Source: an uncultured Clostridiaceae bacterium (GTDB lineage: Bacteria; Bacillota; Clostridia; Lachnospirales; Lachnospiraceae). Taken from it: a stretch of 44,042 bases of DNA. The stretch is taken from assembly GCA_946185495.1 (NCBI GenBank), contig CAMHJT010000003.1:1-44042 (forward strand), in the 5' to 3' direction. Position 1 is the stretch's first letter. The number at the start of each line of letters is the position of its first letter. Shown here piece by piece: positions 1 to 44,042 of the stretch. The position numbers and the translations under genes were made by a program. Under the pieces are notes generated by a model. The model was not told the DNA's origin. It did no database searches and worked only from the letters and a program-made list of their open reading frames with translations.

Positions 1-1
1 C

Positions 2-904
2 GAGTCCAGCCAGCTGATGATCAAGCAGATGAAGGAAGAGAACAAGAAGAAAGAGGAAAAGATCAAGGAGCTGCAGGAATTCATCCAGCGGTTTTCGGCC
101 AACGCTTCCAAGTCCAAGCAGGCGACCTCCAGAAAACGCGCGCTGGAGAAGATCCAGCTTGAGGATATCCGTCCCTCCAGCAGGAGATACCCCTATATCG
201 ATTTCCGTCCGAAGCGCGAGATCGGCAATGAGGTCCTGACGGTGGAAAACCTTACGAAGACAGTGGACGGCGAAAAGATTCTGGACAATATTTCCTTCAC
301 GATCGGACGGGAGGACAAGGTCGCGTTTGTGGGACCAAATACCCTTGCAACCACCATGCTGTTCAAGATCCTGACAGGCGAGGAGGAGGCGGATTCCGGA
401 AGCTTCAAGTGGGGAGTGACAACCTCGCAGGGCTATTTCCCCAAGGATAATACCAAAGAATTTGACAATGATTTGACGATCGCTGACTGGCTGACACAGT
501 TTTCCGATGAGAAGGATCCCACCTATGTCAGGGGATTCCTTGGCAGAATGCTGTTTGCCGGCGACGACGGCGTGAAGAAGGTCAGGGTGCTTTCGGGAGG
601 TGAGAAGGTGCGCTGCCTGCTCTCGAAAATGATGATCATGGGCTCCAATGTGCTGGTGCTCGATGAGCCGACCAACCATCTGGACATGGAGTCCATTACA
701 GCGCTCAACAACGGGCTGATCAAGTTTCCAGGCGTGCTTTTGTTCTCCTCGCAGGACCACCAGTTTATCCAGACAACGGCGAACCGGATCATGGAGCTTA
801 CAGGTAACGGCCTGATCGATAAGATGACGACCTATGATGAGTATCTGGAGAGCGATGAGATGGCTAGAAAGCGCCAGATTATGAATGTGGAGGCGGACGA
901 TTAG
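2..904 (+). CDS. ABC-F family ATPase, C-terminal part (5' end outside window)
   Basis: The reading frame is open from base 2, so the gene starts upstream of the window. The first ~60 residues form a charged Lys/Glu-rich helix, as in the linker between the two ATPase domains of ABC-F proteins. The remainder is the second ATPase domain: signature LSGGEKVRCLL, Walker B VLVLDEPTNHLD, and a switch region SSQDHQF where the usual switch His is the H in QDH. ABC-F proteins are soluble ribosome-associated ATPases involved in translation or antibiotic protection, and no transmembrane segment is visible. The Walker A loop is odd: it reads GPNTLATT, lacking the usual second and third glycines and with Thr where the phosphate-binding Lys should be (codon 350-352). 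A degenerate loop at this position fits the YkpA/YbiT-like branch, although loss of the Lys is unexpected. The subfamily assignment is tentative. Confidence 0.88.
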   Translation, partial: ESSQLMIKQMKEENKKKEEKIKELQEFIQRFSANASKSKQATSRKRALEKIQLEDIRPSSRRYPYIDFRPKREIGNEVLTVENLTKTVDGEKILDNISFTIGREDKVAFVGPNTLATTMLFKILTGEEEADSGSFKWGVTTSQGYFPKDNTKEFDNDLTIADWLTQFSDEKDPTYVRGFLGRMLFAGDDGVKKVRVLSGGEKVRCLLSKMMIMGSNVLVLDEPTNHLDMESITALNNGLIKFPGVLLFSSQDHQFIQTTANRIMELTGNGLIDKMTTYDEYLESDEMARKRQIMNVEADD

Positions 905-917
905 AAGATCCGTGAAA

Positions 918-952
918 CGGGGCAGGTATTTCTACCTGCCCCGCCAGTTTTT
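918..952 (+). terminator. Rho-independent terminator after the ABC-F gene
   Basis: An 11-bp stem (CGGGGCAGGTA at 918-928 paired with TACCTGCCCCG at 933-943) with a 4-nt loop is followed by CCAGTTTTT. It lies 14 bases after the ABC-F stop codon and before the convergent aminotransferase gene. Confidence 0.85.
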
Positions 953-1013
953 GTACCGTGTTTTATTACTGAATAATCAGGGTAACTACTCAGCAGGTCT
1001 GCGCATTTACTAA

Positions 1014-2201
1014 TTAGGAAAGATACTGGTCCGCCAGCTTCTGGAATACCGGAATGGAGCGCTCCACCTTCTCGGTCGGTATGCAATAGCTGATGCGGAA
1101 ATGTCCCGGCACGCCGAAGGAATTGCTCGGAACCAGTAAAAGGTCCAGTTCCCTGGCGCGGCTGCAGAAAGCGATGGCATCCTCTTCGAGCGCTTTCGGG
1201 AACATATAGAAGGTTCCGCCGGGCTCCACGATCTCGAAGCCCATCTTGGTCAGCTCGGTGTAGAGGATGTTTTTGTTCGTCTCATAGACAGACAGATCCG
1301 CTGTGTCATACAGGACCTTGGTGACGGCGAGCTGAATGATGCTGGGCGGGCAGTTGTGCCCGATGCCCCTGGAGATCTGGCCGAACATGTCCACCAGCAG
1401 GGCGGAATCCCCGCAGGCCGGATTGACCGCTATGTAGCCGATCCGCTCTCCGGGAAGGGAGAGGGACTTGCTGAAGGAATAGCAGGTCAGGGTATGGCTG
1501 TAATGCGCTGCTACATAGGGCGCGTCGACGCCGTTAAATACGATCTCCCGGTAGGGCTCGTCGGAGATGATGTAGATCGGATGCCCGAATTCCTCCTCCT
1601 TCTCCCGCAGGATCATCGCCAGCTTGTCAATGGTCTCTGTTGAGTAGACGATGCCGGACGGATTGTTGGGCGTGTTGATCAGGACAGCCATCACCCGCTC
1701 GTTTAACATGTCCAGAAAAGCCTCAAAATTAATCTGGAAGGTTGTGATATCCGCAGGCACGATCTTAAGCTGCGCGCCCGTCGAACAGATATAAGGGTTG
1801 TACTCCGGAAAGAAGGGGGCGAAGGTCAGCACCTCGTCGCCGGGCGCCGTCACAGCCCTGACCGCATGGGCAATTGCGCCTGCGGCTCCGCTGGCCATGA
1901 AGATATCCTGCTTTTCATAGTTCATGTCGAACCTGTCATTGAGTGATTCCGCGACTGCTTCCCGCACAGAATCGATTCCAAGGCTGGGGGAGTAGCCATG
2001 CAGCTTCACCGGATTCTCCACGGTCAGCAGCCTTATCATCTCCTTGGTAAAGGAGTCCGGTGCCGGCACAGAGGGGTTGCCCAGGCTGTAATCAAATACA
2101 TTTTCGTAGCCGATTTCTTTTGCGCGCTCGCTGCCATAGGCAAAGAGCTCACGGATGGCGGATTTCCGTCCGCACATCTCCACGTATTTCTGGTTTAACA
2201 T
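1014..2201 (-). CDS. Pyridoxal-phosphate-dependent aminotransferase, class I/II
   Basis: The product is a 395-residue cytosolic fold-type I aminotransferase of the AspC-like family. Visible hallmarks are the substrate-side motif NTPNNPSG, the region ISDEPYREIVF with the PLP-contacting Asp and Tyr, and SYSFSKSLSLPGERIGY, which holds the Schiff-base Lys. Length is normal for the family. The ATG at 2201 (MLNQKYVEMCGRK) is chosen because it follows GTGAGGATTACT, a good ribosome binding site. An upstream in-frame ATG at 2237 would add 12 residues and lacks such a site. The gene is alone and divergent from the HD-domain gene at 2454. The amino acid substrate cannot be told from sequence; aspartate, alanine or aromatic amino acids are possible. 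Confidence 0.92.
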   Translation of the reverse strand: MLNQKYVEMCGRKSAIRELFAYGSERAKEIGYENVFDYSLGNPSVPAPDSFTKEMIRLLTVENPVKLHGYSPSLGIDSVREAVAESLNDRFDMNYEKQDIFMASGAAGAIAHAVRAVTAPGDEVLTFAPFFPEYNPYICSTGAQLKIVPADITTFQINFEAFLDMLNERVMAVLINTPNNPSGIVYSTETIDKLAMILREKEEEFGHPIYIISDEPYREIVFNGVDAPYVAAHYSHTLTCYSFSKSLSLPGERIGYIAVNPACGDSALLVDMFGQISRGIGHNCPPSIIQLAVTKVLYDTADLSVYETNKNILYTELTKMGFEIVEPGGTFYMFPKALEEDAIAFCSRARELDLLLVPSNSFGVPGHFRISYCIPTEKVERSIPVFQKLADQYLS

Positions 2202-2253
2202 AGTAATCCTCACTTTGTAATAATTTTGAATAATCATACAGGTCTTTCACAGC

Positions 2254-2281
2254 ATTTTACCAAACAGTTACATCTTATCAA
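2254..2281 (-). promoter_or_regulatory. Promoter for the aminotransferase gene
   Basis: On the minus strand TTGATA (2276-2281) and TAAAAT (2254-2259) are separated by 16 bases. A TG one base upstream of the -10 makes it an extended -10 (TGGTAAAAT). It sits about 55 bases before the chosen start. Confidence 0.55.
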
Positions 2282-2361
2282 ATCTTTGCCATGGTTGCAA
2301 TCCTTTCTTATGATTTTATTAACGGTTCACCTTTCAGCCAATGAACAGTTTTCTGAATAAC

Positions 2362-2390
2362 TTGCCATTTGGAGCGTGAGATGGTAAAAT
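2362..2390 (+). promoter_or_regulatory. Promoter for the HD-domain/GGDEF gene run
   Basis: TTGCCA (2362-2367) and TAAAAT (2385-2390) are spaced by 17 bases, with an extended -10 TGGTAAAAT. It is back to back with the aminotransferase promoter and lies about 64 bases before the TTG start at 2454. Confidence 0.6.
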
Positions 2391-2453
2391 GATAAGCAGG
2401 ACTGCGATCGTGAAAGGGCAGAAATATTATGGAGAAGAATGGGGGAATGACAA

Positions 2454-3554
2454 TTGATATATGTGAGATCACAGGATTTGAAGGTGGGAATGCGGCTTGC
2501 GAGGCCGATCTACAATAAAAGGGGAATCCTGCTGTACAACAGGAACGATAAGATTACCAAACAGGGTATCGAGAGCGTGAAGAATTTCGGGCTGATCGGA
2601 TTATATATTTTAGAGCCTGCGGAGCCGCTGCCGCCCATGTCACAGGAAGAGATGGAATTTGAACGGTTTCAGACCATGGCGGTGTTCACGATCCGGGAGG
2701 ATCTGGACGCGATCATGGAGGGGCATCCGCCGGTGAACCTGATGAAGCAGACGGATGAGCTGGTCCGCAAGTTTGGCAACCTGTCCCACAAGATTCATTT
2801 TAACCAGAACCTGAGAAGCCAGGAGGACTATGTGTACAAGCATGTGCTGAATGTGGCGATCCTGACGGCGCTGCTTTCGCACAGGGCAGGGTTTGGTGTT
2901 GTCGAGCAGGCCGAGGTTGTGGTTGCGGCAATCCTGCACGACCTCGGGAAGCTGTCGCTGCCCTCTGAGCTGCGGGGCAAGACAGAGAATCTGACGGAGG
3001 AGGAGCGGGATCAGATTGCGAGGGCGGTGATCAGCGGGATTGAGAAGATTTCCAATTCCTTTAAGATGCCGACCGGCGTGAAGAGCACGCTGGTGCAGCT
3101 TTGCCAGATCCAGTATATTCCGGAGAAAGCGCCGGAGCGTATCTCCAACGCGGTGAAGGTGCTGCTGGTGGCGAACGCCTATGATGAGTTTACGGCGATG
3201 CAGCTCGGAATCGATCCGCATACGGAGGTGGAGGCTGTCCGCATGCTGCAGAGCGATCCGGCCAAATATGATCCGGCGGTTGTGAACCATTTGCTCAACA
3301 GCGTCAACATCCTGTATCCGGGTGTATGTGTGGAGCTGAGCAATAATGAAAAGGGACTGGTGCTGATAGAGAATGACAGGGATGTGCTGCGCCCGATCGT
3401 GCTCGGATTTACCTCCAACCAGGTCTACGATCTGGATGTTGCAAGCATATATAAAAGGATTCAGATCAGGAATATCATGAAGACGATGGATAACCGTATC
3501 AAGGTGGATCCCGCGCGCTTGCGGGAATATGGTGTCACACCGAAGGAGGAATGA
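2454..3554 (+). CDS. HD-domain protein related to HD-GYP, GYP motif lost
   Basis: The 366-residue soluble protein starts like DUF3391-containing HD-GYP proteins (RSQDLKVGMRLARPIYNKRG). A central HD domain follows, with candidate metal ligands at His128 and His162-Asp163 (AILHDLGKLSLP). The second half matches the HD-GYP helical layout up to VANAYDEF, the counterpart of the usual ADAYDAM. The signature HHExxDGxGYP is absent: CQIQYIPEKAPER stands in its place. HD-GYP proteins hydrolyse c-di-GMP to pGpG or GMP; with this signature gone, activity is doubtful and a c-di-GMP binding or scaffold role is possible. The start is TTG, supported by GGGGGA seven bases upstream. The stop overlaps the first ATG of the next gene, a diguanylate cyclase, which implies translational coupling. 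Confidence 0.82.
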   Translation: MIYVRSQDLKVGMRLARPIYNKRGILLYNRNDKITKQGIESVKNFGLIGLYILEPAEPLPPMSQEEMEFERFQTMAVFTIREDLDAIMEGHPPVNLMKQTDELVRKFGNLSHKIHFNQNLRSQEDYVYKHVLNVAILTALLSHRAGFGVVEQAEVVVAAILHDLGKLSLPSELRGKTENLTEEERDQIARAVISGIEKISNSFKMPTGVKSTLVQLCQIQYIPEKAPERISNAVKVLLVANAYDEFTAMQLGIDPHTEVEAVRMLQSDPAKYDPAVVNHLLNSVNILYPGVCVELSNNEKGLVLIENDRDVLRPIVLGFTSNQVYDLDVASIYKRIQIRNIMKTMDNRIKVDPARLREYGVTPKEE

Positions 3555-3556
3555 TG

Positions 3557-4459
3557 ATGGGGCAGACGAAGGAGAATACGTTCTTTGACAGGCATCCGGT
3601 TACGCTGCACAGGGATTTTCCATTTTGGCAGTCATCCCTGATTTCGGTCATGGTGCTGATGGGGCTGATTCTTGTTGTCTACCAGTTAAAAATTCCCAAT
3701 CCGAATATGATCCTGATTGTCGGTCTCGTGATCTGCTCCTCCTTATTTGGATTCAGCGGCGGCGTTCCGGCGGCAGTGGTAATGCTGGGATATACGCTGT
3801 TCTTTTTTTCAGAGGAGGGCAGCCTGTTTGAATTTACGCTGGAGAACCTGAAGAAGGTATGGGTTTCCCTGTTTGGGATTACTTCGGATATGGTATTTGT
3901 CTGCGTGCTGAAAAAGCAGGAGCAGGAGGCCTATCGGGAGGTGCGGAAGCTGACTGAGCAGCTTAAGAATGAGAACAGGAAGCTGCAGGAGATGTCCATG
4001 CATGATATGCTGACGGGCATCGGGAACCGGTTTGCGCTGCGCCAGATGTTTGACCTGTACCAGAACCAGCATATGTTTGTCATGATGTTGGACATAGACG
4101 ATTTCAAGACTGTGAACGATACATTTGGACATGCCTGCGGCGACAGGCTTCTGGCGGCCACGGGAAAGCTGCTGGCTGACATTTTTGGGAAGGAAAACTG
4201 CTACCGGTATGGGGGTGATGAATTTCTCGTGCTGGCAGCCGGCAATCCGGATACGGTTTATCAGGACAGGGTGCGGCAGGTGATGGAGAACAGGCCCAGC
4301 ATAGAGGTGGAAGGGAAGAACGTGGAGGCGAGATATTCTATCGGCTATCTCACCGGTCGGTCGGAGGATGCCCGGGATCTGCGCTCCATGCTGTCCCAGG
4401 CGGATGACAGGCTCTATGAGGCGAAGCGCAGGGGCAAGAACCAGATCGTGGGAGCCTGA
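3557..4459 (+). CDS. Membrane-bound diguanylate cyclase (GGDEF)
   Basis: The 300-residue protein has about four hydrophobic segments in residues 25-110 and a short coiled coil (QEAYREVRKLTEQLKNENRKL). A C-terminal GGDEF domain follows, with the active motif YGGDEF at residues 218-223 and the metal-binding stretch MLDIDDFKTVNDTFGH. Such enzymes make c-di-GMP from two GTP. No RxxD inhibitory site is seen five residues before GGDEF, so product inhibition at that site is unlikely. Three ATGs occur in a row (3551, 3554, 3557). The last is chosen because AAGGAGG at 3543-3549 is then seven bases away. The gene is coupled to the degenerate HD protein upstream, suggesting a partner pair. It is the only intact GGDEF in the window. 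Confidence 0.93.
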   Translation: MGQTKENTFFDRHPVTLHRDFPFWQSSLISVMVLMGLILVVYQLKIPNPNMILIVGLVICSSLFGFSGGVPAAVVMLGYTLFFFSEEGSLFEFTLENLKKVWVSLFGITSDMVFVCVLKKQEQEAYREVRKLTEQLKNENRKLQEMSMHDMLTGIGNRFALRQMFDLYQNQHMFVMMLDIDDFKTVNDTFGHACGDRLLAATGKLLADIFGKENCYRYGGDEFLVLAAGNPDTVYQDRVRQVMENRPSIEVEGKNVEARYSIGYLTGRSEDARDLRSMLSQADDRLYEAKRRGKNQIVGA

Positions 4460-4511
4460 CCGGGAAGCGCAGATACAGGGGGAAAACCAGGGAAAGGATT
4501 TATGGAAGACC

Positions 4512-5726
4512 ATGAAAGATACAGATAACGATACAAGCAGGCGGTTATACCGTTTCAAGCAGCGTTTCTGCGCGGCGGCACTGGCTGTTTTGCTGGCGGG
4601 GACGGGGCTTTCCCTCCCGCAGGGAGGCGCGGCTTTTGCGGCGGGTACGCAGCCCGCGGCACAGGTGACAGAGGCGCAGGAGACAGCAGGGCAGCAGTCA
4701 GGAGAACAGCAGGCTGCGACACAAAAGACAGCGGATTCGCGTGCAGCGGAACAGAAGACTGTGTGCAAGGAAGAACAGCAGGAGCTGCGGGGCGTGTGGA
4801 TTTATTATGGCGAGTTCAAGGAAATGGGGCTTGCTGACCAGACGGAGAGTAATTTCACCCAAAACGCGGAAAAGCTGTTTAAGAAGCTGTCCAAAGACGG
4901 AATCAATACGGTGTTTTTTCATGTGGTTCCATGTAACGACGCGATCTATCCGAGCGCGCTGCTGGACTGGAGCAAATATATGTTTTCGAGGGAACCGGAC
5001 TATGATCCGCTGGAGATTTTGATCAAGCAGGCACACCGTTACGGCATTTCCTTCCACGCATGGCTCAACCCCTACAGGAAGGAGATGGGAAAGAGCTTCA
5101 ATCCGGGTAAAAAAACATCCGTGCAGAGGATTGTGAATATCGTGGGAGAGATTGTCGAAAATTATGATGTGGACGGCATTCACTTTGATGATTATTTCTA
5201 TCCGTCGAACGGCCAGTTTGCCAGAGTGCCGCAAAAAACGCGGAAGAGGAAGGTCAATCAGATGGTTCGCAGGGTTTACCGTAAGGTCAAGAGCATCCGC
5301 GAGGATGTGGTATTCGGCATCAGTCCTGCGGGCAATATCGAGTACGCGGAGTCGATTGGCTGTGACTTAAAGACATGGATGACGAAGGACGGATATGTGG
5401 ATTATATTATCCCGCAGATCTACTGGTCTGACGATTATCTCCTGCAGGGCAGGAAGCACAGGCTGTATACCGAAAGGCTTTCTGCGTGGTGCAAATTGAA
5501 CAGGGGCAATACCCCCATGTATATCGGGCTGGGTCTTTACATGGCAGGCGTGCGGTCATCGGTGGACAGGGGCTGGTCAAAGAGGTCGAACAATCTGGTA
5601 TCCCAGATTAAAAAGGAGAGAAAAGCCGGATGCAAGGGCTTTGTGCTGTTCAGCGCCGGACGCATGACGGGGAAGACCTCGAAGAAAGAGATGAGGAAGC
5701 TGAGAAAATATCTCGGCGTGAAATAA
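4512..5726 (+). CDS. Secreted glycoside hydrolase-like protein, GHL10/DUF187 (YngK-like)
   Basis: The 404-residue product has an N-terminal basic stretch, a hydrophobic core (AALAVLLAGTGLSL) and an AAFA-AG cleavage site, so Sec export is expected. A Gln/Ala/Thr-rich linker runs to about residue 85. The GHL10 barrel follows: ELRGVWIYYGEF, GINTVFFHVVP, YGISFHAWLNPYR, and VDGIHFDDYFYP with the paired acidic residues expected of the active site. Family members are thought to act on cell-envelope or host glycans, but the substrate is not known. ATG 4512 is chosen because it directly precedes the signal peptide. It begins 53 bases after the cyclase gene, so it is probably co-transcribed with the c-di-GMP genes. 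There is no lipobox, TM anchor or wall-anchor motif. Confidence 0.85.
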   Translation: MKDTDNDTSRRLYRFKQRFCAAALAVLLAGTGLSLPQGGAAFAAGTQPAAQVTEAQETAGQQSGEQQAATQKTADSRAAEQKTVCKEEQQELRGVWIYYGEFKEMGLADQTESNFTQNAEKLFKKLSKDGINTVFFHVVPCNDAIYPSALLDWSKYMFSREPDYDPLEILIKQAHRYGISFHAWLNPYRKEMGKSFNPGKKTSVQRIVNIVGEIVENYDVDGIHFDDYFYPSNGQFARVPQKTRKRKVNQMVRRVYRKVKSIREDVVFGISPAGNIEYAESIGCDLKTWMTKDGYVDYIIPQIYWSDDYLLQGRKHRLYTERLSAWCKLNRGNTPMYIGLGLYMAGVRSSVDRGWSKRSNNLVSQIKKERKAGCKGFVLFSAGRMTGKTSKKEMRKLRKYLGVK

Positions 5727-5808
5727 AACGGATGTAAAGACGGGCAGAGGAAGAACGGCTCTGACCGGGGAGCCGGATAAAAACTAATGTTTTTAGAGGA
5801 GGTAAAAA

Positions 5809-7572
5809 ATGGATTTTCATGAGTTTTATATGGGGAACATATTTGACGCGTATGAGTATCTGGGGGCGCACCTGACAGAGGACGGGGCTGTGTTCCGCAC
5901 CTTTGCGCCGGGCGCGACGAAGATTGCTGTCATCGGGGATTTCAGTGAGTGGCAGGAATGTCCGATGGAGCGGGTGGCGCAGGACGGCAGCTTCTGGGAG
6001 TGCCGGGTGAAGGGCGCGAAGGCAAAAATGATGTATAAGTATCGCATCTACGACAGGAGCGGGCGATGTACCGATCACTGCGATCCCTATGGCTTTGGCA
6101 TGGAGCTTCGTCCGAACGCAGCGTCCATCCTGCGGGATATGGAGTATGAGTTTAAGGATGATGCCTGGGTGGAGGGCAGGGATGCCTGTCTGGAACGCCC
6201 GCTTAATATCTATGAAGTACATTTTGGCTCCTTCCGCAAGCCGGAGGACAGGGCGGATGCCTGGTATAACTATGAGGAGATGGAGGATATCCTGATCCCC
6301 TATCTGAAGGAGAACGGATATAATTTCCTGGAGATCATGCCGTTAAATGAATATCCCTGCGATGAATCCTGGGGATATCAGGGCACCGGCTTTTTCAGCC
6401 CGACCTCCCGCTATGGAAGCGCGAAGCAGCTTAAAAAGTTTGTGGATGCCTGCCATGCGAACGGCATCGGCGTGATCATGGATTTTGTGGCGGTGCATTT
6501 CGCGGTGGACGCGTACGGGCTTGCCAACTATGACGGCACGCCGCTTTATGAATATCCCAATGAGGCTGTGGGCGACAGCGAATGGGGCAGCAAGAACTTC
6601 ATGCATTCCAGGGGCGAGGTGAGGAGCTTCCTGCAGTCAGCGGCGAATTTCTGGATAGACGAATTTCATTTTGACGGCCTGCGCATGGACGCCATCAGCC
6701 GGGCAATTTACTGGCAGGGGGATCCCAACCGGGGCGTGAACGGCAACGCTGTAGATTTCTTAAAGAATATGAACAAGGGACTAAAGGAGCGCCATCCGAA
6801 CGTGATCCTGACGGCGGAGGATTCCACGGCCTTTCCGGGCGTGACTAAGCCGGTGGAAAAGGGCGGTCTTGGATTTGACTACAAGTGGGATATGGGCTGG
6901 ATGAATGATTCCCTGAACTATTTCCGTACCGAGCCAAAGCACAGGAATACAGAATACCACAAGCTGACCTTCTCCATGATGTATTATTATGACGAGCATT
7001 ACCTGCTGCCCCTTTCTCATGACGAGGTGGTGCATGGCAAGGCCACGATCCTGCAGAAGATGAGCGGGGACCTGCCTGTGAAATTCCCGCAGGCGAGGGC
7101 GTTTTATATGTACATGTACGCGCACCCGGGAAAGAAGCTCAACTTCATGGGAAATGAGCTTGGACAGCTCCGCGAGTGGGATGAGAAACGGCAGCAGGAC
7201 TGGGAGCTGCTGGATCAGCCGCAGCATCATGCCTTCCATGACTTTATGCAGGGGCTCAACCGGTTTTATCTGGAGCATCCGGCGTTTTATGAGTGCGACG
7301 AGGTGACGGATGGCTTCGCCTGGCTGGACTGCCATCAGGAGGAGAAATGCATCTACGCGATGCTGCGCTCGTGCCCGACGGAGAAGGTGGCAGCGATTTT
7401 CAACTTCTCGGATCAGGAGTGGGAGCGGTATCAGCTGGAGATTCCGGGAATCGCAGACTTGAAGCTTTTGTTTGCAAGTGATGAGGAGAGCGGGCAGGTA
7501 CAGCGCGGTGAGGGAGATGCGTTCCTGTTTGACTTAAAGCCTTATTCGGCGGTGTATTATCAGGTGCTTTAA
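5809..7572 (+). CDS. glgB: 1,4-alpha-glucan branching enzyme
   Basis: The 587-residue enzyme cuts an alpha-1,4 glucan and re-attaches the piece by an alpha-1,6 bond, giving branched glycogen. A CBM48 domain lies at about residues 20-105 and a GH13 barrel follows. Catalytic residues are visible: nucleophile Asp294 in FDGLRMDAI, acid/base Glu337 in LTAEDST, and LSHDEVVHG for the third acidic residue. A C-terminal beta domain follows. It is a little shorter than enterobacterial GlgB because the extra N-terminal module is missing. ATG 5809 has a strong GAGGAGG site. No other glycogen gene is adjacent; the amylosucrase at 26054 could supply linear glucan. The next gene, cca, starts 11 bases after the stop. 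Confidence 0.95.
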   Translation: MDFHEFYMGNIFDAYEYLGAHLTEDGAVFRTFAPGATKIAVIGDFSEWQECPMERVAQDGSFWECRVKGAKAKMMYKYRIYDRSGRCTDHCDPYGFGMELRPNAASILRDMEYEFKDDAWVEGRDACLERPLNIYEVHFGSFRKPEDRADAWYNYEEMEDILIPYLKENGYNFLEIMPLNEYPCDESWGYQGTGFFSPTSRYGSAKQLKKFVDACHANGIGVIMDFVAVHFAVDAYGLANYDGTPLYEYPNEAVGDSEWGSKNFMHSRGEVRSFLQSAANFWIDEFHFDGLRMDAISRAIYWQGDPNRGVNGNAVDFLKNMNKGLKERHPNVILTAEDSTAFPGVTKPVEKGGLGFDYKWDMGWMNDSLNYFRTEPKHRNTEYHKLTFSMMYYYDEHYLLPLSHDEVVHGKATILQKMSGDLPVKFPQARAFYMYMYAHPGKKLNFMGNELGQLREWDEKRQQDWELLDQPQHHAFHDFMQGLNRFYLEHPAFYECDEVTDGFAWLDCHQEEKCIYAMLRSCPTEKVAAIFNFSDQEWERYQLEIPGIADLKLLFASDEESGQVQRGEGDAFLFDLKPYSAVYYQVL

Positions 7573-7582
7573 GGGAATGGAT

Positions 7583-8953
7583 ATGTATGAAAAAATGAAA
7601 CGGATCAGGATGCCGGAGGCGGCGGAGCGGATCATCCGTGTGCTGCAGGAGGCAGGGTTTGAGGCGTATATTGTGGGCGGATGTGTCCGGGACGCGGTGC
7701 TTGGAAGGATGCCGGATGACTGGGATATTACGACATCTGCAAGGCCGGAGGAGGTAAAGGCGCTGTTCCGGCGGACCATTGATACCGGAATTGCCCATGG
7801 AACGGTGACGGTGATGATGGGGGATACGGGGTATGAGGTGACGACCTACCGCGTGGACGGGAAATACAGCGACCACAGAAGGCCGGAGACAGTCACCTTT
7901 ACAGCCAGCCTGAAGGAGGATATGCAGCGGAGGGATTTTACGATCAACGCCATGGCCTATAACGATGAGGAGGGCGTGATCGACCACTTCGGTGGTATGG
8001 AGGATCTGGAGGCAGGCTGCATCCGCTGTGTAGGCGAGCCGTCGGAGCGGTTTGATGAGGACGCGCTGCGGATGCTTCGCGCGGTGAGGTTCGCGGCGCA
8101 GCTTGATTTTTCTATTGACGGGCGCACGCGGGAGGCGATCCGCGCGCAGGCCGGGTTCCTGCGGGAAATCAGCGCGGAGCGGATTCATACGGAGCTTGAC
8201 AAGCTGCTGCTGTCCGGACATCCGGCGCGCCTTAAGGAAGCCTATGAGCTTGGCATTACCGGCGTGGTAATGCCCGAATTTGACCGGATGATGGAGACAC
8301 CGCAGCACAATCCGCACCACTGCTACAGCGTAGGGGAGCATTCCCTGCGAGTGGTGGAGGAGGTTCCCGCCGGGAAGGCGCTGCGCTGGGCGGCGCTGCT
8401 GCATGACGTTGCCAAGCCGGCCATGCGCGTTACGGATGAGAGAGGAGATCATTTCTACGGGCACAGTGAAAAGGGAGTGGAGCTGGCCGAAGAGATCCTG
8501 AAACGGCTTAAATTTGATAACGCGACGGCGGACCGGATCAAGAGGCTGGTGCTCTGGCATGACTATGGCATGGGGCAGACGCCCTCCCTGTGCTCTTTCC
8601 GCAAGGCGTTAAGCCGCATGGGCGCGGATCTTTTTGAGGAGTACGCGCTGTTAAAGCGGGCGGATATCCTGGCGCAGAGCGATTATATGCGGGAGCAGAA
8701 GCTCCTTCAGCTTGAGAAGCTGCAGGAATACTACGCGGAGGTCATGCACAGCGAACAGTGTCTGACGTTAAAGGATCTGAAGGTGACAGGCCGTGACCTG
8801 ATGGAGCTTGGCATGCAGCCCGGAAAGCAGATGGGGGAGATGCTTCAATATCTGCTGGAAAGCGTGCTCGAGGATCCTGAGAAAAATGAGAGACAGGTGC
8901 TTTTAGGGTTGACGGAGGCAAGAATGCGGGAAACGGCGGAACATCCGCTCTGA
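7583..8953 (+). CDS. cca: CCA-adding tRNA nucleotidyltransferase
   Basis: The 456-residue class II nucleotidyltransferase adds or repairs the CCA end of tRNAs. The head domain shows YIVGGCVRDAVLG and DDWDITT with the two catalytic Asp residues. RRDFTINAMAY follows, then the RNA-binding region EDALRMLRAVRFA. A C-terminal HD domain contains ALLHDVAKP, as in many clostridial CCA enzymes. Two ATGs are possible. 7577 sits directly against AAGGGA with no spacing, so 7583 (MYEKMKRIRM) with six bases is preferred. The upstream glgB stop overlaps this ribosome binding site, so the two are probably coupled. Confidence 0.93.
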   Translation: MYEKMKRIRMPEAAERIIRVLQEAGFEAYIVGGCVRDAVLGRMPDDWDITTSARPEEVKALFRRTIDTGIAHGTVTVMMGDTGYEVTTYRVDGKYSDHRRPETVTFTASLKEDMQRRDFTINAMAYNDEEGVIDHFGGMEDLEAGCIRCVGEPSERFDEDALRMLRAVRFAAQLDFSIDGRTREAIRAQAGFLREISAERIHTELDKLLLSGHPARLKEAYELGITGVVMPEFDRMMETPQHNPHHCYSVGEHSLRVVEEVPAGKALRWAALLHDVAKPAMRVTDERGDHFYGHSEKGVELAEEILKRLKFDNATADRIKRLVLWHDYGMGQTPSLCSFRKALSRMGADLFEEYALLKRADILAQSDYMREQKLLQLEKLQEYYAEVMHSEQCLTLKDLKVTGRDLMELGMQPGKQMGEMLQYLLESVLEDPEKNERQVLLGLTEARMRETAEHPL

Positions 8954-8972
8954 CAGAGGAGAGGTTCTGGGA

Positions 8973-10244
8973 ATGACGATATATATTTGTGGTATTATGC
9001 TGACGGGACTGCTGATGATTGCGATGGCGATGCATGTCCTGACCTATTCCGGGTTTAACAGGATTCAGAAGAAATGGTTTACGATAACATTTCTATCCAT
9101 CATGATATGCGCCGGTTCGGAACTTGCGGTTCACTGCGGCTATTATAAACCTTCCTTCGCCGGGCTGCTCACAGTGATTACCGTAATACAGTTCTCCATC
9201 GCGCCGATGCTTGCGGTTCTGTTTTCCGGAGCGCTGGGTCTGCACCGCCAGGCGAGAAAGGCGAGCTGGTTTTTCTTTTTTAGCCTCCTTGTGGAAGTGG
9301 TCTGCGCGCCGTCCGGATTGATTTTTTATTTTAACGAGGATGGATATTTCAGGGGGGAATATTTTTTCATTTATGAGATCTTATATACGGTGGGACTGGT
9401 ATATCTGGCGATCAGCCTGGTCATCGTAGGCAGAAAATTCAACCACCGGGATATCCTGACGATCATCATGGTTGTGGTGGTGCTTTTAGGCGGGATCATC
9501 CCCATGACGTTATATAAGATCAATATCACCTACGTTTCGGTCGGGATCAGCGCCTGCCTTTGCTATATTTACTACAATGACCTGATCCAGCAGGACACGA
9601 AGCTGGAGCTGGTGTCCAACCAGAATAAGCTCTCAGATATGCAGACGCATATCATATCGGGGCTGTCCAGCCTGATTGAAAACCGCGACACAGAGACCGG
9701 GGAGCATGTGGCCCGGACGGCCAGGTATGTGAAAACACTGGCGGAGGATGCCGTAATGGACGGTGTGTACGCGGATGTGATAGACACCCATTTTATTGAG
9801 CTTCTCTATTCCCTTGCGCCGCTGCACGATGTCGGAAAGATTGTCGTTTCAGATCAGATCCTGAAAAAGCCGGGCAGGCTGACGCCTGAGGAATTTGAGC
9901 AGATGAAAAGGCATGCGTCTGCCGGAGGAACCGTGATCGGGCAGATACTGGAAGGGATTACGGATGAGGAATACATTGCGTTCGCGACTGATATCGCGGT
10001 GCATCACCATGAAAAATGGGACGGAAGCGGATATCCTTCAGGGCTTTCCGGTGAGGAAATCCCGCTTTCTGCAAGGATCATGGCGATAGCAGACGTGTTT
10101 GACGCGCTGATCTCTGAGCGCTGTTATAAGAAGCCCATGCCGCTGGAGGAGGCTCTCCGGATTATACAGGAGGGTGCCGGAGCGCATTTTGATCCAAAGC
10201 TGGTGGAGGTGTTTCTGCGCCACAGAGAGGATTTTCTGATGTGA
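8973..10244 (+). CDS. Multi-spanning membrane HD-GYP protein (c-di-GMP phosphodiesterase)
   Basis: The 423-residue protein has an N-terminal half of about six or seven hydrophobic helices (residues 1-205), a 7TM-type sensor arrangement. A complete HD-GYP domain follows: ENRDTETGEHVARTARY, PLHDVGKIVV with His285-Asp286, HHHEKWDGSGYP, and ADVFDALISER. All metal-binding and signature residues are present, so hydrolysis of c-di-GMP is expected. AGGAGAGG lies about ten bases upstream of ATG 8973. It is the last gene of the run that starts at 2454, 20 bases after cca. It probably opposes the cyclase at 3557. The signal sensed by the membrane half is unknown. Confidence 0.93.
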   Translation: MTIYICGIMLTGLLMIAMAMHVLTYSGFNRIQKKWFTITFLSIMICAGSELAVHCGYYKPSFAGLLTVITVIQFSIAPMLAVLFSGALGLHRQARKASWFFFFSLLVEVVCAPSGLIFYFNEDGYFRGEYFFIYEILYTVGLVYLAISLVIVGRKFNHRDILTIIMVVVVLLGGIIPMTLYKINITYVSVGISACLCYIYYNDLIQQDTKLELVSNQNKLSDMQTHIISGLSSLIENRDTETGEHVARTARYVKTLAEDAVMDGVYADVIDTHFIELLYSLAPLHDVGKIVVSDQILKKPGRLTPEEFEQMKRHASAGGTVIGQILEGITDEEYIAFATDIAVHHHEKWDGSGYPSGLSGEEIPLSARIMAIADVFDALISERCYKKPMPLEEALRIIQEGAGAHFDPKLVEVFLRHREDFLM

Positions 10245-10384
10245 GGCAGGTAAGGAGGATCAGGGGATAAATGTCCTCGATCGAAGCGGGAACGGAATCT
10301 GTTATAGAACAAGTGGGATTTCTTGTGCAACAAATAGTTTTGGGCACCTTTGAACTTGTAGATTTAAGCGACAAACAAGCATAA

Positions 10385-10426
10385 AACCGCCTCTCTCGTC
10401 TGCATACGGGAGAGGCGGTTCTTTTT
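10385..10426 (+). terminator. Terminator, possibly bidirectional
   Basis: An 11-bp stem AACCGCCTCTC (10385-10395) pairs with GAGAGGCGGTT (10410-10420) and is followed by CTTTTT. On the minus strand it ends in GGTTTTATG, a weaker run, so it may also stop transcription of the repeat-protein gene. Confidence 0.75.
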
Positions 10427-10447
10427 CGTAATAGGACCAACCGGGAG

Positions 10448-10472
10448 CACCCGCTTTGGAGCGGGTGATTTT
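10448..10472 (+). terminator. Second small hairpin, terminator-like
   Basis: An 8-bp stem CACCCGCT (10448-10455) with loop TTGG pairs with AGCGGGTG (10460-10467) and is followed by ATTTTCC. The T run is short. It could back up the terminator just before it. Confidence 0.45.
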
Positions 10473-10555
10473 CCTTTATAGACAGTATAGCGTGATTGGC
10501 TATTTAAGTGAACTATGCATTGTCTAAAGCCGGTGGGATTGCGGTTGCCATTATT

Positions 10556-13500
10556 TCAATCTTTGATGGTTGTCTTTTTGGGCAGCCCTTTTTTTCGGAA
10601 CAGGCTGGCGTACCTTTTCTTCACAGCCTTTGGCACTTTGAGGACAGCCTTTTTGCTGACGCCCTTCCACGCGTTTTTGCTGACAGTTTTGGAGGCTAGC
10701 TTTTTGGTCTTCAGGGTAATGGTCTTCAGCTTTGGACAATTGCTGAACACGCATTTGCCAAGAAAGGTTACTTTTGCGGGCAGCGTAATCTTTTTGAGGG
10801 AGACGCAGCCAGCAAGGGCATAGTCTCCGATGCGCTCCACATTTTTGCCGATCCGGACAGAGGCCAGTTTTTTGCAGTTTTTAAAAGCGTTCTTTTCGAT
10901 GATTTTCACATGTTTTCCGATCTTGACGTTTTTCAGGTTCCTGCGGTTTTGAAACGCCCCGGATGCGATGGATGTGATCTGGTAGCTTACGCCGTCAACG
11001 GTGACAGTGTCCGGTATCGTGACGGTGGACGTGTCAGGTCCTGAAGAAGCCTGAAATGCGGCTGCGGGCTGTTCTCCTGATGAGGAGATCACCACATAAA
11101 CGGTTTTTGTTACAGGATCGTTCAGTTTTGTGGCGACAGGGGCGGGCTGGTTTTTTCCTGAGCTGCCGTTGCCGGAAGAACCGTTCTGTGTGCCGGAGCT
11201 GGAATTGCCGGAACCGGAGTTACCGGAACCGGAGTTGTCGGAACCGGAATTGCCGGAGGTATCGGAACCGGAGCCGGAGTTATCAGAACCTGAGCTGCCG
11301 GAACCGGAATTGCCGGAGTTGTCGGAACCGGAGTTATCGGAATCGGAATTGCCGGAGTTATCGGAACCGGAATTGCCGGAGTTATCAGAACCGGAGTTAT
11401 CGGAACCGGAGCTGCCGGAATCCTCGGAGCCGGTATTCTCAGACGGCTCATCAGATCCGCTGCCTCCTGTTTTTGGTATTGGATTTTTCAGGATATGGGT
11501 TGGATCATTGCGGCATACACAGATCTCCTCGCCGTCCTCTGTCTCTGTGGCTTCCTTTGCGATAGTCCAATCTCCCCAGTCATGGCCTGTAGATGGAAGT
11601 ACTACCATATTTTTATTTTTAATGATGACAGATGCATTCTCGTCCTCAAAGAACAGCCCGCAGCCGTCACAGAACCAGTATGCCTTGCAGCCGTCCTCCT
11701 CGCAGGTGGCGGGCTTTGCGGCGACAGGGGTGAGGCTGTGGCTGTGTCCGAGCGCGGGAATCACAACCGGCTCGGAGATCTCTTCCAGGCATTCCGCGTC
11801 CGCGTAGTAATGGCCGCAGACGGAGCACAGGTAGTATTCTTCGACGCCGTTTTCTGTCTCGGACGGTTCCACGCGGTCTGTTTTTTCCGTAGTATGGCTT
11901 GCATAGGGCAGCTCCAGATCCTCTGCACTGACAGGAATCGTTCCTGCCGCGTCCGAGAAGGTTACGGTGCATACGGTACAGATGTAATGCGAAGCGGTGC
12001 CATGGACATAACAGCTGGAAGGTATTTCCGCTACCGGTTCGATAGTGTGCGGCAGCTTGGGAAGGATTTCCTCTTTGCTTGTGCCGCAGATGGTGCAGGA
12101 ATAGATTTTCAGACCCGTATCTAAGCAGGTCGGCTCTGTTGTGACGCAACCCTCATCCCAGGCATGCTCTTTTCTGGTTCCCTCAAATACCGCTGCGGGA
12201 TCCGGATCCTGGATGCCGCAGACCGCGCAGGATTTGTGGTATATTCTTCCGGATGAACAGGTGATCTCCACCGATTCCTGCCCTGCTTCGAGGCAGTCTT
12301 CCTTTTCCTGTTCCACATATTGGTGGGAGTGGAAATTGGCGACGATCTCAACGTCCTCATAGGGCATGGTAAAGCTGTTATCGGTGATGGCGAGATCTGC
12401 GGGGCTTAAGAGGGTATAGGAGACAAATGCCTCGCCCTCCTTGGGTACAGCGGACAGCGTGACCTTGGTTCCGCAGGCGACATCCTTTACATGGTCTGCT
12501 GTGAAGCTTCCCTTTTGTTTGTCCGCGTTAGGGATGGACAGCTTGACCTGGTTAATCGCGGATACCGCTTTCATCGAGCTGGCAGAGATATCTGTCAGCT
12601 CTGGATCCGACAGCCGCAGGGCGGTGGAGGCATCCTTTGTGACGCAAAGAGCCGGCCGGCCTTCCTCGTCGGTGGCTCCGGCATAGGTAAACATACCGGC
12701 CAGTGAAGCGGAAGGGGGAATGACATTGTTTTCCATCCGGAGCTTGCGCAGGGACGAGCAGTACAGGAACATCTGTTCCAGGTCGCTGGCATGCTGCAGG
12801 TCAAGGGGCGCCAGGTCAAGCTCCGTCAGGCCGGTACAGTTGGAGAACATGCCGTTAAAATCTGTCACCTGTGCCGTATCCAGCCCGTCAAGGCTTATGG
12901 TATCTCCATAGCAGGAATAGAACAGTTCGGACATATTCCGCGCGTTGGAGGTATCGTAAAGGGAGAGATCCAGATGCTTCATGTATTTTGACTGGAACAG
13001 GTTTGCCAGGCTGAGGACAGGTTTTCCATCCCATACCGGTTTCGGGTTGGGCAGCGGATCTCCGGTCTTCCAGGTGTAGGCAGCGTAAGCCCCGTCGGCT
13101 GCAATGCTGACGGCATCAGGAGCCTCTACGGACAGAGCGGTTCCAAGCTCCCCGCAGAGGGAGAGCGCCCAGCCCTCCATACCATCGATGTTGACGGGAG
13201 TATAGGAATAGATGGATTCCAGCTGGTGGTCGGACAGGCAGACCTGGGTCCAATGCGCGTATAGGGTAGTGTCCTTCCGGAGCGGTGAGGTGAAATCATA
13301 CGCATGTTCACAGGATGGCTCCAGATACCATCCGTCAAAGCTCCAGTCATATTCTTCCATGGAGGCAGTGGAGGGAGCGGAAACGGCGTTGTCGTATGTC
13401 ACTGTGACTGGCGCTGGCGCTGCGCTGCCATGGCCGTTAAGGTCAAAGCACAACGTCACGCGGGCGATAAAGGATAGCTTTGCGGTATCAATGCCGGTGA

Positions 13501-16231
13501 TGGCGGCGTCGTTCAGGCTGGCCAGGGCGTCGTGGTTGTTGGTGGCTGCCTGTATGGGTTCTCCGGTGTTGGAGGAGCAGGTGCCGGTAAACATCCCGGT
13601 CAGGTTCATGGTTTCCGTAATCGGGAAACTGTACAGATTCAAGGCGGCCAGTGAGCTGCAGTTTTTGAACATGCAGCTTACGTCGGTCACGGTTTCCATG
13701 TTGAACAGGCTGATATCTATGGCGGAGGCTTTATCCAGCCCGTCAAACAGCCCGCTTAAGCTGGTGAGCTTTCCGTGATGCGCACCGTATCTGGAATCGG
13801 GATTGGGCAGCGGCTCCCCCGCGTGCCAGGTATAGGTGCCGTTGATGGAGGAAAAGGTGCCGCTTGTGCTGTTTAGCTGTGCCTGGAAGGAGGGCGTCAG
13901 GGAAAGCTTATACTGGTCTGTGGCGATCTCCTCGTATTTGTAGAACAGCGCAAGGTCTGCGTCATTCAGTTCCTGCGGGCGAGCCATGGCGTCGAGCAGG
14001 AATCTGGTGAGTTCGTAGCTGGTTTCGCTGCTGTTGGCCAGGCGCTGCTTCGAGGCTTCGGAGGCGGCCATGATCATGGCAGAGCTTCCGATCCCAGCTT
14101 CATACAGCATGTTATTTAGAGTGGTCTGCGGTCGGAAATCCAGGCTTCTCAAGTCGATGGACAGCAGGCCTGAGCAGCCGTTGAACATATGATCCGCGCT
14201 AAGCAGGGCTTCTCCGGTAAAGGCGGGAAGGCTGCAGGAGATCAGGGTGGGGCAGTACGCAAACATGAAATCCATGGATTTGGCCTTGTGTGACACAAAG
14301 CTTGCGCCTGCTGAGAAGTCTGTGATTCCCGTATTTTGGAACATCTCTCTGAAATCGGTTACATTTCCGGTATCAAAGCCGGATACATCGACAGCGGAAA
14401 GGGCTGTGCATCCGGAGAACATGCCACGCATTGTGGAGGCTTTTGCTGTGGTAAAAGACGCGGGAAAGGACACGCTGTTAAGCATCTGGCAGCCATAAAA
14501 CATATATGTAAAGTCTGTGACGCTTCCGGTGTGAAAGCCAGAGAGGTCAATTGACGACAGCTTCTCACATTGGTAGAACATTCTGTCCAGCGTATAGGCC
14601 TTTGAGGTTACGAAGGACGGAGGAAGCTTCAGGGTGGTCAGCTGGCTGCAATTGGAAAATATCATGTGAAAGCTGCCGACCTTTGATGTGTCAAAGGAGG
14701 TCAGGTCGAGCGAGGCCAGGGCAGTGCATCCGCTGAACATGGATTCCATGCCGGTGACATTTCGGGTGTCAAAGGAGGACAGGTTCAGGCTGGCCAGCGC
14801 GGCGCATTCAAAAAACATTTCGGTCATTTCGGTGACATTTGACGTGTCGAACGAGGCCAGATTGAGCGAGGTCAGGGCATTGCAGCTGTAGAACATGCCA
14901 TACATGCCGGTGACGTGTCCTGTCTGGAAGGAGTCCAGGTTCAGGGAGGTCAGGCTCTTACAATAGCTAAACATATAGTTCATATTTGTGACCTGTTCTG
15001 TGTGGAATCCGGACAGATCCAGGGAAGAGAGCGACATGCATCCGTTAAACATCGCTTCCATGTCGGTGACCTTTGACGTGTCGAAGGAGGACAGATTCAG
15101 GGAAGTCAGGGACGAGCAGTTGGAAAACATGGAGCTCATGCTGGTGGCGCTGCCCGTGTCAAAATGAGAGACGTCAAGCGATGTGAGTGTCTGGCAGCCG
15201 TTGAACATGGAACGCAGGGAGGCTGCGGAGGTGTCAAAGCCGGACACATCAAGCGCTGCCAGCGACTTGCAGGAGTTGAACATGAATTTCATGTCGGTGA
15301 CCTTGGACGTGTCGAAATGGGTGGCATCGAGTGCGGCAAGGGCTTCACAGCCGGAAAACATGGAATTCATGTCTGTAACCCTGCCGGTGTCAAAATGGGA
15401 GACGTCCAGCGCGGCAAGGGCTTCACAGCCGGAAAACATGGAATTCATGTCTGTGACGCTGCCGGTGTTAAAGTGGGAGACATCCAGCGCATTCAGTTTC
15501 CTGCAGGAATAAAACATGCTGTTCATGGTGGTGACATTTTTTGTGTCAAAGTGGGAGACGTCGAGCGCGGTCAGGGAGGCACAATCAAAGAACATCCGCT
15601 CCATGTCGGTGACGGCTTCCGTGTTGAAGCCTGACACGTCAAGGGAGGACAGCGTGGAGCACTCATTGAACATTCCGTTCATGTTGGTGACAGCTCCTGT
15701 GTCAAAGCCCGATACATCAAGCGTTGTGAGTGAGCTGCAGAAGGAGAACATATTTTGCATAGTCTGTACGCTGGAGGTGTCAAAGCCGGAGCCGAAGGTG
15801 ACCGAGCTTAAGCAAATGCAGCTTGCGAACATGTCGCTCATCTGCAGGACATGGGAGGTGTCGAGTCCGGTCAGATTCAGGGATGTGACCTGCGCGCTCA
15901 TAAACATATCGCTCATGTCTGCCACCTGTCCGGTCGAGAAGGCGGTCAGGTTCACCGGCTGCGAAAGCCCGTAAAACAGGTTGCGGAAGGAATAGGATAA
16001 GCCTGCGCCCGGCCTCGGCAGAGGGTTGGGCAGGGGGGCGCCCGGATTCCAGGTATAGGTGTCGGCGCCTGCTGTGGCGGTAAAGGATGTGCCGTCGTTT
16101 AAGCGGGAACGAAATTCCTCTGTCAGCGTGACATGATTATACCATGCTGCGGCGATATCAACAAGGCATGAACCTTTGAAGGTTATTGTGTGTGTATTGG
16201 CTGCGGGTTGAATAATTAGTTTTTTTCCCAA
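10556..16231 (-). CDS. Giant BspA-like/DUF285 repeat surface protein with CxxC repeats and Ser/Gly/Asn linker
   Basis: The product is 1891 residues. About two dozen 26-residue DUF285-type units (pattern xVTDMxxMFxxCxxLxxLDLSxFDT) fill residues ~100-690. Two shorter blocks follow, at about 797-877 and 1049-1178, with a Listeria-Bacteroides-type repeat ([16 protein letters not shown]) between them at about 930-1000. Next come CxxC-bearing repeats (~1308-1578), a Gly/Ser/Asn/Asp linker (~1594-1681) and a C-terminal BspA LRR_5 block (~1731-1890) with a very Lys-rich end. Each DUF285 block is headed by a YTW..G.PLPNP segment. Such proteins usually sit at the cell surface and bind host or partner proteins. 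There is no signal peptide, no LPxTG, and the only start candidate is TTG 16231 without a ribosome binding site. The true 5' end may be frameshifted or lost. Confidence 0.85.
11185..11450 (-). repeat. Low-complexity repeat encoding the Gly/Ser/Asn/Asp linker
   Basis: Read on the plus strand, short units such as CCGGAACCGGAGTTATCGG recur with small changes through this stretch. On the coding strand they give [15 protein letters not shown]-type sequence. It joins the CxxC repeats to the C-terminal LRR block. Slippage here would change linker length in steps of three or more residues. Confidence 0.85.
14160..15935 (-). repeat. Array of about 24 DUF285-type 78-bp repeat units
   Basis: Units of 26 codons repeat in frame, each with a central MF (for example MNSMFSGC or MEAMFNGC) and a following LxxLDLSxFDT strand. 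Units are mostly diverged from each other, apart from a near-identical pair at 15333-15488. Confidence 0.85.
15333..15488 (-). repeat. Recent tandem duplication of one 78-bp repeat unit
   Basis: Copy 15333-15410 and copy 15411-15488 differ at only about five positions by eye, with the first 44 bases identical. The encoded units both read [15 protein letters not shown]. Neighbouring units are much more diverged. Confidence 0.85.
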
Positions 16232-16244
16232 AATAAAGAAAATG

Positions 16245-16253
16245 TGATATAAT
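16245..16253 (+). promoter_or_regulatory. Extended -10 promoter for the Cache/HD-GYP gene
   Basis: TGATATAAT is a perfect extended -10 (TG, one base, TATAAT at 16248-16253). No good -35 is seen 17 bases upstream, which extended -10 promoters can do without. It lies about 130 bases before ATG 16383 and just beyond the 5' end of the divergent repeat-protein gene. Confidence 0.6.
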
Positions 16254-16382
16254 AAAAATGTCTGTACATTTTCTTCTTGTTCGTGATAATTTACAAGCTT
16301 GATACATAAAGCGAGACCTGACCGTCATTGGACCGTATGCCGTGTGCTGATGATTGTTTGCCCGGGGAGGTGGCCGATTTAC

Positions 16383-18332
16383 ATGAAAGATACGATTGTA
16401 AAGCAGTTTATGAAGACAGTTCTTTTGATATTTATCATGCAGATAATGATGCTTGCCTATATTTTTACCACCTTTTACAAGGATTCCGCGGGGAATATCA
16501 AGGAGATGGGAATCAGTAACATGAAAAGTCAGGCTACCATGGTGGAGGATTATCTGGGGCATGGGCGGGATGTGCTGTGGCTTGCCGCGGAGACTGTGGA
16601 TTTTATGGTCGGGCAGCGCATGGATCAGGAGGACATTCTGGATTATCTGAAGGGCGCCACGGTCAAGATGCAGGAGCGGTTTGACGTCAATTTTACGGGT
16701 ATCTATGGTCTGATCGACGGGCATTACATAGACGGCAGCGGCTGGATCCCGCCAGAAGACTATGAACCGGCTGCCAGGGAGTGGTATATCGAAGCCATGA
16801 AAAAGAGAGGAAGCATGGTGATCTCGCCGCCTTATGTGGACGCGCAGACCGGGGAGATCATTATCTCGATCAGCTGCCAGCTCTCAGACGGAGAGAGCGT
16901 GATCTCTCTGGATATCGTGCTCAATGAGGTGCAGAATACTGTTGAGAATATGACGATGGGCGGCATGGGCTATGGCTTTATTGTGAACCGCGACGGTCTT
17001 GTGATCTCGCACTGCGACAGGAGCGAGGTGGGAAAGAACTATTATCAGGAGGTCGGACATGCGGACCTGATCCGGGAGATCATGAACGGAGACGGGGATG
17101 AGTTTGAGATGAATGTGGATGGCGAGGCCAGCACAATATTTTCGCACCAGATCGTAGAGGATTGGTATGTGGTGATCGTGTGCAGGGACGAGCTGTTATT
17201 CGAGGATCTGCGAAAACAGATTTTCGTCGGCTGCGCGCTGTCCGTCATGGTATTTCTGGTGATTGTGGCCTTCTGTGTCTTTTCTGTGCGCAGGATCAAG
17301 AAGGCGCAAAACAGTGAGACAGAGAGCCTGGAGAAGCTCGACCATATGAACAGCAACATTATCCGCGCGCTGGCCACCACCATCGACGCGAAGGACCGGT
17401 ATACAAGCGGCCATTCGCAGCGCGTGGCGGAGTATGCGCTTGCGATCGCGCAGCGGATGGGCAAGTCAGAGGAGGAGCAGAAGGTGATCCTCTATGCCGC
17501 CCTGCTGCATGACGTGGGCAAGATCAGGGTGCCGAATGAGGTGATCAATAAGCCCGGACGGCTGACGGATGAGGAGTTTGACCAGATCAAGCTGCATCCG
17601 GTGAGCGGCTATCATATCCTGCGGGATATCCATGAGGATGAGAGGATAGGAGAGGGCGCAAAATACCACCATGAGAGATATGACGGACATGGATACCCGA
17701 ACGGGCTGAAGGGAGAGGACATACCGGAGGTGGCGAGGATTATCGGCGTGGCGGACGCCTATGACGCCATGGCTAGCAACCGGAGCTACAGGAACGCCCT
17801 GCCGCAAAATGTGATCCGCGAGGAATTTGTGAAGGGCAGGGGGAAACAGTTTGATCCGAAGATCGCGGACATCATGATCGAGATGATAGATGAGGACAAG
17901 GAGTACCGGATGTGCCAGAAGGAAAAGGCTGCGGTAGAAATCCTGATTCTCGATGAAGATTCCATCAACACGAATATGCTGGATTATATCTTCAGTGAGC
18001 TGCCGAATGTGATGGTGCTGAGCGTCCGGACGATAGAGGAGGCGGACGCCGTTTTAGGGAACGGGAATGTGTCGCTGGTCCTGCTCAACCTGGACATGAA
18101 GGGGCAGGACGGCTTTGTACTTTACCAGGAGATTTGCAGCCGGTATGGCGTTCCGGTGGTTGTGATCACCGAGGAGAAGAGCAAGGACACACTGAAAAAG
18201 ATGAAAAAGCTTCGGATCAACGATTATATCACGAAACCCTTCAGTCCTGTGGTTGTCCGGGAGATGGCGCATGGCATCATCAACCATACGAAGACCGGCA
18301 CCCTGTGGGGGAAACGTACTTCCGGGGAATGA
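16383..18332 (+). CDS. Cache-sensor HD-GYP phosphodiesterase with degenerate receiver domain
   Basis: The 649-residue protein has a TM helix near residues 10-30 and an extracytoplasmic dCache-like sensor, with the hallmark stretches YEPAAREWYIEAM and ISPPYVDAQTGE. A second TM helix lies near residue 285 and an intact HD-GYP domain follows: ATTIDAKDRYTSGHS, LLHDVGKI with His376-Asp377, and HHERYDGHGYP from residue 429. The C-terminus (about 517-640) looks like a receiver domain, with LDEDS at its start and the conserved Lys618 in ITKPF. The phospho-acceptor position reads LLNLDMKG, with Asn569 replacing Asp. Start ATG 16383 follows GGGGAGGTGG. Small-ligand sensing outside the cell coupled to c-di-GMP breakdown is the likely role. 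Phosphorylation of the receiver is unlikely unless Asp571 substitutes. Confidence 0.93.
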   Translation: MKDTIVKQFMKTVLLIFIMQIMMLAYIFTTFYKDSAGNIKEMGISNMKSQATMVEDYLGHGRDVLWLAAETVDFMVGQRMDQEDILDYLKGATVKMQERFDVNFTGIYGLIDGHYIDGSGWIPPEDYEPAAREWYIEAMKKRGSMVISPPYVDAQTGEIIISISCQLSDGESVISLDIVLNEVQNTVENMTMGGMGYGFIVNRDGLVISHCDRSEVGKNYYQEVGHADLIREIMNGDGDEFEMNVDGEASTIFSHQIVEDWYVVIVCRDELLFEDLRKQIFVGCALSVMVFLVIVAFCVFSVRRIKKAQNSETESLEKLDHMNSNIIRALATTIDAKDRYTSGHSQRVAEYALAIAQRMGKSEEEQKVILYAALLHDVGKIRVPNEVINKPGRLTDEEFDQIKLHPVSGYHILRDIHEDERIGEGAKYHHERYDGHGYPNGLKGEDIPEVARIIGVADAYDAMASNRSYRNALPQNVIREEFVKGRGKQFDPKIADIMIEMIDEDKEYRMCQKEKAAVEILILDEDSINTNMLDYIFSELPNVMVLSVRTIEEADAVLGNGNVSLVLLNLDMKGQDGFVLYQEICSRYGVPVVVITEEKSKDTLKKMKKLRINDYITKPFSPVVVREMAHGIINHTKTGTLWGKRTSGE

Positions 18333-18427
18333 GGGAGACGGATACCGGTTCCACCCGTACTTTGGGCGGAATATTCGGTATCTGTAGGAAATATATGAAA
18401 TACAGGGATCGTTGTCTGACAGGAAGA

Positions 18428-18459
18428 AGGAGCAGTCCGGATTGGATGGCTCCTTTTTT
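18428..18459 (+). terminator. Terminator after the Cache/HD-GYP gene
   Basis: AGGAGC (18428-18433) pairs with GCTCCT (18449-18454). An inner TCC/GGA pair lies within the loop, and six T residues follow (18454-18459). Confidence 0.65.
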
Positions 18460-18620
18460 CGTTGCTCTGTTATTTACAGGAACTATGAATCAATCCCGTG
18501 ATCTGAAAGGGACAGACGGTAACTATAAAGGTAACAGATTAGTCAAAGGGTAAACTGTTATCATTAAGTAAATATGAGCTGTAAAACAGTGAGGTTTTGA
18601 TAGTCAAACAGAGCAAGATA

Positions 18621-18629
18621 TGTTATACT
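18621..18629 (+). promoter_or_regulatory. Extended -10 promoter for the PAS-GGDEF-EAL gene
   Basis: TGTTATACT is an extended -10 (TATACT at 18624-18629), about 90 bases before ATG 18719. TTGATA upstream is 21 bases away, too far for an ordinary -35. Confidence 0.5.
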
Positions 18630-18718
18630 GAATACAAGTATGCTTAAAACATTAAGCTGTATTGTTTTAAAAGCAGAGGAACGGGATACAAGAGGAAAAC
18701 GGTTTAGGAGGGCAGAAT

Positions 18719-21169
18719 ATGGCAGATGGGCAGAACAATCAATTGAATGATCGGTTTTCCGAAGATTTTACGGCAAGAATGGTGGGGGGCGTTTTTGTAT
18801 GCCGCGCGGCAGGGGAACATGCGCTGCTGTACGTCAATCAGGAGCTGCTCCGTATGTATGAGTGTGAGTCGGAAGAGGAATTTTTGAAATATACAGGCGG
18901 GACCTTTGACGGGATGATGGAGACGTCGCAGCTTCAGATCGTAGCCAAGGAGCTGAATTATCAGATTCACGATGCGCATGCCGTCTTCGGCTATCTGTTT
19001 TTCAATATCACGACGCGGTTTGAGAACCTGCACAGGGTGGTGATGCACTGGACGCTTGTGGAGGACGCGACGGATGGAATGCTGTTTTACGGATCTGTCT
19101 ACCTGCATATGATCGACAACATGGGCGTGGATTTTGACGCGGTGACCAGCCTTTCAGGGAAGAAGAGGCTCAGGCGGCATATCGAGGAAATGCTCCGCCA
19201 GGAGGTGAATGTACAGATTGAGGATTACGCGATGCTATACATTAACCTGGTGAATTTCAAGCTGCTCAATATCGAGAAGGGCGTGGCAGAGGGCGACAAG
19301 TGCCTGCAGGTGATGGCCGGGATCTTAAGCAGAGTGTTCGGGGACGGGTTTGTGGCACGTCTTTCGGATGACCACTTTGTGGTGTTCTGTCCCTATAAGG
19401 GCATCTTTGAGCGGACTGCGGAGGTGGAGCGGATCTTTGGGGAAACCTATGGGAACCTGTTCAATGTGAATGGAAAGTTCGGTATTTATAGGTTTCGCTC
19501 CGAGGCAAAGGTGGATGTGGAGTCCGCGCTATCGCTGGCTAAGATGGCATGTGATTATGTCAAGTATAATATGAATACGGATATCGCGGAGTATTCAGTG
19601 TCTTTGGCGGAGAAGATCCGTACCTCGGAGTATGTGGTCGGCAAGATCGATGACGCGATTGAAAACCGGTGGATCAAGGTGTATTACCAGCCTGTGATCC
19701 GGTCACTTACCGGGTGTCTTTGCGGGTTTGAGTCCCTGGTGCGCTGGATCGATCCTGTGGTTGGATTTCTTCCGCCGGACCGTTTTATCTCGACACTGGA
19801 GAAGGAACGGTGTATCCACAAGCTGGACGTCTATATGGTGGAGCGCGTCTGTGAGTCACTGCATGAGCGGATGTCACAGGGACTGCCGGTGGTGCCGGTA
19901 TCCGTGAATTTTTCCCGCCTGGATTTCCTGCTGTGCGACATGCTGACCATCGTGGAGGATATTGTGAAGCGGTACGGGATTCCCCGTGAATACATCCACA
20001 TTGAGATCACGGAGAGCATGATCGCTTCGGATGAGGAGCTCATGCACAGGGTGGTGGATCAGTTCCGCGAGGCGGGATACCAGATCTGGATGGATGATTT
20101 CGGCAGCGGATACTCATCGCTGACAGTCCTGAAGGATTTCCAGTTTGACACCTTGAAAATGGATATGCGGTTTCTGACATCCTTTACGGAGAAGTCCAGG
20201 AGCATCATGCGGTCCACGATCGTGATGGCCAAGAATATCGGGATGCGCACGCTTGCGGAGGGCGTGGAGACCAAGGAGCAGTTTGATTTCTTAAGCTCCA
20301 TCGGCTGCGGCATGATCCAGGGATATTATTTCGGCAGGCCTGAGCCGCTGGAGGATGTATTCCGTCATCTGGAGGAAAAGGGTATTGCCATTGAGCAGCC
20401 GGAGTGGCGGGCGTTTTATGAGACTGCGGGTTTCCACGCGATTCTGACGGATGTGCCGCTTGAGATCGTGGAGGATGACGGCAGGGAATTCAGGACGCTT
20501 TTCATGAACAGCGGATTTCGCCGGCAGATCGATGAGGAGGAACTGGATCTGGCCGCATTGGACCGGAAAATTTATCATACGCATTCGCCGCTGCTCAAAA
20601 AATACCGTGAATTTGCAAACCAGATGGAAAGCAGCGGCAGGCGGGAGACTTTCTATTATACCTGTAAGGGCAGCTACATGCGGTTTGAGGGGGAGGTGCT
20701 CGCGCATTGCGGAACTCACTATATCATTGAGGCCACGATCACGAACCTGGATCTGGACAGGGACAAGGGAGAACGGGAGAGGCTCGATGTCAAGCTGAGA
20801 GACATGAACCTCATTTTTGACAATATCATTCTGGGTAATCTGAGCGGGAATACCTTGGTGCCGATCCTTGGCAGGTTCAAATATTTTGAGGCGGATGGCT
20901 CAAACAGCATAAAGCTGGCGGAAAGCATTGAAAGCCTCGTCTGTAACCGCGTCATGCCGGAGGACAGGGAACGGTGCATGAGATTTATGGATGTGTCGAC
21001 GATCAGGAGCCGGATCGAGACAAATGGAAGCGGATATGTGGAGTCTGTGTTCCGGATCCTTGAAGACGGGGACGGATATGTGCCCATGGAATTTTGTATC
21101 ATGCTGGTTCCGGGAACGGAGGCAAATGAATATCTGTTCGCGACGAAAAAATATCCGGAGGCGGAATAG
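18719..21169 (+). CDS. PAS-GGDEF(degenerate)-EAL c-di-GMP phosphodiesterase with extra C-terminal region
   Basis: The 816-residue protein has no TM segment. Residues ~15-130 look like a PAS sensor. A GGDEF-like domain follows whose active motif has decayed to SDDHF (216-220), so synthesis is not expected. The EAL domain is complete: ESLVRW with Glu338, VNFSRLDF, IEITESM, DDFGSGYSSL, KMDMRFL, EGVETKEQ and QGYYFGRP. It should cut c-di-GMP to pGpG. About 240 further residues form one or two PAS-like folds (GFHAILTDVPLEIVEDDGREF onward). Start ATG 18719 follows TTTAGGAGGG at good spacing. The gene has its own promoter and a strong terminator. The ligand is unknown; a binding role for the degenerate GGDEF, for example GTP, is possible. 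Confidence 0.92.
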   Translation: MADGQNNQLNDRFSEDFTARMVGGVFVCRAAGEHALLYVNQELLRMYECESEEEFLKYTGGTFDGMMETSQLQIVAKELNYQIHDAHAVFGYLFFNITTRFENLHRVVMHWTLVEDATDGMLFYGSVYLHMIDNMGVDFDAVTSLSGKKRLRRHIEEMLRQEVNVQIEDYAMLYINLVNFKLLNIEKGVAEGDKCLQVMAGILSRVFGDGFVARLSDDHFVVFCPYKGIFERTAEVERIFGETYGNLFNVNGKFGIYRFRSEAKVDVESALSLAKMACDYVKYNMNTDIAEYSVSLAEKIRTSEYVVGKIDDAIENRWIKVYYQPVIRSLTGCLCGFESLVRWIDPVVGFLPPDRFISTLEKERCIHKLDVYMVERVCESLHERMSQGLPVVPVSVNFSRLDFLLCDMLTIVEDIVKRYGIPREYIHIEITESMIASDEELMHRVVDQFREAGYQIWMDDFGSGYSSLTVLKDFQFDTLKMDMRFLTSFTEKSRSIMRSTIVMAKNIGMRTLAEGVETKEQFDFLSSIGCGMIQGYYFGRPEPLEDVFRHLEEKGIAIEQPEWRAFYETAGFHAILTDVPLEIVEDDGREFRTLFMNSGFRRQIDEEELDLAALDRKIYHTHSPLLKKYREFANQMESSGRRETFYYTCKGSYMRFEGEVLAHCGTHYIIEATITNLDLDRDKGERERLDVKLRDMNLIFDNIILGNLSGNTLVPILGRFKYFEADGSNSIKLAESIESLVCNRVMPEDRERCMRFMDVSTIRSRIETNGSGYVESVFRILEDGDGYVPMEFCIMLVPGTEANEYLFATKKYPEAE

Positions 21170-21196
21170 AAAGCGCCGAAAGAATATATGTGGTTT

Positions 21197-21239
21197 GAAC
21201 AGGGCAGGCGGTGTTACCGCCTGCCCTGTTCGTGTTTTT
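21197..21239 (+). terminator. Strong terminator overlapping the end of the convergent oxidoreductase gene
   Basis: A 16-bp perfect stem (GAACAGGGCAGGCGGT at 21197-21212 with ACCGCCTGCCCTGTTC at 21216-21231) is followed by GTGTTTTT. The right arm encodes the last residues (EQGRR, stop) of the minus-strand gene. No T run follows on the minus strand. Confidence 0.85.
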
Positions 21240-22707
21240 GAATCGCCTGTACTGCAAATTTTCCCTCGAGTACCGCGCTGTGAAGGCCGCCGCCGCTCTG
21301 CAGCCACTGGCTGGCCAGAAAGAGATTGTGCAGGTGCCTGACGGTATTGGGAATAGAATGGTCTGCCCTGCCGTCCAGACAGCGGAAGCCTTTATAACAG
21401 CCCTGATACGCATTGCACCATCTGCTGAAGGTGACCGGTGAGCAGGTGTTCAGGATGACCAGATGATCTTTGAGGGCGGGAAAGCGTTTCTCAATGCGCT
21501 CCCGCATTTCCTGTCCGATCCTGTATTTTTCTGTGTGATAGGCATCCTTGTCAGAAGCCAGCTGTTCCCAGAATGAGAACTGGGAAGCGGATTCCGGAAT
21601 CGAGCAGCGAAGTACCCTGCGCTCGCGCGAAAACAGGGAGACGTCGCTGTCTGACAGCCGGATCCGGCATACCTTGCAGGTTCGTCCCGCCGCGGTAAAC
21701 GGCTCGCAGGGAAAGATAAATAAACCGGATGGAAGCGTAAGCTCCTCATCTGTGTCAATTCCGAAAAATACCTGAAATCCGGTGCTGGCCGGATATTTAT
21801 CGGGATGCTCGTAGACTGCCCGGAGCGCCGGATCCAGATAGCGTGTTCCGATGTGGTCGAAAAAGAGAGAATAGGGATCGGCCGCCCAGATGTAGTAGTC
21901 TGCCTTTATTTTTTTGCCGTCTGAAAGCGTGACGTCCCGGATTCCGTTATGCGCGCAGGAAATTGACTGGACGCGGGAGGAGGTATAGATCCTGCCGCCC
22001 AGTGTTTCCAGCCGGTCTCGCATCCGGCTGATCATCACTGCGGAGCCTCCGGCCGGAAATGCCGCGGAGCCTGAAGCGTACAATGCGTAATCCTGCAGAA
22101 GCGTCAGGGCGGGAAGCGTGTTCGCGGCGTATGACCTGAACATGGTCCGGACAGCTTCATTCTTGAAGGCATCGGCGTATTTGCCAAGGGTAATGCTGCT
22201 GTAATCTTTTTTGATCTTGCTGACGGCGGGATCCGCCAAAAAGGCATGGAACCGTTTGATGACGCCTGCATCTGCCTGAGAGCTTTCGCAGGGGATGGAA
22301 GCGCGCTGCAGCTTCGCTACATTGGAAAAAAATGTAGAAAGAGCGGTTTTGTCCTCCGGCGCGGCTTTCAGCAGCTCTTTTCTTGCCCGCTCCAGATCGC
22401 TCCACAGGTGCAGAGTATTCCTGTTCATCTCGATACAGCAAAGATATGGATCGCGGAACAGGCGGATGTCATCCGGAAATATGCCCGTGTTTCGCCAGAC
22501 CTCGTAAAGCGGTTCTGTATTCTGGCAGCCTGCCAGGAACCGCAGACAATTGTCGATATGGTAGCCCTTTCGTTTCCAGGCGGAACACTGTCCGCCGACG
22601 CCCGGATTCATCTCATAAAGCTCAACCTTGTAGCCGGCCTGGCGCGCATGGATTCCGGCGGATAGTCCTGCGACTCCTCCGCCAATGATCATAACAGTTT
22701 TATTCAT
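21214..22707 (-). CDS. FAD-dependent oxidoreductase, phytoene desaturase (CrtI)-like
   Basis: The 497-residue cytosolic flavoprotein begins with a Rossmann dinucleotide fold, MIIGGGVAGLSAGIHARQAG, and a glycine-rich second motif GVGGQCSAWKRKGYHID. The C-terminal FAD motif reads FLASQWLQSGGGLHSAVLEGKFA, as in carotenoid desaturases and related proteins. Such proteins oxidise or isomerise lipophilic substrates; in clostridia without carotenoid genes the substrate is unknown. ATG 22707 follows AAAGGGGAGGAAAG at good spacing. It is the last of three minus-strand genes (permease, nadE, this gene), with 59 bases after nadE. Its final codons lie inside the terminator stem of the convergent gene. Confidence 0.87.
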   Translation of the reverse strand: MNKTVMIIGGGVAGLSAGIHARQAGYKVELYEMNPGVGGQCSAWKRKGYHIDNCLRFLAGCQNTEPLYEVWRNTGIFPDDIRLFRDPYLCCIEMNRNTLHLWSDLERARKELLKAAPEDKTALSTFFSNVAKLQRASIPCESSQADAGVIKRFHAFLADPAVSKIKKDYSSITLGKYADAFKNEAVRTMFRSYAANTLPALTLLQDYALYASGSAAFPAGGSAVMISRMRDRLETLGGRIYTSSRVQSISCAHNGIRDVTLSDGKKIKADYYIWAADPYSLFFDHIGTRYLDPALRAVYEHPDKYPASTGFQVFFGIDTDEELTLPSGLFIFPCEPFTAAGRTCKVCRIRLSDSDVSLFSRERRVLRCSIPESASQFSFWEQLASDKDAYHTEKYRIGQEMRERIEKRFPALKDHLVILNTCSPVTFSRWCNAYQGCYKGFRCLDGRADHSIPNTVRHLHNLFLASQWLQSGGGLHSAVLEGKFAVQAIQKHEQGRR

Positions 22708-22766
22708 GCTTTCCTCCCCTTTTCATCTGCCGTTGGATTGGTTGTCTGTTGTGAGCCTGCTGCTGC

Positions 22767-23504
22767 CTATGCCTGATGGAACCCGGGCATCATTTCAAGC
22801 TTGAACAGGTTCATGCGGTGCAGGCGGTCGATCCGCTCCTTAGTCGCGGGATCGTCACAGACGCCTTCGCGGATGTACCGGTCCAGTACCTCATAGGTAA
22901 AACCGAGGTTGTCCTCGTCGGTCTTGCCGCAAAGCCCGTCTGAGGGAGCCTTTTCGATCAGCGCTGACGGGAGCCCCAGAGCGCGTCCGAGCATACGGAT
23001 CTCTGTCACGGTCAGGTCGCAGAGCGGGCTGAAATCCCCGGCGGCGTCCCCGTATCTTGTGGAATAGCCCACCCAGTCCTCAGAGAGGTTGCAGGTGTTG
23101 GCCACACGGCCGTTTACGCTTTGGGATACCGCGTAGAGCGTGGACATTCGGATCCTTGGCGGCAGGTTGATCTGAGTCTGGGAGCTCGCGGTGAGTCCGG
23201 CCTGCTTCAGCTCATTGGAAACTCCCTCCACAGCCTTCTGGATATTGATGGTGTAGTTTACGATGCCGAGATGCTCTACCAGCATATGGGAGAAGGAAAT
23301 GTCGCTCTGTTCTCCGCAGGGCATCAGCACGCCGATGACCCGGTCTTTGCCGAGCGCCTCCACGCAGAGAGCGGCAACCACGGAGCTGTCCTTTCCGCCG
23401 GAGATGCCGACTACTGCGTTGCAGCCCTTTCCGTTTTCTTCAAAAAAATCCCGTATCCATTGTACGACATCTTTTCTTGTTTTTTCTACATCGAATTCTT
23501 TCAT
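22767..23504 (-). CDS. nadE: NAD synthetase, ammonia-dependent
   Basis: The 245-residue N-type ATP pyrophosphatase makes NAD from nicotinate adenine dinucleotide, ATP and ammonia. The PP-loop reads GISGGKDSSVVAALC. Further family motifs are VANTCNLSEDWVGYSTRYGD, APSDGLCGKTDEDNLGF and the C-terminal MNLFKLEMMPGF. There is no glutaminase domain, so free ammonia is the likely nitrogen donor. The start at 23504 (MKEFDVEKTRKD) follows AAGGAGTACTTTT. The frame continues upstream without a ribosome binding site, so the longer version is not used. It lies between the permease and oxidoreductase genes in a probable operon. Confidence 0.95.
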   Translation of the reverse strand: MKEFDVEKTRKDVVQWIRDFFEENGKGCNAVVGISGGKDSSVVAALCVEALGKDRVIGVLMPCGEQSDISFSHMLVEHLGIVNYTINIQKAVEGVSNELKQAGLTASSQTQINLPPRIRMSTLYAVSQSVNGRVANTCNLSEDWVGYSTRYGDAAGDFSPLCDLTVTEIRMLGRALGLPSALIEKAPSDGLCGKTDEDNLGFTYEVLDRYIREGVCDDPATKERIDRLHRMNLFKLEMMPGFHQA

Positions 23505-23575
23505 AAAAGTACTCCTTCCTGTATCAATTACTGTTCGTAGGTTGACCGGACGGTTTCCGGCCGAGGAGGGAACCG

Positions 23576-24487
23576 TTACCTGCGGGAAATCACATCGGAT
23601 GAGGCCCGTTTCTTTGCCACGGCGGAGCCGATGATCAGAATATAGCCCACGATGCTTAGGGGAACCGGCGTTTCTCCCAGAAACAGCATGCCCCACATCG
23701 CCGCGAAGATCACCTGCGTGTAGTCGTAAACGGAGATCTCCTTCGCGGGCGCGAATTTATACGCCGTGGTGATGGAAAACTGTCCCAGCGAGGCCGAGAC
23801 GCCGGCCATCAGCAGGCAAAACGTCTGCCTTGCGGTCATGGGATGGTAATCGAGCAGCAGAAACGGCGCCGTGACCAGACAGGAAAACATGGAGAAGCAG
23901 AATACGATGATGGCCGTGCGTTCTCCTTTTTTGCCAAGCCTTCTGACAAATACATAAGCGGTGCCGGCTCCGAATCCCCCGTACAGGCCCGCCAGCGCGG
24001 GAATCACGCTCAGGTCAGCGGTCGGACGGATGATGAACAGCGCGCCGGTGAAGGCCACCATAGTCGCGAGCAGATCCTTCTTCGACGGTTTCTCCTGAAG
24101 CAGCGGGATCGAGACCAGGATCGCGAAAAACGGGGAGAGCTTGTTCAGCATATTGGCGTCCGCGATGTCAAGCCTGTCAATGGCGTAAAAATTGGCGATC
24201 AGGCCGGAGGTGCCGAACAGGCAACGGAACGTGAGATCGGTATAGCTCTCCTTTTTGATGTGAAGCCCCTCGTCGGTACGAAACAACATGGATATGGCAA
24301 CCAGTCCCGCCACCGCGTTTCTGAAAAATGCCTTCTGCATGGTGGGCAGATCCCCTGCCGCCCGCACAAAAAATGTCATCCAGGAAAAGCCGAAGGCAGC
24401 CGCGATGACGCACAGGATGCCCTTTGCGGTGCCGGACAGCGCTCGCTTTTGCTTATGGTCCGTTTGTATGTTCTTAGATGCGATCAA
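23576..24487 (-). CDS. EamA-family (DMT) membrane transporter
   Basis: The 303-residue protein has about ten hydrophobic helices in two related halves, as in EamA/RhaT-type permeases. The first half includes IAAAFGFSWMTFFVRAAGDLP and the second GLYGGFGAGTAYVFVRRLG, with the typical C-terminal stretch MWGMLFLGETPVPLSIVGY. Substrate is unknown; relatives export amino acids, metabolites or drugs. TTG 24487 is chosen: GGGAGTG stands eight bases upstream and a promoter lies at 24558-24586. An ATG at 24655 would start upstream of that promoter with no ribosome binding site. It is the first gene of the permease-nadE-oxidoreductase group. Confidence 0.88.
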   Translation of the reverse strand: MIASKNIQTDHKQKRALSGTAKGILCVIAAAFGFSWMTFFVRAAGDLPTMQKAFFRNAVAGLVAISMLFRTDEGLHIKKESYTDLTFRCLFGTSGLIANFYAIDRLDIADANMLNKLSPFFAILVSIPLLQEKPSKKDLLATMVAFTGALFIIRPTADLSVIPALAGLYGGFGAGTAYVFVRRLGKKGERTAIIVFCFSMFSCLVTAPFLLLDYHPMTARQTFCLLMAGVSASLGQFSITTAYKFAPAKEISVYDYTQVIFAAMWGMLFLGETPVPLSIVGYILIIGSAVAKKRASSDVISRR

Positions 24488-24557
24488 GTCTAGTTCACTC
24501 CCTGCTGTAACAGCCCTGTTATGAAGCGAAATACAGAGCCCTTCGTTTGTATTCTTA

Positions 24558-24586
24558 ACTGTAACATAAAAGCCGGAAATTGGCAA
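24558..24586 (-). promoter_or_regulatory. Promoter for the permease-nadE-oxidoreductase genes
   Basis: On the minus strand TTGCCA (24581-24586) and TACAGT (24558-24563) are 17 bases apart, with TG one base before the -10. It lies about 70 bases upstream of TTG 24487. Confidence 0.5.
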
Positions 24587-24648
24587 TGCGCAGCAAATGA
24601 AAAACCATCGTCTAATTGACGAAAAACTTTTGAAATGTAATGCATTTC

Positions 24649-24677
24649 TTGACAAAAGTCACAAATTGTGTTATGGT
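24649..24677 (+). promoter_or_regulatory. Promoter for the sucrose operon
   Basis: A perfect -35 TTGACA (24649-24654) and a -10 TATGGT (24672-24677) are separated by 17 bases. Transcription would start near 24684, at the first of the tandem hairpin units, giving a leader of about 270 bases. Confidence 0.7.
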
Positions 24678-24680
24678 TTA

Positions 24681-24815
24681 GCTATATTGTTGTGCCCGTA
24701 TGGGCAGTTCTTGAAACGCAGCTATTGTGCCCGACCGGGCAGTTCTTGAAACACAGCTATTGTACCCGTTGAGGGTAGCTTTGAAATGCAGCTCGTTATG
24801 GCCTTCGGAGGCCGG
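24681..24815 (+). promoter_or_regulatory. Tandem hairpin leader repeats upstream of the sucrose operon
   Basis: Units start at 24681, 24721 and 24756, each with GCTAT-TGT, a short hairpin and a tail like AGTTCTTGAAAC-CA. The hairpins read TGCCC/GGGCA, TGCCCG/CGGGCA and TACCC/GGGTA, so the third keeps pairing with changes on both sides. A fourth, more different unit begins at 24791 and holds GGCCT/AGGCC around TCGG. The unit period is 35-40 bases. It lies between promoter and fructokinase gene, and no regulator gene is present in the operon. A regulatory RNA or protein-binding leader is my inference; it matches no family I can name. Confidence 0.6.
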
Positions 24816-24952
24816 TATTCGCAAGAGATTTCCACAGTTTTACAATTTGATGTCAGCGCGCGGGTATGCGCTTAATTAATAACAGATTTCGATTTGAACG
24901 GTAGGAGTTACCGTTTATATGTTTGGCAGAGACCGGAGAAGGGGGTATGCAG

Positions 24953-25963
24953 ATGGAGGAGAAGCAGTTTGACGTGACAGCCATTGGGGAACTGTTGATT
25001 GATTTTATCCAGTACGGCATGTCGGAGCAGGGAAATCCCCTGTTTGAGGCAAATCCTGGAGGAGCGCCCTGTAATGTGCTGTCCATGCTGGCGGGGCTGG
25101 GAAACCGCACGGCGTTTGTCGGCAAGGTCGGAGAGGACGGTTTTGGAAGGCAGTTATGCACGGCGGTGAAGGAGCAGGGGATCGATGTTGGCGGACTGGT
25201 ATTTGACGGCGTGGTGCATACCACGCTTGCGCTGGTGCACCGTTTGGAGAACGGGGACAGGGATTTTTCCTTTTACCGGAAGCCCGGGGCGGATATGCGC
25301 CTGACGGCCGGGGAGCTTCTTGAGGACAGGATCAGGAGCGCAAGGCTGTTTCATTTTGGATCGCTGTCCATGACGGATGAGCCGGTGCGAAGCGCCACCA
25401 TGCGGGCGATCAGCCTGGCGGAGGAAAGCGGAGCCATGATCTCGTTTGATCCGAATCTCAGGATTCCGCTTTGGGACAGCCTGGAGCTTGCGAAGGAACA
25501 GATTGCGATCGGCATGGCGCACTGTGACCTGATGAAGATTTCGGACAATGAGATCCAGTGGTTTACGGGGAAGGAGGATTTTGACGAGGGCGCGGCTGTG
25601 CTCCTGGAAAATAATCCCGGATTGCGCCTTCTGCTGGTTTCCTTAGGGCCGGGCGGCAGCCTCGGTTTTTACAGGAGGGAGCCGGGGCAGCCGATGGATC
25701 AGGTGACCAGGGTTTTTGTTCCGGCATTTTTGCAGGAGGGAACCATAGAGACGACGGGAGCCGGCGATACCTTTATGGGAAGCATGCTGCATCATGTACT
25801 GCGGTACGGGCTTGACGGGCTGGATGCGGACAGGCTGAAGCAGGCGCTGACCTTTGCCAATGCGGCGGCTTCCATCATTACCACCAGAAAGGGCGCGCTG
25901 CGGGTGATGCCGAAACAGGCGGAGATCGAGGCGTTTTTAAAGGAAAAACAGGCGGAAGCGTAA
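24953..25963 (+). CDS. scrK: Fructokinase (PfkB family)
   Basis: The 336-residue sugar kinase shows the PfkB features GELLIDF, NPGGAPCNVLSMLAGLG and, near the C-terminus, ETTGAGDTFMG with the catalytic Asp. It should phosphorylate fructose to fructose-6-phosphate. ATG 24953 (MEEKQFDV) is preferred over TTG 24923 and ATG 24947, because AGAAGGGGG (24937-24945) is then seven bases away. It is the first gene of the sucrose operon, upstream of the amylosucrase fusion, which would release fructose. The symbol rests on this context; a related sugar specificity cannot be excluded. Confidence 0.9.
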   Translation: MEEKQFDVTAIGELLIDFIQYGMSEQGNPLFEANPGGAPCNVLSMLAGLGNRTAFVGKVGEDGFGRQLCTAVKEQGIDVGGLVFDGVVHTTLALVHRLENGDRDFSFYRKPGADMRLTAGELLEDRIRSARLFHFGSLSMTDEPVRSATMRAISLAEESGAMISFDPNLRIPLWDSLELAKEQIAIGMAHCDLMKISDNEIQWFTGKEDFDEGAAVLLENNPGLRLLLVSLGPGGSLGFYRREPGQPMDQVTRVFVPAFLQEGTIETTGAGDTFMGSMLHHVLRYGLDGLDADRLKQALTFANAAASIITTRKGALRVMPKQAEIEAFLKEKQAEA

Positions 25964-26053
25964 CGGCGCGGACGGCGTGTGCCGGGAAGAGATGGGAAAC
26001 AGCTGTCATATAGATGGCAGGTGGAAGGGTGTAACAGGATCGGGGGTGTGTGT

Positions 26054-28771
26054 ATGGCGAAGGAGCCGGATATGGAGGAAGTGTTTAAGGAACGGTTGAA
26101 ACGGCATTATGATGAGATGAAATGGCTGTATTTCGAGCTGTATCATGAGGATCTGGCCGGATTTGAATATTTTGTATCAATGCTGCGCGAGTATTATATG
26201 GACCGCAGCCCGGTGCTGAAGGAGTGGGATGACGCGCGGCTGTCTGTCCCGGACTGGTTCAAGGGAAATGATATGTACGGCATGCTGATGTATGTGAATG
26301 CGTTTGCGGGAGACCTCAACGGAATCCGGAGCCATATGGATTACCTGAAGGAGTGCGGGATCAATTACCTGCACCTCATGCCGCTTCTGGAGAGCCCGAA
26401 GGAGAAGGGGGACGGCGGATACGCGGTTGCGGATTTCAGGAAGGTGCAGCCGGAGCTTGGAACCATGGAGGATCTGGCGGCGCTGGCCGACCTGGCGCAT
26501 GAGAACGGGATCGGCATCTGCCTGGACTTTGTGATGAACCACACCTCGGACGAGCATGAGTGGGCGAAGCGCGCCAGACAGGGGGACGCCCAGGCGCAGA
26601 GCCGGTATTTCTTCTATGACGACTGGACGGAACCGGAGGAGTATGAGAAGACGGTGCCGCAGGTATTTCCGCAGACGGCGCCGGGAAATTTCTCCTGGTG
26701 TGAGGAAGCAGGCAAGGTAGTCATGACGACCTTTTATCCGTACCAGTGGGACTTGAATTACAGAAATCCCATGGTGTTTAATGATATGACAGCCAATATG
26801 CTGAACCTGTGCAATCACGGCGTGGACATCATCCGGCTGGACGCGGTGCCGTATATCTGGAAGACGCTCGGCACCTCCTGCAGGAACCTTCCGCAGGTGC
26901 ATACGCTGGTGCGCCTGATGCGCATGGCGGCAGAGGTGGTGTGCCCGGGCACGCTGCTGCTGGGGGAGGTTGTGATGGAGCCCTCCAAGGTCGTACCGTA
27001 TTTTGGCAGCGTGGACAAGCCTGAATGCCATATGCTCTACAATGTCACGACGATGGCGAGCACCTGGCATACGGTGGCGACAAGGGATGTCCGGCTGTTG
27101 AAGTATCAGCTTGATTCCGTGTTCGCGCTTCCGGCGCAGTACACGTTTTTGAATTACCTGCGGTGCCATGACGATATCGGCTGGGGGCTGGATTACCAGT
27201 TCCTGCAGCAGTTTGGCATGGAGGAGGTTCCTCATAAGAAATATCTGAACGATTACTTTACGGGGAAATGGCCGGGGAGCGACAGCCGGGGAGAGCTTTA
27301 CAATGATGATCCAAGGCTTGGGGACGCGAGGCTCTGCGGGACGACGGCTTCCCTCTGCGGCGTGGAGGCCGCGGAGGCTGACCGGTCCGCGAGCAGGCTG
27401 ACCTCAGCGATCCGGCTGGATGAGATGCTGCACGCTTTCCTGCTCACTCAGAGCGGCATACCGGTGGTATACAGCGGTGACGAGATCGGGCAGCTGAATG
27501 ATTATGATTACCACAGCGTATCCTATAAACGGGAGGACAGCAGGTATCTGCACCGGGGAGATCTGAACTGGAAGGAAGTTGAGGCGAGAAATGACAGGGA
27601 CAGCCGCCAGGGAAGGATCTTTCAGGCACTGAAAGAACTGCGGGAGATCCGTGCCGCTTATCAGGTGTTTGAGAGCGATGCGGACTGCTGGACACTGGAG
27701 ACCTATAACGATCATGTGCTGGGCATCGGACGTTATTTCCGGGGCGAAAAGCTGCTGGCGCTGTTCAATTTCAGCGAGGAGGACCAGACTGCGTGGATCA
27801 ATGAGGAGGAGGACTATGTCGATCTCCTGACAGGGAACCGCAGGGCTGCCAAGGCGGTGGGAATACCGGGACACAGCTTTGCGTGGCTGTTCTATGATTT
27901 CCGGAAGAGCACGGAGGAAGTGATGGAAACGATCCGCAAACGCCGTGAGGGCATGAAGCTGATCTTTCTGGACATCGACGGAACGCTGACGAAAGCGGGC
28001 TCCAATGAGCCTCCCGCATCGGCGCTTGCCGCGATCGAAAAAGCGCGAGAGAAAGGGAACAAGGTATTTCTGTGTACCGGAAGAAATCCGGGCATGCTCG
28101 CACCTGTGCTTGCTTACGGCTTTGACGGCGTGGTGGCCTGCGCCGGCGGACATGTCATTGTCGGGGAGGAAGTGATCTTTGACTGCCCGATGAAGCAGGA
28201 GGATGTGGAGCTTGCGCTTTCCCTGCTCCATAAAAACGGGGTGTTCTGTACTATCGAGTCCAGGGACTGCGCGTATGGCGACGAGAACCTGCAGGATTTC
28301 CTGAAGGAGCAGAAGGACGGCAACAGCGAGATTGAACGGTGGCGCAAGGCGCTGTCGGAGAGCCTGAACATCAGGCCGATGAGCGAGTATGACGGAAGGC
28401 CGGTGTACAAGGTTGTGATCATGTGCCTGAAGGAGGAACAGCTTAAGGAGGCGGAGAAGGCGCTGGGGAAGGATTTCAATTTCTGCGTACAGGAGGTGCC
28501 GGAGCATGGCTGTGTCAACGGAGAGTTGATCAACAGGGCGTTTGACAAGGGCAGGGCGATTTTAAGGATCTGTGAGCGCCTTGGCGTGGAGAAGAAAAAT
28601 ACCTACGGCTTCGGCGACAGCATGAACGATCTGGAGATGATCCAGACAGTGGGAACCGGCGTATGCATGGAAAATGGATCTGAGGCGCTCAAAAAGCACA
28701 GCAAGCTGATCTGTCCGTCCGTGGAGGAGGACGGACTTGCCAAAGCCTTTGAGGCGCTGGGACTGATCTGA
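26054..28771 (+). CDS. Amylosucrase (GH13_4) fused to a Cof-type HAD phosphatase
   Basis: The product is 905 residues. Residues ~1-625 match amylosucrases: MPLLESPKEKGDGGYAVADF, DFVMNHTSDEHEW, nucleophile Asp263 in IIRLDAVPYIWK, acid/base Glu305 in LLLGEVV, and RCHDDIGWG with Asp373-374. From residue 634 a complete HAD IIB hydrolase follows: FLDIDGTLT, FLCTGRNPG and FGDSMNDLEMI. Amylosucrase transfers glucose from sucrose to an alpha-1,4-glucan and frees fructose. The HAD half could remove phosphate from sucrose-6-phosphate made by the PTS; that is inference. There is no stop or good ribosome binding site between the halves. ATG 26054 follows GGGGGTGTGTGT. Sucrose hydrolysis or direct action on phosphorylated sucrose are alternatives. 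Confidence 0.9.
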   Translation: MAKEPDMEEVFKERLKRHYDEMKWLYFELYHEDLAGFEYFVSMLREYYMDRSPVLKEWDDARLSVPDWFKGNDMYGMLMYVNAFAGDLNGIRSHMDYLKECGINYLHLMPLLESPKEKGDGGYAVADFRKVQPELGTMEDLAALADLAHENGIGICLDFVMNHTSDEHEWAKRARQGDAQAQSRYFFYDDWTEPEEYEKTVPQVFPQTAPGNFSWCEEAGKVVMTTFYPYQWDLNYRNPMVFNDMTANMLNLCNHGVDIIRLDAVPYIWKTLGTSCRNLPQVHTLVRLMRMAAEVVCPGTLLLGEVVMEPSKVVPYFGSVDKPECHMLYNVTTMASTWHTVATRDVRLLKYQLDSVFALPAQYTFLNYLRCHDDIGWGLDYQFLQQFGMEEVPHKKYLNDYFTGKWPGSDSRGELYNDDPRLGDARLCGTTASLCGVEAAEADRSASRLTSAIRLDEMLHAFLLTQSGIPVVYSGDEIGQLNDYDYHSVSYKREDSRYLHRGDLNWKEVEARNDRDSRQGRIFQALKELREIRAAYQVFESDADCWTLETYNDHVLGIGRYFRGEKLLALFNFSEEDQTAWINEEEDYVDLLTGNRRAAKAVGIPGHSFAWLFYDFRKSTEEVMETIRKRREGMKLIFLDIDGTLTKAGSNEPPASALAAIEKAREKGNKVFLCTGRNPGMLAPVLAYGFDGVVACAGGHVIVGEEVIFDCPMKQEDVELALSLLHKNGVFCTIESRDCAYGDENLQDFLKEQKDGNSEIERWRKALSESLNIRPMSEYDGRPVYKVVIMCLKEEQLKEAEKALGKDFNFCVQEVPEHGCVNGELINRAFDKGRAILRICERLGVEKKNTYGFGDSMNDLEMIQTVGTGVCMENGSEALKKHSKLICPSVEEDGLAKAFEALGLI

Positions 28772-28803
28772 CCGGGAACAGAAAATGAGAAGGAGGGATG
28801 AGT

Positions 28804-30660
28804 ATGGCACTGGATTACCACAAATGCGCGGAAGAGATCTTCAGCCACCTCGGAGGCAGGGAGAATATCATCAGCGCGGCCCACTGCGCGACAAGGCTTC
28901 GGCTGGTCATTGCGGATAACAGCAAGATCGACGCCAAGGAGTTGGAGGAAGTGGAGGGCGTCAAGGGAATGTTCAATTCCAACGGCCAGCTTCAGCTGAT
29001 CATTGGAACAGGAACCGTGAACAAGGTGTATGAGGAATTCCTGGCTGTGACAGGAATGACGGCGGCGACAAAGGACGAGGTAAAGGCAGCCGCTGCCGCG
29101 AAACAGCCGTTGCCAAAGCGGATGCTGAAATCACTCGGAGATGTATTTGTACCGATCCTTCCCGCGATCGTCGCTTCAGGCCTGCTGATGGGCGCTGTGG
29201 AGGCGCTCGGCAAGGCGATCCCGAATTTTGCGGATACAGACTGGTACGCGTTTCTGGATATGATCTCCAATACCGCGTTTGCTTATCTGCCGGTGCTGGT
29301 AGCGATCAGCGCGGCCAGGGTATTTGGCGGCAATATCTTTCTGGGCGCTGTCATCGGACTTGCGATGATCCACAGCAACCTGATCAACGCGTGGGCTGTG
29401 TCGGGCATGGAAGCTTCGGATATTCCGAGATGGCATCTGCTGGTATTTGATGTGAAGACGGTTGGCTATCAGGGACATGTTATTCCGGTCATCATAGCCG
29501 TCTGGTTTATGAGCATGATAGAAAAATGGCTGCACAAGCATGTGCCGGAGGTGATCGACCTGTTTGTCACCCCGATCACGACAGTGTTTGTGACCACATT
29601 TGTTACCTTTACCATTATCGGACCGATCTTTTCTACCGCAGAGTCCTATATTCTGCAGTTCGCGCAGTGGTTGATCACCGTGGGCTTTGGAATCGGATCC
29701 CTGCTGATGGGCGCCCTGTATCCGCTTACCGTGGTCATGGGCCTGCATCATATGTACAATGTCATTGAGGCAGGAATGCTGGCGGGAGAAGGCGGCCTGA
29801 ACACATGGATGCCTATTGCGACGGCGGCAAACTTCGCGCAGTTCGGCGCGTGTCTCGCGGTCGGCATTAAGACGAAGAACGCAAAGACAAGATCCATCGC
29901 GATTCCATCCTCTCTTTCAGCGGCGCTTGGAATTACAGAGCCAGCGATCTTCGGCGTGAATTTCCGCCTGATGAAGCCGTTTGTCTGCGGCGTGATCGGC
30001 GGCGGCATCGGCGCGATGGTCAGCGCGTGGCTGAAGATCGGCGCGTCGGCATATGGCGTGACAGGTATTCCGGGTTACCTGACGATCAATGACCCGTTAA
30101 AATATACAATCGTGCTTCTGATTTCAGGCGGCATCGCATTTACCCTGTCCTTTATCGTATATAAGGACGAGGAAAAGCCGGCGGCTGCGTCATCCGCGCC
30201 GAAGGCGGATCTGCCGAAGCCGGATCAGGTGGTCATCCGCTGTTCAGCCGGTGAGGTTACAGCGCCTGTCGTTGGAAAGATCGTCGCGCAGGCAGATATT
30301 CCGGATGAGACCTTTGCCTCAGGCGTTCTGGGAGAGGGCGTCGGCATTGAACCGGAATTCGGAGTGGTATACGCGCCTTATGACGGAGTGATCTCGTCTG
30401 TGGCGGAATCGAAACACGCGATCGGCATCACCGGTCCGGGCGAGATGGAGCTTCTGATCCATGTGGGCGTTGAGACGGTGAGCATGAACGGCGACGGCTT
30501 CCACTGTCTGGTTGCAGAGGACCAGGAGGTGAAGAAGGGACAGAAGCTGATGGAGTTTGACAAGGGCAAGATCGCGGCAGCGGGACATCCTGATGTCGTG
30601 GTGGTAATGCTGACCAACAGTGATGACTATGAAAATGTGAAGCTGGCGGAGCCGGTATAA
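28804..30660 (+). CDS. Sucrose-type PTS transporter subunit IIBCA
   Basis: The 618-residue membrane protein has the domain order IIB-IIC-IIA. IIB has phosphorylated Cys28 in SAAHCATRLRL. IIC (about residues 100-455) has about ten membrane helices and the family stretch LGITEPAIFGVNFRLMKPF. IIA of the glucose type follows an Ala/Pro linker, with His553 in ELLIHVGVETV. It takes up and phosphorylates sugar at the membrane using phosphate from HPr. It belongs to the sucrose/beta-glucoside family. Sucrose is preferred because fructokinase and amylosucrase genes are adjacent. ATG 28804 (MALDYHKC) is seven bases from AGGAGG, whereas ATG 28798 is only one base away. Confidence 0.93.
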   Translation: MALDYHKCAEEIFSHLGGRENIISAAHCATRLRLVIADNSKIDAKELEEVEGVKGMFNSNGQLQLIIGTGTVNKVYEEFLAVTGMTAATKDEVKAAAAAKQPLPKRMLKSLGDVFVPILPAIVASGLLMGAVEALGKAIPNFADTDWYAFLDMISNTAFAYLPVLVAISAARVFGGNIFLGAVIGLAMIHSNLINAWAVSGMEASDIPRWHLLVFDVKTVGYQGHVIPVIIAVWFMSMIEKWLHKHVPEVIDLFVTPITTVFVTTFVTFTIIGPIFSTAESYILQFAQWLITVGFGIGSLLMGALYPLTVVMGLHHMYNVIEAGMLAGEGGLNTWMPIATAANFAQFGACLAVGIKTKNAKTRSIAIPSSLSAALGITEPAIFGVNFRLMKPFVCGVIGGGIGAMVSAWLKIGASAYGVTGIPGYLTINDPLKYTIVLLISGGIAFTLSFIVYKDEEKPAAASSAPKADLPKPDQVVIRCSAGEVTAPVVGKIVAQADIPDETFASGVLGEGVGIEPEFGVVYAPYDGVISSVAESKHAIGITGPGEMELLIHVGVETVSMNGDGFHCLVAEDQEVKKGQKLMEFDKGKIAAAGHPDVVVVMLTNSDDYENVKLAEPV

Positions 30661-30715
30661 AAAAGAATTGTATTGGCATTTTAGCCAACACTCAATAAAA
30701 AGGAGGTACTTTACT

Positions 30716-30973
30716 ATGAAGGAATTTCAGTACACAATTAATGACGAGAATGGCATTCATGCGCGTCCGGCGGGGATCCTCGTAAAAGAGATCAAGGGCT
30801 TTGAGAGCTCCTTTACCGTGTGGAAGGGCGATAAGAGCTGCGACATGAAGAAGCTGATGAAGCTGATGGGCATGGGAATCAAGAAGGGGGATACCATTAC
30901 CGTCAAGGTAGAGGGACCGGATGAGGAAGCTGCTGCTGAGGCTGCGCAGAAGGCGTTTGAGTCTAACTTCTGA
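30716..30973 (+). CDS. HPr-like phosphocarrier protein with Lys at position 46
   Basis: The 85-residue protein has the HPr fold pattern and the active-site motif GIHARPAG with His15, which receives phosphate from enzyme I. The regulatory region, which in Bacillus HPr reads NLKSIMGVMSLG with Ser46, is DMKKLMKLMGMG here, with Lys46. It therefore cannot be phosphorylated by HPr kinase at that position. ATG 30716 follows AAAAGGAGGTACTTTACT. It lies 55 bases after the PTS transporter gene and 218 before enzyme I, which suggests a carrier dedicated to this sugar system. It is not named ptsH because the cell probably has a standard copy elsewhere. Confidence 0.9.
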   Translation: MKEFQYTINDENGIHARPAGILVKEIKGFESSFTVWKGDKSCDMKKLMKLMGMGIKKGDTITVKVEGPDEEAAAEAAQKAFESNF

Positions 30974-31062
30974 CAAGGCGGGGGGAGCCGCGGATGAGTT
31001 CTGCGGCCCTTTCCGTAATAGGACAGATGCTCCGGACTGAATTCCGGTTACCGGTTTTAGCT

Positions 31063-31097
31063 CTTCCGGATCTGCTGCTGTGCGGCAGGTCCGGAAG
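31063..31097 (+). other. Hairpin in the HPr-enzyme I spacer
   Basis: CTTCCGGATCTGC (31063-31075) pairs with GCAGGTCCGGAAG (31085-31097): 13 pairs with one wobble and a 9-base loop. No T run follows, so it is not a standard terminator. It may be an RNA processing or stability element within the 218-base spacer. Confidence 0.5.
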
Positions 31098-31191
31098 ACG
31101 CTGTCTGTCTGCCGCGTCCTCATTCACGGCGACAGTGGTATGGCAGCAGCAGCTGCGGGTTCTGTCACGATAGGGAGCAGAAAGGAGTAGT

Positions 31192-32823
31192 ATGCAGGTA
31201 GGAACAGGGAAAAGTATTTTGAACGGCATCGCGATCGGCAAGCTGAAGCTGTATCATGCACCCAAGTATGAGATCAGCGAAGCCGAGATTGAAGATATAG
31301 AGAGTGAGACCGCCCGGTTCGAGCAGGCCATTCAGAAGGCGATCGACCAGCAGAACGTGCTGTACGAAAAAGCGCTGGAAACAGCAGGCGAGGACAGCGC
31401 TGCGATTTTTGAGGTACATGGCATGATGCTGGAGGATGAGGATTTGCAGGACGCGGTGCGTGATATCATTTCCGGGCAGAAGAAGACCGCGGAATATGCG
31501 GTTCGGGAAGCCTTTGATGAGCAGGCGGAGGTGTTCGCGCAGATGGACGACGCCTATATGAAGGAGAGAAGCGCGGATGTCAGGGACATCAAGCAGGCGG
31601 TGCTGGATGTATTGTTCGGGGTGGATCCGGATTCCATGCAGGGCAGCGAGCCTGCCATTCTTGTGGCAGAGGACCTGGCACCGTCTGAGACGGTACGCCT
31701 GGACAAATCCCTCCTGTTGGGCATGATCACCAGGGAGGGGAGCTCCAACAGCCATACCGCGATTCTCGCGCGCAGCATGAATCTTCCGGCGATCATTCAG
31801 TGCAAGGAGATCGACGATAGCTGGGAAGGACATCTTGGGATTATAGACGGGTACCATTCAAAGGTATATGTGGATCCTGATGAGAAGCTGCTTGCCGAGC
31901 TTACCGCGAAGATGCAGGAGGATGAGAAAAAACGGCTTTTGCTGCAGGAATTAAAGGGGCAGGAAAACGTGACGAAGGACGGAACGAAGATTAAGATCTA
32001 CGCGAATATCGGAGGTCCGTCGGATCTTGGCATGGTGCAGGAAAATGACGCGGGCGGCGTGGGCCTGTTCCGTTCGGAATTTGTCTATCTGAACAGCAAG
32101 GATTATCCATCGGAGGAAGCGCAGTTTGCCGCCTACAGGCAGGCGGTGGAGACGCTTGCTCCAAAGCAGGTTGTGATCCGTACCTGCGACATCGGCGCGG
32201 ACAAGATGGTGGAATATATGGATCTTGGAGACGAGGACAATCCAGCGTTGGGCTTCCGGGCGATCCGGATCGGACTCAGCAGAAAGGATTTCTTTAAGAC
32301 GCAGCTGCGTGCGCTTTTACGCGCTTCTGCCTTTGGTAACCTGGCGATCATGTTTCCGATGATCATCAGCAAATGGGAGCTGGAGGAAGCCAAAAAGCTG
32401 CTGGAGGAATGCAGGGAGGAGCTGGTAAAGGAGGGCGTCGCTGTCGGGGAATATCAGGTCGGCATCATGATTGAGACGCCTGCCGCGGTTTTGTGCGCGG
32501 ATGAGCTGGCGCAGATCTGCGACTTCTTCTCCATCGGTACCAATGACCTGACACAGTACACGCTGGCCATCGACCGCCAGAACGCAAAGCTTGAGCCGTT
32601 CCTGGATACGCATCATCCAGCGGTTTTGAAAGCGATTCAGATGACGGTGGAGGCGGGACACAGGCATGGCATCTGGGTTGGCATCTGCGGTGAGCTGGGA
32701 GCTGATATGACGCTGACGGAGACATTCCTCCGGATGGGCGTAGACGAGCTGTCCGTGAATCCCAAGTCGATCCTGCCGATCCGCAAGGTTGTGCGGGAAC
32801 TGGATCTGGGCTCGGGATCATGA
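31192..32823 (+). CDS. ptsI: PTS enzyme I (phosphoenolpyruvate-protein phosphotransferase)
   Basis: The 543-residue cytosolic enzyme moves phosphate from phosphoenolpyruvate to HPr. The swivelling phosphohistidine domain has His188 in REGSSNSHTAILARS. The PEP-binding barrel shows GVGLFRSEFVYL, ALGFRAIRIGL, SIGTNDLTQYTLA and the catalytic-Cys region GICGELGAD. Domain order and length are near the usual 570 residues, slightly short at the C-terminus. ATG 31192 follows AGAAAGGAGTAGT. It closes the sucrose operon and is followed by a terminator. Its location in a sugar-specific operon with a variant HPr, rather than in a general ptsHI pair, is unusual. Confidence 0.94.
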   Translation: MQVGTGKSILNGIAIGKLKLYHAPKYEISEAEIEDIESETARFEQAIQKAIDQQNVLYEKALETAGEDSAAIFEVHGMMLEDEDLQDAVRDIISGQKKTAEYAVREAFDEQAEVFAQMDDAYMKERSADVRDIKQAVLDVLFGVDPDSMQGSEPAILVAEDLAPSETVRLDKSLLLGMITREGSSNSHTAILARSMNLPAIIQCKEIDDSWEGHLGIIDGYHSKVYVDPDEKLLAELTAKMQEDEKKRLLLQELKGQENVTKDGTKIKIYANIGGPSDLGMVQENDAGGVGLFRSEFVYLNSKDYPSEEAQFAAYRQAVETLAPKQVVIRTCDIGADKMVEYMDLGDEDNPALGFRAIRIGLSRKDFFKTQLRALLRASAFGNLAIMFPMIISKWELEEAKKLLEECREELVKEGVAVGEYQVGIMIETPAAVLCADELAQICDFFSIGTNDLTQYTLAIDRQNAKLEPFLDTHHPAVLKAIQMTVEAGHRHGIWVGICGELGADMTLTETFLRMGVDELSVNPKSILPIRKVVRELDLGSGS

Positions 32824-32850
32824 CAGAAAATACAGGGTAACGATTTAAAC

Positions 32851-32893
32851 AGGGGCTGCTGCGCGGGTCACTTTGTGCGGCAGTCCCTTTTTC
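32851..32893 (+). terminator. Terminator of the sucrose operon
   Basis: AGGGGCTGCTGCGC (32851-32864) pairs with GTGCGGCAGTCCCT, using a few G-U pairs, and is followed by TTTTTCC. It lies between ptsI and the convergent amidase gene. Confidence 0.75.
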
Positions 32894-32940
32894 CTGTCAT
32901 TTCGCGAACGCCCCCGCGTGTCCGCCGGATGGCGGAAGCG

Positions 32941-33624
32941 TTATCTGACTGCGCTGTCATACGCGCAGATACCCTCGCAGATGGAGGCTGCCAGTTCCTC
33001 CTGATACATGGGCTCGGCCAGCTTCTTTGTCTCGGCTTCGTTGGATAAAAATCCGCATTCCACGATGACCGAGGGGACGGGCGCGTGCTTCAGGATAAAG
33101 TAGCTGTCTGCCGCCTTGATCTGCCTGGTGTTGTCCGGGTCGGCGGACAGCAGCGCGATCTGGATGCTTTCGGCTAGCAGGCGTCCGTTTTCGCTGCCGG
33201 AATAGTAGAAGGCCTGCGCGCCATGGGGACCCGGATCCGGATAACTGTTCTGGTGGATGCTGACCAGGCAGAAGGGCTGTTTTTCCTTGACAAAGGCGAT
33301 ACGGTTATTCAGATCTGAGGCTTTTCGGTTCGTAGTGGTGGGAGTGCTGAGATCGCAGTCGGTTTCCCGCGTCAGCCATACGGCATAGTGTTTTTTTTCA
33401 AGGCATTTCTTCAGGCAGAGGGCGATCTGAAGGTTGATGTCTTTTTCACGGATTCCGTCCGGACTGACCTTGCCCGGATCCGGTCCGCCGTGGCCGACGT
33501 CAATTACGATGCAGCTGGCCGGCGTGCCGGTGGATGCGGTTTCCCGGACGGAGCTTTTCTGAAGTGCGCAGATGATGAGAAGGAGCAGCAGGCTCCCGAT
33601 CAATGGAAGTGCATGGTTTCGCAA
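32941..33624 (-). CDS. N-acetylmuramoyl-L-alanine amidase, CwlD-like
   Basis: The 227-residue protein has an N-terminal hydrophobic anchor (LPLIGSLLLLLIICAL). A zinc amidase_3 domain follows: IDVGHGGPDPG, IREKDINLQIAL, SIHQNS and VIVECGFLSNE, which carry the zinc ligands and catalytic Glu. It cleaves the bond between MurNAc and L-Ala in peptidoglycan. Length and layout fit CwlD, which prepares spore cortex for germination. This suggests a spore former, although a vegetative amidase is possible. The start is TTG 33624 with GGAGCG eight bases upstream. It is alone on its strand. Confidence 0.9.
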   Translation of the reverse strand: MRNHALPLIGSLLLLLIICALQKSSVRETASTGTPASCIVIDVGHGGPDPGKVSPDGIREKDINLQIALCLKKCLEKKHYAVWLTRETDCDLSTPTTTNRKASDLNNRIAFVKEKQPFCLVSIHQNSYPDPGPHGAQAFYYSGSENGRLLAESIQIALLSADPDNTRQIKAADSYFILKHAPVPSVIVECGFLSNEAETKKLAEPMYQEELAASICEGICAYDSAVR

Positions 33625-33763
33625 TGAAGGCGCTCCGGTTTTTCATTATTGTATGCAGGCGGGGCGCTGGATATGATACGTCCTCCTGGAGCCGGTGTGT
33701 TGGATGCAGGTGAACAGTTATGCACACTTTGCTGAGAATCAAAATTCTCACGGAAACCTGTCC

Positions 33764-33792
33764 TTGCAAAAGGGGCATGGATTTGGTATATT
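33764..33792 (+). promoter_or_regulatory. Promoter for the DUF445 gene
   Basis: TTGCAA (33764-33769) and TATATT (33787-33792) are 17 bases apart, with TG one base before the -10. It lies about 125 bases before ATG 33919. Confidence 0.6.
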
Positions 33793-33918
33793 GGAAGTGT
33801 TGTAATTGTTCAGAGAAACAGGGACAGTTGTGGATTGCTCTGCCGGATATGAGGGAGCAGAAATTGCACAGCTGTGTGCTGCCGGAACGAATAGAATGGG
33901 ATTGAGGAGGCAGAGGGA

Positions 33919-34812
33919 ATGTCTGTGGTCAATATCATTGCGGGGCCGCTGATCGGCAGCGTGATAGGATATTTTACCAATTACATAGCGGTAAAAATGC
34001 TGTTTCGTCCCCTTCATCCGGTGAAGCTTGGCGGCAGGACGCTGCCATTTACGCCGGGCATGATACCGAAACGGAAGCCGGAGCTTGCGCGGGCGCTGGG
34101 CAAGGCAGTGGGAGAGAATCTTTTTACCAGGGATGATGTGAAAAAGCTGTTGATGAGCGAGCCGCTGGAGACAAGGGTAGTGGAAGGCATCATGGACAAG
34201 CTCGGGCAGTTTCTTGAACAGTCGGTTTCGGAGCTTGCTGTGGCTTACGCAGGGCAGGAGATGTATGAGGAAAAGAAGCAGATGCTGGAGGAGCTTGTCA
34301 GTGACAGGATCGTGGAGGAGGTTCTGAAGCTGGATATTGAGGGGCTCGTCAGGGAGGGCGGCATGGCTGCGGCGAGGGAAAGGCTGCAGGGCAGCATGCT
34401 TTCCATGTTTATCACGGATGATCTGGTCGCGTCTTTAGCGGAACCCATCGGTGGGCAGGTCAGAAAATATGTAGAGGATCATGGGGAGGAAATGCTGATG
34501 CCTGTGATCGACCGGCAGGTGGCGGAGCTTGAGAATGCCCCGCTTGCGGACGGAGCCGCGCTGATCGGGCTGGAGCTTTCCAGTCTCAGGGGAAAGCTCC
34601 AGTCGCTTTACGGCAGGCTGATCGAGGAGCATACGGATAAGCTGCTCGCGGATTTTGATATCGCGGGAACCGTGCAGCGCAAGGTTGACGAGATGGATGT
34701 AGAGGAGCTGGAAAGGCTGGTGCTGTCGGTAATGAAGAAGGAGCTGGATGGCATCGTGAATCTGGGCGCGGGGATCGGTTTCGTGCTCGGACTTTTGAAT
34801 ATCTGGTTATAG
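33919..34812 (+). CDS. DUF445 family membrane protein
   Basis: The 297-residue protein has a hydrophobic N-terminus (IIAGPLIGSVIGYFTNYIAVKMLFRP) typical of DUF445/YheB proteins. A conserved GMIPKRKPELARALG segment follows, then a long helical charged middle and a C-terminal hydrophobic helix (GIGFVLGLLNIWL). Function is not established; members are membrane-anchored and some are spore or envelope associated. ATG 33919 follows GAGGAGGCAGAGGGA. It stands alone between the CwlD-like amidase and thrH. Confidence 0.88.
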   Translation: MSVVNIIAGPLIGSVIGYFTNYIAVKMLFRPLHPVKLGGRTLPFTPGMIPKRKPELARALGKAVGENLFTRDDVKKLLMSEPLETRVVEGIMDKLGQFLEQSVSELAVAYAGQEMYEEKKQMLEELVSDRIVEEVLKLDIEGLVREGGMAAARERLQGSMLSMFITDDLVASLAEPIGGQVRKYVEDHGEEMLMPVIDRQVAELENAPLADGAALIGLELSSLRGKLQSLYGRLIEEHTDKLLADFDIAGTVQRKVDEMDVEELERLVLSVMKKELDGIVNLGAGIGFVLGLLNIWL

Positions 34813-34926
34813 GCGACTTTTGTCAGACATTTGCCAAACAATACACTTTTTCACCGGCTTTGTGCATGATATACATTTTGAGTTTTGTGATTTTCTGAAA
34901 ACAAATAAAAAAAATGGAGGATAAAA

Positions 34927-35529
34927 ATGATGAATATTGTATGCCTGGATTTAGAGGGAGTGCTGGTTCCGGAGATCTGGATTGCGTTTGCTGAGGAGAG
35001 CGGGATTCCCGAGCTGAAAAAAACGACAAGGGATGAGCCTGATTATGACAAGCTGATGAACTGGAGGCTGGGCATCCTGAAGGAGCATGGGCTTGGCATC
35101 CGGCAGATTCAGGAGACGATCGCGAAGATCGATCCTATTCCCGGCGCAAAGGAATTTCTGGACGCGCTGCGGGAGCAGACGCAGGTGATCATTATCAGCG
35201 ACACCTTTGAGCAGTTTGCAACGCCGCTGATGAAGAAGCTTGGATGGCCGACGATCTTCTGCAATACGCTGGAGGTTGGAGAGGATGGAACCATTACCGG
35301 ATTCCGGATGCGGGTTGAGCAGTCGAAGCTCTCTACCGTAAAGGCCCTGCAGTCTGTCGGCTTTGAGACGATTGCCAGCGGCGACAGCTACAATGACCTC
35401 GGCATGATCCGCGCCAGCAAGGCGGGCTTCCTGTTTAAGAGCCCGGAGAATATCCGGCAGGATAATCCGGATCTTCCGGCGTTTGATACGTATGATGAGC
35501 TGCTGGCCGCAATTACGAAGGCGTTGTGA
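34927..35529 (+). CDS. thrH: Phosphoserine phosphatase / homoserine phosphotransferase, ThrH-like
   Basis: The 200-residue HAD-family protein closely follows ThrH: CLDLEGVLVPEIWIAFAE at the start (DLE in place of the usual DxD), IIISDTFEQFATPLMKKLGWPT, and ASGDSYNDLGMI. In Pseudomonas ThrH dephosphorylates phosphoserine and can pass the phosphate to homoserine. ATG 34927 follows GGAGG at six bases; ATG 34930 is an equal alternative. luxS begins 62 bases later with no terminator between, so the two are probably co-transcribed. This would link serine/homoserine metabolism with the methyl cycle. Confidence 0.92.
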   Translation: MMNIVCLDLEGVLVPEIWIAFAEESGIPELKKTTRDEPDYDKLMNWRLGILKEHGLGIRQIQETIAKIDPIPGAKEFLDALREQTQVIIISDTFEQFATPLMKKLGWPTIFCNTLEVGEDGTITGFRMRVEQSKLSTVKALQSVGFETIASGDSYNDLGMIRASKAGFLFKSPENIRQDNPDLPAFDTYDELLAAITKAL

Positions 35530-35591
35530 TGGCAGAGAAGCTGGGATCTAACGAACTAATAAATGATGTTTTTTAAGCAGGAGAGACAGAA

Positions 35592-36116
35592 ATGGAATTA
35601 ATACAGAGCTTTTCAGTAGACCATATGCGCATTGTGCCCGGTATATTCACCAGCCGGGTGGATCATTTGGGCGACTATTCAGTTACAACCTATGACATAC
35701 GGCTGAAAAGGCCTAACAGGGAGCCGGTCATTGATGTAGCGGCCATGCATTCACTGGAACACATTATCGCGACTTATCTTCGCAATAATCCTGATTGGAA
35801 AGACGAGGTTATTTACTGGGGACCGATGGGCTGCCTTACAGGCTTTTATCTCATCCTCAAGGGCAGCCGGACTCCGAAAGAGCTTTACGGGCTGGTGCTG
35901 GGAGCGTTTCAGCATGTCGGCAATGTGCAGGAGGTTCCCGGAACTGCTCCGGAGAATTGCGGGTACTGCCGTATGCACAACCTCGAGATGGCAAAATGGT
36001 ATGCTAAGGAGTTCGCTGATTATCTGGAGGCAAACCCGGAAAACAGTGAAATCTTTGAGTATCCCAGGGCTGAGCGGCTTGTCACAGAGGATGGACAGCA
36101 TTTTTTTGATTCGTAA
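35592..36116 (+). CDS. luxS: S-ribosylhomocysteine lyase (AI-2 synthase)
   Basis: The 174-residue metalloenzyme splits S-ribosylhomocysteine into homocysteine and the AI-2 precursor DPD. Metal ligands are His53 and His57 in MHSLEH, and Cys123 in ENCGYCRMHNLE. Catalytic Cys81 lies in WGPMGCLTGFYL. It is slightly longer than the Bacillus protein because of a C-terminal tail. ATG 35592 follows CAGGAGAGACAG. No SAH nucleosidase gene is adjacent. A short hairpin with a T run follows the gene. Confidence 0.96.
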   Translation: MELIQSFSVDHMRIVPGIFTSRVDHLGDYSVTTYDIRLKRPNREPVIDVAAMHSLEHIIATYLRNNPDWKDEVIYWGPMGCLTGFYLILKGSRTPKELYGLVLGAFQHVGNVQEVPGTAPENCGYCRMHNLEMAKWYAKEFADYLEANPENSEIFEYPRAERLVTEDGQHFFDS

Positions 36117-36122
36117 GGAATT

Positions 36123-36149
36123 GTATCAGGCATGATACCTTCGCTTTTT
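36123..36149 (+). terminator. Weak terminator after luxS
   Basis: GTATCA (36123-36128) pairs with TGATAC (36133-36138) across a GGCA loop; CTTCGCTTTTT follows. The stem is short. Confidence 0.45.
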
Positions 36150-36254
36150 CTATATTTCCCTGTCATACTCCCCTTAAAAGCTCTGACGTGGTCTGTGCGG
36201 CCGCGTTTTGAGGGAGGGATGCTGGAAAAAGTTTTCCCATATGCCGCAGGGTAC

Positions 36255-36284
36255 TTGACCGGGTTTGCCAGATAATGTTATAAT
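36255..36284 (+). promoter_or_regulatory. Promoter for the S51/GGDEF/EAL gene
   Basis: TTGACC (36255-36260) and a perfect extended -10 TGTTATAAT (TATAAT at 36279-36284) are separated by 18 bases. The leader to ATG 36414 is about 120 bases. Confidence 0.7.
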
Positions 36285-36413
36285 AAGATATTGGTTTGAA
36301 AAATAACGGGACAGCTCCGGGAGGCGCGGGTGATGTTCTGTTTTATACATAGTTTGAGCCTTGCAGGGGACGGATTCAGGGGCGGATGTGGCCGGTGACA
36401 GCAGGGATTGTTT

Positions 36414-38813
36414 ATGAGAAGAGCGGGTATGGGTATGGTTGCATTTTTGACGAGTAGTTTTATCGTATATCAAAATAGAAAAGAATATAAAGCAGCTCCG
36501 CTGATCAATGAGAATGGATTTGAAGACCGTCTGCGGGAATATTGGAAGAAGCCGGCGCGTTTTGTGCTGTTTGCTTCGAATCCGGAGGATGCGGAGGAGA
36601 ATGATTTTAAGGCGCGTGAACTGAGGGATTCCTTTTCCCTTTCGGGATTTGAGCTGGAGGAGCTTCGCATTGTGGACAGAAGGAATGAGACTCCGCTGCA
36701 GGAGCTTCTGGCATGGGCGGATGTGCTGTATCTGGCGGGTGGACATGCGCCTACGCAGAACGCTTATATGCGGGAATGCGGACTGAAGGAGAAGCTTAAC
36801 AGTTTTGACGGAATTTTGCTGGGATTAAGCGCCGGTTCCCTGAACGCGGCAGATGAGGCGTATATGCTGCCGGAGTTTCCGGGAGAAGCGGCAGATCCAA
36901 AGTTTGCCCGGACGGAAGCGGGATTGGGGCTTACGAAGCTGCATATTGTACCGCACAGGGATTATTTTATAGATAAAAAGCTGGACGGCCTGCGCTTTAT
37001 GGAGGATATCCTTCTGCCGGCCAGCATGGAGCGGACGTTGTACCTGATCTCAGACGGAAGCTATTTTCTGATCCGGGATGGCCGGACTGAGTTTTACGGC
37101 AGGGGCGAGATTGTGGAGAAGGGAATCAGCAGGCCGCTGATGCAGGGTGAGATTTCAGGATCAGATGAGGTGGTGGACAGGCCGACATGGGAGACGCTGC
37201 TGCAGCACGGCTATGACTGTGTGTTTGATATTTCTCCGAAGGATCAGAGGATCCATTTCCTGCACATAGGGCTGCAGATGCTGGATGCGCTCGATTGCCC
37301 GGAGCCCATGGAGTATTTTTCGGAATTTATAGGCACGGTAAGCGACAAGATGGTCGTAGCGGAGGAAAAGAAGCCGTTTAGGGATCAGGCGGAATTTTCT
37401 GTCGTGGAGGATGAGGTCAGGACAAAGGGAAGCTATGTGCGCACGGTACACGCGCATTCAGAGGATGGGAGAAAGGCCAAGAGCGTCAGGATTTATAAGG
37501 TGCCAGGCACTTCGGACAAGCTTTTGTGTACCATATTTGACATTACTGCGGCGCTGGATCATGACTGGATGACGGATGAGTACGCGAGAAGCGGATTTTT
37601 GGAGAACGCCACGAAGCTGATCAATACGCTTCAGATTGAGAAGGGATATTCTCTCGTCTACACGAATGTGAGCGGATTCAAGGCGATCAATGACCTGTTT
37701 GGGACGCAGAGCGGTGACATGGTGCTGTTTCAGGTACGGGATATGCTGCGGGACATTCTGGATCCCATTATTTTGGGTCGCTTCGAGAATGACCAGTTTG
37801 TGCTGATCACTAGAGATCATAAGCTGACGCATGAGAATCTGAAACGGCTGTGCAACCAGACCTATGTGGAGGGCGACAAGCGGTATGTGTTCCGGATCCA
37901 GTGCGGGATCTACCGGATCCAGAAACGCGAGATCAGCGTCAACCATATGGTGGATCGGGCCAAGCTTGCGGAGAAGTCCATTGCCAATCATTTTGCGTGC
38001 CCCTATGCGTATTATGATGAGAATGTCCGCGTGAATTACGTGAAACAGCGGGTGCTGATGTCGGATATGCAGGCGGCGCTCAGGGATGAGGAGTTTAAGA
38101 TTTTCTACCAGCCCGTGGTGGAAACGAAGACCGGGAAGATCTGCGGCGCGGAAGCGCTGATCCGCTGGAAGCACCATGATTTCGGCATGGTTTCCCCGGG
38201 AGAGTTTATTCCCGTGTTTGAGAAGGAGGGAATGATCTCCAAGCTGGACAAGTTCATGGTAAATCATGTGATGGACTTTACGCAGGACCGGTGCATGATG
38301 CGCAAGCATGTCGTTCCCTGTGCCGTGAATCTCTCCAGAATGGATTTCTTTGACTCGCAGCTTATGAACCAGATCCTTCATAGGGTCGGCGGATCGGATT
38401 CCCTGCAGAGGGAGATCAAGATCGAGGTGACAGAGTCCGCCTACGCCATGCTGGAAAACAACGCGATGGAATTTTTGAGCGAGATGAAGCGCAACGGGAT
38501 TCAGATCCTGCTGGACGATTATGGAAGCGGCATGTCGTCGCTGTCCACGCTGGAGAGCTTTGCGTTTGACGTGGTGAAGCTGGATATGGGATTTATCAGG
38601 AAGATCGGCGTCAGCAGGAAGGCGGAGGCAATTATCCGGTCCACGATCGAGCTTTCACACGCCATGGGAGCCAGGGTGACTGCGGAGGGCGTGGAGACGA
38701 TTGAGCAGAGCAGTTTCCTTCTGGATGCGGACTGTGACATGATACAGGGGTATTATTATTACCGGCCGATTCCGGAGAGTGAGTTTGTGAAGCTTCTGGA
38801 TGAAGATAAGTAA
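36414..38813 (+). CDS. Peptidase S51-like domain fused to GGDEF(degenerate)-EAL phosphodiesterase
   Basis: The 799-residue protein has no signal peptide or TM segment. Residues ~8-235 resemble the peptidase S51/class I glutaminase-like fold: VAFLTSS at the start, LYLAGGHAPTQ, and LLGLSAGS with candidate nucleophile Ser139 in GxSAG; His181 in VPHRD is a candidate triad His. A PAS-like stretch (~270-390) leads to a GGDEF-like domain whose motif has decayed to ENDQF (~458-462), so it should not make c-di-GMP. The EAL domain is complete: AEALIRW with Glu580, VNLSRMDFF, IEVTESAY, LDDYGSG, KLDMGFI, AEGVETIEQ and QGYYYYRP. It has its own promoter. ATG 36414 follows AGGGATTGTTT; later ATGs at 36429 or 36435 are possible. 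The S51-like part may act as a dipeptidase or merely as a sensor. Confidence 0.9.
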   Translation: MRRAGMGMVAFLTSSFIVYQNRKEYKAAPLINENGFEDRLREYWKKPARFVLFASNPEDAEENDFKARELRDSFSLSGFELEELRIVDRRNETPLQELLAWADVLYLAGGHAPTQNAYMRECGLKEKLNSFDGILLGLSAGSLNAADEAYMLPEFPGEAADPKFARTEAGLGLTKLHIVPHRDYFIDKKLDGLRFMEDILLPASMERTLYLISDGSYFLIRDGRTEFYGRGEIVEKGISRPLMQGEISGSDEVVDRPTWETLLQHGYDCVFDISPKDQRIHFLHIGLQMLDALDCPEPMEYFSEFIGTVSDKMVVAEEKKPFRDQAEFSVVEDEVRTKGSYVRTVHAHSEDGRKAKSVRIYKVPGTSDKLLCTIFDITAALDHDWMTDEYARSGFLENATKLINTLQIEKGYSLVYTNVSGFKAINDLFGTQSGDMVLFQVRDMLRDILDPIILGRFENDQFVLITRDHKLTHENLKRLCNQTYVEGDKRYVFRIQCGIYRIQKREISVNHMVDRAKLAEKSIANHFACPYAYYDENVRVNYVKQRVLMSDMQAALRDEEFKIFYQPVVETKTGKICGAEALIRWKHHDFGMVSPGEFIPVFEKEGMISKLDKFMVNHVMDFTQDRCMMRKHVVPCAVNLSRMDFFDSQLMNQILHRVGGSDSLQREIKIEVTESAYAMLENNAMEFLSEMKRNGIQILLDDYGSGMSSLSTLESFAFDVVKLDMGFIRKIGVSRKAEAIIRSTIELSHAMGARVTAEGVETIEQSSFLLDADCDMIQGYYYYRPIPESEFVKLLDEDK

Positions 38814-38920
38814 AAGGAAGAGCTTTTCCTGAAATGCTGTGGAAGCAGGAAACGGCATTGGGGTAGGCTTTGATGGATTTCCTGCCGTGAGGCGTTTTTC
38901 GCCCGGCAGGCTGTATGGCG

Positions 38921-38954
38921 GGGCCTGGGGATCATTGATCTTCAGGCCCTTTTG
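38921..38954 (+). terminator. Terminator after the S51/GGDEF/EAL gene
   Basis: GGGCCTGGGGATC (38921-38933) pairs with GATCTTCAGGCCC (38937-38949), including two G-U pairs, and is followed by TTTTG. Another hairpin, CCTGCCG/CGGCAGG with a T loop, precedes it at 38881-38910. Confidence 0.6.
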
Positions 38955-39077
38955 CGGCGCAAGGCCTGTTCCGGAGGCCGCACCGGCGGGGAACATGCTG
39001 CTGGAACAGGACGTTTATTACGCAGTGTAGGAATGTGTGCATGGCCTGGAAGAGAATTGGATGGGCGGGGCAGGAAG

Positions 39078-39680
39078 ATGAGGCTTTATTTGATCCGGCA
39101 TGGAATGACGAGGGGAAACATGGAAAAACGCTATGTGGGCACCACAGATGAGGTGCTGCTTCCACGGGCGGAGCGGATGCTCCGGCACTGCCGTGAGGAG
39201 AAGGGCAGGCTGCTTGGGCAGGTGGAGCTGGTGGTTGCAAGCCCGATGCTGCGGTGCAGGCAGACGGCTGAAATCCTGTTTCCGGACCAGCCGCTTCAGG
39301 TCGAAACGGATTTCAGGGAGTGTGATTTTGGGGCCTTTGAGTACCGCAATTATGTGGAACTGCAGGGAAATCCAGACTATCAGAGGTTCATTGACACCTG
39401 TGGACAGAGCGAGTTTCCAGGAGGCGAGCAGCCGGGGGAATTCCGGCAAAGATGCCGGAACGCGTTCGAGGGCTGGCTTCCCGTGTTTTCCAGGGTGCAG
39501 GCAGCGGCGCTTGTCGTGCATGGAGGAACGATCATGTCGGTTATGGAATGCTTTGCGGTACCGCACAGGGATTACTACTGCTGGCAGGTGGAAAACGGGA
39601 GGGGCTACGCGGCGGAGCTTGTCATTGGCGGCCGGGTGGGAGAGATGCCCTGCCGGATCATGGAAGTGTCTGAATTCTGA
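39078..39680 (+). CDS. cobC: Histidine phosphatase, probable alpha-ribazole phosphatase (CobC-like)
   Basis: The 200-residue phosphoglycerate-mutase-fold protein has the phosphohistidine motif LIRHGMTRGN near the N-terminus. It also has VVASPMLRCRQTAEIL, the acidic FRECDFGAFE and the second His in VVHGGTIMSV. In cobalamin synthesis CobC removes the phosphate of alpha-ribazole-5'-phosphate (or of the adenosylcobalamin phosphate). Assignment rests on the following cbiB, cobD and cobQ genes; the fold alone is not specific. ATG 39078 follows GGGGCAGGAAG. The frame extends upstream without support. It is separated from cbiB by about 210 bases. Confidence 0.85.
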   Translation: MRLYLIRHGMTRGNMEKRYVGTTDEVLLPRAERMLRHCREEKGRLLGQVELVVASPMLRCRQTAEILFPDQPLQVETDFRECDFGAFEYRNYVELQGNPDYQRFIDTCGQSEFPGGEQPGEFRQRCRNAFEGWLPVFSRVQAAALVVHGGTIMSVMECFAVPHRDYYCWQVENGRGYAAELVIGGRVGEMPCRIMEVSEF

Positions 39681-39893
39681 TCAGAGACCGGCACAAAGGC
39701 ACCGCGTTTCATGTACGGTCACGCATAAAGGCTGCGGACGGAGTACAGGAACGCCGTGTAGTGATCGGATTTCATGCCGAGGCGCGAAAAAACGATCTGC
39801 CGGGAGAAGCCGGGTATGTAACAGGTCGATCTATGGGATGAACTGCTGCATGAAGGATAAAAAATGCGAAAAATACATGGAAACGGAGTTGGC

Positions 39894-40889
39894 ATGAAGG
39901 AAAGAATAGTGGTACTTTGTCTGGGAGTGGTTCTGGATCTTGCGCTGGGAGATCCGCATGGTCTGTGGCATCCGGTCAGGGGGATCGGCTGGCTGATAGA
40001 ACGGACGGAAACGGCGCTTCGCAGGGCGTTTTCAATCGCGGAGGAGAGGGAGCTCCACCGTGGGAGAAAGCGGGCTGCCGGAGCAGTCCTCGCGGTCTGG
40101 GTGCCCGCGGTATCTGTGGGGATCGCGGCAGGTCTTCGCTGTCTGTTTTTTGAGGCTGGAAGCCTTGCGGGCTGTCTGTTCGACGTGGTGCTCTGCTATC
40201 AGATGCTTGCCATGCGTTCCCTGAGGGATGAGAGCATGAAGGTGGCTAAGGAGCTTGAAGGGCAGGGGCTTTCCGCGGCGAGACAGGCGGTGTCCATGAT
40301 CGTGGGAAGGGATACCGCCTGCCTGACGCGTGAGGGAGTGATCCGGGCCGCAGTGGAGACCGTGGCCGAGAATACCTCTGACGGGGTTGTGGCTCCAATA
40401 CTCTATATGCTGGCATTTGGCCCGCTTGGCGGTGTGTTTTACAAGGCGGTCAACACGATGGACTCCATGATCGGATACAGGAATGACAGGTATTGTTATT
40501 TCGGGACGGCTGCAGCCAGGCTGGATGATGTGCTGAATTGGCTGCCGGCCAGAATTTCCGGGCTCTGCATGGTTGCCGCGTCCGGTCTGCTCGGAATGGA
40601 TGCCGCAGGCGCATGGAGGATTTTTCGCAGGGACAGGTACCGGCACAAGAGCCCCAATTCGGCGCAGACCGAGGCAGCCTGCGCGGGCGCGCTGGGAATC
40701 CAGCTTGCGGGGGATGCGGTGTATTTCGGGAAAACGGTCCACAAGCCGCTGATCGGGGACGCGCTCCGGCCTGTGGAGGCTTCAGATATCGGAAGGGCCA
40801 ACAGGCTGATGATGGGTGCCTCCTTTCTGGCGCTGGCAGCGGGCATTGCATTGTCACAGCTGCTCATGCTCTGTGGCGTCTGGAACTGA
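39894..40889 (+). CDS. cbiB: Adenosylcobinamide-phosphate synthase
   Basis: The 331-residue membrane enzyme attaches aminopropanol phosphate (or aminopropanol) to adenosylcobyric acid. Family marks are DLALGDPHGLWHPVRGIGW at the start, ETVAENTSDGVVAPILYM in the middle, KAVNTMDSMIGYRNDRY, and SPNSAQTEAACAGALGIQL. Several hydrophobic helices are visible. Two starts are possible: ATG 39894 (MKERIVVL) after ACGGAG, or ATG 39864 after AAGGAT, ten residues longer. Its product partner is the threonine-phosphate decarboxylase at 41202. Confidence 0.93.
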   Translation: MKERIVVLCLGVVLDLALGDPHGLWHPVRGIGWLIERTETALRRAFSIAEERELHRGRKRAAGAVLAVWVPAVSVGIAAGLRCLFFEAGSLAGCLFDVVLCYQMLAMRSLRDESMKVAKELEGQGLSAARQAVSMIVGRDTACLTREGVIRAAVETVAENTSDGVVAPILYMLAFGPLGGVFYKAVNTMDSMIGYRNDRYCYFGTAAARLDDVLNWLPARISGLCMVAASGLLGMDAAGAWRIFRRDRYRHKSPNSAQTEAACAGALGIQLAGDAVYFGKTVHKPLIGDALRPVEASDIGRANRLMMGASFLALAAGIALSQLLMLCGVWN

Positions 40890-41201
40890 GAGGCGCCTTG
40901 TATGGAGGGCTTGCACAAAAGCCTCAGTCTATATTTTGAGTTCCACAATTGCCTATAAAGAAGATGGCTATAAAAGTTTATATCGAACAAAAGATATGGG
41001 GTTGCTTTCTAAAATATCCTCGAATAGTGTACTGGCAAAGGCCTTGTTCGATATTCAAAGTATACAGGCAGCCTGAGTCGCATCAGGTAGAGGCATCAGG
41101 CTTATGCCATGAAAAGAGCAGAACAGATTCTTGTTCTGTGAGTTTATAAATATCAACCACGAGTTGGTAAATAGTCAGGAAGATTACAGGGAGGATGGAA
41201 G
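40890..41201. other. AT-rich spacer between cbiB and cobD
   Basis: The 312 bases are clearly richer in A and T than the flanking cobalamin genes. They contain short inverted repeats (TATCAAC/GTTGGTA near 41149-41167, GCCTGA/TCAGGC near 41071-41102). Short open frames have no recognisable product. No cobalamin riboswitch box was seen. It may be a decayed insertion. Confidence 0.5.
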
Positions 41202-42254
41202 ATGGCGCGGGCAAAGCATGGGGGAGATATCTACAGGCAGGCTGTGAGGCTGGATTTTTCGACAAACGTCAATCCGCTTGGCATGCCTGCCGGCTGCAGG
41301 GACGCGTTCCTGTCCTCTTTTTCCATGGCGTCCCGGTATCCGGATCCGGAAGCGGAGGAGCTGTGCCTTGCCATAGCGGAAGCGGAACAGGTGGATAAAA
41401 GACAGGTAGTGCCGGGAAATGGAGCTTCTGAACTGATCTACGGCTTATGCCGGGCGGTCAGGCCCCGGAGGGCGCTTGTGACAGCTCCGGCCTTTTCGGA
41501 ATATGAAGCCGCGGTGAGGGCTTCCGGCGGCGATATGGCGTACTGCCCGCTGAGGGAGGAGGAGGGCTTCCGGTTTCCCGCGGATCGCTTTGCGGACGGG
41601 ATCACGGAGGACGTTCAGCTCGTTTTTGTCTGCAATCCCAATAATCCTACCGGCGTTACGATCACGAAGGCACAGATGGAGCAGATTGCGGAACGTTGTG
41701 TGGAGGCAGGGGCAGCCCTGTGCGTGGACGAGTGTTTTCTTCCCTTTTTAGAGCGGGAGAAGGAGCTTAGCATGAAAAATCTGCTTGACAGATACCCGAA
41801 TCTGGTGGTGCTTCGCGCGTTTACCAAGTTTTACGGCATGCCGGGGCTAAGGCTGGGGTACGCCCTGGCCGCCGGGGAGGAGCTGAGGGAGCGGATCGAA
41901 ATGTGCCTGCCGCCCTGGAGGATTTCCGCGCCTGCGCAAATGGCAGGGATCGCAGCGCTTCAGGATGTCGCCTTTGCCGCCCGCACCAGGGCTTATGTGC
42001 AGGAACAGAAGGAGTTTCTCCTGCGGCAGATGGAACAGGGGCTTGCGGAGAAAATCTACGGTTCCGGGGCAAATTTTATTTTTTTTAAGGGCAGGCCTGA
42101 CCTGGCAGAGCGCCTGCAAAAACAGGGCATTCTGATCCGCTCCTGCGATGATTACCGGAACCTGCGAGAAGGATATTTCCGGATCGCGGTGCGGACGAGG
42201 GCGGAAAATGAGGAGCTGATCCGCTTCTGGAGGCTGCTGGACGGTGAAACCTGA
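41202..42254 (+). CDS. cobD: Threonine-phosphate decarboxylase
   Basis: The 350-residue PLP enzyme converts L-threonine phosphate to aminopropanol phosphate for the nucleotide loop of cobalamin. It opens with HGGDIYRQAVRLDFSTNVNPLG, typical of CobD. It then shows VVPGNGASELIYGL, VFVCNPNNPTG, CVDECFLPF, and the Schiff-base Lys in RAFTKFYGMPGLRLGY. It differs from histidinol-phosphate aminotransferase, its closest relative, by the N-terminal motif and the genetic context. ATG 41202 follows CAGGGAGGATGGAAG. It lies between cbiB and cobQ. Confidence 0.93.
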   Translation: MARAKHGGDIYRQAVRLDFSTNVNPLGMPAGCRDAFLSSFSMASRYPDPEAEELCLAIAEAEQVDKRQVVPGNGASELIYGLCRAVRPRRALVTAPAFSEYEAAVRASGGDMAYCPLREEEGFRFPADRFADGITEDVQLVFVCNPNNPTGVTITKAQMEQIAERCVEAGAALCVDECFLPFLEREKELSMKNLLDRYPNLVVLRAFTKFYGMPGLRLGYALAAGEELRERIEMCLPPWRISAPAQMAGIAALQDVAFAARTRAYVQEQKEFLLRQMEQGLAEKIYGSGANFIFFKGRPDLAERLQKQGILIRSCDDYRNLREGYFRIAVRTRAENEELIRFWRLLDGET

Positions 42255-42418
42255 TCCGGCAGGTAAGCGGCTGCGCAGCTTACCGGTATATATGGAACCA
42301 GACCATTGCGCGCTGTATACTGACCGGGATCTCATCCGGCTTACCGGGTGTATCGGGAACAGACAGAAGGGCTCAGTTTGTAGAAAGCGGGCCGTATTAT
42401 CAGAGGAGGGGAGAACAG

Positions 42419-43921
42419 ATGCGTGCAAAACCGATCATGATCCAGGGAACGATGTCAAATGTGGGAAAGAGCCTGATCACGGCGGGGCTTTGCAGGATAT
42501 TTTTGCAGGACGGATACCGTGTGGCGCCGTTTAAGTCCCAGAATATGGCGCTTAATTCCTATATCACAAAGGACGGACTGGAGATCGGGAGGGCGCAGGC
42601 GGTTCAGGCGGAGGCGGCCGGCGTGGAGCCGGTGGCGGCGATGAATCCCATTTTGCTGAAGCCTGTGACGGACATGGGATCCCAGGTGATCGTGAACGGC
42701 AGGGTGATGGGAAATATGCGTGCGGCGGATTATTTCAGGAGGAAGAAGGAGTTTATCCCGGTGATACGATCCGCGTATGAAAGCCTAGCGGCCTCTCATG
42801 ATATCATTGTGATCGAGGGCGCCGGAAGCCCGGCGGAGATCAATCTGAAGCAGGATGACATCGTGAACATGGGCATGGCGGAAATCGCCGACGCGCCGGT
42901 GCTGCTGGTGGGAGATATCGACCGCGGTGGCGTGTTCGCCCAGATGGTGGGAACGGTCATGCTGCTGGAGCCGGAGGAGCGGGAACGAATCCGCGGACTT
43001 ATCATCAATAAGTTCCGGGGGGACAGAGCCCTTCTTGCGCCGGGGCTTTCCATGCTGGAGGAGCGGTGCGGGAAGCCTGTGCTGGGGGTGGTGCCGTATC
43101 TTGATGTCAGCCTGGAGGAGGAGGATTCCCTGGGGGACAGCCTGCGGCAGTACAGGATGGAAAAGGAGCTGGATGTGGCGGTGATCCGGCTGCCAAGGAT
43201 ATCCAATTATACGGATTTTCAGGCGCTTTCCATGGAACCGCTTGTGTCGGTCCGGTATGTGTCCTCGGTGCGGGAGCTTGGGACGCCGGATCTTGTTGTT
43301 CTGCCCGGCACCAAGAGCACCATAAGCGATATGAACTGGCTGCGGGAAAGCGGGCTTGCGGCCGCACTGCTTCGCCTGGCAGCGATGCCGCAGGAACATG
43401 CTCCCCTGATCTTCGGAATCTGCGGAGGCTATCAGATGCTCGGCCGTACCATCAGCGACCCGGAAGGCGTGGAGGGGGGCGGCTCTGTTTCCGGCCTGGA
43501 TCTTCTTCCGGTGGAGACCTGCCTGCAGGCGGCCAAGACCACAAGGCAGGTACAGGGAAAGACGCTTGCGCTTCGCGGGGCGTTTGAGGCGCTTTCGGGG
43601 CAGCCGGTTGGGGGATACGAGATCCACATGGGACAAACCATTCTGTATGGGGACGGATTTTTGGAGCTTTCCGGAGAAAATGGAGTGCCGCTGCGGGAGG
43701 GCTGCGTACAGGGCGGCGTGGCCGGAACCTATCTGCATGGCATTTTTGACGGGGATGATTTCCGGGGCGCCTTGGTCAGGCTTTTGTGCGGCAGAAAGGG
43801 ACTGAATCCGGAGGAAAACAGGCAGGATTACACAGCCTTTAAGCAGCGGGAGTACGACAGGCTGGCTGCGTGCCTGCGGGAAAGCCTGGATCTTGAACGG
43901 ATCCTTGAGGGTACCGTGTAG
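42419..43921 (+). CDS. cobQ: Adenosylcobyric acid synthase (glutamine-hydrolysing)
   Basis: The 500-residue enzyme amidates four side chains of adenosylcobyrinic acid a,c-diamide using ATP and glutamine. The N-terminal synthetase half shows GTMSNVGKSLITAGLCRIF, FKSQNMALNSYIT, EGAGSPAEINL and GDIDRGGVFAQM. The C-terminal glutaminase half has the nucleophile Cys in FGICGGYQMLG, then GYEIHMG and GTYLHGIFDG. ATG 42419 follows GAGGAGGGGAGAACAG. The last base of the TAG stop (43921) is also the first base of a putative group II intron. Confidence 0.95.
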   Translation: MRAKPIMIQGTMSNVGKSLITAGLCRIFLQDGYRVAPFKSQNMALNSYITKDGLEIGRAQAVQAEAAGVEPVAAMNPILLKPVTDMGSQVIVNGRVMGNMRAADYFRRKKEFIPVIRSAYESLAASHDIIVIEGAGSPAEINLKQDDIVNMGMAEIADAPVLLVGDIDRGGVFAQMVGTVMLLEPEERERIRGLIINKFRGDRALLAPGLSMLEERCGKPVLGVVPYLDVSLEEEDSLGDSLRQYRMEKELDVAVIRLPRISNYTDFQALSMEPLVSVRYVSSVRELGTPDLVVLPGTKSTISDMNWLRESGLAAALLRLAAMPQEHAPLIFGICGGYQMLGRTISDPEGVEGGGSVSGLDLLPVETCLQAAKTTRQVQGKTLALRGAFEALSGQPVGGYEIHMGQTILYGDGFLELSGENGVPLREGCVQGGVAGTYLHGIFDGDDFRGALVRLLCGRKGLNPEENRQDYTAFKQREYDRLAACLRESLDLERILEGTV

Positions 43922-44042
43922 TGCGTCCGTGTAGGACGCTATAGATAATGGGTGGAAACCCCATACGGAACAAACTTAAAGGGGAATCATTAGCTACACA
44001 CAGATGGTAGGTGACTAATGGCAACGAAACTGGAGAGAATAA
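43921..44042 (+). mobile_element. Probable 5' end of a group II intron (runs off the window)
   Basis: The sequence begins GTGCG, the usual group II intron 5' end. A domain-I-like layout follows: stem GCGTCC/GGACGC (43923-43939), then ATGGG-TGGAAAC-CCCAT (43948-43964) and TACGGAACAAAC. This resembles the start of bacterial CL-type introns as I remember them. The reverse transcriptase ORF and the 3' domains V and VI would lie beyond the window, so the call rests on the 5' end only. Confidence 0.65.

Follow-up and report, generated by a model that had tools for sequence, protein, structure and literature searches.

A divergent S51 peptidase-like domain fused to a c-di-GMP phosphodiesterase in Butyrivibrio and its kin: repeated change of the nucleophile and a probable role as an input domain

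Introduction

EAL enzymes function as dimers, and to our knowledge the inputs of many c-di-GMP enzymes are unknown. The input of DosP is a haem PAS domain, and that of Bd1971 is a cyclic-nucleotide-binding domain. DR_1070, Lmo0363, peptidase E, MccG and the cyanophycinase CphB are free-standing enzymes of the S51 family. The catalytic triad of Salmonella PepE is given as S120-H157-E192 and that of MccG as S133-H168-D196 (PMC9239234), and a Ser-His-Asp triad is assigned to Orf2 of Streptomyces sp. 139 (PMC11078827). Bd1971 is described as a cAMP-sensing EAL phosphodiesterase in which a small-molecule-binding domain controls the EAL domain (PMC6717892).

The protein described here matches Bd1971 (6hq4) by sequence, and matches DosP (9clo) and the "Motility regulator" 4rnh over its GGDEF and EAL domains. 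Unlike Bd1971, its candidate input is an enzyme fold with a nucleophile, and unlike the free-standing S51 peptidases, its S51 domain forms the N-terminus of a signalling enzyme and lacks the nucleophile in 13 of 61 family members. The literature searched, with subscription papers and domain databases outside its scope, held no description of an S51 domain joined to an EAL domain and nothing on pseudoenzyme sensor domains of EAL proteins. Dipeptidase E or S51-type names did not occur together with c-di-GMP or GGDEF among the matches listed; the match for amidotransferase-GGDEF/EAL fusions was work on FleQ targets, and that for Butyrivibrio with an EAL domain and c-di-GMP was a review of flagellar filaments. 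The architecture may well be listed already in protein databases. What is new here is that the S51 nucleophile has been replaced in 13 of 61 fusions while the EAL residues are intact in all 59 fusions that reach them, and that purifying selection on the S51 domain persists in Ser-lost pairs.

Here, we describe a computational analysis of this fusion, its distribution and its evolution. The window, meaning the whole 44,042-nucleotide stretch analysed, comes from an uncultured Clostridiaceae bacterium (contig CAMHJT010000003.1, assembly GCA_946185495.1) that GTDB places in the Lachnospiraceae, a gut family. We present evidence that an S51-derived, ligand-binding domain probably serves as the input of a predicted c-di-GMP phosphodiesterase.

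Results

A single reading frame joins four domains

A sequence-only reading of the locus had proposed one continuous frame in which an S51-like N-terminus, with an intact GxSAG nucleophile (Ser139) and a candidate His181, is followed by a PAS-like region, a decayed GGDEF domain and a catalytically complete EAL domain. Every element of this description except the PAS label was borne out by the analysis. The frame is unbroken on the forward strand from 36408 or 36414 to 38813, and comprises 799 residues counted from ATG 36414, the numbering used here. Because four aligned relatives begin at Met8, the true start is probably ATG 36435, which places the gene at 36435..38813 (+); the other in-frame start codons are ATG 36429, ATG 36414 and TTG 36408. 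Upstream, a consensus scan picked out a putative sigma-70-like promoter (TTGACC-18-TATAAT with an extended TG, 11 of 12 matches) at 36255..36284 (+), one of 8 sites found on both strands of the whole stretch where 3.0 are expected. An Rfam scan of the window and three other loci returned no riboswitch or other match in the window, and a single tRNA in one of the other loci (L034). Pfam places three domains on the one chain: S51 at residues 46-224, GGDEF at 382-517 and EAL at 551-785.

The S51 / class I amidotransferase-like domain occupies residues 8-238 (36435..37127, +), its ends being taken from alignments with relatives. It is a divergent member of Peptidase family S51: the PF03575 match reaches 33.2 bits (E 5.3e-8) against a curated cut-off of 23.9. 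This profile matches 49 of 59 fusions at E 0.01 or better; among the fused relatives, protein P0004 falls under the cut-off and P0005 has no PF03575 match. A search of solved structures, using a profile built from fused and stand-alone S51 domains together, matched DR_1070 (6iru, and 6a4t, annotated "Peptidase E" and identical in the aligned part) and Lmo0363 (3l4e). As in DR_1070, the domain has a GxSAG elbow, a PH histidine and an Asp-Gly in register. In the alignment to 6iru, Ser139 (codon AGC, 36828..36830, +), the nucleophile of an LSAGS elbow, falls on the SAG serine; His181 (CAC, 36954..36956, +), the candidate catalytic histidine, falls on the PH histidine; and Asp214 (GAC, 37053..37055, +) falls on the Asp of Asp-Gly. 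The alignment to 3l4e supports the first two positions and stops short of Asp214. His181 is kept in 60 of 61 fused proteins and in all 25 stand-alone relatives, and Asp214 in 61 of 61 fused proteins and 23 of 25 stand-alone ones, the other two having Asn. By homology, the third acid of the triad is most likely Asp214. Since the window protein keeps the whole site (Ser139, His181, Asp214, Glu158 and both the GGH and SAG loops), its S51 domain can probably hydrolyse its putative ligand.

Between the S51 and GGDEF domains lies an unnamed linker domain of about 130 residues (approximately residues 250-381; 37161..37556, +), which is conserved in S51-fused and S51-less relatives alike. Its PAS-like appearance, noted by eye, found no backing in profile searches: only one of the 26 members of its alignment (A5) touched a PAS profile (PAS_9, E 0.089), and the profile of that alignment matched no solved structure in the PDB. 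The GGDEF domain (residues 382-517; 37557..37964, +; PF00990, E 1.2e-12) has RFENDQF (37779..37799, +) in place of RxGGDEF, and is enzymatically dead as judged from this motif; GG[DE]EF was present in none of the 61 fused and 14 S51-less proteins. The EAL domain (residues 551-785; 38064..38768, +) scores 212.8 bits (E 6e-63) and holds the complete catalytic set, E580, N639, E671, E674, D701, D702, K722, E758 and Q778. The metal- and substrate-binding residues scored are the set known from the EAL literature, and they are intact in all 59 fusions that reach them. The window protein is predicted to be a soluble c-di-GMP phosphodiesterase. In a structure search, the S51 part matched 6iru and 6a4t only, weakly, among the best 60 of 64 matches, and none of the matches spanned the S51 and EAL parts together.

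The source genome contains 14 EAL matches, two of them partial, and the fusion locus is its sole match to the S51 part. A second EAL protein lies in the window at 18719-21169, with its EAL match at 19646-20341 and extra regions on both sides.

The fusion recurs across the family

Among 299 sampled genomes of the window's family, the S51 part was matched at E 0.001 or better in 45, and five genomes of five genera, including the window's own, carry an S51-GGDEF-EAL frame of about 800 residues. The four other fused proteins of this sample are 44-48% identical to the window protein over its whole length. The window's genus had one further genome in the sample (G188), which gave no match to the S51 part. 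A scan of named genomes with an S51-linker-GGDEF alignment yielded 76 loci, of which 60 are usable fused frames, two are broken or cut (L090 and L101, respectively, and left out of all S51 counts) and 14 are S51-less, that is, linker-GGDEF-EAL with no S51 match anywhere on the locus. These counts are lower bounds, as the scan relied on two short peptide patterns. Near full length is reached by 58 of the 60 further fused frames, with identities of 40-53%, and many come from isolate Butyrivibrio; four of the 60 (L046, L075, L082 and L085) are genes already found in the family sample, and L076 is the gene of genome G556. The 76 loci are assigned to Lachnospiraceae or Butyrivibrio in 70 cases, and otherwise to Clostridiales (2), Clostridium sp., Eubacterium sp., Candidatus Colinaster and "bacterium".

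No fused frame was found outside the window's family in samples of its order (295 genomes) and phylum (299 genomes). An S51 profile (A3) matched in 37 genomes of the order sample, where the S51-EAL frame occurs in the window genome, G556 and G529, and in 11 genomes of the phylum sample, where it occurs in the window genome only. The S51-GGDEF-EAL copy in G529 (L127:3687-5660, -) has a frame that ends inside the EAL domain (profile positions 3-105 of 236), and its phosphodiesterase looks broken. PF03575 surveys matched 106 of 295 genomes of the order and at least 188 of 299 of the phylum; since they gave no match on the window genome itself, these surveys do not exclude divergent fusions. A plasmid search returned, among its best 5000 records, none that covered 80% of the window protein.

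The S51-EAL architecture is a real and old family that recurs beyond chance, because it is found in 60 further open reading frames and in five genera of the family sample. This bears on the idea that two adjacent genes were misread as one through faulty assembly or annotation, for which it could be said that the window genome is fragmented into 257 contigs. The identical junction, without a stop codon, is found in 60 other frames, including those on contigs of isolate Butyrivibrio; this recurrence refutes the idea, and we regard its probability as next to nil.

The surveys also met S51 domains in other company, and six further long S51 frames were inspected. One 720-residue chain (L036:4294-6456) joins a distant S51 domain to an APH phosphotransferase and a GNAT acetyltransferase; in L128:2685-4133 (-) an S51 domain is fused to a SAM-dependent methyltransferase, and S51 frames of similar length (488-506 residues) occur in G356, G568 and G529. 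In L131:2146-3903 (-) two GNAT stretches lie behind the S51 domain in a single chain, L130 has two S51 matches on a single frame, and L129:2930-5014 (-) has a MutS-type domain and then S51 in one frame, putatively a single gene. A stand-alone-type S51 frame in L030 runs into an RsmH-like methyltransferase (590 residues; partner named by eye), and G175 has a 566-residue frame among the further long S51 frames.

The neighbourhood of the gene differs among loci

In the window, the fusion gene sits between luxS (PF02664; 35592-36116) and a cobalamin-type run at 39078-43921, comprising genes for a histidine phosphatase, CbiB, an aminotransferase and a CobQ-like protein. Cob-type genes, named by eye, also lie downstream of the fusion in G068 (L031). 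Clustering of the open reading frames up to 6 kb from each of 76 genes, that of the window and those of 75 scan loci (all except L101), gave no cluster in more than 14 loci; for the commonest clusters, the representative loci belonged to a single close clade. In the absence of a widespread neighbour cluster, the neighbourhood points to no partner gene, no general link to cob genes and no hint of the ligand.

A probable single origin of the fused S51 domain and repeated changes in its presence

Stand-alone S51-like proteins of about 250 residues occur in the same bacterial family. They are approximately 34-45% identical to the fused domain and have the GGHVPTQN and SAG motifs in common with the fusions; they differ in having no EAL domain, in forming a separate clade and in keeping both Ser139 and His181 in 25 of 25 cases, two of which (L026 and L030) lie in longer open frames. 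The 61 fused S51 domains group together in a single clade, apart from these 25 (support 100/100, 100% of 200 bootstrap trees), which fits a single fusion.

A maximum-likelihood tree of the GGDEF-EAL columns only was built from 72 proteins (59 fused and 13 S51-less; L067 and L083, which are cut and also left out of the EAL counts, and L105 were excluded, and L060 was retained though it starts at a contig end). An earlier tree with five paralogues as outgroup was dropped because poor trimming had left it with branches as long as 10. On the GGDEF-EAL tree, with 13 of the 14 S51-less proteins included, presence and absence of the S51 domain requires six changes, at least five of which are forced. 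As the tree is unrooted, it does not show which of the S51-less proteins are losses. An input module that can be swapped would be expected to show repeated change of this kind.

The nearest relative of the window protein, L074, is S51-less and is 73% identical to it over 418 GGDEF-EAL columns. L074 starts with 22 residues peculiar to it; the alignment that follows joins the window protein at window residue 227 and is 50% identical over 157 residues, so that the aligned part opens with a remnant of the last part of the S51 domain. The start of the L074 frame lies no more than 30 bases from the point where a different long frame ends. The input domain thus seems to have been deleted, as observed in a single contig of a metagenome-assembled genome (MAG).

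The S51 fold might serve only in dimerisation or localisation of the phosphodiesterase, with its active site a relic. Purifying selection and conservation of the pocket fit such a structural or dimerising role too, as does the dimer as the working form of EAL enzymes. The domain is, however, absent from otherwise similar proteins, and hence dispensable for a complete EAL domain; moreover, retention of Ser, His181, Glu158 and Gly109-110 by 48 of 61 members, at a mean S51 identity of about 48%, is more than one would expect of a pure scaffold. We consider a purely structural role quite improbable.

The S51 domain remains under selection after loss of its nucleophile

Of the 61 fused proteins, 48 have Ser at position 139, 12 have Gly and one has Asn, whereas all 25 stand-alone relatives keep Ser. 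The codon is AGY in 41 and TCN in seven of those that keep Ser, and GGN in 12 and AAT in one of the others. Error in MAG sequences is an unlikely cause, since strain names with no MAG label identify seven of the 13 Ser-lost records (Butyrivibrio AE3009, INlla16, MB2005, FCS014, MC2013 and WCD3002, and Lachnospiraceae P6A3). On the GGDEF-EAL tree the state of this residue changes eight times, at least five of these changes being forced by well-supported branches, although such counts cannot separate gain from loss.

Selection was assessed in 18 hand-chosen pairs (six Ser-lost, ten Ser-kept and two mixed), several of them near saturation of dS. The six Ser-lost pairs are non-independent and come from three clades: four pairs among L091, L092, L093 and L099, together with L087-L088 and L069-L100. 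In these six pairs, dN/dS of the S51 domain is 0.10-0.14, as compared with 0.06-0.17 in the eight Ser-kept pairs with an S51 dS above 0.2; two further Ser-kept pairs, with an S51 dS of 0.05 or less, give 0.25-0.26. Because of these low ratios in the Ser-lost pairs, we conclude that the S51 domain is still selected for without its nucleophile, and a fold constrained even in this state is what a structural role would also predict. The EAL domain is held more tightly in the same pairs (0.02-0.04). The two mixed pairs, each of one Ser-lost and one Ser-kept protein, stand at 0.22-0.23, and constraint may therefore be weaker around the change of Ser. Mean pairwise identity of the S51 domain is 0.48 among Ser-kept, 0.48 among Ser-lost and 0.47 among stand-alone proteins.

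The pocket was compared at the 32 positions that are invariant in the 25 stand-alone domains. All 13 Ser-lost proteins retain Gly110, Gly141 and Asn144, and 12 retain His181; looser positions are Gly109 and Glu158 (nine kept each), His111 and Pro113 (six each) and Thr114 (four). Pro153 and Asp214 are likewise retained by all 13. The pattern resembles a pocket preserved in the Ser-lost lines after its chemistry has gone, but co-loss of other pocket residues with Ser139 was non-significant when relatedness was allowed for, with only five independent pairs. Among the 48 fusions with Ser, Gly109, Gly110, Glu158 and His181 are retained without exception, and other positions vary (His111 kept in 41, Thr114 in 41, Ala140 in 37 and Met143 in eight). 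As every Ser-kept protein keeps Gly109, Glu158 and His181, catalysis itself may be selected in most members.

One alternative is a bifunctional enzyme without allostery: hydrolase and phosphodiesterase, both active, would share a chain because the two are required jointly, with no control of one by the other. Consistent with such an arrangement, Ser is present in 48 of 61 fusions, all with the four residues just named, and each of the five genomes of the family sample with a fusion, the window's included, has a single S51 match, the fused one. Yet Ser139 has been lost in 13 of 61 proteins in which the S51 domain remains under purifying selection and the EAL site is undecayed, and G556 holds both a fused and a stand-alone S51 copy. 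We regard uncoupled bifunctionality as unlikely. The repeated loss of the nucleophile argues against hydrolysis being indispensable to what the domain does in every lineage.

Discussion

We favour, with some reserve, the interpretation that an S51-derived ligand-binding input domain controls the c-di-GMP phosphodiesterase. The sequence-only reading had likewise proposed that the N-terminal domain regulates c-di-GMP breakdown, and this proposal gains indirect, evolutionary support: the domain is under purifying selection, some relatives lack it altogether, and 13 of 61 proteins have lost its nucleophile, with the EAL site undamaged in all 59 that reach it. The sequence-only reading further suggested, more speculatively, that an Asp-containing dipeptide could be the ligand and that nitrogen or peptide status could be the input. 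A single fusion, continued constraint, absence as a block and loss of the nucleophile ahead of an intact EAL domain together amount to the behaviour of an input domain.

In a mechanism that fits this interpretation, the S51 pocket would bind a small peptide-like or acyl ligand, and the linker domain together with the dead GGDEF domain would relay its occupancy to the EAL dimer, changing c-di-GMP breakdown there. In the window protein, hydrolysis of the ligand by the S51 domain would end the signal. In several lineages, corresponding to at least five changes on the tree, the altered nucleophile would leave the S51 domain as a plain sensor. What the sequences show is the fused frame and how well it is conserved, an EAL site that is intact, a GGDEF motif that is dead, and repeated changes both of the nucleophile and in the presence of the S51 domain; ligand binding, coupling, the direction of regulation and hydrolysis are inferred.

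A more specific and distinctly tentative version casts the protein as a signal-consuming receptor. The S51 domain would bind a peptide or acyl ligand, switch the EAL domain while the substrate or acyl-enzyme is bound, and then destroy the ligand to reset the protein, acting as a c-di-GMP timer; the lineages with Ser139 changed to Gly would be permanent ligand sensors. If this is true, the family would hold both stages of the conversion of an enzyme to a sensor.

The family offers a defined enzyme pocket as an input, together with natural variants that keep or lack the nucleophile and close relatives in which the domain is missing. Such variants allow a direct test of whether the phosphodiesterase responds to binding of the ligand or to its turnover, and would constitute a documented series from enzyme domain to sensor in anaerobes, Butyrivibrio and its kin.
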